This document shows positions 1 through 64,000 of a DNA stretch of 64,000 nt, one piece after another. Below the pieces are notes generated by a model. The model worked only from the letters and a program-made list of their open reading frames with translations, made no database searches and was not told the origin of the DNA. A program made the translations under genes and the position numbers. The stretch covers positions 248,001-312,000 of the forward strand of contig CAWUHX010000122.1 of the NCBI GenBank assembly GCA_963922205.1, in the 5' to 3' direction. The stretch's first letter is position 1, and the number at the start of each line of letters is the position of its first letter. This DNA is from Romanomermis culicivorax. Taxonomy: Eukaryota; Nematoda; Enoplea; Mermithida; Mermithidae.

Positions 1-2600
1 TTGCTACAAAAGCTAAGTTTTATGCTCCTAGCACTTATGGTTACTGTGCACACAGGAATTTGGTGAAAGTAATCATTTTTAAAAAAGTAAAAAATTGTGA
101 AATCAAAGTAAAAGTTGTCCTATTGTGAGAAGGGTTTTGTAAAGCTTTTTACACAGAATTATACTTCAAAAGTTACCCAGAGTTGTAAGTTACATGTAAT
201 TTAAAGTCATTAACTTCTTTTGTCAAGATGGGGCAAAATTTTGCCAAAATCAAGAGCTTTTGTTCTGAAATTGGAAAAAAGGCAAAATCAAAATAAAATC
301 ATTTCTGAAAAATAGGGAAATATGAAATTATTTTCACTCCAAAAAATTCCATATAATTTTCATTTCTAAAAATCATTTCTGTCATTGGCCAGATCGAAAA
401 ACGATTAAAATTATTGGTAAAACGGAAGGTGGGACACAATAAAACGGCTCTCTTCTAGTTTCCAGCTGTTGTATGGTTTTCATGATTATATCTATGGTAC
501 TTTTCTGTTGTAAAACATGTTGATTTTGTCAATTTTTGTCACTTTTTCAAAACTTATTTGCAAAAAAACCGACGTTTAGTATTTTGGACTATAGTTGGTC
601 AATATTCGAGAAATATGGCTGAAATTTTGCAGTTTTTATGCCAGATGTTTTATCTATCGACGACAGAAAACCGCATTAAAAAAGCTTCACCCTTTTGGAA
701 ACTATGAGAGTCAATACCGGTCGCCTTTTTTTGGCTCACCCTGTATATCGGTTGGGATGGACGTTTCTATATTTCCCATGAACCCAGAAGACGATTGGAC
801 CAATTTGGGGTTTCTGATTCATTGAGGACGGAAATATGTAACACAAGATTCATAGATGAAATGTAAGAAGACGATAGAATACGCAGAAGAATAATGACAT
901 AAAACGAGCAGAATTCGTAAGGGCAGAAATTATAGGCAGACAGACGGGATAGGGAAAGGGAAGGACAGTGGTCAGTCGGGGAAATTGGAAAAGAAAAGGG
1001 AGCGAAAACCGAATGAAAAATGAACAAGGAAGACGGTTTATAAATGCAAAAAGGGACAAAAAAACTATCATACAAACTGGTCACGTGATGCAATGAAAGC
1101 TAGTAAGTTGGGGCGGAGGTAGCTAGATAGAATAGTGGGAGAAAGAAGTTGAACGATTATGATTCAGAAAATATAACGATGAAAAGTAGAATTAAGAAAG
1201 AAGAAGGCTTTTAGGAAGTTTTAGGTATGGAAATATTTGGCAAAATGGAAGGAAATGATAAGACGAAAAAGTAGAAGTACGACAAAAACAGCTATATTTT
1301 GAGCTAAATATCATAAAACGAATCACAATTATGAAATTTCGCATTGACCGTGCCCGATTGGTACAATCTTGGAATGAATTAGCCCAACCCGTGACCTGTC
1401 TCCAGGCGAGCAAATTATTTGTGCTTGTTTGACGCTGTGCTCGCCGATCAACAAGCAGAAGTATGAACCGGGCTAAAGGGATCGTTATCCCGAATAATGC
1501 ATTTATTCTCGGTATTCCGAACATTTACAATTCTATTTCTCATTCCATCACATTGACTAATTCTCATTATCCCGAATACACTATTTTTTCATGTTTTTGA
1601 TTCTTATTTTGCTCGAACTTTCCCAGAAATTTGTGCAGGGATTAGGCTCAAGCTTAGGCTCGGGCTCAGGATTAGGCTTACGCTTTGGAATTATTCACGT
1701 TCAGTCTAAAGAAAAGTTTTTTCATCGTGAACACTACGAAATATTTGGAATATCGATACATTCGGTATACCGATACACAATCCAACTATCATAGTAACTA
1801 GTTTATTGGGAAGTGCCCTGATGGACAGAGAAAAGAACAATATACTTTCCTGGATAATCGCCAAGCTTGAAAAAAACGGACTAGATTTTTGAGAACTTGG
1901 GTTGAAGTTGGAAAAAATTCACTTTTCTAATATTGGATTTTCATTCTTTCTCATTAAAAAATTTCCCATGTCTGTGAAAAAGTATATTCCGCAGCATCGT
2001 GCATTTTGCCCTTCCCCTGGCATCAACTACAGTAATATTCTCCTATGTGAAAATTATATGCAAATGTAAAGTAAAGGAATGATTAACTAATAGCATTCTA
2101 AATCCCGACCGATCCAAAGCTCCTGCCTCCCACACTAGCTGAAAAATAGCGAGGAAGACACAGAGTCATTTTCAGAACTATAAAGATACCTTAGGTTGGT
2201 TGCACTAATCCAACATGAGGATAATCTCAACATCGGAATTAAATTGATAATCCTCAGTATGAGCTAATCGGAATGTCCAAACTTTAAAAAAAAATGAAAA
2301 ATCGCATTTGAGATTGCATCGCCAAGATGCTTAGGCCGAAGTTTGGAATTTGAATATGACATACCTACTGTGGGGCATAATGGGACTGGAGGACCTTAAA
2401 AAGTGGGTTTTTTGTTTTTTCGGGTGTTTTTGGTGTCCCACCGAGCACCACTTGCAGACAGGGGCGAAATGATAAAAGGCACCCGATAGTTTGCCCCTAT
2501 GCCCGAAATTATGAAAAAACCCGGAGGTTTTGGATATAAGGCGGGGACACGAAATTCGTGGGCCAAGATATTATTGGTTAACGCTATCACGCCACTTATG
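1..2600. other. Intergenic, no gene recognised
   Basis: AT-rich DNA with only short, unconvincing open frames. It contains a telomere-like degenerate repeat near 1.64 kb. The stretch around 1.90-2.01 kb resembles 62.94-63.05 kb and is probably a dispersed repeat. No splice-bounded exon or known domain was seen. Confidence 0.5.
1636..1690 (+). repeat. Degenerate TTAGGC-like hexamer repeat
   Basis: About nine hexamer-like units alternate between TTAGGC, GGCTCA and GGATTA forms and end in GGCTTACGCTTTGG. The same 14-base ending occurs inside the related tract at 31.69 kb. TTAGGC is the nematode telomere unit; this tract is short, degenerate and internal. Confidence 0.5.
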
Positions 2601-2639
2601 ATGATATGGTTCTAATTTAAAGAGCGGCTCGACTTTTCA

Positions 2640-3001
2640 CATGGAGTTATGCCAATGAAACTAAGGAAATACCGGTGCTAGACAAGACGCCTTGTGCCCG
2701 GGGTAAGTTATGCATAGGCGGCGAATGCGTCGATCGCACCGAGGAGACTTACTACGCTCAACCGGAGGTAAATTCGGGTGGCGTCGGCATGGAATGCGAT
2801 TTAGCCAGATCGTGCATCCGCCTGCAGGATAAAATGCTGACCGGCGATATCGCCAAGCAATTCACTACGTGCGCCAAACGCGACTGTAACAAACCCTGTA
2901 AGCCGAATATTGATTTGGGGCAATGGTGCCGATCTTTGCCGGACCCTCATTCAGCCAATCAGATGTGTCACATCAACGCCTACGTTAGAACCACTAAATA
3001 A
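2640..3001 (+). CDS. ADAMTS-like exon: end of disintegrin-like domain plus Cys-rich tail (partial)
   Basis: The open frame runs through a T-P-C-A-R-G-K-L-C-I-G-G-E-C-V motif, which matches the end of the disintegrin-like domain of ADAMTS/reprolysin-type secreted metalloproteases (family consensus DGTPCG-GKWC-GKCV). Another dozen cysteine-containing positions follow before a TAA that overlaps an AATAAA signal (2997-3002). No in-frame ATG precedes the domain, and the frame is closed upstream near 2605, so this is an internal or terminal exon; the 5' border is approximate. No zinc-binding catalytic HExxH motif is in the window. A TSP1-like remnant and another Cys-rich exon follow on the same strand in the usual ADAMTS order, which suggests one gene or its remains. 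Whether it is expressed cannot be told. Confidence 0.5.
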
Positions 3002-3672
3002 AGAAATCGTTTTCTCATCAGCTGGTCATTTTTCACAAGAAACACTGCTTGAAGAGTTTTGCGTTTACAGTACAGTCCTTGTATTTCGAAAGGAGAGACG
3101 CATGAAAAGATCAAACCACGTTGAATCGTGAAAAATCGTAACATTTGTGCCACACTAAAACGAAAATCCTTTATGCGATAAACATTTTCTCGCTTTTTAT
3201 GACTAGGCAGTTGGAAAACGCTGAACCCGCTGAGGTTGTCTCTCTCATTTTAGAATCAATAGATTACAGTAAAAATCGATTGAAAGATATTTTTGATTGT
3301 CAGATTCGGTGGTTTATGAACTTTCACTTCATGATGCCCGAACTTCATCACACGCTTTTGTTTATGATCATTTTGAGAAATATTCTGCCTCTTTCTGACA
3401 AGTGTGTGTTTTTCTATCAATAATAGAATTTTTTATCAATGATTTTTCATAAATTCAAGCCAAATACAAAAATAAAAAACTAAAAGCATACCAATTTGAA
3501 GCTTAAAACAAAGATGATCAAAATATTCAAACTAGTCATTCCGTTGAAAATATATCTGGCCATCATCAAGGACTGCTGACATTTCACATGCCGCACTTCA
3601 TGGTCCATTCTGATTCTCTTCAGAAATGCGTCGAAGTCATTTAATCTTATCTGTGATTTTTCCGTTCAGTGT

Positions 3673-3763
3673 GGCCAGACAAACTGTTCTTCAGCGAAAT
3701 GGCTGTCCGATTTTTGTCTTGCAACAATCCAATGCCCGTCGAAATGGACCCATTATGCTTTAT
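3673..3763 (+). pseudogene. Thrombospondin type-1 (TSP1) repeat remnant
   Basis: The segment starts after a good 3' splice site (polypyrimidine then TTCAG) and ends at a GTACGT donor-like site. Pieces of a TSP1 repeat can be read in different frames: C-G-Q-T then a V-R-x-x-S-C-N-N-P-M-P block like the ADAMTS R-x-C-x-N-P-x-P core, and an N-G-P block at the end. The signature is spread over three frames, so at least two small indels have broken it. It lies between the disintegrin-like exon and the Cys-rich exon, where ADAMTS proteins carry TSP1. It could be chance similarity. Confidence 0.35.
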
Positions 3764-4374
3764 GGTACGTTCACTATCCTCTAAACTTCGTGCATTTGAA
3801 ACGTTTTACCAGCCTATTCTAGTGCCAAACCAAGAAACTTGGGTTACATAAAAAAGAAATTTTCGTGATGATCAAAAGTATAGATAATTATACTTATCCA
3901 CTTTTGACTTGGATAGAAATTTGTCGACTCTAAAGTGCTAGTCGAAAAATATCTACCTTGTATCAGGTTTTTTAATATAATTTTTTTAAGATAATTTTTT
4001 TCAAGATTTATTTATTAATTTTTTTGTTTGAAAAATAGAAACATTTCTTTTTGTTCTGGACGAGAAAATAATTTCCGTGATTGAAGTAATAAACTTACTA
4101 GTTTTTCCGCCTTGAACTTTCGTCAATGGTGTCGCCGCATCAATTAACCCTTTCAGAACAGATGAATTAGTCATTTTTCACGTGAAAATACGGTTATCAG
4201 CATAAATAATAAGCATAATAATATTAATGGGCTGCTAATGGTCTATCGAATGTCTCTTGTATTATTACAGAATAAGGAAGTCTCAGGTGCCGTTTTCCGC
4301 TTTCTACGCTTCACAATCTGATAGATTTGAAAAATATATGGCTTAAGTGAAGCAACAAACTTTGTTTGTTTCAG

Positions 4375-4656
4375 AAATCAAATAACATCAAAAAAGACTT
4401 AACTCGCCAAGGTCAAGCCGATCATATACCCTTCGTCTTATACGAACTGTGCGAAATTTGTGATAAATCAGCCAAACCGCATCCGGCCGCCTGTTATCCT
4501 GATCGTTCATCCGAGCCGGTCATGCAATTTGGCTACCCGTGCGTTTCGGGTACTAAAATGAAAACCTATTGCGCTGGCGACTTATCTTGTGTCGCCACGT
4601 ATAAAGATTCGCCCGAAAGTTACGAAAAGCGGCCGCTCATGACTTGCGACAAGTGA
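4375..4656 (+). CDS. Cys-rich terminal exon, ADAMTS Cys-rich-like (partial)
   Basis: The exon starts after TTTGTTTGTTTCAG and ends in TGA, giving 93 residues. It shows L-C-E-I-C, A-A-C-Y-P-D, G-Y-P-C-V-S-G-T-K, Y-C-A-G-D-L-S-C-V and a final T-C-D-K. The spacing resembles the Cys-rich domain that follows TSP1 in ADAMTS proteins (C-x2-C ... G-x-x-C ... C-x-G-x-C-V), but identity is weak and another secreted Cys-rich family is possible. A close second copy lies inverted at 61676-62080, with nearly all differences conservative, which suggests protein-level constraint or recent duplication. The upstream exon is not certain; a candidate AG follows TATTATTACAG near 4270. Confidence 0.55.
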   Translation, partial: KSNNIKKDLTRQGQADHIPFVLYELCEICDKSAKPHPAACYPDRSSEPVMQFGYPCVSGTKMKTYCAGDLSCVATYKDSPESYEKRPLMTCDK

Positions 4657-4766
4657 ACAACAAATTTGCATACGCTTCCTCGTCACATGACTTAGGAATT
4701 AAAAATGAAGAAGCCCGAAACTTCGCGTCAACATTATTTTAATTAGTTACTAGTTATTTGGATGGT

Positions 4767-4994
4767 TTATAAAGTAGGAAAAATTTGTAATAAAAGCTCA
4801 CAATTCTCAGAAAATATGACACGATATTTGAGATGTTCAACCTCACATTTTGGAGTATATTGACGAACAAAATTAATATCAAACTTATAAAAGACATTCG
4901 TGTGCAGTTTCAAGCACTTATCACAATGGTGATATCGATTCCGCATTCTGTTCAAAAATGGAGTTTCGCGTAGGTACAGTAGTCCAAAAATCAA
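4767..4994 (-). pseudogene. Possible CCCH zinc-finger exon, degenerate copy
   Basis: This frame is homologous to 61315-61509 and lies tail-to-tail with the Cys-rich exon, as its partner does. The C-E-V-E-H-L segment matches the last C-x3-H of a CCCH finger (as in TIS11/MEX-5-type RNA-binding proteins), but the middle cysteine seen in the other copy is Arg here. No ATG-signal peptide arrangement or splice sites could be fixed. It may simply be non-coding DNA carried in the duplication. Confidence 0.25.
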
Positions 4995-5867
4995 AACTTC
5001 CTTTTGCTTGTGAGCATATTATTCAATCTAAAGTCAAATTTTTATAAAATGCCAGTAAATCGAAAAATGACAAAAATTAGTACAACGTCGGCATTTTTGA
5101 AGCAAAGTTTCTCTACGATAGAATTTTTCAATCGAATAAGTGTGTTGAGGGTATTAGAGTATGCCCCAAAAATCTTCGTTCCTGACGTATGGTTTGACAG
5201 AAAATTGTAAAAATAAGTAGGCAACAACCAGTAAACTCTAATCATGTAGACTTAAGAACGGCAAGTTTATATGCCTTGTACAAAAAATATGGAAAATCGT
5301 CAAATATTCGTCAAACACCAGCAAAAGTAAGAAATTCTGTCAGGAGTGTTCAAAGAGATTCTGCCCTGAAGTAAAAGGAAAAATCAGTTTCATGCAAAAA
5401 TACTTGTCCAGCTGTCTTGACGCGACGGCAATAAGTTAAATGTTTGGTTGAAAGGAAAAATTCAATTTGTAAGAATCAGCGTTTTATTGAATTAAGCATT
5501 TGAAAATTGAAATTTTGTTAGTGTTTTTATATTTTGGGTGATATAAGTTCAATCACCTTGGTTAGGGATGGTTCACCGTCCGCATTCGGTATGGTTCTCT
5601 GGAGTATTTTGGTAGTTTCTGGGGTACAAGCTGTTGACTTTTGGTAACTTAGTTTATGATGCAGCGGGTGGAGGATGTGCTCAGTCTGCTAGAGAACTGT
5701 TGCACTGTACTGATCTTTACCAATTGGAATTCTTTTGTGTGGCCCACAGTAATAGTTATGAACAAGGAAAAGGCCTTTTAGTTATCTTTCTGACGTCTTT
5801 TGGACCTTTTCTACTATTTTATCACTGCGACATTTTTGAAATGTTTGACGTACAAATCACTTATGGC

Positions 5868-5903
5868 TTAGATCAGGCTTAGGATCAGGTTTAGACTCAA
5901 TGT
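5868..5903 (+). repeat. Short telomere-like hexamer tract
   Basis: Units GGCTTAGATCAGGCTTAGG and GGTTTAGACTCA follow the same GGCTTA/GATCA theme as the tracts at 1.64 and 31.7 kb, in the same orientation. Only about six units, all diverged. Confidence 0.35.
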
Positions 5904-6011
5904 TTATGATAGAAATTTAATGTAACATAGAGAAAAAATTGTAGAAAATCTGAGCTAAGCAGAGATCTCAATATGGCAAGTTTCATGCTTCATTAAGTTA
6001 AAACGAGCAAT

Positions 6012-6983
6012 TTATCCACGGACACGTATCAATTTGGAAAGCACATTTTTCAGGCCATTCCTGAAGTCACGCAAATTTGCAAACATGAAAACGACAACAA
6101 TGAACGCCTCCATAACTGCTAATGGTGACACGTATACCCCAATTTCAAAAAGAGAATTTTCATCACTGCTGACCAATATCACTGAACTCAGGTTTTGCGC
6201 CAAATTAGTAGAAACGTGCACTAGTCCGGCCGTGGCTAACGTCTTGGTCAATTTTTTTTGCTTATTTGCATTAATGGTGGAAATGCTATCCATAGCTAAT
6301 GTCGGCTTGCGAATGTAGACAATCAAGAAAGAATAAGTGCACACCACCGTAATGTTGACGAGTACAAAAGTGCCAAACTCTACGGGTGTGAAATTATATA
6401 TAAGACTGCGAAATGCGCACAGGGTAACATACTCGTTTTTCGGCGCGGAAAAATTATGCACTATCCAAGCGATCACTGCGGCTATTATAGTAATGGAGAT
6501 TTCGGCAAAAATATAGCTCAAGCGTTTCGCTTTGTAATAGATCGGGTATACAACAGACTGAAACCTATTCAAGGCGATGAAAAAGGTGAGCAAAAGGCTC
6601 ACCAAGGCCAGAGCCTGAGAGCCAACTAAGTTCCAGCATGCTCTGGCTGACATGAATTCATGTCCAGACGTGATGTAATTGTAAAAATGGTAGGCATTTT
6701 GACAGATGTAAAAAGTGGACAGCAATGCTTCGCTTAACATCAGGGCGAAAATTTGAACAATACCTTTGTGCTGCACTGGTTTAAAAAAAATGATTGTCAC
6801 TATCATGGTCGTTGATGCCAGTAAATTTAAAATGGACGTGATTACGTAAAGTATACTACTGTATGAGTGGCGTCGGATTTGATCGTTTGAAGATTCAATC
6901 AGTAATTTTTGAATAGTAGTATTCATCATTATCGTTGAAAAATTCAAGATATTCATTGCTATAAGAATTTTTGTATAGGTCAT
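6012..6983 (-). CDS. Serpentine-type seven-transmembrane receptor (rhodopsin-like)
   Basis: An uninterrupted 323-residue single-exon frame with seven hydrophobic segments at about 44-67, 75-99, 115-138, 157-177, 203-225, 248-270 and 281-302. Cys116 at the top of TM3 and Cys189 in the second extracellular loop fit the class A disulphide. The TM3 end reads A-L-N-R-F-x-S-V-V-Y-P, a variant of the DRY region much like nematode Srsx/Srx-type chemoreceptors. TM7 ends A-N-L-R-D-F-R in place of NPxxY. Two or three N-glycosylation sequons lie in the N-terminus. It acts at the plasma membrane; the ligand is unknown. The ATG lies directly after CCATTTCTAG, which could be a trans-splice or cis-splice acceptor, and an ATATATATA tract is about 30 bp upstream. 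A neuropeptide-receptor assignment cannot be excluded. Confidence 0.8.
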   Translation of the reverse strand: MTYTKILIAMNILNFSTIMMNTTIQKLLIESSNDQIRRHSYSSILYVITSILNLLASTTMIVTIIFFKPVQHKGIVQIFALMLSEALLSTFYICQNAYHFYNYITSGHEFMSARACWNLVGSQALALVSLLLTFFIALNRFQSVVYPIYYKAKRLSYIFAEISITIIAAVIAWIVHNFSAPKNEYVTLCAFRSLIYNFTPVEFGTFVLVNITVVCTYSFLIVYIRKPTLAMDSISTINANKQKKLTKTLATAGLVHVSTNLAQNLSSVILVSSDENSLFEIGVYVSPLAVMEAFIVVVFMFANLRDFRNGLKNVLSKLIRVRG

Positions 6984-6999
6984 CTAGAAATGGAGAGAT

Positions 7000-8585
7000 A
7001 GCAGGTATATATATGTATTGTATCAGGGGCAGGTGGTCATATTGAAGTAAATTTCGTTATTTTCTCATTAGCTTGGTAATGAAGAATAAACAGAATTATG
7101 AAACATAATGTCTTGAACCGCTGTTTCAGCATATCACGTACTTTTTCTCATTTCCAGACTTTGCATTTGCTTATTTTAGATCATGCTTTTGCAACCCAGA
7201 AATTTGTTGAAAAGTTGTTTTCGTGTATGGTTTTACGGTTCCGCACTTTTACGTAAAAAATATATACATTACGTAAAAAATATACAAATGTATACATTTT
7301 TCAAGTTGCATGATATTTTATGAGTAACATCGTAAAACCGTTAAACCATTACGTTTCACGTTTAAAAATTTTGAGGCTTTACAGTTTAACATACAAAAAT
7401 TTGTAAATTTCTTGTGAAAATTTTAAAATTTGTTAATTTTCAGGATTTTATGGTAACACGGTTTTACATATAAAAATTCGTTATATTGTTTGCGAAAATT
7501 TTTTAAGTTTTACGGTTTCACATGTTTTTGATACTTGACAACCTTGCAGTTTTCGATAATTATAAAAATATGTGTATCGCATTGTCCTTTGTTGACTCTT
7601 TTTTTCAACACTTCTCTTTTTGTTGACCATTGCAGGATTTAGAGCATGGTCATCTCAAACCCATGAAAACAATGTTCCATTTTTGATTGCGCCTCGCGTT
7701 TTTTGATACACCAAGCAGACTGCTTTCTGCCTTTAGGACTGTCTCCATCGTTATGACGATTAGACAGAATCAGCCTCTGATTGACTTTTATTGCACTAGC
7801 AGACAATGCACCCCGCCTACCGTGAACCCTCATCTATAAGTCGCGAATTATACTCGAAACAAAGGGTTGTGACTTATACCCGAGGATGACTTATATATGA
7901 AACACCTTTTCAATCAAATTATGCGACTATCACGACGGTTTAGATGCTTTTCGGACATCTGCTACACAATCAAAATTTCAACTAACCGTTTTTTCATTGA
8001 TTTAATATTTTGATGCCGCTCTTTTTTGGCAACATTTACGATTTCCAAACGAATACTTTAAGACACGATTCTTGCGAAGTTCTACCTTCCCTATGATAAG
8101 CTGAAATTTAATCATATCGCAAAAAGATATATTTTGGGTAGTATCGTACGCTGAGTTTCATGATATTACTTGTTTTGCGTAAAAATGAAAATTCACGCGG
8201 CTTCAGTAGGCCAAAGTTTTAAAATTAATGATTCTTTTGCATTTTTCAGTGGTATTGCCACCCGAGCGATATTTCCGGGTTGGGGTGATCTTATTGGATA
8301 AATGAATATTCGTTTTACACAAAGGAGAATAGCCACACCTTTTAAGAGGGTTTAAAAAGTCGAAAACGAGCCATCAAAATTAGATAAATTTTGTTTATGG
8401 GCACTATTGAGTTTATTCCCATCGGATACCGCAGAATTTAATTTTCTTATTTCACAACTGCAAGTTTCAGAGTAAATGTCGACATAACCCAAGTTACTAA
8501 TTTATTTGCTATATTATTCGTGATGTCATATTATAATACCCAGAAGAGTTTTCCTCTTCACATGAAAATAGGCCATGGAAAGACT
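7000..8585. other. Intergenic, AT-rich, no gene recognised
   Basis: The part at 7.24-7.52 kb repeats short ACGTAAAA / ACGGTTTTAC units. A short minus-strand frame at 7.64-7.83 kb has no recognisable domain. The last four bases (GACT, 8582-8585) are the left target duplication of the LTR element. Confidence 0.5.
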
Positions 8586-9480
8586 TGTAACGACCAGATT
8601 TGTGTGAGGTACTTTACTTCTAACCAATCCGTCGATACGGCGGGGACAAATAACGGGACGGGGGCGCGGGCGAACAGCTACAATAACAACGGGGATCGAC
8701 GGTCGCTTGAACATCGACAATAAACACGCTTCGAATTAAAATACGGACGGGGGCCTCGGTTTAAGTTGCTTTCGAATAGTCGGCCGCTTGCAAATGTATA
8801 AAAAGACGGGGCGAGCGCGGAAGTCAAAACGGAAAAACCACAAGAATAAGAACCAGAAAAGATCAAAATCACGCTTTGCTTCTTCTTTTATACGGCGATT
8901 TTGGCCACTCCCTGGGCGTCGCGGGAGGTCGAGCTTCTGTCCATCTTCTTCCGCCAATCGTCGTTTCCTGCTACGCTTTTTATGCTTTCTTAATTACGCC
9001 TCTCTAACGCTTTTCTGGTACCGTATGCTTTCTGTGCTTCACTTGCTTTCTACGGTGGGCTTGGCCACACCTTTGTGCTTCTGTGCATGCTTCCTGTATC
9101 GGTTTCTCTGTATACACATGTTTTGTGGGGCCGCCGCTACCGTTACACTTGAGACTACTGTACGGCGGGGCTTCTACGCATTTTACTGTGTGCAGGTGTT
9201 GTTTACGATTTTTACGGGGGATTACGGTAGCTGTGGAATGTGTAGTTTAGTGTGGGTTCTAGGGGAACAGCTGCCGTTTGTGCAAATTAATTAGGGCGTC
9301 TTAATTGGGCTACCGGGGTGTGAACAGATCAAAATAAAGTACTTCACGTAATTTTGTAGGAATGTTTGGGTGTGAATCCCAGACATCCTTGAGACGATAA
9401 AAATAAAATAATATCTAATAAATGTCTATTACATACAGTATGCTACATATTTACAGTACTGCTTTAGCAGGTACGTTACA
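8586..9480 (-). repeat. 3' LTR of the 9.3 kb element
   Basis: 895 bp copy of the LTR. It directly follows the polypurine tract on the minus strand. A 168-codon plus-strand frame present in both LTRs is antisense to the element and shows no family match. Confidence 0.95.
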
Positions 9481-9494
9481 TTTCCCTCCTTCCG
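9481..9494 (-). other. Polypurine tract
   Basis: CGGAAGGAGGGAAA abuts the TG of the 3' LTR on the minus strand, the expected plus-strand primer for reverse transcription. Confidence 0.75.
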
Positions 9495-9511
9495 GAGTTG
9501 AACGTCCTCGT

Positions 9512-10939
9512 TCAAGGCTTTGGAGGTTGAGGAGGGGTGGGGGTGGATTCGATAGTTGCTGTTCGAGGGTAGAAAGGGGTTGTCTCGTTTACATGCACCG
9601 TAAATGTAATATTCTTATGGGGGTGCTTAAGTGTAACGTTGGGGTACATGAAATTTGTGACTGTATAGGGTCCGTTTTGGCGAGGGAGGAATTTGGGAGT
9701 CAGCCCTTGTTTACACGAATGATTTTTATAAAGAATATGATCACCTGCCTTGTAATGTATGTTCTGAGCATGCTTGTTATACTGACGGGTATAGTGGGCT
9801 TGGGCTTTTTGCAAACTTTTCTGCACGGTTGAGAGTGCTTCTGTAAAATGTGATTTTACACGAAGGGCGTAATCATCTAAATCAACCATGTAGGACGTGG
9901 GGAAAAAATTTAAAGCTGCATCTGACGGCAGATTAGCTTGTCTACCGTGGAGTAATTCAAATGGGGGATATGAAGTGCTATCGTTTTTATGAATGTTGAT
10001 CGAAAAAACGGCGTACGGGAGATAAGTATCCCAATCAGTGTGATTTGAATTGATGTACATGCGGAGACGGGTGGCTAAGGTTTGGTTGCAACGCTCAACT
10101 TCTCCATTGGCAATGGGATGATATGGGGTAGTGTGAATTTTCTGAGTATTGCATAAACTGGTGATCCGTGAGAAGAGATCGGATACAAAATCGGAGCCAC
10201 GATCACAATGGATGATTTTTGGGGACCCATGACGGCAAACAATTTTGGTTACAAATAGCTTGGCAATAGTGGCTGCAGTGATGTCAGGGGTCGGGAATGC
10301 CTCTACATACTTTGTGAAATAATCGATGAAAACGACAATGAAGCGGTTGCCGTCTTCAGTGAGGGGTAACGGTCCCATGCAATCAACGCCAACTCGATCA
10401 AATGGGCCAGTTGGCTGAATTGGTACCAAGTTGGCATGTACTTTGTGCCTAAGAGCTTTCTGTGTCTGGCATGGGTGGCAAGTTTTCCAGTAACGTTTGA
10501 TATCCCGGCTCATTTGGGGCCAAAAATATTTCTGTCTGAGCAAGTGTAAAGTTTTCCTGGCCGCAAAATGGCCTGTGAACTTGCTGTCATGATGTGAGGC
10601 AATGAGATGCTGGACTTGCGACTTGGGAATGTATAGTTTTGCCTGTTTGTCGGCTATACGGAAGAGAATGTTTTGATGCACTGCAAATTTGATCAGGGTA
10701 AGGGGGTGTTTTTGGGCGATTTTTGCTAAAATACTCTTGACAGTTGGGTCAGTGCATTGGAGTTCGGCAAAGTTTTTCTGTTGCTCTTCTTGTTCAGTTG
10801 CTTCGGCTTCCAAAACTGAATTGATAGTTGATATTTCGGGGCGGGTTTCTAATTGCTCAATATCAAAGGATTGCTTTGCTGTCTGTGAGGGGAATCGAGA
10901 AACTGCATCTGCGTTGCGGTTAGCAGTGCCTTTCTTGGG
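9512..10939 (-). CDS. Integrase part of the polyprotein, beyond an in-frame TGA
   Basis: It continues in the same frame as the upstream ORF (the stop and the next open codon are in register). It has an HHCC zinc-binding N-terminus (H-H...C-H-P-C), a catalytic core with G-V-D-C-M-G-P, C-D-R-G-S-D-F and G-E-V-E-R-C-N-Q-T holding all three acidic residues, and a C-terminal GPYTV domain. Integrase inserts the cDNA into the genome. With no ATG soon after the stop, it can only be made by readthrough or not at all in this copy. Confidence 0.9.
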   Translation of the reverse strand, partial: PKKGTANRNADAVSRFPSQTAKQSFDIEQLETRPEISTINSVLEAEATEQEEQQKNFAELQCTDPTVKSILAKIAQKHPLTLIKFAVHQNILFRIADKQAKLYIPKSQVQHLIASHHDSKFTGHFAARKTLHLLRQKYFWPQMSRDIKRYWKTCHPCQTQKALRHKVHANLVPIQPTGPFDRVGVDCMGPLPLTEDGNRFIVVFIDYFTKYVEAFPTPDITAATIAKLFVTKIVCRHGSPKIIHCDRGSDFVSDLFSRITSLCNTQKIHTTPYHPIANGEVERCNQTLATRLRMYINSNHTDWDTYLPYAVFSINIHKNDSTSYPPFELLHGRQANLPSDAALNFFPTSYMVDLDDYALRVKSHFTEALSTVQKSLQKAQAHYTRQYNKHAQNIHYKAGDHILYKNHSCKQGLTPKFLPRQNGPYTVTNFMYPNVTLKHPHKNITFTVHVNETTPFYPRTATIESTPTPPQPPKP

Positions 10940-13900
10940 TCAAATGTCTAGCTGAATACCGGAGAGGGCTAATCCCCAACGGGCAATGCGAGGGGACCGG
11001 TTTTCCTTTTGTAAGACTGCCTGAACTGCTGTGTGGTCAGTGTGTACAATGACATGTTGCTGGAAAAGATAGGGGCGGAAATACTTGACAAATTCGACTA
11101 CTGCAAGGGTTTCCAACTCAGTGATCGGATAGTTGCGTTCTGCGGGTTTCAATGTGCGGCTCCCAAAAGCAATGGGGCGATCTTGACCTTTACTATCTAG
11201 CTGACTGAGAATGGCGCCAATTCCGAGTTTTGAGGCGTCAGTTTGCAGGATAAAGGGTTTTGTGAAATCGGGATGCTGTAGTATTGGGGCATGAATGAGT
11301 AATTCTTTTAGCTTAGTGAATCCATTTTGCTGTTCAGGGCCCCAGGAAAATTCTGAGTTCTTTTTGAGTAGAGATGTGAGGGGGCTAGAAACTTGAGAGC
11401 AATTTGGGATGAATCTGCGATAATACGAGGGTAGGCCAAGGAATGACTTAACTTCTTTTGAGCTTTTGGGTGTGGGTATGTCATAAATGGCCTGTACCTT
11501 ATGGGGATCTGGTGAAATTCCTTGCTGAGAAATGACGTGGCCTAAGTATTGGACTTGGGGCTGGCAGAATTTGCATTTTTGTATGTTTAGCTTAAGGCCT
11601 GCTTGTGAGAATCGGGCAAGAATAGTGTCTAAACGTTCCAGCATTTGGGCATGGGAGTCTGCGAATACCAAAACATCGTCGAGATATACAAGGCATGTGT
11701 TCCATTGCAGACCCGAAAGAATAACATCCATTAACCTTTGGAATGTGGCTGGGGCATTGGTGAGTCCAAAAGGGAGGTAATTGAATTGATACTGGCCGGC
11801 TGAGCAATTAAAGGCCGTTTTTTCTCTGTCTGCTTGTGCTATGGGAATGGAATAGTATGCATTGGATTGGTCAAGGGACGTAAAATATTTCATCCCACGG
11901 AGGGTGTCCAGAATTTCGTCTATCCCGGGCAAGGGGTAGGTATCTTTTTTTGTGACTTTGTTGAGGCCTCGAAAATCAATGCATAAACGATGGCCTCCAT
12001 CTTTTTTGGGAACTAAAACTGTGTTGGTACACCATGGGGAGTTGCTTTGGCTTATGACACCTGCTGCTGCGAGTTGCTCAACTTCTGCTTGTATGATTTG
12101 CTTTTCTTTTGGGGAAGTCCGATAAAGTTGTCTATGTACGGGTTGGGAGCCATTGGTGTCAATTGTATGTGAAACGATGGTGGTTCTACCTAAGTCCATT
12201 TTGGATTTAGCATATAATGTGGGATACTTCGATAGGGCGCGTAGGAGTTGCATTTTTTCTGCTTCCGTGAGGTCACTGGAGGTTAAATTGACATTTTCTT
12301 TTAACCATGTGAATGTGTCAAACCGGTTGGGCTGGTTTTGCGTTGAAGGGGTTAGATTAGCGGGAGCATTTTGTTTTGGGATGTAACAAGAGACTGTGCC
12401 AATGCATGTTCCAGGGTAAAGAATTTGAGCTGTTTCTTGCGTGTTTAGGACGGATATACGTATGCGACTGTTTTGGTTTTCTGAGATACAAGCTGCGAAA
12501 TGGACTTTGGGATTCTGTTTGGGTTTCGGGGTGAATTCAAGCTGTTTGACCTGTAAGTACGATTTGGGCAAGGGGACAGTAAATTCGGTTACTGTACGCG
12601 GTGGTAATTCTAATTTCTCATCCAAATAAGTTCCACCACGAGTTGAAAGAGGGCTATATTCTAGGCCATCACAGGGTATTATAACATTGCCAAATTTGAC
12701 GTGTGATTTTTGATTGTTGATAGTGTATTCCGAATATCGACTGAGAAAGTTTTTGCCTAGAAGGATGTCTGCTGTGCAATCTTTTTGGACATGGACCATG
12801 ATTGTTTCCTGGATCGTTTGGGCTGTTACTGTGACAAAAGTGGTTCCCACAAAGTGAATGGGAAGATTATTTGCTGCTTTTGCTTGGACTAGCGGGGGTT
12901 TCATGTCTAACTGTAAAAGTTGAGCGATTCGGGAATCAATGAGTGAGTAAACTGCACCAGTGTCAATCATGCCTTTTGTCATTAATTTGCCGTTAAGTGT
13001 GATTGGAATATGAGGGGTATGTTTCTCAGGTACATTTTGGGGTGGCTTATTTGATGCAGATTGGTGAATTTGATTAATGAGTTCGATTGCAGGAGTTCGG
13101 GGGGTATCAATATCGACAAGGACGTATTTCTGCTGTGTTTGTGCCCCACGACGATTAGCTAATTCTAAGAGAGCATGGCCGAATGATGGGGGAATGGTCT
13201 CATGTAAATGTCTGTTGTTTGATGGTATTTCGTATGCATGTTCGTTTGTGGCATGATTCTTCGGAGAGGGGAAATATTTTCGAAGAACGAGAAACGAATA
13301 AAAGATGCCTGCAATAACTACAGTAATAACGGCGAGATTGATAATGATTTGCAGGGGTCCTTTGAGTAAATTGTTTAATCCGTCCGTGAGACTTTGGGTG
13401 GTACCAGTTATTACATGTTCTATGCCTTGACCGGCGCCAGAGAGTGTATTTCCGAGTGCTTGGCCAGTGCCTGAGATCATGTTGTAAACTGTATCAGAAT
13501 TGAGAGACATTTGGGCGGTGTAATTGACGAGTTTTTTGACAATGTTTTCGAGTGTGTGAGTTTTGTAAATGTATTGTTTCAAAAAGAGTAAGTTGGTTGA
13601 AATAGTTGCAAGTTGATCATGAAAAATGGCGGGTGTATTAAAATGAAAAAGGGAGAAATTTTGGTTCCAGACGATTTCTAAAGGTAAATTTGTGACATGC
13701 GGGGATCCTGTTTCACTGACCCATGTATTATTCTGTTTGTAAAGGGCTACATGCATGTGATGGCAGTCAACGGTTTGTGAGAAAGGGGTCAAATCGTTGC
13801 CTCCTGGATTTGAAAACATGAGTTCAGTTCCTATGAGGATGGGCAAAAGTTTGTAGCATGTTTGGTTGATTTTGTGGTTGTAAAAGACTTTGGATGCGTT

Positions 13901-16741
13901 TACCTGCTTGCAGGGCCAGACTGTGAGGGCTTCTCCTGTGAATTCTGCTATGATGTCCGTTCGCTGTAGGAATGCACGCGCTCCAAGGGTTGCATCAAGA
14001 CGCAAAATTTGCCATATGAGATCAAGGTGACGTTGTGCCTGTCTGCATAATTCATTCCATACATTTTTGAAATTTTGAATTTCGAATTCCTGTATTTTGT
14101 CTGCTAGATAGTTTAGTTTTGCATTGATGGGTTCAAAATCATCAAAATCGTATAGTGTAGTATGAGTTTCGTTGGTTTTTGGGGTTAAAAATGCGTTATG
14201 ATGTGGTGTGCTTTTGTCTAATTGTACAATAATGCCTTGTTCGGTTAGAATGCTGTCTTGGATTTCTGGGCAATTGGGGTTTGAAAAGAGTGTGTTTTTA
14301 ACCGAAAATGCACCTTGTAGCTCTTCTATTATCATGTGTGTTTGCGTGAGTTTGATGGGATGTGTATTTTTGTATTCGAAAGGACATAGGTTTTCAAATG
14401 CTGTTTCATTCCAGATAATGGATCCGTCGGCTGTGACACAATGACCTGATGTCGGTTTGCATGACCCCAGGTCACCTAATGTACCTGTCATAGATTTTCC
14501 ATTCCAAGATGCTATTTGTCCTATTTCTATGATGACGTTAGTGACCGAGGTACAATGGTCTGTACAACACCATGTGTATTCTACGCTTAGGGAGTTATTT
14601 GTTGACCAAAATCCTGGTTGGGTTTCGTATAATTTTTGACCGTTGTGTTCTTTGTCTATAACGATTGCCTTACAAACATGTGGGGTTAGATTTTGCATTT
14701 CGGTTTTGTCGAAGACAATACCTTTTGATCCAAAAAATCCTGTATTAGTACAAATTTTGCATTTGCGAACACTGCATTTGTATGCGTCTGTAATGTGGGG
14801 CTTAGTGGAGGGGATATAGATTTTTCCGAATGTTTGTACGGGTTTGTCTACTGTGGAAGGGGGCATGCATGATACAAGTTTTGGTATGCTGACTGAGTGA
14901 CCGCTCAATGAAGTTCCACACATCTGAAATTGGGCACTACACGATGTGGGGATTATTATACATAAAAATATACAATACAATGGCCAATGTAGTGTTTTAG
15001 TGGAGGCGGCAGGGTACTGTGTTTTTTCGCTCTGCTCGATTTGGCGTAGCAGTTTTTGGTGTTGTCCTTTTGCGATTTTGAGCTGGGGGAGTGGCCGGTT
15101 TGCAATCTGAACATTCTGTAAAAATTTAGAAGTTGAGTTATGGGATGGGGTTTGGACTTGCTTACTTATGGGGGTCGGTAGAAGCGTTTGGCGGGGGCAG
15201 AATTGGTAGGGTTCGGGGGTCAGGCCATGGAGAAGGGATAACAAATTGCGGCCTGTTTTCGACGGGGTTTCGGGGGCGGTGGGCGGCGTTGTGTCTTGCT
15301 TTCGGGGGACCTTGTAGCCTAGGGGGATGGTGGGCGGCGATTTTTCGATTTTTTCAGCTTCAGGCGTAGGGGGTGGTGACATGGCGCACCAATCGGGTAC
15401 GTCCAGATCAAGGACGTATTCGTCGCTACGGCGGTGGGTGTTGGGCATGATAGTCCCTAAAGTAGTCTGAGGGCCGTTAGTTATGGCGGGTAATTTTGAG
15501 TAAAATGCGGGGTCGTCAATGTCCATGAGGGGTTGGGGTTGCCTGTACTCAATGCAATTTTGAATATTACGACTTTGCTGATTTGGACAATATCTGCTTG
15601 TATGACCTCTCTGCTTGCATATAAAACATTGAAAATTGGAGTAGGGTTTTGAAGGGCAGTTATCTGATCTATGTCCTGTTTGGGAGCAGTGGATGCATGG
15701 GCTTTTGCAATCACGTGTACTGTGATTATTACGGAAACAGATTTCACATGATTTTCGGGTGCCTACTGATTTACAATTACGAGCTACGTGTCCTATTTGT
15801 CCACACTGGAAGCATGTGGGTTGCCTGGGGGTGGTATTGTTCCTGTAAGCATTATTCCTGCTGAAAGTATTGTTACTGAAATTGTTGTAGCTACTCTGTT
15901 GTTGGGGTTGAGGTTTTTGTTTGATCTGCAACTGTAAATCTTTTACTTGTTGTTCTAACTGATGCAAAAGATCCTGTTGGTCTGTGTTTTTGGTGAGGGA
16001 AAAGATGGGTTCGGGTTTTGGGGGTATGAAGGGGAGGGCGTTAGACTTTAACTCATTTCTAAGAATTTGCTGTTCAATGTAAGCTGCTTCGTCTGACATT
16101 TCTTTTAGAGTTGCGAACCTTCTATACTTAATTGCTTCCCTGATTTCGTTTTGCATGCCTTCTACAAAGAGGGGTTTTATGATCATTTCTCGTGCATCTG
16201 TGTTAAAGTTAGGGTAGGCGAGGGTTGCGAGATGTTCTAGATCGAATAAGAATTCCGTTACTGTTTCTGAACGCTTTTGTTTTCTTTCGCGTAAGAATTG
16301 TTGATGTAGCTCATTATCTCTATTGTTTGGGAAAAATGCCTGTAATGCGACTTTATACTGCTCGTATGTGTGGGGAGGGTTTTCGGAATTTGCTAAACTT
16401 TTGAATTTTGCTAACGCGGCTCCTCCTAAATGAATCTCTAAACATGCCAACTTTAACTGTACGTCTGTATCTTTCATGCCTTGGAGTGCCATGAATTGTT
16501 CTAATCTTTTGTTCCATTCACCAAAATGTTGGGTCACGCCGCCTGTGAATACTGTAGGTTTCGCGTAGAAATTGTTTGCCATGTTATTACGAATGTTTGC
16601 TGTTCTTAGATCGTCTATTAGGGTGGGGTTTACTGTATTCTGATTCAATTGTGTGCGTAGGGTACGAAAATGTTCTGAAAATAAATCGTTTATCTGTTCT
16701 CTAACGATTTCTCCTAAATGATCTTGCGTTTGGTGGGTCAT
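10940..16741 (-). CDS. Gag - envelope-like - protease - RT - RNase H polyprotein
   Basis: The start chosen is the ATG at 16741; the frame is open to about 17135 but with no earlier ATG. In order: Gag capsid-type region (about 16560-16050) with motifs of the Ty3 Gag family; four CX2CX4HX4C zinc knuckles (about 15811-15587) where one or two are usual; a proline-rich linker; the envelope-like segment (13265-15007); aspartic protease with M-I-D-T-G-A and an I-L-L-G flap-side motif (about 13024-12725); RT with F-R-G-L-N-K, L-P-F-G-L-T-N-A-P and Y-L-D-D (about 11669-11692); RNase H with Q-T-D-A-S and E-T-L-A-V. Cleavage by its own protease is expected. It ends at TGA 10940-10942, and the same frame continues into integrase. 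The long coding region with few breaks implies recent activity. Confidence 0.93.
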   Translation of the reverse strand: MTHQTQDHLGEIVREQINDLFSEHFRTLRTQLNQNTVNPTLIDDLRTANIRNNMANNFYAKPTVFTGGVTQHFGEWNKRLEQFMALQGMKDTDVQLKLACLEIHLGGAALAKFKSLANSENPPHTYEQYKVALQAFFPNNRDNELHQQFLRERKQKRSETVTEFLFDLEHLATLAYPNFNTDAREMIIKPLFVEGMQNEIREAIKYRRFATLKEMSDEAAYIEQQILRNELKSNALPFIPPKPEPIFSLTKNTDQQDLLHQLEQQVKDLQLQIKQKPQPQQQSSYNNFSNNTFSRNNAYRNNTTPRQPTCFQCGQIGHVARNCKSVGTRKSCEICFRNNHSTRDCKSPCIHCSQTGHRSDNCPSKPYSNFQCFICKQRGHTSRYCPNQQSRNIQNCIEYRQPQPLMDIDDPAFYSKLPAITNGPQTTLGTIMPNTHRRSDEYVLDLDVPDWCAMSPPPTPEAEKIEKSPPTIPLGYKVPRKQDTTPPTAPETPSKTGRNLLSLLHGLTPEPYQFCPRQTLLPTPISKQVQTPSHNSTSKFLQNVQIANRPLPQLKIAKGQHQKLLRQIEQSEKTQYPAASTKTLHWPLYCIFLCIIIPTSCSAQFQMCGTSLSGHSVSIPKLVSCMPPSTVDKPVQTFGKIYIPSTKPHITDAYKCSVRKCKICTNTGFFGSKGIVFDKTEMQNLTPHVCKAIVIDKEHNGQKLYETQPGFWSTNNSLSVEYTWCCTDHCTSVTNVIIEIGQIASWNGKSMTGTLGDLGSCKPTSGHCVTADGSIIWNETAFENLCPFEYKNTHPIKLTQTHMIIEELQGAFSVKNTLFSNPNCPEIQDSILTEQGIIVQLDKSTPHHNAFLTPKTNETHTTLYDFDDFEPINAKLNYLADKIQEFEIQNFKNVWNELCRQAQRHLDLIWQILRLDATLGARAFLQRTDIIAEFTGEALTVWPCKQVNASKVFYNHKINQTCYKLLPILIGTELMFSNPGGNDLTPFSQTVDCHHMHVALYKQNNTWVSETGSPHVTNLPLEIVWNQNFSLFHFNTPAIFHDQLATISTNLLFLKQYIYKTHTLENIVKKLVNYTAQMSLNSDTVYNMISGTGQALGNTLSGAGQGIEHVITGTTQSLTDGLNNLLKGPLQIIINLAVITVVIAGIFYSFLVLRKYFPSPKNHATNEHAYEIPSNNRHLHETIPPSFGHALLELANRRGAQTQQKYVLVDIDTPRTPAIELINQIHQSASNKPPQNVPEKHTPHIPITLNGKLMTKGMIDTGAVYSLIDSRIAQLLQLDMKPPLVQAKAANNLPIHFVGTTFVTVTAQTIQETIMVHVQKDCTADILLGKNFLSRYSEYTINNQKSHVKFGNVIIPCDGLEYSPLSTRGGTYLDEKLELPPRTVTEFTVPLPKSYLQVKQLEFTPKPKQNPKVHFAACISENQNSRIRISVLNTQETAQILYPGTCIGTVSCYIPKQNAPANLTPSTQNQPNRFDTFTWLKENVNLTSSDLTEAEKMQLLRALSKYPTLYAKSKMDLGRTTIVSHTIDTNGSQPVHRQLYRTSPKEKQIIQAEVEQLAAAGVISQSNSPWCTNTVLVPKKDGGHRLCIDFRGLNKVTKKDTYPLPGIDEILDTLRGMKYFTSLDQSNAYYSIPIAQADREKTAFNCSAGQYQFNYLPFGLTNAPATFQRLMDVILSGLQWNTCLVYLDDVLVFADSHAQMLERLDTILARFSQAGLKLNIQKCKFCQPQVQYLGHVISQQGISPDPHKVQAIYDIPTPKSSKEVKSFLGLPSYYRRFIPNCSQVSSPLTSLLKKNSEFSWGPEQQNGFTKLKELLIHAPILQHPDFTKPFILQTDASKLGIGAILSQLDSKGQDRPIAFGSRTLKPAERNYPITELETLAVVEFVKYFRPYLFQQHVIVHTDHTAVQAVLQKENRSPRIARWGLALSGIQLDI
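13265..15007 (-). other. Envelope-like glycoprotein segment inside the polyprotein
   Basis: This ~580-residue segment lies between the Gag linker and protease. It begins with a hydrophobic signal-like stretch (near 14990-14935) ending S-C-S-A. A Cys-rich ectodomain follows with a C-C-T-D-H-C cluster, about 20 cysteines and several N-x-S/T sequons, then a long helical region (about 14130-13970), then a glycine-rich stretch and a strong single transmembrane segment (about 13349-13280) with a basic tail. This is the layout of a type I viral glycoprotein. Which viral glycoprotein family it comes from could not be fixed from sequence; a negative-strand RNA virus origin is a guess. The same segment, truncated, is in the element at 19386-23219. 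Confidence 0.75.
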
Positions 16742-16970
16742 TCTTGGTTTACGTTGGGATTTCTGCTTAAATGCTTCAATTTTTGCTTCACGCTGTATTC
16801 GTTTAAATGTATCGCTTAATGTCTCGTTGGAGGGGATTTCCAGTTTGCTTTCTACGAATACTGTCTTACTGTAGGAAATGATTACTACTGTATTATCTAA
16901 TGCTTCTAAACGCCCGGATAAGAGTACACCTAACTGGGGGCAGGGAGTTCCACTGGTTAACGTAACGGTA

Positions 16971-16979
16971 CGGTCACCA
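16971..16979 (-). other. Candidate primer-binding site
   Basis: TGGTGACCG begins five bases inside the 5' LTR border on the minus strand, where Ty3/Gypsy elements have a site complementary to a tRNA 3' end (TGG pairs with CCA). The tRNA was not identified. Confidence 0.45.
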
Positions 16980-16984
16980 AAATA

Positions 16985-17879
16985 TGTAACGACCAGATTT
17001 GTGTGAGGTACTTTACTTCTAACCAATCCGTCGATACGGCGGGGACAAATAACGGGACGGGGGCGCGGGCGAATGGCTACAATAACAACGGGGATCGACA
17101 GTCGCTTGAACGTCGACAATAAACGCGCTTCGAATTAAAATACGGACGGGGGCCTCGGTTTAAGTTGCTTTCGAATAGTCGGCCGCTTGCAAATGTATAA
17201 AAAGACGGGGCGAGCGCGGAAGTCAAAACGGAAAAACCACAAGAATAAGAACCAGAAAAGATCAAAATCACGCTTTGCTTCTTCTTTTATACGGCGATTT
17301 TGGCCACTCCCTGGGCGTCGCGGGAGGTCGAGCTTCTGTCCATCTTCTTCCGCCAATCGTCGTTTCCTGCTACGCTTTTTATGCTTTCTTAATTACGCCT
17401 CTCTAATGCTTTTCTGGTACCGTATGCTTTCTGTGCTTCACTTGCTTTCTACGGTGGGCTTGGCCACACCTTTGTGCTTCTGTGCATGCTTCCTGTATCG
17501 GTTTCTCTGTATACACATGTTTTGTGGGGCAGCCGCTACCGTTACACTTGAGACTACTGTACGGTGGGGCTTCTACGCATTTTACTGTGTGCAGGTGTTG
17601 TTTACGATTTTTAGGGGGGATTACGGTAGCTGTGGAATGTGTAGTTTAGTGTGGGTTCTAGGGGAACAGCTGCCGTTTGTGCAAATTAATTAGGGCGTCT
17701 TAATTGGGCTACCCGGGTGTGAACGGATCAAAATAAAGTACTTCACGTAATTTTGTAGGAATGTTTGGGTGTGAATCCCAGACATCCTTGAGACGATAAA
17801 AATAAAATAATATCTAATAAATGTCTATTACATACAGTATGCTACATATTTACAGTACTGCTTTAGCAGGTACGTTACA
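16985..17879 (-). repeat. 5' LTR of the 9.3 kb element
   Basis: 895 bp, TGTAAC...GTTACA when read on either strand because the ends are inverted repeats. It matches 8586-9480 except for about 11 substitutions (for example at the GAACAGC/GAATGGC site). It contains a minus-strand TATA box and, 80 bp away, a plus-strand TATAAAAAG. Confidence 0.95.
17284..17291 (-). promoter_or_regulatory. TATA box in the 5' LTR (U3)
   Basis: TATAAAAG on the minus strand, so transcription would start near 17260 and run into the Gag frame. The first in-frame ATG of Gag is at 16741, giving an untranslated leader of about 520 nt. The identical site is in the 3' LTR near 8885-8892. Confidence 0.5.
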
Positions 17880-17883
17880 GACT

Positions 17884-19381
17884 TTCAAAACTTTACGCTT
17901 AAGTTTTCCCTAACTATCTCAGGACAGCGCCGTATGAGGTTCTTTTGATAATGTGCTAAGCGAGATGTCCTGCTGACAATAAACGACCGTAAATATTGCG
18001 ACATGGCTGAATAAACGGACATAAACAAAAATAATCTTGTTAACGGTTAGGATTCAGATCGACGAGGGCCAATTCAAAACTATGATCTTTCCATGCACAG
18101 CTTCTCGCCGTCCAGACATTCAACATACTGTAGACGATTCGAAAATGATTTCACCGAAACGAACTTTTCTTGGATGACATTTCATTATATATTCAACTGA
18201 AACAATTATCTATGCGACGTAAAATTACAAATTAGTGTGTAATACATGATATGAGTTTCATTATGGACAACAGACCTGTCGAACTTTTCGAACGAATTAT
18301 ACGATCAATGGCGTTTTTTGAATGCTAAAATGAAAGATAAAATCAGAGTCCATATAGCCGGGCGTAATTTTGTCTAGATTCAAAAAAATGAATCATTATA
18401 ATCTGAGACTGAAATGATCTTTAAATTTTTTTTTGACACCCCTCGTAAGTCAAACGTTACGTGGTTTTGTTCCTCGGATATATTTCTGTTTTAGAAGTCT
18501 GTTTTTCTTGAAAAGCTTCTAAATAATAAGAGTGGAAAGCATGTACTGATTCATTTTTTTTTTGATTTTCTGCTGAAACATGTGTCACATAGGACTGCGA
18601 TTTTGTGAGCATACTCAACTGGCCTTAATGTCTTTTTTGGGCGAAAAATTTTACAGCAAAAGTTTTGTTTAAACGCTTTCAACGACAGCACTGGTTTGTA
18701 TCATTTGTTTGGGAGCATATTTGCAATACAACCTGAAATTTAAAAAGTCCGAATAATGTCGGACTATAGCGCCTTGAATTTAAAATGATACAAGCAAAGT
18801 AGGTTCAATTTGATACGCAATTTTTACGTGGTGGAAAGCTTTATACTGCAGAAAAACGCGAAGTTTCTCCATGTTAAATGGAAATGCCAAATCATTAAAA
18901 AAGCCATACATGTAACAGTAACTTATTAACTATTTGTGATTCTTCTTCATTTCATGTGATATATGCCTGAGACTGTGCCTGCTTTATCTTAAAACTTGGT
19001 TGGTTTCGGTGCTTCTTTTCTTAGTCTACACCCTTTTTCAGTTCAAATTTCTTCTCTATCTTTATTGAGAGGCATAATATGTTGGCAAGATATTCAATGT
19101 AGGCAACTTCAATACTTGAACGGTCACATTACTGTAGGATATGGGATCTGCGTCTGAGAAGAAAAATTACGTTTCATGCAAACAGCAGTAACCAGATCAA
19201 ATCAGGCACAGCACAAGGAAGGCAGGTGCTTGTAATTGTATTGTGAAATAAATATATATTATTGAGCTGAGAAAAGTAAAAAATTAGTTTCAAGGCCTTT
19301 TATTACAGAAATAATCAGCTCAAAAATTTGTTTGCTCTCCCCCTCCCCGAATCACAAAAAAGTGAAGGGATCCTCCCCTAC
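17884..19381. other. Intergenic with a dispersed repeat, no gene
   Basis: AT-rich. The part at 18480-18780 is a copy of the CTATAGTC-type repeat listed at 24330. The remainder shows nothing recognisable. Confidence 0.45.
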
Positions 19382-19385
19382 CAAT

Positions 19386-19778
19386 TGTAACGAATGGTTT
19401 ATTCGTTGATATTCATTATTTCTTGCTTTAACTTCCTTGTACGATTTTCTGTAATGTCCAATCTATCGCTTTTCCATAACTAACTTTTCTAGTTTGATTC
19501 CATGTTTTGTGTTTACTCTATCGCTATAATTTTGCTATAATTAGCTATCTATCGGAGCTCGATCGTTCTAACGGGAATAATATTTACTTAGCTGTTTTAC
19601 TGCTTATAAACGTTTGTGATAATGATGGATTAGGAGAGAGAATTAGAGCCGATCTATCAGTGTGATTCGCCATAACTTTAGTTGCCTTACGCTATATTGT
19701 AACGGCTACTCAACGTCTACGATATTGGCTTTGTATTACGGCTATCCAATAAAAGCTTAATATATCGTTATCGTTATA
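19386..19778 (+). repeat. 5' LTR of the deleted element
   Basis: 393 bp, TGTAACG...CGTTATA. Matches 22827-23219 with about seven substitutions, grouped near its 3' half. Confidence 0.93.
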
Positions 19779-19813
19779 TGGGGGGTCATCAAAACTAATT
19801 ATTCGAATTTTGT

Positions 19814-22786
19814 ATGCCAATTACACAAGCAATGACATTGGACGAGGTACGCACTAATTTAGATTTGTTGCGGGAACAGGTTCGTCAAGAGCTAGGTATC
19901 CAGAATCAGCAGCTCAATGCACTCCAGACCCCGCGACCCAATCTTATTCGGTTTGAGCCAGATTTCTTTCATGGTCGGCCCACTGAAAATTTCGAGTCTT
20001 GGTTGAATCGGTTTAACTTAGTTGCACAAGCACAAAAATGGGATGAAACATATAAACGACTAGTTTTCCCAACCTTGTTGCGGGACGCAGCAGAAATAGT
20101 TTATAATAGTCTTAGTGACACCCAACGCACCCAACTTGATTTTCTAGCTCTTACAGAGCTTTTCCGACAAAGATTTCGGCCACCACATATTAGTGACATT
20201 CGATCCACAGAGCTTCATGCTCGCCGTCAAAAATCGTCTGAAAGTGTTACAGATTTCAGTATTGCCATACAAAAATTAGTTCTTGAAGCATATCCAGGTT
20301 TGCCACCTGATGCTATAGATACGCTCTGTAAAAGATTCTTCATTAATGGATTAAACCAGGACTTACGCCCTGATGTGATGAAACGTAGCCCCACAACATT
20401 TTCTGAAGCAGAAATTTTGGCTAGGCAGCTAGAAACCCAACTACTAATTGAATCACAGTTGAGAGATAGAGAAAATAAGGAATGGTCAGGTTGCCACCGG
20501 GTAAATACCATAAAAACCCAAAACAGTCGACCCAATAATTATCATAGTCCAGCAGGGAATCGACATGAGAAGACAGAGAAACAAACCTGTCATTATTGCA
20601 AAAAAGAAGGTCATTTTATTTTGGTATGTCGCAAAAGGCAAAGAGACATTCAAAATGGCACAAACATGGCAGTTTCCATGGGTCAATCAGCATATAGAAT
20701 GCCCAAATCCTCGCTTCCTAGAATTAAGCCTGGGAACCATAGTGTCCATGTTGCACAGCCTTTAGTCCAACCTGAGCGCACACCACCCAGTAGGGAACAT
20801 CTCCTAGAACAGGAAGTTGAAAGCTTAAGGCGACAACTTGAACAGATGTCGCAAAATTTCTCACAAAATCCATCATTCAGTGTAACTGCACAACCTGTCT
20901 CCCCTGAGAAAGATATGGTATCTCAGTGTTCTGCACAGCTACCTACTTACAAAAGTGGATCAGACATTGTGCTACAGTATCCCACTGACCAGAATGTGGA
21001 CGATTTTCCAGTAGATATTCACAAGAGTAGCAGAACGAATAAAAAAAAGTCAACTTCTAAGAATAAGTTGCAGTCCAAGGCTAGGAACAAAGTATCAACT
21101 AGTGATAACAAAAATCCTTCCAGTATACGATGGTATGAAAAGTATACTCCCACCAAATCCCTCTCCCTTCAAGTGGGAATGATTGTAGGAATTATTATTA
21201 TGGCAATAATATGCCCATTGACTGTTGGAGTAGAGCATGATTTCTACCAATGTGGTCATGGCCGCAGTGGCCATCCAATCGCAATACCAAAGACAATGGA
21301 TTGCAAAATGCCTTCAAAGGAAGTGCCAAAGAAGGTCCAACTGAAGCTCTACCAGCCAAACCACAAACCAGCCACAATCAAAGCATGGAAACCCCGACTT
21401 CACCAAAGAACAATCTGCACCAATATTGGATTCTTCAGTGCAACAGGAATTGAAGAAGAAGATGATAGTTCAAATGAAGAAGATGACAGTGGAAGTCACA
21501 ACGTGGTTGCCCAAGCGCAAAGAACTGATAGATTCTGCAAATGGATAATAGATTATCTCGGGAAAGCATACATTGATCCTACAATGTCTGCTGAAGATAT
21601 CCAGTTCTTATCAGCTGAAGCCTCTCATTATATGATTTTGGACAATCTACTGTATCGTAGAGGTAACAAAGATAACCAATCACCTTGTATAGTAGTCCCA
21701 CAGTCCCTGACAACAAAAATCTTCAAATTGTACCATGGAGACAAGTTTAATGGTCATTTAGGATTTATGAAAATGCTCGCCAAAATTTCCAAAAGATTCT
21801 ATTGGCACAACCTGAATAGTGACATTCATAAGATGTGCAAGGTGTGTGTAAAATGCTTCTCCTACAAGCAGCCGAATCAAAAGACAAAAGTTCCAATGCA
21901 ATCCATATTGATCCCTGGGAATCCCTTTTCAATGATTGCAGTTGATGTTATGGGTCCCTTGCCTCTCACGGAGCATGGTAACAAATATCTAGTTGTTTTC
22001 ATGGACTACTTTACCAAGTGGCCCGAGGTATTTGCAGTGAATAATGTCACAGCAGAGATAACGGCGAGACTTTTTGTAGAAAATATAGTTTGTCGCTTTG
22101 GTAGCCCACATCAAATCCTCTCTGACTGTGGTACAAATTTTACATCGAAGTTATTTGGAGAAATAGCACGACTTTGCGAAACGGAACAAAAACTAACAAC
22201 ACCGTACCACCCCCAAAGCGATGGTATGGTAGCGCGTTTCAATCGCACACTGACAAATATGCTGAAAATGTATGTCTCTACAACCCATGATAATTGGGAT
22301 GCTCACTTACCATATGCCCTTTTCGCCTATCGGACATCAGTCCATGAATCCACCAAGGAAACACCCTTCTACTTACTGTATGGACGTGATGCCCGGATTC
22401 CTGCAGATGAAAACTTTGCAGTGTACCGAAGCCCCTATGTTGAGAGCTTTTCATCATACAAAGAAGAGCTTCAAGATCGACTGACTGTGGCATGGCAAAT
22501 AGCATCAGAGCACATTCAACAAGCACAACGACTGCAGAAAACCCAATATGATAAAACAGCCAAGATTGTGATCTTCAAGAAAGGAGATATAGTTTATTTG
22601 CATACTCCAACCGTAAAGCAGGGGAAGTGCCCCAAGTATACCGTATATTGGTATGGACCATATCGAATCATGAAGATGGACCCACCCAATGCCCACATAC
22701 GACTTATAACAAAGCCAGATAGTCCCCTCGAAGTTGTTCATGTCAATCGGTTACGACTATTCACCACAGAGACCAAGCCTTTGTGA
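19814..22786 (+). CDS. Gag - envelope stub - integrase fusion ORF
   Basis: A 990-residue uninterrupted frame from the first ATG after the LTR. Residues 45-230 are a Ty3-type Gag capsid region; one CX2CX4HX4C knuckle sits at about 259-272; a coiled-coil-like stretch follows. A hydrophobic signal-like segment lies at about 449-470, then some 95 residues align with the start of the envelope-like segment of the larger element (C-G-x-x-x-S-G-H-x-x-x-I-P-K and C-T-N-x-G-F-F). After an acidic stretch the frame passes at about 563 into the pre-integrase region, the HHCC domain and the integrase core. D711 and D771 are present, but the position 35 residues after D771, where the family has the catalytic Glu, is Ala807. 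So the enzyme should be inactive. It is a deletion derivative whose frame has been kept or happens to be kept. Confidence 0.9.
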   Translation: MPITQAMTLDEVRTNLDLLREQVRQELGIQNQQLNALQTPRPNLIRFEPDFFHGRPTENFESWLNRFNLVAQAQKWDETYKRLVFPTLLRDAAEIVYNSLSDTQRTQLDFLALTELFRQRFRPPHISDIRSTELHARRQKSSESVTDFSIAIQKLVLEAYPGLPPDAIDTLCKRFFINGLNQDLRPDVMKRSPTTFSEAEILARQLETQLLIESQLRDRENKEWSGCHRVNTIKTQNSRPNNYHSPAGNRHEKTEKQTCHYCKKEGHFILVCRKRQRDIQNGTNMAVSMGQSAYRMPKSSLPRIKPGNHSVHVAQPLVQPERTPPSREHLLEQEVESLRRQLEQMSQNFSQNPSFSVTAQPVSPEKDMVSQCSAQLPTYKSGSDIVLQYPTDQNVDDFPVDIHKSSRTNKKKSTSKNKLQSKARNKVSTSDNKNPSSIRWYEKYTPTKSLSLQVGMIVGIIIMAIICPLTVGVEHDFYQCGHGRSGHPIAIPKTMDCKMPSKEVPKKVQLKLYQPNHKPATIKAWKPRLHQRTICTNIGFFSATGIEEEDDSSNEEDDSGSHNVVAQAQRTDRFCKWIIDYLGKAYIDPTMSAEDIQFLSAEASHYMILDNLLYRRGNKDNQSPCIVVPQSLTTKIFKLYHGDKFNGHLGFMKMLAKISKRFYWHNLNSDIHKMCKVCVKCFSYKQPNQKTKVPMQSILIPGNPFSMIAVDVMGPLPLTEHGNKYLVVFMDYFTKWPEVFAVNNVTAEITARLFVENIVCRFGSPHQILSDCGTNFTSKLFGEIARLCETEQKLTTPYHPQSDGMVARFNRTLTNMLKMYVSTTHDNWDAHLPYALFAYRTSVHESTKETPFYLLYGRDARIPADENFAVYRSPYVESFSSYKEELQDRLTVAWQIASEHIQQAQRLQKTQYDKTAKIVIFKKGDIVYLHTPTVKQGKCPKYTVYWYGPYRIMKMDPPNAHIRLITKPDSPLEVVHVNRLRLFTTETKPL

Positions 22787-22826
22787 AATTGTGTATTTCG
22801 GTGTAGGTTTTTCTTAAGGGGTGAGG

Positions 22827-23219
22827 TGTAACGAATGGTTTATTCATTGATATTCATTATTTCTTGCTTTAACTTCCTTGTACGATTTTCTGTAATGTCC
22901 AATCTATCGCTTTTCCATAACTAACTTTTCTAGTTTGATTCCATGTTTTGTGTTTACTCTATCGCTATAATTTTGCTATAATTAGCTATCTATCGGAGCT
23001 CGATCGTTCTAACGGGAATAATATTTACTTAGCTGTTTTACTGCTTATAAACGTTTGTCATAATGATGGATTAGGAGAGAGAGCTAGAGCCGATCTATCA
23101 GTGTGATTCGCCATAACTTTAGTTGCCTTACGCTATATTGTAACGGCTACTCAACGTTTACGATATTGGCTTTGTATTACGGCTACCCAATAAGAGCTTA
23201 ATATATCGTTATCGTTATA
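22827..23219 (+). repeat. 3' LTR of the deleted element
   Basis: 393 bp copy following the purine tract; bounded on the right by the CAAT target duplication. Confidence 0.93.
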
Positions 23220-23914
23220 CAATGACCCAAACAGTGATGTCTAACCAATTTTGCGTTACATGTATGGAAACAACCTCATATTTATCCACTGTCGGCATAG
23301 ACAGAACTGTGTCGATACCTGAGCGCTAGTCGAGGATGTTTGGCCACTTTAACCTAGTTATTGAAGGGAATTTCTACCCTGTTTGCCATTAGAAAAAACT
23401 TTTTTTTTGATTACGGTAATAAGTTTACTAGTTTTTTCCATACTGGAGTTACGTTCAAGCGATCGCTGCATCGATCCTTTCAAAATAAATGGAGTAATGT
23501 ACAATGCCCATTTTACTGTAGAAGTGCTTTAGACCTAATAATTATAATCGCCGAAATTATCGCTTTTTTACATTTTCCATATCACCATCATTGGCTAGCC
23601 ATAGATAAATGAGAAATCAGATTGTAGCAAGTAAAAACCTGTCATCAATTAAATTTTAAAAATTTAATGTGTCTGGAGTGCACGAATCACAAGAATGTGA
23701 GTTGGACCACTGTTAACATTTTATGGATTTATGCATAAAACATTATCCTCGCGAAACGTATCGAAAAAATATATGAAAGTTATATAACCTGGCGGTTTCA
23801 CTTAATGCTCACCCAAATAATCCATGAATTTTGGATATATGTACGTGAAATTGTCAAAAAACTTGAACCTCGAATATCTGATGTTTACTGTAGCATTTTT
23901 TAAATCCCTGATGA

Positions 23915-24219
23915 TCAGCCACTCTTCAAATAACCTTTTGTGTTACCCTTTTTGGGCACAATTTTATTGTAAATGCTGACGCTTTTGTTTCCCTTGGATG
24001 AGGAATCTTTTTTCGTCACCGGAGCGTTTTTATAGATGGTGGCAGGATCCATCTCTAAAAGCATGGGATTTTGAGCCTCATCATCTTCTTTGGTCGTCGT
24101 CCTGATCATGGTTTTTCTGAGGAACGAACGAACGGGTGGCGACGAAGCTTTTAGCAGGGCTGGTGAAAGCGAGCCCAACTTTTCTTTGGATTTTGATACG
24201 GACATTTCGAGCACAGAGT
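23915..24219 (-). CDS. Last exon of a gene paralogous to the one at 30.9-32.8 kb (partial)
   Basis: The frame begins after a TTTGTTTTTAG acceptor in phase 1 (first two bases AC complete an Asp codon) and ends in TGA, 100 residues. It is rich in Ser, Lys and Pro, with no hydrophobic segment: a probable cytoplasmic tail. Acceptor phase, length and the Y/A-x-N-A-P-x-x-K/E-x(3) block match exon 2 of the single-pass membrane protein gene at 30923-32768. The 5' exon, expected to encode the membrane segment, was not found between 24.2 and 30 kb. No function can be assigned. Confidence 0.5.
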
Positions 24220-24329
24220 CTAAAAACAAAATCAACTTCATAGCTCAAATGATGCACAGGTACTGCTGAAAACGGAATAATCCGAAAAAGTCAGTGTTTT
24301 TAAATGGCTCCAAATTGAAAAATGACAGA

Positions 24330-24775
24330 AATTATAGTGTGTTTTTTTAAATGCTTCTAAATAATAAAAGTTGAGGCCAAGTAGTATTCATATTTGTACA
24401 TTTTAAGCTGTACCATGTATTACATTGGACTGCAAATTTATGAGCATTCTCAACTTACCTCTAGCAAATTTTTGAGTGAAAAAATCTCACCGTAAAAGTT
24501 TTGTGTAAACGATTTTGAGGATAGTACTCATTCTCATGATTTTTCGAATTGTAAGTATTTCATAGAAAACAAACTATAGAGTTGTTGTCAAAACCGTTTA
24601 CCCAAAGCTTTTACAGTAGACTTTTTTCCTTACAAAACAGTAAAAGATGATCAAGTATACGTTCACAAACCTTTAGTCCTATATGAATATGGTTCGGCAG
24701 AAAATCGTAAAAATATGAACTGGTGCTTGTTTCTAGTTTTTTAGTATCATCGTAGGAAAAACGGACTATAATCAC
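24330..24775 (+). repeat. Dispersed repeat with CTATAGTC-type ends
   Basis: It starts TTATAGTGTGTTTTTTTA and ends GGAAAAACGGACTATAATC, an imperfect terminal inversion. Related copies, recognised by shared blocks (GCTTCTAAATAATAA, ACCGTAAAAGTTTTG), are at 18480-18780, 43195-43370 (partial), and 60820-61060. Likely a MITE family; boundaries are approximate and no target duplication is clear. Confidence 0.45.
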
Positions 24776-25915
24776 GATTGGGCACATAGTAGATCAATTT
24801 AGGAAACTTAGATTTACATACACGTGAGCATTAAAGAGGCTTTTCTATTTTGTAAAAAACGCTCTCGCACGAAATGATTTCTACATAAAATTAGTTTCTC
24901 GGTAGTTCAGTTTTTGTTTTAGACACCATTGAACCACTTATTAATAGCAACATGATGCTGCAAAAAACGAAAAATTCCGAATAATAATTAACCGAATTGT
25001 TATTTTCATTTTGGAAACCGTCCAAGATTCATAAATTCTCCGAAAAACAGATCTCACTGGAGTGGTCGATTTAAGCAGACGCGTGTTCTGGGGCACGTGT
25101 CAAAGAAAAGACAACAATAAACTATAGTCTTTTGTAGAATGTTTCCGAAATTGGAGAATGACAAAAATATGTCGACAATAGTCTTTCTTATAAAACTTTT
25201 ACAGTACGATTTTTCACTCGAAAATTGATAAAATTTGGTTTACTATAATCACGAAGTTCCTATGTAATATATGCAGCTAAGTACACCTAGTCTTAGTTTA
25301 AACTTTCATTATTTACGAGAATTCCAAGAAAAACAGACTACACATTCAAGAGGAACGTCAGGAAATCAGAAAACAAAATATACCGAGTATAACTCTCTAA
25401 AATGTCCTAATTTCTTCACTATGGACCATTATCATTTCATGAAAAACTCGGTTGATTCTTGGGGGAAAAATTTTTTAAGAGACAATGTCTGAGGAAATTC
25501 AGCTTCTTATACAGAGACTTGTTATAAGTAAAAAATTAACCCCACCTGAAAATCACGTATTTGGTGTAACCTGATGTACTTGAAACGAAAATGATATTCA
25601 TTCCGTTTGAAAATCAAAAGCTACGCATAGCTACAGTAAGACGAAAGTTGAAAATTTCGTTGGAAAAAGTTGGAAAAAAAAGATTTTTTTCGATTTTTGA
25701 CGTACACTTTGCAAGTTTAGATACATCAGACATTGTGTTCTCATAATTTACACAATATTAGGCTAATAGATGGGCCAATTATTACCGTAGGATTCATTAG
25801 TGCAAAGTGCTTATTACGAATACAATGGTGTTCGAAACACAAAAATTTTGAGAGCAAAAATTATCGTTTTTTCCCCAAAAATCGCCATATATATTGCTAA
25901 AGCTCAAGAGCTCCT

Positions 25916-26105
25916 GTTGATAGTGGTCACAGCAACCACTTCAACTACGAATTGTTGCAAAAAAGAGGCACCTTTCCTGTTGCTCGGTTGGCTCAGTTGG
26001 TTAGAGCGTGCGGATGGTAGCGTCAAGGTTCCGGGTTCAAGTCCCATACCAAGCCTAACTTTTACTGAAGCACCAAGTAGCGGAAATCGATTGCCTCAAC
26101 ACCCC
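25916..26105 (+). repeat. tRNA-derived SINE nested in the left arm
   Basis: This stretch is absent from the right arm. Bases 25982-26055 have tRNA shape: GCTCGGT pairs with ACCAAGC apart from one mismatch, an A box (TGGCTCAGTTGGTTAGAGCG) and a B box (GGGTTCAAGTCCC). The anticodon stem does not pair well, so it is a SINE head rather than a tRNA gene. Confidence 0.55.
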
Positions 26106-26302
26106 AAAAATTTCCCTATACAATAGATAGCTTAATGTCCTCTACATGCTGACAAAAAATTACAGAAATTCATGTACTGCTAGAGGGTCGCACTGCCTGA
26201 AGTTTTCTTGATCAACAAATGTTTGCCTTTCTCGAAATTCATGTTCCAGTTGAGATGATAAGGAAATATTGGAAGTTTGAACATAAGTAGAAAAACACAG
26301 CA

Positions 26303-27930
26303 TCAGAAACTTTGGAATCGATCAGTCTGGAGGAATTCACTTTCCATCTGCAAATTCAGGTCATATAATGCTGGGTCCTTTATAGCTTCAGCTTCATCTT
26401 CTTCACACAAACTGTCTGCTTCAGCAGGATCATAGTAGGTTCCTTGGTCTTCACGACAGTGACTTACTTCCCATGACCTGAAGCTTGCAATTTGTTGGCC
26501 TGTTAGAACTTCATCCATGGAAAACTTTCTATTTTTGTGCATCAGCCTGGATATCATTCCAGTATTAAACTTTTGTTTCAGATGTATTCCTTCATCAAAT
26601 TTGTTTGGTAGAAAGTCCTCCTGCTTTGCTGTCAGCGTTTTACATTTTCTTTGAGTTTTGAGTGCCCATCCTTCTTCTACAATATTTGTTCTATCTGCAG
26701 CATAGAAAGCTTGTAATGCTTCTTGAAGACCAGGAAGTAATGGCATCAAACGGGCTGCTTCCAGTTTCCTGCTATATGCATTTATAGCAGTGTCTCTCAA
26801 GCTGACTCTTTGTGGTATCAGTTGATGATTACCAATAAGTAGATGCTGGAGTAAATTACCATGTTTGAGGAAAGACTTGACACATGCTTCTTCTGGAAAA
26901 TCAAAGAGACTGTTCTCACGTTGTGGATTTTCACCCTCATATAATCTTTGAAGTTGAAAGTTGCTGCCATTGGATCAGTATCCTCTGTTGGTGCAGTACT
27001 TGCCTTGCTTCCATCATCATTGATTGCCACATGCTTGAATCACCAGATGAAGCTAGCTGCCTATTCTTTTGGTGAAAAACATTTATCACAGCAACTTCAG
27101 GAAGCTAGACATCTGCGGAACTAACTTCTTTAAGGGAAAATAAGATGCCAGGACCGATCTGATAGGCACGCCAAGCACGGATATGGTCAATATCAAAATT
27201 GGAGTTGAAGTAGGAACTTATTCTTGGCAGTTGCATTTTCATTATCTTGAGAGGATATTTGAGTCAACTTTATATAAAGCTTGCATGTTTGAAACCATCA
27301 AAAGCTTTTGCACATTGAATAAATTCGTTTGGGTTGGTGCATTTATTGTTTTGATTGATGCACAGCCAAAGTTGCCGCTTCACCAGTGCTGCAATGCAAT
27401 CACAAGGTCCTTTGCCAAACTGAGGTTAAAAAAATCCCATCTTCTAACTGCCAAGCCGATTATTTTTGAGATTACATGCATGGAGCTCAAAGTGTTGGAT
27501 CCATCATAGTAACCGGCATTGTCTGAGCACATATAAGCCCGACATATGTTTGGAGGTTCTTGTTTGACTCACAGTATTGTATCGCTGATGATTGCAATGA
27601 CTGCATCACATCAAATACATGTATGTAAGCCCCTGAATGGAGCTCTCCACTGATATTGGCAAGGATGTGTGTAATATGCTAAGGTATCCCTCTCTTTCCA
27701 TACCAGTTTGATTGATCTTCACGGCCACTGATTGGTAGAAATTTCATAGCCCAATCTAGCTGCATAAATATTTCATCATCCCGTAAGCTAGTAATCAAAT
27801 CACACCATGCCATATCTTGATGCACTGCACTGACAAATTTTTTGCATACAACTAGCAGATATTGTAATATACCCACTGAAGAAAGAAAATTTTGTGTGCT
27901 TTTGTCTTTAGCAGTACATATAGTCATTTT
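26303..27930 (-). pseudogene. Broken transposase of the long-inverted-repeat transposon
   Basis: Reading on the minus strand in changing frames: a D-W-A-M-K-F-L-P ... Y-G-K-R-G block (near 27760-27680), an H-V-F-D block, an S-D-N-A-G-Y-Y block (near 27510) and, in the last intact frame (26303-26800), L-T-A-K-Q-x-x-F-L and L-T-x-Q-Q-I-A-S-F. These recur in a widespread family of uncharacterised DDE-like transposon proteins of cnidarians, molluscs and other invertebrates that I know only from general memory. The D of S-D-N-A-G is a plausible catalytic residue. Several stops and frameshifts show it is dead. Confidence 0.6.
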
Positions 27931-29019
27931 CGTGGAGAGAAACCTGTTTTTTTCTGCATTTTTACAGTCTTATTTTTGACATTTTGAAACTTCCTAAAAT
28001 GTGTAAAATGCAAAATGTGGAACACATTTTCATACCACATTATAGAACGTTGTATTCTGTATCAAATACACGGTCAATAATAGAGTTACTTCATGCCTAG
28101 GCCAACACATCTCAAGTCACGTAAATAGACAGGAAAATGTTAAAAAATGTAAAAAATATATGAAAAATAAAGCCTTGCGAATTTTATTTTTTATGAGTTT
28201 GGGAATTATCTTAATATTCAACATACAAAACTTGTATTACTGTCTCATTTGTAAAAATTATCAAGCTCCAGTAGTTCCACAGTGGAGGTCCGAACTACCA
28301 GAAAATACAATTATAAGATAGTGCACAAACGTGAGGTTGTGCGATCCTCTAGCAGTACATGAATTTCCGTAATTTTTTGTCAGCAGGTAGAGGGCATCGT
28401 AAGCTATTTATTGTATAGGGAATTTTTTGGTGCTTCTGAGCTTTATGGTGATTTTTGTGAAAAAACGACAATTTTTGCTCTCAAAGTTTGACGTTTTGAG
28501 CACCACTGTATTCCTAATAAACATTTTACACTAATGATCCCTACAATAAATTGTGGCCCATTTATTGGCCTAATATTGGGCAAATATTTAGACAACGACG
28601 TCTGACGTACTACCTAAACTTGCAAAAGTTGAGAGAAGTGTATGTCAAAAATCGAAAAAAAATCTTTTTTTCAACTTTTTCCAACAAAATTTCCAATTTT
28701 CGTCTTACTGTAGCAATGCGAGTTTTGATTTTCAGACAAAATGAATATGATTTTCGTTCCTAGTGCATCAAGTCACACCAAATGTGTGATTTTCAAGTAG
28801 GGTTAATTTTTTCCTAATCACAACTAAGTTGAATCGTCTCAGAAATCATGTCTTCATGCCACGGCTCTAGATATTTTGGTCTATGATCTAATTTTTCTTA
28901 TTTTACACGAAGAATTACATCTCAAAACTGCAAGAATGCTTCAGTAATCCTTTAGCAAGTTTTACTGCAAATATGACTCTGAATAAAAATTATTCACTTA
29001 ATCCATGGAGGCCGTATGC

Positions 29020-30290
29020 ATGAAAGCGTTTCAAGTTACCCTTACGATAACGCTAACTTTAGTGTAACTAACCTCGTGTTAAATTACAACCTAAAGTTAA
29101 GGAAACCCATTTTTTGCACAAAGTTGAGTTGAGAATGTGTTAGCTAACCTCGTGTTGGCCTTGTGTTGAACACACCAATGCCACACTAAGGTGACCAAAA
29201 TATGAACATAATAGACTTTCTGTTCAACTTATGGCACAAATATTATTTATAAAAAACCGCTCTGTCTCGTTGCGTCAATAAAAAATAAAAAAAAAACCAG
29301 AACAAGATCAAAATTTCAGTCAAGATGAAGTAGAATTTGTATTCGTCAATGTTATAGAATACACTAAAACAATCGAAAATAAAAAGACGGATGTGAAAAG
29401 TGCGGTCGCCAGAGACAATTCAAAGGGTGCCATTCAAACCCGGACATCAAAAATCGCTCGGATTTGATATATTCTCTAATCAAGCTACAGAATTTACAAA
29501 ACGAAAAACATTTTTCGCACATAGATTCACCAATGGGCGGCAGTGCTAGGTCGCAAATGATTTCCGAATGTCACAGTTCAATGGTTACAGTGATATTGAC
29601 GCTCAGTCACTCAAAAATGTCAGTCATGCCCTATTTGGTGAATCGTGAAGAAGCTAACTTCTTGCAGAGGGCATGCATATAGCAGGAACATGAGACAAGA
29701 ATGGGGGGGGGGATTAATATCGAAAACGAACTTTGCTCAAGGCAGATATTACAGGAACATCATTAAACCGAACCATTCTAGCAACGAGTTTTTTTATTGT
29801 TCTGCCTCAGCTTCAACTTCTTCATTTTTCGATCAGTATACTAATTTGTGAAGAGCATTGATGCAGTCCAATTGCATACAGTAAATTTGATGCAAGTTGC
29901 TTGCTAAACTTATGGTAATAGGCAGTTCCGATTTTTTCTTCTTTGCAGGTCACTTTACGGCATCTAAATATTAAAGCTCGTCTGTTGTTTCTCACCGTCA
30001 TGGGCTTCGAGCGGATTCGATCGACCACGTAAGCTCGAATCCGAAGAATATTAACGTTGTCATTTTCATCAAACTGATCCAGAAATTCTAATACCTCCAT
30101 CAGTAGAAAATCCGTCACCGAATTATTTTACTATCAGATTCATAGTTTTAAGCAGTGTTTAAAATATCGTGTTAAACTAACCTTAAACTACCCTTAAATT
30201 AATCAACCTTTGATGAATTTTCATTCGATTTTGTGCATACAGGTCAAATTAAACACGAGGTTAATGAAACGCCTTACTGGAAGTTAGCCA
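29020..30290. repeat. Candidate foldback element with GGTTAAC-type arms
   Basis: The left part (29025-29170) repeats TTAACTTTAG and AACCTCGTGTT units. The right part (30150-30270) carries the complementary AACACGAGGTTAA and TTAAACTAACC units, and AGCGTTTCA / TGAAACGCC sit near the two ends. A minus-strand frame at 29822-30118 lies inside; no family recognised. Boundaries are uncertain. Confidence 0.35.
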
Positions 30291-30922
30291 CAACTAGCCG
30301 TCGTGCACACAGACCTATGTGAAATTTTTTGCTTTCTAAAACACGGTATAACAAACCCAAATTTCATCATGAGCGATCTTTTCATACTATAAGTACGTCA
30401 AATCCTCAACACATTGAACAAAAGATCGGATCCAATATCGATTCTGATTACGAAAGTGTCCATTTGACCAGAAAATGGCTGATACTACAGATTTCTTGCA
30501 AAGTTTCACAAAGAACTTTAGGGAATTTTCTTTGAATTGAATTTGAAAATTGTAAACAATAGGTTACAACAGTATTTATACTCCACTTCAAATGATTGAT
30601 CCCATAAAATAACTCCAATACGGAAAAACTATTAAACTTATTATTGTAATCTATGAAAAAAATTTCCATCTTAGCCGCAAAAAGCACAGATGAAAATTTC
30701 TTTTATCAACTTGTCAGTTGGGCAAGATTTTTCGAGTTGCACTTAGGTATCGATGCAGTTTTGTCCATATCGACTGGAGACAAGAATGATGTTTTTCGAT
30801 GATTTGACATCTCCCATTCTCATAAAGAACTTCAGCGTTTTTCTACCGTATAAAGTTTTCCACAAGTGAAAATTTTGTATCAAATTTAGCCTACTTTTTT
30901 GCTTTTCACGGAGTCTATCATT

Positions 30923-32768
30923 TTAAATTAAACGGGCTATAATAGCGTCCTTACTCGCCATAGTTGACGCGAAACTAATCCCGATGAGTCTTGAATGTTC
31001 CTCTTCTTTGCCGGGAGCGTTCGCGTAGGGAAAAATTTGATCGACCGGCAAGACATTAGGCCCTTCATCATTAACGGCCGCGCCGTCGCACGACGGCAAT
31101 TTGGGTGCTGACGACAACGAAGGCGCCGGAAATTTGGGCCTTGATTTTGCTAACATAACGGGTACTTTTTTCTGAGACTGTTTTCGAGATTTTGGAGAAG
31201 TGGAACCTGATTCTCTGTCTGGAAACAGGAAAAAACGACGCTTATTGATATTTGATTTGAAACTTTAAAGAGTTTGTTTTAGTTTGGAAATACATTACAT
31301 TTGAAAATGAGATGATGTTAATTCACGTTTATGACGTTCGTGGCTTTTGTGAAATCGAAAAATCAAATTTATTATAGATAGCTATACTTTCTCTTGAGAA
31401 AGAAAAGTTCAGCTCATTTCCTTAACAGAGTGACATAACTTGAAAGACATTCTTAAACAATATACGCATTAAAATCATTATATTAAAGGGAGCCATGTAA
31501 AAATTGACAGTAAAACTGTTGGTTTATACTGAGTCAACCAATTCAACCACTCATTATTTTATGAACACTTTTTCAGTATTAGTGCGCCTGGTGGCCACCC
31601 ATCTTATAACGTGTGTAATGCAAAAAGACGCAAAAGGTACCTACAGTAACTGATTATGACGCATAGGTTTAGGCAACAGTATGAACCTGGCTCAGGCTTA
31701 CGCTTTGGCTTAGGCTCAGGCTTAGGCTTAGGCTCAGCTCAAAAGTCATTTATACTTTTTTACCGGAACTGAACGGAATGCAATCGACACAACGTTACAG
31801 AATGAACGGGAAATTTTTGTTCTGTCCGGTTGAAGGTTACCGCCGGATCGTTTTCTAGAAAATTGCAGGTATCCCCTCTGATCGAAAGTGGATTTTCAGG
31901 CAGAACGTTTAAAGCTGTCGGCGACCCGTTCCGTCGAAAAATTGAGTATAAATGACTCTTTAGGCTTAAGCCCAATTTAGAAGTAAAAAAATCGTAGGAT
32001 TTTGGTCGCCGACAGCCGGCGACTGTGCTTCTGGAATGGGCTTTAGGCATCATTTAGCAGGCACGTTATACCGTTTATGCCTCCTCACACATTTTACCCT
32101 GTTACTGTATGTACCTTTTGCATCACACACGTTATAAGATGGGTGGCCACCAGACACACTAATACCTACTTTTTCTAAGCACTTTGTGGTATAATCTAAA
32201 GTGTAACCTAGCTAGAGCGGATAATTTAGTCGAAACGGTACGTGACGCCTTTTTTCCTGGAATCAGCAAAAATGATACAAATTATGTGAAATCCTTCGCT
32301 GCAATACGACCCCACTTCGGTGATCAACTTGGCAAACGTCCTAACCCGGCCTTTGTCCCCATAGGACAATCTATAGTCTGTTTTTGATGAAATGCTAGAG
32401 CACCAAGTTGAGTCACAAATCACAATCGACAATACTGACGTCACAAAAATTATGCAATGTTACAATACTTGTGCAATATTTATTGTAAACCACAAAATAA
32501 TTGCTAGGATTTATGTGTAAACCACAAAATAATTGCTGGGCTTCATATGGGAAATTTACATATTCAGAAACTCATCGACTCTCAACATGTGAAAGGCCAT
32601 CTTACCTTGGTTGGCTTGTTCTTCACTTTCTTTTTTCGTTTCTTTACCACAACACATGGTCAAAATGATGATCACTGTGAATGTGTAAGTCGAAACGGTA
32701 ATTAGTATCAAACATAATAATGTGTAAGTTCGCTCTCGATCGTACAAAGAGTTCGACGAAGATACCAT
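30923..32768 (-). CDS. Two-exon single-pass membrane protein
   Basis: Exon 1 (32606-32768) starts at an ATG in a strong context (GGCCATGG) and ends CCAAG|GTAAG. Exon 2 (30923-31218) starts after TTTCCTGTTTCCAG and ends TAA. The phase-1 junction gives one 152-residue frame. Residues 14-42 form one transmembrane segment after a short 13-residue outside N-terminus; a C-C-G-K pair follows, then a charged tail with a proline-rich middle. There is no signal peptide, so a type III-like topology is likely. Size and layout recall small channel-associated subunits such as KCNE, but no family motif is present, so function is unknown. A paralogous last exon is at 23915-24219. The 1.39 kb intron contains a 584 bp MITE. 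Confidence 0.6.
31579..32162. mobile_element. MITE with about 60 bp terminal inverted repeats, TA target site
   Basis: The ends TTAGTGCGCCTGGTGGCCAC (31579) and its inverted partner ending at 32162 match for about 60 bp with three substitutions and one 8 bp gap. TA flanks both sides (31577-31578, 32163-32164), fitting a Tc1/mariner-type target. No coding capacity. It sits in the intron of the single-pass membrane protein gene and carries a TTAGGC-like tract plus a smaller AGTCATTTATACT / AGTATAAATGACT inversion (about 31743-31965). Confidence 0.8.
31683..31740 (+). repeat. Degenerate TTAGGC-like tract inside the MITE
   Basis: About eight hexamers, mainly GGCTTA and GGCTCA, with the shared GGCTTACGCTTTGG found also at 1.68 kb. 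Confidence 0.5.
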
Positions 32769-32872
32769 GGCCGGTATCACAACGAGCAGAAGACGGAGAT
32801 TGTTGAAAACGCAACATGAAAATCAACAGTCTAGTGTAACAATATTAATGCAAAGTTGATTACACGAGTAAA

Positions 32873-33095
32873 GCCGCGTTTATACTTCACGGTCCGTGGA
32901 CTACGGCCACGGCCAAGGCAGCCGTAACCAATCAGATTGCACCGTAAACATGGCTTCCACGACCGTGAAATATGAACGCGATTTTCGAGAAAAAGGTGCT
33001 CCCGTGAATCACGGCCACAGCCACGGCGCAATCACGGCGCCGTGACGGAGAAATAGAACACTGTTCTATTTTTCAGTGGCCCACGGCCGTGATTG
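32873..33095. repeat. GC-rich foldback built of CACGGCCGTG motifs
   Basis: The first half is a hairpin: CGCGTTTATACTTCACGGTC (32875) against its near-complement ending at about 32982. The second half adds ATCACGGCCACAGCCACGGC and CCACGGCCGTGAT units. GC content far above the surroundings. Confidence 0.6.
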
Positions 33096-34471
33096 GTACA
33101 TATTTCGCGTTAAAATAACTTTTTTTCGTAATTTCTCGATTGAATGTCCGCTTAGTGTGTTTTAAGCGTGACTACTTCACGTTTCTGATATCCGTTGCCC
33201 GATTTTCATCTCACCAGCCTGCGGCGGCTATTTGCCGCTTTTTGCTGCCTTTTGGCTGATTTTCAACATATCTATAAAATCGAATCGAAACTTTTGGTTG
33301 GTTATTTGATTTCTGAATTTTAATTGACTATTTTCAGCCCGAAATTGATATGATTTTTGCTGCTTTTGTCAAATTTCTGAAAAATGGTTGATTTCAAACC
33401 GATTTTCGGTTAAGTTAATTTAATATGGCCTCCCCAAAAAATGAACTCAAAAATGCAACAAATCGTGTCCAAAAAAACATTATTTATTTGTACAGAAAAA
33501 TGCAAAAATCCACGAAATATTGCACCCACAGAAACCCAAAAACCCATCTTCGGACAACCCTATTATAGACCACATACTTGATATCATTTGTTATATTCAG
33601 ACGAATTTTGTCCTGCTGTGCAATTCAAAATTTTGTGTTTTTGCCTCGTTTTGGATAACTAGTGGTTCCAGAACCTCAAAAGCGCAGCAGATCCGGCATT
33701 TTTTAGGAGAGTCAGAGGAAATTTTTTTGTGCAATTATCATCCAAAACTGGTGCGTGTGGGGCATGGGAGCTTGGGGGTCAATTGGATAGTGGGATTTCA
33801 AATTAGCTGGGTTTCAGTCTTTTTTATTAAATACGCTTTTTGATTTGACCTTTAGTATTTTTCATTCTGTCTTAGATGAAGCTACAATTTCAGAGCGTAT
33901 CGATCTAGTCACAACAAATATCAATTGATCTGACAGAAAAATCAATATGGTTCCTGCCCCTGGTCAGCTCACTTTGGGAAAGACTCCACACTGTTGTGCA
34001 TTTGAAATAATCGTTGGACAAAAAACTGCAACTCCTTATATTTCCAGTATGTTTTTTACAGATCACTATAGATTTAATAATGAACTATTAAAAATTCAAT
34101 TCATATTTAGAGGCGTTTACGTACCGGCATGATTTCGTGGTGAGTGAGTAAAAATTTTTGAACAGTTATGTTTCGATGCGAGTGACAGCTGTATATTTCG
34201 GAAAGTTTAACTAAAGAAGATATTTCATTTTAAATTTGTTTCTCTTTCAGTTGACCATGCCTAACACTGCTTTAGTAAAAACGGAGGAAGCATTTAGAGG
34301 TAAGCCATCGCAAAAAAGGCAGCGCAGATGGTGACGGAATCCCATCGCTGTCGAAACAAGAAAATCCTTGTTATATTGTTATATTCTGTACTTATCCTCG
34401 ATGTATACTAAGTACCGGATCTGGCACCGACACTATCCCTAGCTCTGCTGTCTTATATTTTACGTAGGGTT
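33096..34471. other. Intergenic, no gene recognised
   Basis: AT-rich DNA. A plus-strand frame at 33520-33843 has no domain or clear splice sites. Nothing else can be supported. Confidence 0.4.
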
Positions 34472-34690
34472 TAAGGCTCAGTTATACTCACTGCGCTGGG
34501 CTGGGCTGCGCTAGGGTGGCTTACGCCGCTGAGTATAATCGAAAGTTGTTGCGCTGGCTTACGCTACAGTATAAACGAAATTGCGCCTCGCTACGCCAGC
34601 TTACGCTAGGCCTGGCGTAAGCCAGCGCAAGCAGGCGGTGCAAAAATCTTGTCGGCCGATTTTACGCCAGCTTACGCCAACTTTGAAAAT
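34472..34690. repeat. GC-rich foldback built of TTACGCCAGC motifs
   Basis: It begins AAGGCTCAGTTATACTCAC and repeats GCTTACGC, GCGCTGGC and GGCGTAAGCC in both orientations. GCTTACGCTAGGCCTGGCGT near 34610 is nearly palindromic. Starts like the AAGGC...TATACT family described in the findings. Confidence 0.6.
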
Positions 34691-35831
34691 TTCGGCGTCG
34701 TATTTTTTAATTTCTAGCTTCATTTAAAGTGAAATTTTGGGTTTTTCTGAGTTTTCGGAGGCGGGAAAAATTTTGGTGATGTTTTTAACACACGGAAAAG
34801 CTTTATTTTTCGTAAATTTTTGCCAAGTGCAAATTATTTTTTGATTTTCAACGAATATTCGACCGATATTGATTTTCATCGGCCGATATTCATCATTTTC
34901 TGTTTATTGCGTCGGAAAAAATTATGGTGATGTTTTTCAACCATCAAAATAAAGTTTTTCTTAATTTTCGCTCAGGTAATATTTTCTAATTTTCGACCAA
35001 ATTAATATTCTTCATTTTTAAAGTTTTTGGGGTGGGAAAAATTTTTAAACCATATGAAAGCGTATTTTCGATAAAGTCTCGCCGTCAAGTTTCTATCGAA
35101 ATTGTCCCTTTGCTCTGTTTTCTAACCATAATCTAACAGGGCCTCGAGGTTTGGGGGGTCGGACGACTTTTTTCGGGCTGGGGGTCACTAATTCACCAAA
35201 AATTCTGGGGAGAGGTCTGTAAAGAAAAAAGTTCGATTTTTTCACCAAAAAGTCCAAAAAACGGATAAAAATAGTTATTTTTGTCTAAAAACCGATGAAA
35301 AATGTATTTCTGGCGCGAAGCGCCGATAAAATTGACGTTTTTGATCATTTTTTGTTCGAAAATTGATATTTTCCAGTATTTTTCCGACCGAGAGTATGGG
35401 GGTCCCTATGAGTACCACTTGGCTAGCCATAGAATTGAAAAATCCTGGGGGGTCGCCCAATGGCTAGCCATATGGCCAACGATTTCTGAGGAGGGGGGTC
35501 CCCATCGCACTCCCCCCCCCCAATTACATCATGTTTCTAACCCAAATAAAAATTTTCATGATTTATCCATCCAGAAAGAGCATCCTTTTTCTGTGTGTTG
35601 TTTTATAAATTTTGACACCGAGTGAATTGCGGCGTTTTAATCAAAATGCGGCAGTTTTTTCTAAAATTTGGTAAAATGTTGAAAAGCTTTTGAAAATTGT
35701 TGTGATTTGGATTCGAATGATGAAAAACATCAAGGTGCATACAACAAACACTTTTAAAAACCATTTCCAGCATGTTTTAGCAAAAAAACCCACGATTTTT
35801 TGTTTGTCTGCTTATATAGCATAAGACCGGT

Positions 35832-35953
35832 TATACTCCTTACGCCACGCTGCACTGCGCCAGGCATTCTACGCTGCGCTACCGCCAGGCTAGGCTGGTC
35901 AAGCCTAGCGTAGTCTGGCGTAAGCGTAAGCCCTGCGTGGCGTAAGGAGTATA
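35832..35953. repeat. Perfect-ended hairpin with TACGCC motifs
   Basis: TATACTCCTTACGCCACGC at 35832-35850 is exactly inverted at 35935-35953. The interior is further self-complementary around AAGCCTAGCGTAG. Confidence 0.75.
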
Positions 35954-36109
35954 GTCCAAACTTTAGAGATATGTGTTGACCGAAGAAGCGACGGTTGGCC
36001 GAAGTCACCCAGAACGATGATCCTATTGTCCGAAAACCAATCAAATTACGGGCAGCCATGCCACAAGTGGCATATAAGCGGCAGATTTCGTGACAATGTA
36101 TCATCCCGT

Positions 36110-37080
36110 TCAGTATTGGTTCGTCGTCCAGCATCTGAACTCGGTGCCTTGTGCTAGTGGTATGATGCTCCGTTCGATTTTCATATCACAGCCCTTGACA
36201 CTCGATTCCGATTGTGTGGCCTCGTTGTCAATATTACCACGACTAGCGTGAACCCTGTTCTTTTGTGCATGTGTGCTACGGTCATGCCTTTTTCTCAAAA
36301 TGTGACATCACTGGGTTCACAGGCATAGTGGAGCAGGAGTTCTGTACTTTCGACGGCCGCCGTGAGCATAGATGTTGCCTTGGCCTCCATGGCACTGCGC
36401 ATAACTGCGCTCCAACATGGCCATTGAGGTCTCCTCCAATCACCAGATGTTCACTGGGTTCAAGTGAATACATGTGGGTATCGAGGCTCTCCCAAAATTC
36501 GTCTTTCTCATTATTGGTGCAGTTGGTCTGTGGGGCATAACAGGAGATGACTCGGAGAGCCACTGCACCGGAGTCAATCTTGAGTGACATGAGCCAGTCT
36601 GACACTTGGCTGACTTCAACGATGCTATTTCTGAGCGTCTCGCTGACCACTATGCCAATGCCACTTTGTGTACTCATTCACCATTGTAGAATAACTTGAA
36701 ACCTTCCCCGATTTCTTTCGCTTTTGCGCCCTTCCATTTTGTCTCCTGGACGCATGCACTATGAACGGGGCAAGCCTTGAGGGCATCACCCAGCTCCCGG
36801 CTTTGTCCAGTCATTGTGCCAACGTTGATTGTGCCAAGTCGAAGTTGGACATGCTTTTTTAGCCCGTTTCGTCCAATGGCGGGTAGCCCTCACCCATTTC
36901 GCACATCCTCTGGGCGAGGACGGTGTGCGTGGCCAGGGGGGACGCCCTAGCTTTAAGACCAAAATTTTGATTTGACATGCCATAAGATGCGACCGAAAAT
37001 AATTCAACGAGTGCGTCGCTCCATCTGTCGTTGGATCCCTCCTCCTTTTTCAGCTGGGCGTTGGACCATTCTTGGCGGAA
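36110..37080 (-). pseudogene. LINE fragment: APE-type endonuclease (RTE/CFDP2-like)
   Basis: Minus-strand reading gives V-G-T-M-T-G, then V-Q-E-T-K-W-K-G (near 36740), a shift, then G-I-G-I-V-V-S-E, C-Y-A-P-Q-T, and G-G-D-L-N-G-H-V-G (near 36440), and a decayed R-K-R-H-D-R block. These are the first motifs of the endonuclease in RTE-type LINEs, often labelled craniofacial development protein 2-like. Stops and at least two frameshifts; no reverse transcriptase follows. A shorter copy is at 58900-59190. Confidence 0.8.
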
Positions 37081-37222
37081 TTAATCCTAATCAAAATACA
37101 ATGTGGCCTAAAACCGTAAAAATATGAAATTTTACTCGTTCCACTTTTTATTTTACAAGCATTTAGAAAAATAGGTTGTAGAACAATTTATATCATTTTC
37201 CCTGCCATCAAAAGTGGTCAAA

Positions 37223-37627
37223 GGCCATCTATACTTTTTTGCTAAAAAACATACCCAAGCGATTTACTCTCCATGTATTGGAGCAATTTCAGTGTATAAT
37301 ACATCGCAAGGTGGATATTGAAATTTCCGATCAAAGATAACCAACACGTTCAACAAGCATCTAATGTGCGCTTTGACGCAAGAAACTTAAGAAACGCAAA
37401 ATAGCTGATTTAGCTGATTACAAAATAGCTGATTTCTGCAACACTAAATAGCTGATTACAAAATAGCTGATTTCTGCAACACTATGCAAATTTTTTTTCC
37501 AAAATATACTTCAATGGATAGAACTGATCAAGATTTTTCTTGCGCACAGAGAAAATGAGGGATTCGTTCGATTTTGATCGTTGCAATCACTTGCGACAGA
37601 TTTTCGAGAGAAAAGTATAGATGGGCC
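37223..37627. mobile_element. MITE with GGCC...TATACT ends
   Basis: The left end GGCCATCTATACTTTT is inverted at the right end (...AAAAGTATAGATGGGCC). Flanks are TCAAA and TTTAA, compatible with a diverged T-N-A target. The interior has a tandem duplication of about 37 bp (AAATAGCTGATTACAAAATA unit, 37400-37485). Part of it recurs inverted at 60499-60745. Confidence 0.65.
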
Positions 37628-38518
37628 TTTAAACCCGTAGGAAGTTACTAGCTTTCTTCACTCTTAAAAATTATCCTACACATGTTATGAAAACGCGTGT
37701 AAATCGCATTGATATTCAGCTATTGCTGATAACAACTTGGCAGCATGCTTGTTTCAGTGAGGAAAAGCTCATATCTGAACATTCAGCTGCATTTTTGACG
37801 ATTTTCAGGACGTTCATTTTGACCGAAGTCAGTCAATAGATTCTCGCAAAGTAATGGCCATTTGAGAAACTTGGACAACTGGCAAATTAATTTTTGTACA
37901 AATTCGAATACGCCATTCTTATTTGTTATTTTTTCAATTTCTAGAAAAGCCGCAGTGAATGAAAATAAATTTTCCTTTGTCTCTTTCTATGTCCATTTTG
38001 CTCACGTCATGAATGGGTGAAAAATCCACATTTATAGCGGTAGGGCCAATTGCGTTATCGAACCCTTTACTGTATATAACATACTCTATGATGAGAAATA
38101 TGCACTGGTTGCGGTAATGAGCCGGTCATGGTAATGTGTCTTATAGTGGTCATGGGCCTGTTGCGGTAACGGGCCCGACCAGTTGAAGCTTCTTAGGTAT
38201 TTACAAAAAATATTCCACAAGTTATCGACTGGTTTTTTCGGTTCGATTTTTTGTATGTTTCTCCAAACCCACAACTAGAGTTCGAAAAACTAGATTTTCA
38301 ACAAAAAAAATCAGAGAAAACTGGGATTCCGCAGATAATATAAAAGAGTGGGAAATGAAGATGCGACGCATAAAGAAAAAAATATAAGTAAACTCTATAT
38401 TTCGAATAAATATTACGGTACGAAAAATAAATGTCGTATCAAACAGTCAGTACAAATATTTGTTGTCAGATTCACAGTTTTGACAAAAAAAATTATAAAA
38501 CCTGTCCTTCCATCTTTT

Positions 38519-38821
38519 TCAAAAACACTGGCATGTAAAACTACGTGGGCACCATGTGCTAGCGTCGCAATAGCCTCTGCATTGCACACATCGTCCACCA
38601 CTTCTTCCGTGCCGATGGATGCACAAACTGTGGCAGTCGGTAATCTTGCCAAAAGAACTAACGTATTGGCCGGTGCGCCACAGACCACGTTCGACCGGGC
38701 CATCAAATTTATAGCCGAACAGTTGCAATTGCCCTTGTTTGCTGTCCTTGGGAGGGGCGGCTTGGATGGCAGAGAACACAAGGAAGACGACAGCCAAAGC
38801 GAGAACGGCTTTTCTTTCCAT
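38519..38821 (-). CDS. Secreted macin/defensin-like antimicrobial peptide
   Basis: A 100-residue intronless frame. The ATG at 38821 is chosen because a clean signal peptide follows (M-E-R-K then a 15-residue hydrophobic core ending A-I-Q-A-A); an upstream in-frame start would bury it. The mature C-terminal half holds eight cysteines: D-C-x3-C, G-G-R-C, x2-C, G-Y-C, T-W-C-P, T-C-Q-C-F. The C-x3-C ... G-x-C ... C-x-C pattern is the cysteine-stabilised alpha-beta fold, and the G-R-S-G-G-R-C ... C-P ... C-Q-C-F ending is like macins (theromacin, hydramacin). Expected role: extracellular antibacterial peptide. A toxin-like or other CSαβ peptide is possible. It stops at TGA. Distinct from the nematode ABF pattern. 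Confidence 0.7.
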   Translation of the reverse strand: MERKAVLALAVVFLVFSAIQAAPPKDSKQGQLQLFGYKFDGPVERGLWRTGQYVSSFGKITDCHSLCIHRHGRSGGRCVQCRGYCDASTWCPRSFTCQCF

Positions 38822-40944
38822 TTCAGTTGACAATTTTCTAAAAGAATTGAAATTTAGGAGACTAGGAAAAAATATCAAAATTCTTGTCATTTCACAACCA
38901 AAGGCAGTATTTTTTCTGACCCGAAAAAAAATTCAACGGAATGATGAGACAGTATGTAAAGCGTTGCCCATGCCAAATATGTGCCTTAAAATCGAAACAA
39001 AAAAATTCTTCTCGAAGAGCAAATGCATATAAAATTTTCCGGATTTCGTTAGTCTTGATCGTGTATAAAATAATTTCAAAGTTAGTCGCATACCTTGTAG
39101 TCTTTAATGAGCTTAAAAATGAAATTCTAAGGGAAGCGATATCGATTCGAACGAAGTGACCGATGACAATTTTAGTTTATATACAAGCAAGTTGATTCAT
39201 TAAATAAACATGCATCCATACAGACTTCTTATGAATGGTATAAGAACCAACTTAAATTGAGTGAGCTCAGCATTTTCTAGGATTAATTAAACAAAAAATG
39301 TCTCGTTTAATGCGTCACATGATTCAATTTTATCAGTTTCTTATCTTATTTCAATATGGGAATTCAAGTCAATGTTCCACCCATTTCTGGAAGAAGTTTT
39401 TAGCCAGAATCTACGAAAATTAAAGGATTCTCAGTTTAATTTCACAACGGCATCGATTCCACTATATCTTTTAACAATTTCGCAAAAGCATTTCCCAAGA
39501 AATAAGAACGTCATTATCTTTAGAGTTTAGACCTGGAATGTTCAATTATCCCAAATGGAAGGAGACTAACAGAATATCAAAAGGGGCAAATGATAATGCT
39601 AGTATTTACAATCATGCATGTAGTTGAGAAGGTTTTATAAGAAGCCCGGCCATATCGTGAACCCCTCAAGATTTTCCAATACTAAACTTTACGTAAATTT
39701 CAGTTTTTTGTTTTTCAAGTGATAAGCCGCATAAATAAAAAATTTGCGCTCTCGCTCAAGTAAAATAGAATTTCAAAAAAAAATCAATTGAAGACAGTTT
39801 GGGTTGAGAGTTCATGAATCATTCACTTAAAAAAGGCGATATGTCAATTTCTTGCCCTCTACAAAGTATGAGACTTGCCTCAACTCCCATTTTAAGGATC
39901 ACAAGAATGTTCTTGATATCGGTTACTGTAAAATCATTGTTGAAGATAACTGGGCTAGCTCCTGCGTGGCTGGCCCGCACTTACCTGTCTGGCCCGCACC
40001 CCTAGGCTTCATCATTACACGCCCCTATCCTTAACCATAGTCCCCCTCCTTTTCGACACTAAGCATTTCAAGAACGAACTCTATTGTGCAGCTTAGCAGA
40101 GTTGTCATAACCAACTGCTCGATTTCATGAATTCAGGTAGAGTAGTCTAGGGCAAGACATATTGAAGCACAGCCAGCGGGGGTATACTATTCCCTCTTAT
40201 GCAGTCATTTATCACTCAGGATAATGAAGTGTGAAACTGACAATTTGGCCCCTCATAATATAAAAACATCGTATTTTTTCGTGCAGTGATTTGTCGGTGC
40301 CCATAAAAAACGTTTTTATCCTGAATAGCTATTTGGCTCATCTACATATCATCAACTATAGTAGAACTGACTTTTGTACCGTAGTTCCTTTCCTCATGCC
40401 GAACAAGTTGTCGCTGAATTTTTATCTTGAAGACTCACTTGAAGAAAACTTCACTCATTTGCTATAAAAGCTTGATGGAATTGTTCATGTAAAACTATTG
40501 ATCTCACTGGTCAGGCAGGCCTGTACCAGCAAAAAGAAAACGTGGGTGCTGCCCCTATTACAGAGACAGGCGGCCAATCAAGCGCTAACTGATGTCCTGC
40601 AGCAGATGATATTTTTGCTTGATTTTCCAGCACGTATATTCCGTCACAGTTCGTGGAAATCGAACGAATTTTCTAGAATCAGCAGTTGAATATGAATGTT
40701 CATTTCACGGATATCATTTACAAAAAAATCATTTCACTAAACAAGTTCAACAATGATATTAACAATAAAAATAGCACCTTAATAATGATCCAATGAAATC
40801 CTTTTTTCAAGTTGCAATCACAGTTGAGGCCAAAATCCACAAAAAGATACCCAAGCATTTACGTCGAATCAGAAAAACAAAGTATGTCGTCTCTATAGAC
40901 GTGCGTCGAGATTTGCGTTTGATTTTTGCGTCTGCATCTTTTTT
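38822..40944. other. Intergenic, upstream of the macin-like gene; no gene recognised
   Basis: Minus-strand TATATAAA occurs near 39175 but is 350 bp from the ATG, so promoter status is uncertain. The rest is AT-rich with short unsupported frames. Confidence 0.4.
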
Positions 40945-42406
40945 GGATTGTGTCCGAACTTGGCTTTCATCCTAACTTTGCGTCCGTCCTAACTTGGCGT
41001 CTAACTTGGCGTCCGCCTTTACTTGGCGTATTATATGCTTTGGATCAAAATTAACCCAAATTCACTATTAATTCATCATTTTAAAATATGCATTTACGGG
41101 TAATACACATGAACCATTACAGCTGTAGCAGTTATTCAATATACGTAAATTTTACTAATATTTTTCTATATAGAGAAACAGTTTTCCAATGAAGAAAGCA
41201 TATAGTTTCACAAAGAAACATTACATTTTTGCATGCAAACTCGTAGGTTCCCAGAATGTCGAAAACTGAATATATTATCTATATTCTCAAAATCTAACAG
41301 ACTTCCTACAAAAATGTTCATTTGAATTCGAGTTTTTAAATGTAGTTAATTCATTACACTGATCTCAAAAATACGGGTGATTTTGGAGAAACAAAGAGAA
41401 TCGGGAGAAGCAAAGAGATCGCGCGATAAATCGTTGCAATCCACTCACATTTCCTTTTTACTTCTTTCTTTACCTCATTTCTCATAATGTATTTTTATTT
41501 ATTCTTCATTCATTCGTTTGAACTTTTTTCTTTGAAACAGGATGTAAAGGGGGAAGGCCCGAACAGGACATAATAGATGACAGAATGAAGGAAGGGTGGA
41601 ACATGACTAAACACCAAGTTCAAAATAATTTCGTGATAAACTATGGATCAACTCTTAGCTCCATAATCCCAGGGCTTTGAGCTGCCTTTATGCTCCGTTG
41701 CTCTGGCAGAGCAGCTATGGATAAAGGTGATCTGGAGCTCCGTACATTTATGTCAGTTTGTTTACTGTAGTTTACATGGCTGAAAAGAATGGACAAACAA
41801 GTTACTGGGTTAATTGTGGTTGATTTTTTGACTCCTGTCTTGCTACTTGATTCCCAGGTTATTCCCATGGTACTTGGTTGATGAGGGCCGCGGACCCACT
41901 TGATTCTCCAGTATGGTAGCTTGGTTTTTCCTATTCATATTATCTTTATCTTTTTTCGTTTATTTTCTTTTTGTATTCTTTTTCTGTTTGTTTTTTGTCT
42001 GTTTTTCCGCTTCTTCTTTATTCTTCTTTCTATTTTCTTTTCCATTTTCTCTATTACTCTCTTTTACTCATTTTGAATCTGGTTAGTAGTGTAATAAAAT
42101 GTTGATGTATAAAATCGTATTATTGCAGTTAGTACACGAATTATAGATAGAGATACCTGCATAAAGAGTCTCAGAGGAGAAAAAGAAAGATAAAATGTGA
42201 TAAAATTAAAGAAAAAGAACAAAGACAGATAAATTCGAAAACCAAAAAGATGGAAAAATGGAAGGATCGAGTTAACTTTGATTTTATGATGCATTGGACG
42301 CCAAGTTCGGAATAGACGCCAAGTTAGGATTTTTTCCTTCAACACTGGACGCCAATATGAGACGGACGACAAGTTAGGATGGACACCAAGTTAGTTTCTA
42401 CATTTG

Positions 42407-44098
42407 GGCCCAAATTACAGAAAGTGGGTTAAACGCGGGTAAGAGTAAGAGTAAAATGGCGGGTAAAATCGTAGGTAAATAAAAGTCGAGTAAAATCTCA
42501 GGTAGAATCGAAGTTTAAGGCTGGGTAAAAATCGGGTAGAATCGCGGGTAAGATCGTGGGTTAAAGACGGGTAAAATCGTCGGTAGAAAAAAAATAACCC
42601 ATGATTTTACCCATATCGAGATTAAGGTAGCTAAGGTAAAAGTTGGGTAAAAAGTTGGTGAAAAAGACATGAAAATAACCTGCGATTTTACCCTGCTATT
42701 AGCAGGGTTATATTGACAGGAAGTTTATATTTTTCACGTAAGGCTCGGATTTGATTGGTTCTTTGCATGCCGTCGATGTGTTGCAGGTTAAACTGAATCT
42801 GATGTTAGTGATGGCAATGACCAAAAGCTCGAAAATTCAGATTTTCCGGAAATGCATTGATCATCATTGTATATATTTCAGTACAACAGCATCAGCATAA
42901 ATTCGTGATACCAGTGGGCTATTGTCGAAGGGCACTTTTTCAAGCTACACTATTACATGATAGTGCAACAATTTTTAAACACATCCTTTGCTTTTTAAAC
43001 TCCGTTGAGATGAATCTACAGGTTTTTTACATCAATATTTTGATATGTGAACCAGATGAAAATTGTGGCTTTTGATTAAAACGTTTGAAGCTTGAATAAT
43101 CTTTCAGAAAATTCTCCTTAGGCTCAAAAAACAATGACTCCTACGGTCTTTGAGTTAATAAACAAATACCATCTATGCTATAACAACTGAAATGCACTAT
43201 AGTCTGTTTTTTTAGAATGCTTGTAAATCGAAAAATTAACACTGTCTTTAAAATCGTTTGCACTAAGTCTTTGCTGAAGAATTTTTAAATCAAAATTTCT
43301 TGTCAAGTTTTACAAATTTTCAGTCTTAAATGATATATTGTTTAGCAGAAAATCTTAAAAATATAAAATATGGCTTGTCTTATGGTATTAGAAGTTGCAA
43401 TCAAAAAACACAGTGAGTTCATCACTCTGGTGCATGGCGAATTCTAAATAGTGATTATTAAGCAAACTAATACCCTCTACACTCACAGTAATCCTGTCAG
43501 AAAATTCCCTTGCATGAATTTTATTCCTGCACACAATACAGTAAAGCATAATAATTATCTCAGGATAGCTGCAGTTAAGGCCCTGCTATACTTCAGACAA
43601 AGTATAGCAGCTCAAAACCGGCACCAGCTGGCGAAGTATAGCAGGCCTTTTACAGGAGCATGAGCGGATGGCTCACATAACCGGGGAAGTAGTGCATAGT
43701 CATGATAGCTATTGCTTTGAACCGAAAGAAATGTTTCGTTGTGAGATATCGACATTTTAGTTTTGGGATACCCTGTTCATATGACTAAAAACAAGTTCAT
43801 CATGAAAAACATATATAAAAATGGTGGGTTGGGTAACCCAACACTTACCTACGTTCTGTAATACAAAAACTAAAAAAGTCGGGTAAATTTCCAAGTTAAA
43901 CATGGGTAAAATCGTTGGTAAAAGACTGGTAAAATCATGGGTAAAATCGCACGTAAAACTTCGGGTTAAAGATGGGTAGAATCACGGGTAAAATAGTAGG
44001 TAAAAGGGGGGTAAAATGGTGGGTTAAACATGGGTTACATTATCCGAGATTTTACTTTTACCTTACTTTTATTTTACCCGCTTTCTGTAATTTGGGCC
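42407..44098. mobile_element. Inner foldback element with GGGTAAAATC tandem arms
   Basis: The ends are an inverted GGCCCAAATTACAGAAAG (42407 and ending 44098). Next to each end a tandem array of about ten-base units, GGGTAAAATC and GGGTAGAATC, runs for 250 bp (42430-42700 and 43860-44080). It splits the right arm of the outer element, so it inserted later. Confidence 0.7.
43578..43649. repeat. 72 bp foldback with TTA target duplication
   Basis: AGGCCCTGCTATACTTC is inverted at the right end (GAAGTATAGCAGGCCTT). TTA flanks both sides (43575-43577, 43650-43652), as for PIF/Harbinger-type elements. It lies inside the inner GGGTAAAATC element. Confidence 0.65.
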
Positions 44099-44299
44099 TT
44101 AGCCTCTAATATAGCATTGGAAGCCAAGTTAGGATGGACGCCATGTTAGGATGGACGCCAAGTTAGGATGGACCCCAAGTTGGGACGGACGCCAAGTTGG
44201 GATAGAGCACTTTTTTGGGCCGCTTCTTCACAATGAGCATGATGGATTCTTTTTTGTGTGGTGTTTGATATGTACGTTTTTGTACGTTTTCCAAAGGCA

Positions 44300-45030
44300 T
44301 TCAAAATAATTCAAACTGACTCTTTAACTCAATGCCTTATCCAGACGGAAGGAAAAACCTGGGGACTTCCACTTATCTAAAACAAAATTCGTGTCTAAAA
44401 ATCATGGAAATCTTTTTTCGTTAGGAAACAGTCAAAATTGGAAGGAAAAAATATGGTAAAGTTTCTATTCTTTCTTTTTCTTTCAAAGGGTAGACATCTA
44501 AAATTGGATCTTGAACTTCTTTTACTCTTTCTTCTATTGATCCATGAGTCGTCCGATTTTTGATTGAGCGAATTATACAAGAATTCAAAATTTTTTTTCT
44601 ACCTCATCATTGAAGAAACAAATTATTTTAAATTGGAGAGGTATTACCTGCTAACAGTTTTGGCATGTTTTTTTCGTGTTGCTGATAAAAGAGTTGAAAG
44701 AACAGCATAATGCCTAGCATTTCAGGCATCATAGAGCTGCATGCCAGAGAATAACGACGTTTTATTATCAAATCTAAATTTTAGAAAAAAGTATGAACAG
44801 ATTCGGGATTCGGCTACGGAGACCAGCATCCTCAATTTGCAAAATAAGGTGAGAAAAAGGTAACACAGTATGGGCGATTTTGAGAAAAAACAAATCCACT
44901 TATGAAATCAGAAAGAAGTTGGTCATCAACATTTCAAGTTGCCATTTTTTGCCCTTGTGCTGGCTACTAAGGAGGATAAATGAAATTCGGTCTGTGCATA
45001 ATGTAAAAAAATTAAAGAATACGTATAGTG
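44300..45030 (+). repeat. Direct long repeat, copy A
   Basis: About 730 bp matching 57600-58440 in the same orientation at roughly 80-85% by eye. Landmarks: TCAATGCCTT(A/G)TCCAGA, GATTGAGCGAATTATACAAG, TTGGAGAGGTATTAC. On the minus strand both copies keep R-Y-S-L-A-x-S-S-M-M-P-E-M-L-G in the same frame, so an old gene or transposon fragment is possible. Confidence 0.7.
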
Positions 45031-48000
45031 AATGTGTTATGTTTAGAATATTTGCTTAGATCCGAAGATGTCAGCAATATGACTGAAGAGTCTATTGGCT
45101 TGTACCAAACTAGCTACCATAGGTCACTCAAATGAGCTTCCTATTGGTAAAGGTGGATACAGTGCAATAGTTCTTTAGCAAACCTAAACACAACCTTCAG
45201 TTGCTATTCAGCAACTGGAATCCAACAGCTTGCGCCTGAAAAACTACCAGAATACTCCAGAGAAACCCAATGGCTCTCGTAAAAGTCGGGGATGTGAGAC
45301 ACTGCTGCAAATAAATGTATGATGCCCAATATAAATCTCGATTGCCACTATACAATGGATAGATAAATACCAATCGACTATCCCACTTTATAGGTGTAAA
45401 AGAACAATAACAAATAAACAGTTGGCGGCTCGCACAAGATAAACATGAAATTATGAGAGAATGATCACGACATATCACATATTGCCTTATAAAGGCAGTC
45501 ATGCCCACATAATGATGCCTTCTACCCACTTTCACAATTTGCATGGATGGGATGCCTGCTACCATAAGTGCATCTCCAACATCCCTTGGGCCTTGAAACT
45601 GACCGATGGGAGGTGAAGAAGGAAACTATGAGAAGGCTTTTATCTTTTATGGCGTGACCTACTACTGCATCCCAACTTCATGAAAGATTATGACCAGACC
45701 CCAAGGGGTGAATGGGTCAGGACTACCCCAATGTTAAGTCTTTTTACAAGGTTACCCAGGTCTCTCGACTAAGATGCTGCGGCACAATTGATCATTGATC
45801 CAGCATCTGACAGATCAATGACTCTGTGCTGGCTTGACTTTCTCCTGGCTCTGCCAGCATGCCTTAAAGCTCCTGAGTACCTTCCTCCACAGTCGATCCT
45901 TTCATTCCATTGAGTGATGTGCAGTGTCTTTGGTAGCAGGTCCATATATCCTGCATAATTGCGTTGTTATCGTCCTTTCGGCCAGTGTAGTGGGTACCAT
46001 TTTCAAGTTTGAAAAATCTAAATTAAATAGATATCAAATCACATGAAAAACAACAAAAGTGTTCAAAATAACTTGAAATCAAGAATAAATGTGTGATGTA
46101 CACATAAATGAATTTTAAAAGATCAACAGCAAGTCAAAAAGTGTTTTGAAAAAGTTTATGAATTTTGAGTGAAAAGTTATTAAAATTGAATGAAAATTTG
46201 AATTTTTGGCCAAAATTGTTGCAGTTAAATTACTGCTGTTGTCCACCGCCTTTTAACTGCTGCTGTATCCTGGTGCCTGTGACCTTATTTTCAGCTTGGT
46301 TATGCCATTTCTAGCTCTAGAGCCTATTTTCCAGTGTACACTTCAACCTTTCAACATGAGCAGTTTATCCCTTCCAGGAATTCAAAATTCAATGTGATCC
46401 GGACTTCACTCCATACATTGAGTTCGCTAAGCAACCATAGTTGCTATGCAGAGTCCTATTGGTTTGATGTGATCATCTGGTCCCACATGGGATCATTGCT
46501 GCTTTCCAGGTATACCTGCAGTTACAGCTTGACTTACCATAAACATGAATAAATATGATTTAGATTTGACTCAAATCTGTATCAACATATACACATCACT
46601 TTCTAACATGAACAACTACTTCAATGCGGGGTAAAATTGTGATTGGTAGGTGCCATAGTCACAGAATTTGGTTGGCTAGTAAGATAATAAGGGGAATGCC
46701 ACCTTTATGGATATAATTTATCCTATTTGTTTCATTTTAATATAAAGTTTAAATTTATACTCATACTGTGTATAAATTACCACATTCTCTATTTTTTTAC
46801 CGCCAGGTTGTCTGTGTGTACGAGCAGTATTTTGGTTTCTTCTTGTTCAGTGTTTTTATTCACTTTTTCCACTCACATGTGCTTTGTTTGTATTTGATTG
46901 TACTCGTTATGTTAATTTAGTTGATCTAAAATTTAGCAAGGAAACGAAAAAATAAAGATAAGCAAAACAAAATCAGAAAGAGAAAACGAAATGGAGAAAG
47001 GGAAAAGAAGGAAAAGAATATAAAGAGAAATAGAAGAAAGAAAAGGATATGAAATGTGTATCTGAAATATCTTCTTGTTCTCTCTACTCTTAATGTCTAA
47101 AAGATTATGTTTTCATCAGATTAATGCAAAATTCAGTGGGATTCCATGCCAGGGTAATAGAGTAATAAAATACAACTGAAGTGAAAAATCGAGAAAAAAT
47201 TATTAAGAGAAGGAAAAAGAAAATCAGAGAGAAATAAAGAAAAGCTGAAAGAAAAAAAGAAAAGCAGAAAGAAAAAAGAAAAAGGACAAAGAAAAAAGAA
47301 AAAAGAAACAGCGAAGAAATTTTTTCTTTGAGGACCATATCGCCTATGCACTTACTTGAACTCTTTAAGATTTGAACTTTACCTTATTATTTTTTCATAC
47401 ATTAAAATTGGTGCATCACAGAATAGTAAATGAAAGAAGATTGTTTGCCCTTTCCATTCATCCGTTTTTCCACTGTTTTTTTTCTAGCTAACCTTCCCTT
47501 CTTTAATTCTCTGCTGCTTCTGTTGCTTAAAATGTGGTCTGCTAGCATAAAATCCTACCAGGTCAGTTTTTTTCAATTTTTTTCCTAGCTACATGAGGTG
47601 GTGCAATGGGCGTCGTTCTAGCTGCCAATTTTCTGGTTCAACATCGAAATCAGGCATTTTTACCCTTGAGGTTTGAGCACATGCAAAAAATTCCAGAAAA
47701 ACATGAAAAAATGCTAGGACGAAAAATTCTATTTTCAACAAAAATTACCTCCAAGAGTTAAGTAACATACTGGTAGCCTAGACTAAGATGTCATGATCTA
47801 TCATGGAAAAGTCAATCTAAGAAATGTATTGATCATTAATTTGCATTTTGAGAAAATGAAAAAATCTGAAATTTCGAAAAGTTTTTGGTCAAAACTTTTA
47901 ACGCTCTGTAGCTCCATCAAAAATTAATCAATGTTCAAATGGTTTTGATTTCAGAATCAACGTGTCATTGTCTACTTGAAAAGGCATCATCCATAACCTA

Positions 48001-48649
48001 TTCGTGAAAACTCGCAGAGAAAAGAATGATAGGATAAAATCCTGGCACATGGCGCTAAGTTGAGATGCAAAACATACCGCACGGTTAGTACAAAAATTAT
48101 ATGAAAATGAAACAAAGGTAAAGGATAAATTCAGAAAATGTTATATTTTAAATATGTTGCTCGTGAATCGTAATTGAGGAATGTGCAACTTACCTGCTCG
48201 TTATTGATCATTATGATCTTCCTAAAGTTCCCCTTTGCATGAAGTTCAATGCACAGTCAGATAAAAAATTAAAGAAAAACAGGAAGGATGGAAATCAATA
48301 ATACATCTACTCCTTGTACACAGACACCCTGTCGATAAAGGGAAATGTTGAGTAAATTCATATTTTGCACAGATCAAAACCTTTTTCTCCAAGAAAAAAT
48401 ATAAAAACTGCTTGAAAAAGTGTTATAAAAAGTGTTATAAAAAGTGTTATTTTTTTATAGTTTTGTGAACTTGTGAATCGTAATAAAGAGAAATGCAGCT
48501 TACTGTATGCTTGTTATGGGAATTAGGATTATAATAATCTGTATAAAGTTCCCAAATTCAATGAATAGAAATGCACCTAATATCCGTTCTTTTCGCGAGA
48601 ACAGTGGTTTGTGCTTTTCCACTTTGCCCAACCTGCAATGTGCCTCTTA
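45031..48649. other. Long stretch without a recognised gene
   Basis: Bases 45.2-46.5 kb are richer in GC and code-like on the minus strand in short frames, but no domain was identified; it may be a LINE or Penelope 3' region. Bases 46930-47330 are purine-rich low complexity. A 14 bp unit (AAAAAGTGTTATAA) is repeated three times near 48419-48448. Confidence 0.4.
46930..47330 (+). repeat. Purine-rich low-complexity tract
   Basis: Two blocks (46934-47060 and 47160-47325) are almost all A and G on the plus strand. The Phe-rich reading frames on the other strand are artefacts of this. Confidence 0.7.
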
Positions 48650-49129
48650 GGGCGGTAAGTTTGTTTGCGGATTAAAGGCCCCTTATAATCCAGGATTAAA
48701 TTTTTTTCCTAAGTTTGTCGGCCGATTAAACATCGATTAATTTAATCCAAGATTAAAGCAATCGGTAAGTTCGTCAGGCGATTAAAGCTCGATTATCATA
48801 ATCCGTGATTATAATAATCTGAGTTTTCAATCCTATCCCACCCCAGGTTTAAAAGGCCGATTATATCTGTTCTTGCAATTGCATAGTGGGTTTAATAGGT
48901 AAAAAATAACTGTTGTTGATTTTTTGGACGATTTAAATGAGGATGAAGCAGAAAATCAAGTTTAAACGGCGATTATATTTTTAATCGGAAATTACGTAAT
49001 CCTCCTTTAATCAGCTGAAGAACTTACCAATTATTTGAATCGTCGATTAAATTTTAATCGACAATTACATAATCCGGGATTAAACGTTATCCTGGATTAT
49101 TTTAATCAGCCAATAAACTTACCCCCCCC
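48650..49129. mobile_element. Harbinger-like MITE built of GATTAA/TTAATC motifs
   Basis: 480 bp, flanked by TTA (48647-48649 and 49130-49132). The ends GGGCGGTAAGTTTGTTTGCG and GGGGGGGGTAAGTTTATTGG are inverted. The interior is a run of diverged GATTAA and TTAATC words in both orientations, so the whole element can fold on itself. No coding sequence. Confidence 0.75.
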
Positions 49130-49971
49130 TTATTTGTACAATATTCCCCATTGATCATTGGAATTGTTCATTTTGAATTGTGCATTTGTGTCTCAGGAGG
49201 TTGTGCGAGGATTTTCGAATTTGCACAGATATTGCCATGCAATCATTTAAAATGAGCTGTTAAGCTATGTGATCGTTGGTTTATTAGACAAATAGCCTGT
49301 GCAACAAAAAACTGCACTTTGGTACATGGACAAGCATGACGCTTGCCATGCCAGTGATGGTACATAAGGGGCGGATTTAGTAGACATATATCATCCATCT
49401 AATCATTTGCGCCATTTTTTGTTTTTCTGGGCATCCATTGTTTTTTTCGCACCAGAACTTAATATCCACATTTAATTTTCTATGAAAAAATTTACATATG
49501 ACTAATTCATTGCCCAGTTTTATTTAGCCATAACTTTCAGGATGAAGATCATCAGAGTGATAAAGAAAGTTCAACCAAGTCAGAAGCAGCCTAACTATTG
49601 AACCAATCAGCATTTATATTGATCAGGACGAATCAATGACTGAAAGAGAAATCGTTACATGATGTCATTATATCCATCAATAATGAAAATAGCAGGGACA
49701 TTAAACTGGAATATGTTATTTCGAAACTTAATTTTTATCAAATTATTTTCAGTTGCCCTGATCACTGAGATAAGGCAGTGGAGTCCAAACTAACACCATT
49801 CGACAAAACAACAAATTTTGAGACGCCATGCCCCAGGACCAGTACCAGGGTAAAGACTCTACACTTGAGTAATGTTCCAATCACTATCCCTCAGGAGGAA
49901 GTTAAAAAATGGCTACAAGCTAATGTTAAAACCATGAAGTTCATTTCAGATTTCAAACATACATACACATA

Positions 49972-50190
49972 GGGGGGTAGGGGGGGCAAGCCCCCATACC
50001 TGACCCTGGCCACCTCCCCTGGCCAAAAAAATCGTCAAACACCCCCCTGAACTTTTTCCAAGACAGCTTTTTTCATGATTTTTTGTGCATATTTAGTATG
50101 AAAAACAGGCTTGCAGAACTTTTTTTGTTTTTTTGCTCACCCATCCCCCCCCTGGGAAAAATGTCCATCGACCCTCCCCCCTAGAAAATT
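49972..50190. repeat. G-rich foldback inserted in ORF1
   Basis: It starts TAGGGGGGTAGGGGGG and ends CCTCCCCCCTAG. The interior has CCCCCC and GGGGGG blocks. The LINE frame reads into both sides. Confidence 0.55.
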
Positions 50191-50531
50191 CTAACCATAA
50201 ATGTCTGATTTAAATGGGTGGAAGTTGAGGATACTGGAATCAAGACTAGGGTTTGCTTCATTGTGGTCGAAGTCCATCAGAATTTTCAACTTCCAGGTTT
50301 GACATGGGACAAGTCCCCTGGCATGCAGATTCAAGTAAAAGTAGAAATCTGGCATCAAGGTGTGCCACAATGGTGTCCGAAATGTATGGCTCGAGGTAAT
50401 ATGGCCACAGAATGCAATATAGTGGACAATCGGCCTACAAGAGGGTCATATGCTGCAGCCCTAATGGCTACACCATGTTCAAAAGAGCCAAGGTCTAGAA
50501 GGGCGCCAATTGAAATGGTTATGACTCGCTT

Positions 50532-50553
50532 GGGGGGGGGGGGGGGGGGGGGG
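50532..50553 (+). repeat. Run of 22 G
   Basis: A homopolymer in the LINE ORF1 region. Such runs often carry assembly or sequencing length errors, so the local frame is unreliable. Confidence 0.9.
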
Positions 50554-50689
50554 CTGGTGATCAGGAGCCAGGTCCGAAAAATCTTAACATAGGTGATACC
50601 AATAAATCATCAACTGTGGAGCCGACCAAAGGTCATGGATAAATAGAACAAAGGCTAAAAGAACCCGCAAAAATAATTCCCTCTCTAAC

Positions 50690-51208
50690 CAATAAACATT
50701 TTCTACGTAATCATTTTCCTACCAATTTTGTTGCAGATAAAGTGGTTTACAAGTCCACAGAACAAGGCCATGGTGATGGGAGATAAAAAACGACTCAAAT
50801 TATTTTGAATGCCCCAAATGCAGTCCAAGCCAAAAAATCGGGGGCAAATTACCATGGGATTTTACAAAATTGGCAATGTGGCACAATTTCACATTCAAGG
50901 CCAACTTGTACAAATATAAACAAGATTCCAACCTAAGGCACCAGTTTTTCAACACTGCCCCTGCCTTATTGGTCAAAGCAAGCCCTTACGATTTACATTG
51001 GGCATGTGGACTCAAAGGCAACGATCCATCCATAAATGACCTCAGGAGTTATCCAGGTAAGAATGTCTTTGGTCAACTTTCAACCAAACCGAGGGGAGAA
51101 ATGATGGAGCACTTCAAACATGAAGTTAAGTCTATAGAGTCATCCCAGAAGAGGAATAGCTTGAAAAGGTCACTTCCTCAAGAGACCACAAAAAGTCAGC
51201 TCAAATAG
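50690..51208 (+). pseudogene. NADAR-like domain between LINE ORF1 and ORF2
   Basis: The first part (50690-50765) reads N-H-F-P-T-N-F ... V-V-Y-K-S-T-E-Q, matching the S-N-F/Y-x-P and Y-x-S-x-E-Q start of NADAR (DUF1768, YbiA-like) domains. After frameshifts the last frame reads A-P-A-L-L-V-K-A-S-P-Y-D-x-x-W-A-C-G-L and P-G-K-N-V-F-G-Q-L, matching the E-A-S-P-x-D-x-x-W-G-x-G and G-x-N-x-L-G motifs near its end. NADAR enzymes cleave N-glycosidic bonds, including ADP-ribose on guanine. It is followed 21 bp later by the ORF2 ATG. At least two frameshifts and a stop, so inactive here. Confidence 0.65.
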
Positions 51209-51426
51209 AATTAGCAGCTAGGAGGAAAGATGACATTGAGTTTTCTTACTTTCAATGTACAAAATTTGAGAGACAAACCTATGAAAATTGTTTCTTTTCG
51301 AAAAATGCAAAAATTTTGACATTATTGTACTTTAAGAGACACATTTCACAATGAAAAGTCAAAATAAATATTTCAGACAAGTTTTTGAACAAAAATTCGT
51401 GATTATAGAATCACTCTGAAAAGATG

Positions 51427-52543
51427 GTTGTATCTCCATTTCCCGACCATCCCCATTCCCCGACCATCCCCTTTCCCCCACCATCCTTTTTCCCCGACCA
51501 TCCCTTTTTCCCAACCAATGCTTCAAATTCCCGATTCCCTGAGCAATGCAAAGTTTCTCGGACGACTCTATTTTTATAGCAATCCCGATTCCCTGAGTAT
51601 TGATATTTATGGCACATGTTTTTCGTTTAAAATTTCTTAATCAAGAAAGCAACTACATACAGGGTGTTTCATAAAAAAAGATGCACGTTGTTATTTCGTT
51701 GCAGAGTGAATCAGAATAAGAATAAAATTTTGATAACTTCAACTGGTAACCAATTACAATCTCCAAATTTGCATATTACGCAATCTGCAGAATGCCCCAA
51801 AAAATATGGCATAATTCATAACATTTTACAAAACTTTAAAGCTACATAGTAATTCGGTCAAAGCTTTGCATAAAATTTCTTTTGTAACTGTATTTTCTGT
51901 ATTTGTGCAAAATGTCTGTACTTTCTATAGCAGGGCACATAGCTAAAGTCGTTCCAAAATGGGTTCTTCAAACATTGGTTTATATTTAATTAAATCTTAA
52001 AAAATACGCGAAAATGACACAATTTCGGCATTCGAAGCAATCTGTGATAGAGTCATCCGCTAATCTAACAGATTTATTCTTTTGAAAAAGATAAAAATGA
52101 CTCAGATTAGCCAAACTCTCCCATTTTAATAAATTCGATTTTCGATGTTTGGTAAGAATAAATGTTGCAGGGCCAAAATCTTCCATTTTTTGATGAGAAA
52201 AGAATTAATAAGACTAATCAGACACTTTGCTTTATATACCTGCTGTGGGCTTGAAGTTTTGTAAAGCACCGTGGGAAAACATCCGTGGGAAAATAATCTG
52301 TAGCTTAGTTTAAATTCTCTTGCAGGCAAGTTTAAATTTTCCTTACTTAATTTATAACATTAGTGGGGGAAAAGGGATGGTCGGGGAATAAGGATGGTCA
52401 GGGAAAAGGGATGGTCGGGGAAAGGATACTTTTTGTATTTATTTTTAGTATTAGTCGGGAAAAAGGGATGCTCGGGGAAAAGGGATGATCGGGGAAACGG
52501 GATGGTCGGGGAAAAGAGATGGTCGGGGAAAGGGCACACAATC
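51427..52543. mobile_element. Foldback with GGTCGGGGAAAAGGGAT tandem arms and 9 bp duplication
   Basis: The left arm (51436-51512) and right arm (52371-52533) are inverted arrays of a roughly 17 bp unit. The 9-mer GAAAAGATG occurs at 51418-51426 and 52544-52552, and removing one copy plus the element restores a continuous reading of the LINE, so it is a good target duplication. The core of about 850 bp has no recognisable gene. Confidence 0.7.
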
Positions 52544-52568
52544 GAAAAGATGAGCAATGTGCAGGCTT

Positions 52569-53885
52569 GGGTGTCCACTAAAAATCTGCACAACTTTTTT
52601 GCTGTAAATTTTTCTTTTCGTTGTAAATTGCATACAGTGTTTTTTATACGAATCGATAGCGCGAAAAATTCTCTACAAGCTAGTGTTTGTTTTATTAATT
52701 GATCTTTTAATTGTCCCATTCAACATGAGTTCATCGGAAGATAGTCTTCATTTACGTGTGTACAACTTCTATAATACTCATTCTGATAAGCCCAAATCTT
52801 TCACCGTCAAACATTTTAAAGAAGAAGGATCTTCAAAGCGAACAATTTATAATATTCTCCAACGCTTCTCAAATGACCAGGGTGCGATTCGAATTTCTGG
52901 ATCCGGTCGAAAAGCTGTATTAATGCCAAAACCAAAAGTTAAACGCTTGAACGTTATGATTAACGGCAAAGACTCGACGTCAATTTGTCAATGCGCCCGC
53001 AGGTTTGGAATCAGCAAGTCTTACGCTCACAAAATTGTCAAAAATAAGCTAAATTTGAAATACCGAAAGAAATTAGTTATTCCATCTCGATCTGACGTTC
53101 AAATAAAATTGGCAAAAACGAAGTGTGGATGGCTGATTCACAAATTTGGCACCCGTCAATTTATTTTAGATGACGAGTCCTATTTCACCTGTACCCACTC
53201 AAGTATCAATGGAAACGGTGGATTTTATACCAACAACATTTCTTCAACCCCGGCATCCATCAAATATACAAAAAAAGCCAAATTCGAACAAAAGGTACTG
53301 GTCTGGTTGGCTATCGGACCAAGGGGAATAAGCCAGTCATTTATTCGTAAATCAGGCTATGCCATCAACGCCCAAAGATATTTAAACAAGTGCATTAAAC
53401 GCCGACTCATTCCTTACATACGACAGAATTACATAGATGGGGATTACGTGTTTTGGCTGGATCAGGCTAGTTCCCATTACGCCAAAATAGTCGTGGAACA
53501 TTTAAAGGCCGAAAACATCACTTTTGTCGATAAATATTTTAATCCAGCCAACGTTCCAGAAATTTGAGTTATTGAAGATTTTTGGTCTTATTTAAAATCC
53601 GTGGTGTACACCAAGGGATGGCAAGCTAAAAATTTAAATCAATTAATCAAACGTATTAAATATTGTATAAGTAAATGTGACCAAAATGTTGTACAACGTT
53701 TATGCGCTAGTACTCGAAAAAGGATTAATTTAGTTCGTTACAATGGTGTGATTGAAAGTCGTTCGTGATTTTTGTTTGTTCAGTTTTTCTCAGGCTTTGG
53801 AATGGCGTATTTATTGTAGTTCTTTATTTATTGTTTGTAAATTAAAATTCGTTTTAAAAGTTGTGCAGATTTTTAGTGGACACCC
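52569..53885 (+). mobile_element. IS630/Tc1/mariner-type DNA transposon
   Basis: 1317 bp with perfect 30 bp terminal inverted repeats (52569-52598 and 53856-53885; both start GGGTGTCCACTAAAAATCTG read inward). One transposase frame inside. Flanks are GGCTT and GTTAT, so no TA duplication is visible, unlike normal members. It lies 17 bp from the foldback in the same LINE. Confidence 0.88.
52725..53768 (+). pseudogene. Tc1/mariner-type transposase with one in-frame TGA
   Basis: It starts at ATG 52725 (M-S-S-S-E-D-S). Helix-turn-helix region at about residues 20-120 (S-K-R-T-I-Y-N-I-L and I-S-K-S-Y-A-H-K). Catalytic core: L-D-D-E-S-Y-F, F-W-L-D-Q-A-S-S-H-Y, then N-V-P-E-I, a TGA (53565-53567), and I-E-D-F-W-S-Y-L-K in the same frame, ending TGA 53766-53768. 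The third acidic residue lies about 37 positions after the second, a DD37E-like spacing. It would cut and paste the element; the stop falls just before the third catalytic residue, so the product here should be dead. Confidence 0.85.
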
Positions 53886-56800
53886 GTTATATGCTTCAAC
53901 AGGCAGGCAAGGTTAAAGTTCAAAAGACTCGTTTTTGAAATAAGTGGAAGAGTTTTATGCTGCACTGCAGAGATTAAAGAAAAAATTTTCCTTATAATGG
54001 GCCTTTATTTCCCGGCTAAAGCACAAAAGAAAGACAAGTTTATTGATTTACTTTTCGACAAAACGTGTGATAATCCAAGATTTTATGACGAGGCTATAGT
54101 GCTAGGAGATTTTTACTTTGTAAAAGACAAAAAACTTGTCAGGTCACTCGCAACAAATGGAATAGAAATAGGTAAAGAAAACCTCAACAAAATAAAATAT
54201 ATGCTGAATGTAGTGGACAGTCATAGAGATACTCATTAAGAGAAAATGAAGTTTTCCTTTTTTAGCAACGCACACAAAACATATTATGTGACAAAAAATT
54301 ATCACCAAACACTGAAAAGTGGCTTCTTGATGAGTGGACCCTTAGTGACCATAAAACGTACTCAATCTCTATTAAACATTCTTTCCTAAAGACTAAAAAG
54401 TTGCCAAGTCTTATTGGAAATATAATAGTGCGGAAATCAAGGAAATAAATAATAAAAGAATGGACAAAATCGAAAAAAGAAAACTCTCGGCAACAAGGGA
54501 ATGAAATAAAGAGGAAAATCAAACATTATTGTGATGACATACATAAAAAAGAAGCCTATGTTCGAAGAACTAAAAAAGAAAATATAGAAAAGGAAATGAA
54601 CAGGGTAGAAGAACGACTACAGTACTACGCGAGGAGTGAAGAGCTGAAAGAAAGGTTGCAAAAAACAGAAAGAAAATTACGAAAACTAGAAAATTATGAA
54701 ATAGAGCAAAGATTGAAGACCACACATTATAAAGAAATGATTACAGAGCGATACAGTATAGCCACAGCTAAAATGATACAAAAAAGGTCAGCTGAAAACA
54801 GAATAATGTACTCAATCAAAAATGAAAAAGCCGAAAAAATAGAAGATCAAGGAAACACATTAGCAGAAGTTCGGTCGCAGTTCAGTAAGAAATTCACATC
54901 TGAGACCATAGATGAAGACAGCATAGAAGAATTTTTACTAGAAGAACCGTACAACACGGTTTCCGAAAATCAAAATCTACAGTTAGATAAGGAAATAACA
55001 GACGAAGAAGTAAAAGCCGCGATAAATAGTTTCAACAAGAACAAATCCCCAGGAATTGATAGACTGCCTATCGAATTTTACAGAGAACATAGTGAAATTT
55101 TGATTCCAAAACTCACAAGATTGTACAACGATATATATGCAAGAGGAGAAATGACCTACTCAATGTATCATGGGGTAATTTCTCAAATATACAAGGGTGA
55201 TGGTGAAAAAGATCTACTAAATAATTGGAGACCACTTAAAATGCTCAATACCGACTACAAAATATTGGCGAAAATATTAGTTAATAAAATAAAAGACATA
55301 ATGCCCAAAATAATACATCCGGATCAAACATGTGCAGTAAAAGGCAGAGATACAAGAGACCGAATACTGAAATTCTACAATGTAATAAATTACTGTAATG
55401 ACAATGAAACTAACGGAATACTCTTGTCTGTAGATCATATGAGTGCTTTCGACATAATAGAATGGCCATTTGTGTTTAGGGCGTTAAAATACTTTAATTT
55501 TTGTGAAACTTTCATAAACTGGATAAAAATCATATACAAAAAAGGACATGCACGATCGACAGTCCAGGTGAATGGGCATCTGGCCGCACCTTTTGAGGTC
55601 ACCAGGGGTGTTAGACAAGGATACCCTCTTTCCGCACTTTTGTATGTGATTGCATCCGAACTAGTAACAAACTACATAAGAAATATGAAAGGAGTGATTG
55701 GCATAACTATTGGACGAGAAGAGTACAAAATTTCAAATTATGCTGATGACACGAATTTTCTCCTCTCCGATTTCCAGTCTTTAGATCGAATAATAGGTAT
55801 CTATAAGCTTTTTAAACGAGCTAGTGGGGTGACTTTAAAAGAAGAGAAAACAAAAATTTTAATTTTTGGTTACAAAAATATGTTGCCAAAAAAATATCAA
55901 GCATATCTAGAGGATACAATAAGAATATATGGTATATTTTTCAACCGTTTTGGGACAGACGATCAGAATTTCGAAAAAATAAAAGAAGAGTTAGGGAAAG
56001 TTAGAAATAGACCAGTAAGCTATGACATTTCGTATTTTGGCCGGGCAAAAATGCTAGACACATATACATTATCTAAACTTTGGTACAATCTATGCTTTTG
56101 TGAACTATCTGACGAATTAAAAAAAACAATTGAACAATCCTGCATAAGGTATATATGGTATCCAAAGCAAGGACGAGTACCGGTCAAAACGAATACTTTA
56201 AAACTGAGCATAGAAAAAGGTGGCATAAATTTCATTGACATTAAAGAAAAACAAAGTGCTTTAATTTTTATGATGCTCGTAAGATATAAAAAATGTCAAC
56301 AAAAAAATGATCTCTTTTGGCAATATCACAAGATGAAGAAAAGAACGTATGGAGACAGAGAACCACCATTTATTTATAAAATAATCGTAGAAACAGAAAA
56401 ACTATTACAGATGAATCAAGAAGATAATGGTTTGAAGATTAAGGGGAGAGTGGAAAAATATCAAAACGAAGCTATTATATCAATTGCTAACCGAAGACAA
56501 AGAAAAACAGGCAAACACAATGAAATACTGGTCAAAAGAACTGTTAGTAGACAAGGAAGAAATAGACAAGTATTTAAGATTGCAGAATCCAAGTATGTCC
56601 AAGGCGCAGTGCGAAATATTCATTATTCCATTTTGCACAGATTTTTGTACACGAGGTCATGCGCCAGCTATTATATGACAGGCGAAGACCCAAATAGCAA
56701 GTATTGCTTAGGAAGAAAATTAGGAAAAAAATTAATTATTAAAAAATTAATTAATAAAAATTAATAGTTAAAAAAAATTAGGAAAAAAAGGGAAAATCTA

Positions 56801-57599
56801 AAGCATGCCTTTCTAGAATGTCCCAGAATAGAGGGTTTTTGGAAAGAATTTAATGTTCTCATCTCAGAAGTGTGTGGAAAAAAATTGAAGCATCTGCCAC
56901 GAATAAAATTTTTGGAATTTTTTTTAGAACAAGCAAAATTTGCGAATTCGATGCTACTAATTGCACAAAAAACTATCTGGACAACACGAGGCAAAGTGGA
57001 AAGAAATAAAAAAATAATTAACTTATTCACTCTATACTTATTGCACATGAGAACCAGAGATTAAGTCAGCTAGAGAAAATTTTACCATACAAAACGTTTG
57101 AAACGTACTTTGAGGGAAATAAGCTGGATAGGTTGTCAAGATATAAGGAGTAGAAACTGACCTATTGTGGAAGTACCGAGAGTAGAGGTCAAAGTTTATT
57201 ACGGACTCTTCCTCATCTGTGGATGACCTCCCTTCAACTTGGCAGTTCATCTAGGCATTCTACGAGGATGCAACTCCAGCGATAAATGAATGGACCGTCG
57301 CTGGAAAAGACCATATCAACAACATCAATCAAATTTTGAAATAAGAATTTTCTCTGAATTTTGTTGATATAAAATACAAGAATATTTGCTTCAATCAATA
57401 TGGATATTGGAGTCATGTTTGGAAAGACCCTAGGCAATAAAAATTTTTGACTTTTTTTAGCATAAAGATGGAAGGCACTGTTTTTGGCGGAGGAACCCAT
57501 TCTTTGTTTTGTAAACTGCAAGGTAAGAGAATGAAAATAGATTATAGTTGGTTTTTCGAATTTTCATAAATGGCCGATTTTGTCTGGAAATGCCTGCAT

Positions 57600-58440
57600 A
57601 GGCATGCAAAATAATTTAATCTTCTCTTCACGTCAATGCCTTGTCCAGATGAAAGAAATAAACTGTAGACTTCCACTTTTCTAAACAAAATTTGTGTCTA
57701 AAAATTATGGAAATCTTTCTTGATTAGGAGAGAGTCAAAATTAGAAGGAAAAATTTCATAAAATTTCTATATCTCTATTCTTTCTTTTTCCTCCAATTAA
57801 AAAAAATCAATTCAACTAAAAATTATGAAAATCTTTCTTGATTAGGAGAGAGTCAAAATTAGAGGGAAAAGCTGGGTTAAATTTCTATTCTTTGTTTTTC
57901 CTTCAAAGTAAAGACATCAAAAATTGGACCTTGAAATTCTGTTACTCTTTCTACTATTGATCCATGAATGGTTGGATTTGTGGTTGAGCGAATTATACAA
58001 GAATTCAATTTTGTTTCTACCTCATGATTGAGGAACGAAAATATTTTAAATTGGAGAGGTATTACCCGCTAACAGTTTTTGCATTTTTTCGTGTTGCTGA
58101 TGCAAGAGTTGAAGTAAACAGCATTTTGCCGAGCATTTCCGGCATCATGGAGCTGAGTGCCAAAGAATAACGACATTTGAACTATGAAATTTTCACCTTG
58201 GAAAAGAGCATGAACACATTCAGGATTCAGCATCAGAGACCAGTATCTTCTACTTATTAAATAAGGTAAGGAAAACGTAACAAGATATGGAAAATTTTGA
58301 AAAAAGAAACCCTCTAATGGAATCAGAAAGAAATTGATGGTCAACATTTCGAGTTGCCATTTTTTGTTCTTGTGCTGGGTAATAAGGAAGAGAGGATAAA
58401 TATGATTTGTGCTCAATTTGAAAAAAACAAGGAATACTCA
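57600..58440 (+). repeat. Direct long repeat, copy B
   Basis: Second copy of 44300-45030. It has an extra internal tandem duplication of about 110 bp (57700-57790 and 57815-57900, both with GATTAGGAGAGAGTCAAAAT). The two copies bracket the LINE and foldback cluster. Confidence 0.7.
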
Positions 58441-58899
58441 TGGGTGGATGGGACATTAGAGTATATGATAGATCCTTGACTGATAATTGGTAGAGCGTGG
58501 CATCCCATTTTTGCTAATTGAATATATATGCTCAAAAATGGGATTGTCAGCTTTGCCTTGGTATTCGGGGTGATTTTATACAATGCGAAATCGAGACTCG
58601 TTTTTCGTATGGAAATTTATTTTCATTAAATATTTTTTGTATATTCAGGGAACAAGGAAAAAAATCGTTCGGAAGTATTTTGAGAACTGAAAAAATCGTA
58701 AAGAAAATGATTTCGATGTTGTTGATTATTAAACTTCATCACCTTACGTCTATCGCAAGTGTGCATTTTTCTTGTTAATTTTTTGCGATTTGAAGTAATG
58801 TTTGTCATTGACCGCAAGAAATTTATTTATCTTACGCTGCTAAATTGTATTGTTTGAAAAAAAGAAGTTAAAGTTCAACATTTTGAAAGTAGTATTATT

Positions 58900-59190
58900 T
58901 CATGTCCAACGTCAGGATCTGGTGCCATGTGCTGTTGATATGCTTCTCCTTTCGATTATCACAGCCTCTGACACTGACTCCCGATTGATTTGGCTCGTCT
59001 TCACTATTACCACGACTAACCGACCATGTTTTGCAGTGCATCTACGCTACGGATATGCCTTTTGTCCAAATCGGGTTCTCATAAAAAAAATCACTGGGTT
59101 CTCATGAAAAAAAAAATCACCCAGTTCTCATGCATCGTAGAACAGAGGTTCTGTACTCTCGACGTTATTTGAAACATTTTCGGCACTGAG
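58900..59190 (-). pseudogene. Second fragment of the APE-type LINE endonuclease
   Basis: Matches 36135-36355 on the same strand (shared blocks near ATCACAGCC, TATTACCACGACTA and AGTTCTCAT/GTTCTGTACT). It carries a local duplication of AAAATCACTGGGTTCTCAT. No open frame remains. Confidence 0.65.
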
Positions 59191-60498
59191 TATAGGGGCA
59201 GTTGGCTAATGATATACCGTGAAATAAGTCGATATCTCAGCTTTTCGGCGTCAATTTTTGCGTGAGAACAATTCCATTTGATACTGTTGTATTTGGAAAT
59301 AAGTCGGGGCTTTGAGTCTCAGGCAGGATTGGGATTCCAGGGTTCGTCCTTAATTTACGTATTTCCCTCGCCTACGCTTACCCGATTAACTTAATTAATT
59401 GTACTTAAACCCAACACAATTATTCCCACCAATTAAGGAAAATATGTTTCCTTAATTGTCTCCCTAATTAAGTATAAACCGAAAAGGGGAGACTTTTCCA
59501 CTTTTATCTTACTAAATCGAAAAACACTTACTTACAAACGATACGGGGCGAGAATACAGACGAATCACTCCCACACACTGGGAAGAAAAACAAATAATGA
59601 ATTGCGTGCCCGGGAGGCGGCAAGTAGAAAATAAAGTGGCCAGCGGGGCACACATACAATAAGAAAAACATATAAGAATAATACACAATGAGAGAGCCAG
59701 CGCACGCGTACCGACGTGCGCTACAGTAAGACGACTGTTGATGGTCCGTGTTGCTCGCTCCACTTGGCACCTGCAAGCCTCATGCGCGGTTTGACAAAAT
59801 GATGAAAATTGGCGGAAAACACACTACAACAATACAGTTGCTAGTCCTCCAAGGTTCAATTGGATTCCGAATCATTATCTGGTCAAGATTTGGCAACAAT
59901 GGCAATGTTTATGACATATTGAGTTAAGCTACATCTTTAGCTCAGCAGGAGCTCAAGTCTTAGCTCAACGTCCTGAGCTTCGAGTTTAAACAAAACAAAG
60001 AATCAGCAGTGTGTTGAAGGATCAAACATAAAAAATGTAATCAGACTATTTAAGGTGAATCCTGAACAGAGGTGGTTAAATCAAGTCCGCAAAATATAAA
60101 CAAAATTATTTTCAACGTTCACATGCTTAGTTCAGTAAAACCCTGATTCCCGACGAAGAACACTAGCGGATCGATTTTTTAAATAAAAACCGTTATAGAT
60201 TGACTGATTTTGATGAAAATACATTTAGAAACGAAAAAGTTGCTAAGTACAGGAAAGTGAAGGACAGTGGAAACTGCATTCACGGGCAACTTTCACTGAT
60301 AGCTCACAAGGAGGGAAAAAATTGGTTTTAATTTTTGAAAATAACTCTGTATGTAACCATTTGCACAAGAGATACGATCGCCGATCTAGAGCTGACACAA
60401 TAGCAACTCTCGGACTCTAGCAATATCCCTTTACATCAAAATTATTAAAGGCGAATATGAAAATTCCGTGTGATTTAAAAGTATAATTTCCACCATTT
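59191..60498. other. Intergenic, no gene recognised
   Basis: Includes a cluster of TTAATTAAG words at 59.39-59.47 kb and a short minus-strand frame at 59.5-59.8 kb that has no domain. A run of AGCTCA words lies at 59.94-59.99 kb. Confidence 0.4.
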
Positions 60499-60745
60499 TG
60501 AAGTTTGGGCTTGATCTATACTTTTTTGTCAAAAATCTGTCGCAAGTGATTGCAACAATCAAAATAGAACGGATCTCTTATTTTTGCTGTGCGCAGGAAA
60601 CATCTTGATAAGTTCTATCCAGTGAAATTTATTTCGTGAGAAAGATTTGCATAGTGTTGCAAATATCAGCTATTTTGTAAGCGTCCTGCGTTTTTTACGT
60701 TTCTTGCGTCAAAACTTGATTTAAAGCTCAGAGTGGATATTTGTT
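60499..60745. repeat. Partial inverted copy of the 37.2 kb MITE
   Basis: GATCTATACTTTTTTGTCAA followed by CTGTCGCAAGTGATTGCAAC matches the complement of 37570-37627, and the AGCTATTTTG / TTTCTTGCGTC part matches its interior. The second end is not clear. Confidence 0.5.
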
Positions 60746-60819
60746 GAACATGAAAAAGATATTTTTATAAGTCAGCAACAGTTTATCCTCCTCGTATATT
60801 TCTGCTTTGCAGAGATCAC

Positions 60820-61060
60820 TATAGTCTTTTTTTGTCAAAATGCTTCCAAATAATGAATCTGGAAAGCAAGTACTATTTTATATTTTGAGCATTTTCTCCC
60901 GAGCCGTAGTTTATATGGAACTGAAAATTTGTGACAAAACTCAACAAACAATAAGTAATTTTTTGAGAGAAAAATTTTGCCGTAAAAGATTCGCATAGAA
61001 AGTTTTGGGTTCACTACATATATGTGTGATTTTTCGTTTTAGAAGCATTTTATAAAAAAT
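60820..61060 (+). repeat. Copy of the CTATAGTC-type dispersed repeat
   Basis: Starts CACTATAGTCTTTTTTTG; shares ATGCTTCNAAATAAT and TGCCGTAAAAG blocks with 24330-24775. Confidence 0.45.
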
Positions 61061-61314
61061 AGATAATAGAGTTGACTGTTTAGTCAGAAAAAATCATGAC
61101 AACACGTTAATCCTGCGAAGCAACGTAATCATCATTTTTCGACTACAGAATCCGCAGTGAGTAACCCACCTTTAGATTCACACTAATACCTTCAACAATT
61201 TTCCCAGTAAAAACGTCTATCGTAAAAGTTTTGCATTAACATGTCGATTTTTGCACTTTTTTGATTTGCAAGCATTTTATAAAAAGCGGATTCTACATAG
61301 AGTAATATGCTCAG

Positions 61315-61509
61315 ATGGAACACTACTCAATATCGATGAAAAATCAGGAAGTCTTGATTCTTGTTGTACTGTTGCTAGGCGAAATTGTTTTTTCAAACAG
61401 GATACCACTACGATCAGCGCTTGAAACTGCAGATAAATGTCAATTTTTAAGTTTGATATTTTTCATTTGTCAATATGGTCCAAAATGTGAGTTCGAACAT
61501 CTCAGATAA
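61315..61509 (+). CDS. Possible CCCH zinc-finger exon or small secreted ORF
   Basis: The frame starts at 61315 with a later ATG (61336) before a hydrophobic stretch (V-L-I-L-V-V-L-L-L), and ends in C-Q-F-L ... C-Q-Y-G-P-K-C-E-F-E-H-L. C-x9-C-x5-C-x3-H fits a CCCH finger, and Y-G-x-K-C-x-F-x-H is the usual end. Hydrophobic start and finger do not normally go together, so the true exon may begin inside. It is the inverted counterpart of 4767-4994 and converges on the Cys-rich exon copy. Confidence 0.35.
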   Translation: MEHYSISMKNQEVLILVVLLLGEIVFSNRIPLRSALETADKCQFLSLIFFICQYGPKCEFEHLR

Positions 61510-61675
61510 CGCGTGATAATTTCTGAGAATTATAATCTTTAATTAAAATTTTTTCTGTTTTATCAACGTTTCAATCAATTAGTAACTAATTGCAATAAAG
61601 TTGCCGTGAAGCCTCGGGCTATTTCATCGTCAATTCGTAAGTCATATGACGGGAATGTGTAAGCAAATTTCTTGT

Positions 61676-62080
61676 TCACTTGTCGCAAGTCATGAGCGGC
61701 CGCTTTTCGTAACTGTCGGGCGAATCTTTGTACGTAGCGACACAAGAGAAGTCGCCGGCGCAATAAGTTTTTAGTTTGGTGCCCGAAACGCACGGGTAGC
61801 CGAATTGTACGACCGGCTCGGATGAATGATCAGGATAACAGGCGGCCGGATGCGGTTTCGTTGATTTATTACAAATTTCGCACAATTCGTATAAGACAAA
61901 CGGTATATGATCGGCTTGACCTCTCCGACCGTAGTTGTTTTGGACGCTATTATATTTCTGAAAAAAAACAAGGTTTGTTTCTTTGCTTGGGCCATAGTTT
62001 TTGAGATCTATCGGATTGCGAAGCGTAGAAACTTTCACCAGCGAAAACCCCTGAGACTTCCATATTCCGTTATCATACAT
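61676..62080 (-). CDS. Second copy of the Cys-rich (ADAMTS-like) terminal exon
   Basis: From R-G-Q-A-D-H-I-P to the final T-C-D-K it matches 4375-4656 with only about eight replacements in 80 residues; all cysteines are kept. In the other copy an intron ends just before this point. Here the frame is open through the equivalent region up to an ATG at 62080, so either the intron is retained or the open frame is accidental. The exon proper probably begins near 61957. Confidence 0.55.
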   Translation of the reverse strand: MYDNGIWKSQGFSLVKVSTLRNPIDLKNYGPSKETNLVFFQKYNSVQNNYGRRGQADHIPFVLYELCEICNKSTKPHPAACYPDHSSEPVVQFGYPCVSGTKLKTYCAGDFSCVATYKDSPDSYEKRPLMTCDK

Positions 62081-62109
62081 GAGACATTCGATAGACCATC
62101 AGCAGTCAG

Positions 62110-63209
62110 TAAAAATGACATAATTATAAGTGGCGCGGACGCGCCAAAGCCGACGCCAACTATTATAATACACTTGGACCCCCTTTTTGGGTTTCTCCCT
62201 AGAGTCGAAAAGGTTGCAGATAGAGGTTTTTTAAATAATATCCGGCATAGATGCAAACATGGGAGTGGCAAAGGTCATTGGGGCTCTATCTTCAAATGGT
62301 ACACGGTGGGGCGCCAAAAACGGCCTTCTTTGGGATTGTCTACCTGTGGGTTCCACATTGGGTATTTGATCTGCAAGTTCAACATAATGAGGCATGCATC
62401 TATCGAGTGACCTCTCAAACTCTTTTTCAGATTTTTTGAAATTATCAACTTGGTCAAATTATATCATATCAGTGACCAACGTTCGAGAAATCGCTGAATT
62501 TGACAATTTAGCATTATGCTTTATTTGTGTCCTAAAAAATAATTATTTCAGAGAAAAACGGAAAAAGCTGTTGATCCCTGTCAGAAATAGGATTTCCATA
62601 GTGTTTGGGGCAAAGGGTGTTCGACGCTAGGAAATTGCGAGAAATCGCGATTTTTCAGAAAAATCGCCTTTGATCGCTTCAAAAAAATTATTTTTTGCAG
62701 CATAATGCACTACGGTGCCAGAATTTTTTTCAGTTTCAATTGAACCGATTGGGATCTTCGGAATGCGTCGGTTTTCGATCATGGGGAATTCAATGGACGC
62801 GGCATTTTACACAAAATAAGATCCTGAGTGTAAACAAACATAATTCCGCGACTTTTGGTGGAAAAGGCTTTCAACTGGAGGAATTCAATGGATTACACAA
62901 AAACTTATCCCGTGTGACAAGCGTATTTTCTTGGTTCTTTGAAATTGGGTGAGAGTTTAAAAAATTGAGTTATGTAATATTGGATTTTTATTCTTATTAA
63001 AAAATTTGTTATGTCTGAGAAAGTACGTTTTGGAGCTTAGTGCATCGAAAAACCTCCCAACCATATATGTGCAGCTCCAAAATTTTGAGGAGGGTACGGG
63101 GAGTGGACCCCGGCTTTCTGACTTTTTTTCAGACAAAAATTCAATAAAGTTGACCAAAAAATTTTTTTCCCTTGGAACATTTTTCCATTTCAAAACTCTG
63201 TTGGCGTGG
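62110..63209. other. Intergenic, no gene recognised
   Basis: A GC-richer part at 62.1-62.45 kb has short frames on both strands without a domain. The part at 62.94-63.06 kb is related to 1.90-2.01 kb. Confidence 0.4.
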
Positions 63210-63716
63210 GTATTAGTGTAGTACGTGCACCGGACTTCATATTTTGTGAACCATTGTGAAATTTGCATATGTAACATAGTAACCTAGGTAAATCGATACC
63301 GTGGAGTTCAAAAATCATGTCAATTTTTTCCTACAGTAAGCCGATGTCGTTCTACAGTACACTTTTCACATGAAACTCAAAAAGTAATATGAAAACTACG
63401 CAATTAACAGCTTGAAAAAGTAAAAATAACACTTTACACATTACAAATTTTGCATTTTTTATCAAAAACCAACTTCATTTTTTGTCAAAAACAATTTTTG
63501 TCATGGATTTGTCAATTCACGAGTTTTGTTTTCATTATTTATTATTTATTCATGGTATGAGAATTAAATCGTAGCTCAGTTAGGTTGGATGGTTTAGCTC
63601 AATCGGTTAGGCGCTCGCTTCGTAGTCAACAGTCTGCAGTTCGAAACCCACCGGAGACGGAAAAATTTGCGAAAAAACAGCGTCGAAAAAGTCCGGTGCA
63701 CGTACTACACTAATAC
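63210..63716 (+). mobile_element. Small element with 27 bp perfect inverted repeats and a tRNA-like segment
   Basis: Bases 63210-63236 and 63690-63716 are perfect inverted copies (they contain GTAGTACGTGCACCGGACT). A tRNA-like segment (63587-63655) lies near the right end. No open frame of note inside. Confidence 0.6.
63587..63655 (+). repeat. tRNA-derived SINE head
   Basis: A box TAGCTCAATCGGTTAGGCGC and B box GTTCGAAACCC at tRNA spacing. The acceptor and anticodon stems do not close well, so a SINE remnant is more likely than a working tRNA gene. Confidence 0.5.
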
Positions 63717-64000
63717 CGTTGCCGTGCACCCCCATATTTTCTTCGCACATGTGTGCTTCCAACTGCACAGAAATTTTTTACTAAATTTATTGTTCATAAA
63801 ACAGGAATCCACTGTGGGAAGTAAACGTATAAAATCCAGCCAAGTTTCTAAGAGAAAAAGTTTCAGCATCACAAAGTCTTCTTAGGACTGAATCAATTGT
63901 GTGAATCAATTCCAAGCATTAGAATTGCGCAGATGAGGAAAACTCTGCAATTGTGTCAATGTAATATAGGACCTACATATTATATTATAGGCTTGACTGA

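Follow-up and report, generated by a model that had tools for sequence, protein, structure and literature searches.

A Ty3/Gypsy element of Romanomermis culicivorax with a fusion-glycoprotein-like Env in frame between Gag and protease

The best explanation of our findings is a Ty3/Gypsy lineage in which a captured viral fusion glycoprotein has become fixed in frame between Gag and protease. We analyzed a 64,000-nucleotide stretch of Romanomermis culicivorax DNA (the window), which carries on its minus strand, from 17879 to 8586, a 9.3-kb LTR element that is young and of the Ty3/Gypsy type (Table 1). The two 895-bp LTRs are 98.8% identical (11 mismatches, 0 gaps), and between them a minus-strand ORF (17119-10940) runs for 2059 codons without a stop and encodes, in this order, Gag, a signal-like segment, a Cys-rich ectodomain, a membrane anchor, protease, RT, and RNase H. 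In many other copies the frame is longer than in the window copy, which has a stop ahead of integrase. The Gag part matches the Pfam families zf-CCHC (2.2e-9), Retrotrans_gag (2.2e-5), and Ty3_capsid (9e-4, under the cut-off of that family). Protease, RT, and RNase H are followed by integrase as the last domain, as in other Ty3/Gypsy elements, and the TG...CA LTR ends, the primer-binding site (by appearance), the polypurine tract, and a short target duplication of 4 bp likewise correspond to that group. The closest solved relative of the RT is the Ty3 RT/RNase H (4ol8, 5.6e-89), which makes this a Ty3-type RT and not a BEL-Pao pol. The 3' LTR begins just 31 nt past the integrase stop, so there is no env in the usual 3' place: env precedes the protease, in contrast to the gypsy/errantivirus and retrovirus layout with env downstream of pol, and there is no room between pol and the 3' LTR for an ORF such as the CERV ORF of the Cer1 lineage.

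Table 1. Features of the element and their coordinates in the window
Feature	Coordinates	Strand	Basis or remark
Target-site duplicate AGTC, 4 bp	8582..8585; other copy 17880-17883	.	Read directly
3' LTR	8586..9480	-	LTR pair comparison; edges read directly
Polypurine tract GGAAGGAGGGAAA	9481..9493	-	Read directly
Integrase frame	9512..10813	-	Same frame as long ORF; Integrase_H2C2 8e-21, rve 2.2e-9
In-frame stop, end of long frame in window copy	10940..10942	-	
Reverse transcriptase and RNase H	10943..12649	-	Pfam RVT_1 2.2e-39, RT_RNaseH 1.2e-37
Spacer and aspartic protease	12650..13264	-	Pfam gag-asp_proteas 2.1e-8
Env: fusion-glycoprotein-like ectodomain and C-terminal membrane anchor	13265..15007	-	Pfam PF24664 1.2e-18
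Membrane anchor region	13271..13369	-	Hydropathy maximum of long frame
Signal-like hydrophobic segment, start of Env segment	14933..15007	-	Hydropathy
Gag	15008..16741	-	First in-frame ATG at 16741; capsid-like domain, four CCHC knuckles, linker
Intron-like segment GTAAGC...TTTTTACAG, 50 nt, candidate intron	15116..15165	-	Gag-Env linker
Four CCHC knuckles	about 15814-15584	-	Upstream of Env segment
Primer-binding-site-like TGGTGACCG	16971..16979	-	Directly after 5' LTR; assigned by appearance only
5' LTR	16985..17879	-	895 bp, ends TGTAAC...GTTACA, read directly

Profile evidence supports the identification of the Env segment as a viral fusion-type glycoprotein. Its plus strand is full of stops, and its minus strand is open for 581 codons, of which residues 278-456 match PF24664 (Monjiviricetes_fusion) with 66.9 bits against a cut-off of 27, while BDV_G (1.4e-3) and herpes Glycoprotein_B (4.9e-3) match below their cut-offs. 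The same profile is matched by the Env of a second family in this genome, L004 (55.2 bits), and by those of the outside relatives P0009 and P0010, and a precomputed domain list contains Monjiviricetes_fusion for all 11 outside relatives. The captured glycoprotein probably belongs to class III. No match was returned by a PHROGs search with the Env segment, by a PDB sequence search with Env or the N-terminal part of Gag, or by scans of IMG/VR for relatives. The anchor (residues about 547-579 of Env) has a 19-residue hydropathy mean of 2.4, the strongest in the long frame, and the signal-like segment (residues about 5-30; 1.4-1.6) is the second most hydrophobic place of the frame. Env contains 9 N-glycosylation sequons and 20 Cys; of the 17 Cys beyond residue 25, 15 are conserved without exception or with a single exception among the aligned rows that cover the position. 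A preliminary description of this DNA had placed an envelope-like glycoprotein inside one continuous frame, behind the zinc knuckles and ahead of the protease, and took this to point to a polyprotein bound to the membrane or to an unusual mode of expression. The placement is borne out by the PF24664 match, the relatives, the knuckles upstream, and the aspartic protease downstream; the description's further claim of a signal-like segment, a Cys-rich ectodomain, and a membrane anchor inside the polyprotein agrees with the hydropathy peaks, sequons, and Cys.

We searched the 359-Mb genome (595 contigs) with Env as the query, which counts env-bearing copies and cannot reveal env-less ones, and scored 75 window-family Env copies, the window's own included, among 4212 first candidates. 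These copies are 97-100% identical and near full length, 1 of the 75 has a stop, and many belong to frames 2484-2591 codons long. Of 30 window-family copies (one of them the window's own), 24 are free of stops over the 500 codons that precede env, and the last 600 nt before env contain a stop in 7 of 70. Among 12 colinear copies, dN/dS was 0.060 for Env and 0.052 for its ectodomain, compared to 0.095 for the knuckle region, 0.078 from behind the anchor to RT, and 0.255 for the linker; this set, taken from 30 fetched copies and including the window's own, leans to intact copies, with 12 excluded for stops, frame shifts, or length and 6 more that were not colinear without gaps. Because dN/dS is as low as in the enzymes, Env is under purifying selection and, in the copies compared, is kept as a protein as strictly as the enzymes are.

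The gag-env-pol arrangement recurs in diverged elements. In L004, whose Env is 37% identical to that of the window, the knuckle, signal segment, Env, anchor, and protease share one frame across the entire 3.7-kb stretch. A search with the L004 Env gave 74 scored matches among 4009 candidates, many of them 37-44% identical and several lying in frames of 2183 to 3100 codons. From this search we picked, mostly for long open frames, ten stretches of ~0.8 kb just before diverged Envs, with Gag mostly not fetched: all ten have an in-frame hydrophobic segment, nine are open throughout, two have a CCHC knuckle in view, and eight have an in-frame Met no more than 60 codons ahead of the hydrophobic segment. 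Among the 11 outside relatives, Gag and Env share one frame in five (P0005, P0006, P0012, P0013, and P0014), each with a signal-like segment ahead of Env, and Env continues into protease/RT in seven (P0004-P0008, P0012, and P0014); P0004, P0007, and P0008 start at or within Env, leaving the upstream side out of view, and P0010 and P0011 have no visible context. When stretches upstream of 20 RT matches were searched with the window Env (tblastn, E 1e-5), it was found in 3, all of the L004 family, and was absent from the other 17.

Several further observations concern these relatives and the rest of the window. Members of the L004 family repeat at a spacing of about 7.3-7.5 kb (G000:C293 390075-405467 and C77 999969-1016354), which suggests tandem element arrays. 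A second LTR element on the plus strand of the window (19386-23219), with 393-bp LTRs that are 98.2% identical, has a single 990-codon ORF with Gag, a signal segment, the first part of Env, and then integrase; RT was not found in this ORF, and judged by eye the element seems to derive from the L004 family by internal deletion. The window also contains a 722-codon frame of another retroelement (54596-56764, plus strand; RVT_1 3.5e-29), a 323-codon frame with a weak, sub-threshold 7tm_1 match (6012-6983, minus strand), and a tRNA-Thr (ggt) predicted with a bacterial setting (25982-26055, plus strand). The Env relative P0011 is filed under a gammaproteobacterial MAG, perhaps through eukaryotic contamination of that bin.

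One origin of the env-bearing rows is not shown by our RT tree. The RT tree compared 8 rows labelled env-before-protease (with Gag unseen for P0004 and P0008) with 17 labelled without; absence of env was checked by tblastn (E 1e-5) for 10 of the 13 Ty3 rows in the latter set, the label being unchecked for L033, L039, L040, and 4 distant rows. L032, which reads 103 codons before a stop, was left out, and L031 and L037 are short. The 8 env-bearing rows stand apart from the 13 Ty3 rows labelled env-less (90/100 for the latter) and the best tree requires 2 env changes, while a single env clade is not rejected (AU p 0.281) and occurs in 16% of bootstrap trees. The Env tree groups the window with P0004, P0008, and P0010 (100/99), and the RT tree likewise unites the window, P0004, and P0008 (100/99). 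P0009 has an Env of the same family, 33% identical to the window's, preceded by a stretch with a sub-cut-off match (E 0.015) to the end of DUF5641, which we take to be the tail of a BEL integrase. P0009 is a probable BEL element, in which Env would occupy the usual downstream place, and if so, this Env family has moved between superfamilies and positions.

For the expression of such a frame, we lean toward a model in which a Gag-Env-Pol polyprotein would be passed across the ER membrane by means of an internal signal, leaving Gag and Pol cytosolic, with splicing in addition. The genomic RNA would be translated into one Gag-Env-Pol polyprotein, whose internal hydrophobic segment would act as a signal and thread the ectodomain into the ER until the anchor stopped transfer, so that both Gag and Pol would be cytosolic. 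On the lumen side, signal peptidase, perhaps cutting after SCSA, would detach Gag from Env, and on the cytosolic side the protease of the element would cleave Env off Pol; the outcome would be a membrane-tethered Gag, a type I Env, and an Env-tethered Pol on one membrane. Splicing at an acceptor just ahead of env would probably yield a second product: in the window family, removal of the 50-nt intron would lead to a stop at the start of env and to Gag alone, and in other families an env-proximal message may be made instead. Net charge is positive right after the anchor in 6 of 7 cases and before the signal in 5 of 7; the contrast across the signal is small, with equal charge on both sides in P0005 and a reversed contrast in 2 of 7. 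Against the polyprotein model stands its stoichiometry, since one chain gives equimolar Gag, Env, and Pol, an unusual ratio. The stops before env in 7 of 70 copies, the small charge contrast, and the pattern of variation between acceptor and env described below also count against it.

Splicing probably also shapes the output of the element, as judged from signals ahead of env. The 50-nt segment in the Gag-Env linker scores highest among donor/acceptor pairs of the internal region with a spacing of 40-120 nt, and among 70 fetched copies (drawn from the 75 scored, one being the window's own) the donor is present in 70, TTTTACAG in 68, and the 50-nt length in 70. The score of this pair was reached by 44/300 and 34/300 shuffles, and the pair alone is not beyond chance; the splice-site weights follow the C. 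elegans consensus. Acceptor-like sites recur near the signal segment: of those in the 640 nt upstream, the best is no more than 160 nt away from it in 8 of 11 families (one of the eight, L116, being weak at 7.1 bits) and elsewhere in 3, the rows being the window, L004, and nine of the ten fetched stretches, with L115 left out as near-identical to L116. The summed acceptor score near the signal was 96.8, compared to 85-89 for shifted intervals that overlap this region and 32-65 for those farther out than 160 nt, and codon shuffles of the 11 families matched the sum in 0/500 and the count in 1/500. Without the two families that prompted the idea, 6 of 9 have the site near the signal, matched by shuffles in 0/1000 by sum and 13/1000 by count. 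In the window, TTTTTCAG is enriched, with 17 occurrences against 9.0 expected.

Variation among the copies was also compared across this region, by eye and with no p-value. Upstream of the donor, variable sites in the linker fall at codon positions 1, 2, and 3 in numbers of 13, 9, and 48, whereas from the acceptor to env they number 9, 14, and 10, with no codon-position bias in the Gag-Env frame; such unbiased variation beyond the acceptor would fit a normal Gag frame that terminates there in some of the messages. Removal of the 50 nt would bring a stop near the beginning of env into frame, and in 66 of 70 copies the post-splice frame ends with a stop at codon 36 or 38. Its openness up to that point is not counted as evidence because all three frames are mostly open in this A/C-rich stretch. 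A search for spliced retrocopies gave 0 matches to variable-gap patterns, the sensitivity of which was not established by a control. The genome contained no exact match to the SL1 pattern used.

These signals bear most directly on a competing explanation that we consider unlikely but take seriously, namely that Env is made solely from a spliced RNA joining a 5' exon to the acceptor before env (or, in some families, from a Met before the signal), with Env-Pol or a processed Env as the product and the frame shared with Gag incidental. The near-signal acceptors of 8 of 11 families, which go beyond codon shuffles, are in its favor, as are the Met codons within 60 codons of the segment in 8 of 10 stretches and the CERV protein of Cer1, which comes from a spliced message (PMC10309623). 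Only 2 of 10 stretches show a knuckle and 8 of 10 have a nearby Met, so a separate Env start is possible there, and these two counts slightly lowered our confidence in the polyprotein model and slightly raised that in exclusive production from spliced RNA. On the other hand, exclusive splicing needs no common frame, yet in the window, L004, and five outside proteins Gag and Env are read in a single frame across dissimilar linkers, a pattern suggestive of joint translation, and in the window the closest in-frame Met upstream of the signal-like segment lies far back in Gag, at 15382.

Two further explanations appear improbable to us. Env could be an optional intron, with Gag-Pol made from the spliced message and Gag-Env-Pol a minor product; the length of the window Env is a multiple of 3 and splice-like sites are present, but the interval from the anchor to the protease active site contains none of the 15 best acceptor-like sites listed. 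With a similarly low probability, the glycoprotein could be real and act mainly within the cell or particle, for instance by anchoring Gag to the membrane, rather than as a fusogen during entry. The position of Env does make it a linker that would tether Gag to the membrane, and LTR retroelements are able to live without entry, but the profile matched is that of a fusion-protein family and falls within the ectodomain, the Cys are conserved, and the dN/dS of the ectodomain is as low as stated above. Finally, a host-derived or random insert, a decayed copy, or an assembly chimera is favored by the in-frame stop at 10942-10940 and nothing else, and can practically be dismissed given the many copies, several families, outside relatives, and dN/dS; a decayed or private insert is rejected by the 75 copies, a dN/dS of 0.06, and the L004-Env families, and an origin from the host or absence from related elements, raised in the preliminary description as grounds for abandoning its claim, is contradicted by the layout of the second family and the five outside proteins.

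The polyprotein model may be extended to a whole radiation of infectious-type Ty3/Gypsy elements with gag-env-pol order, a membrane-threaded polyprotein, and a mini-intron that switches between Gag alone and the full chain. We regard this extension as tentative and somewhat more doubtful than probable, and the counts of knuckles and Met codons in the ten stretches made it marginally more so. If it were true, the Gag shell, the fusion glycoprotein, and the enzymes would reach one membrane as one chain, in a flavivirus-like manner.

To our knowledge, known env-bearing LTR elements all place env after pol. Gypsy/errantiviruses and retroviruses, which have a pol of the same broad kind, carry env 3' of pol and express it via a spliced RNA, and the env of lokiretroviruses is also downstream of pol. 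The gag-env-pol order breaks the standard assumption behind env screens, and screens limited to the region 3' of pol would miss it. Among the systems compared below, chuvirus glycoproteins are in the same Pfam class as our PF24664 match, and BARE is an element of the Copia type.

Anakin elements, which are mosquito BEL-Pao elements with a chuvirus glycoprotein, resemble the element described here in being LTR elements with a captured glycoprotein of negative-strand RNA viruses; they differ in being Pao and not Ty3/Gypsy, and BEL-Pao envelope-like proteins are described as lying downstream of the polyprotein (PMC7642597). For Gypsy elements, another report finds no clear evidence of such glycoprotein capture (PMC10084718). 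The Env of lokiretroviruses is described as similar in sequence to Mononegavirales fusion glycoproteins, but these are vertebrate retroviruses with a dual RNase H (PMC9040795). Cer1 of C. elegans shares with our element the Ty3/Gypsy type and a long polyprotein frame, has three CCHC fingers, and obtains an extra product from splicing; it differs in that its extra ORF, CERV, follows pol and is not Env-like, and the portion of the account cited mentions no insert between Gag and protease (PMC10309623). BARE, a one-frame plant element, splices to favor a Gag-only message, as removal of the 50-nt segment may do here, while Env goes unmentioned in the section cited (PMC3735527). Our literature search found no gag-env-pol element, and the phrase gag-env-pol with retrotransposon gave 0 papers, with preprints, Repbase, and most subscription journals outside its scope.

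In the flavivirus capsid-anchor-prM-E polyprotein, capsid, an internal signal, and luminal glycoprotein are followed by cytosolic enzymes. The element described here may work alike, without shared descent from what is an RNA virus, and its gag-env-pol order offers another solution to the problem of bringing Gag, Env, and Pol together on a single membrane.
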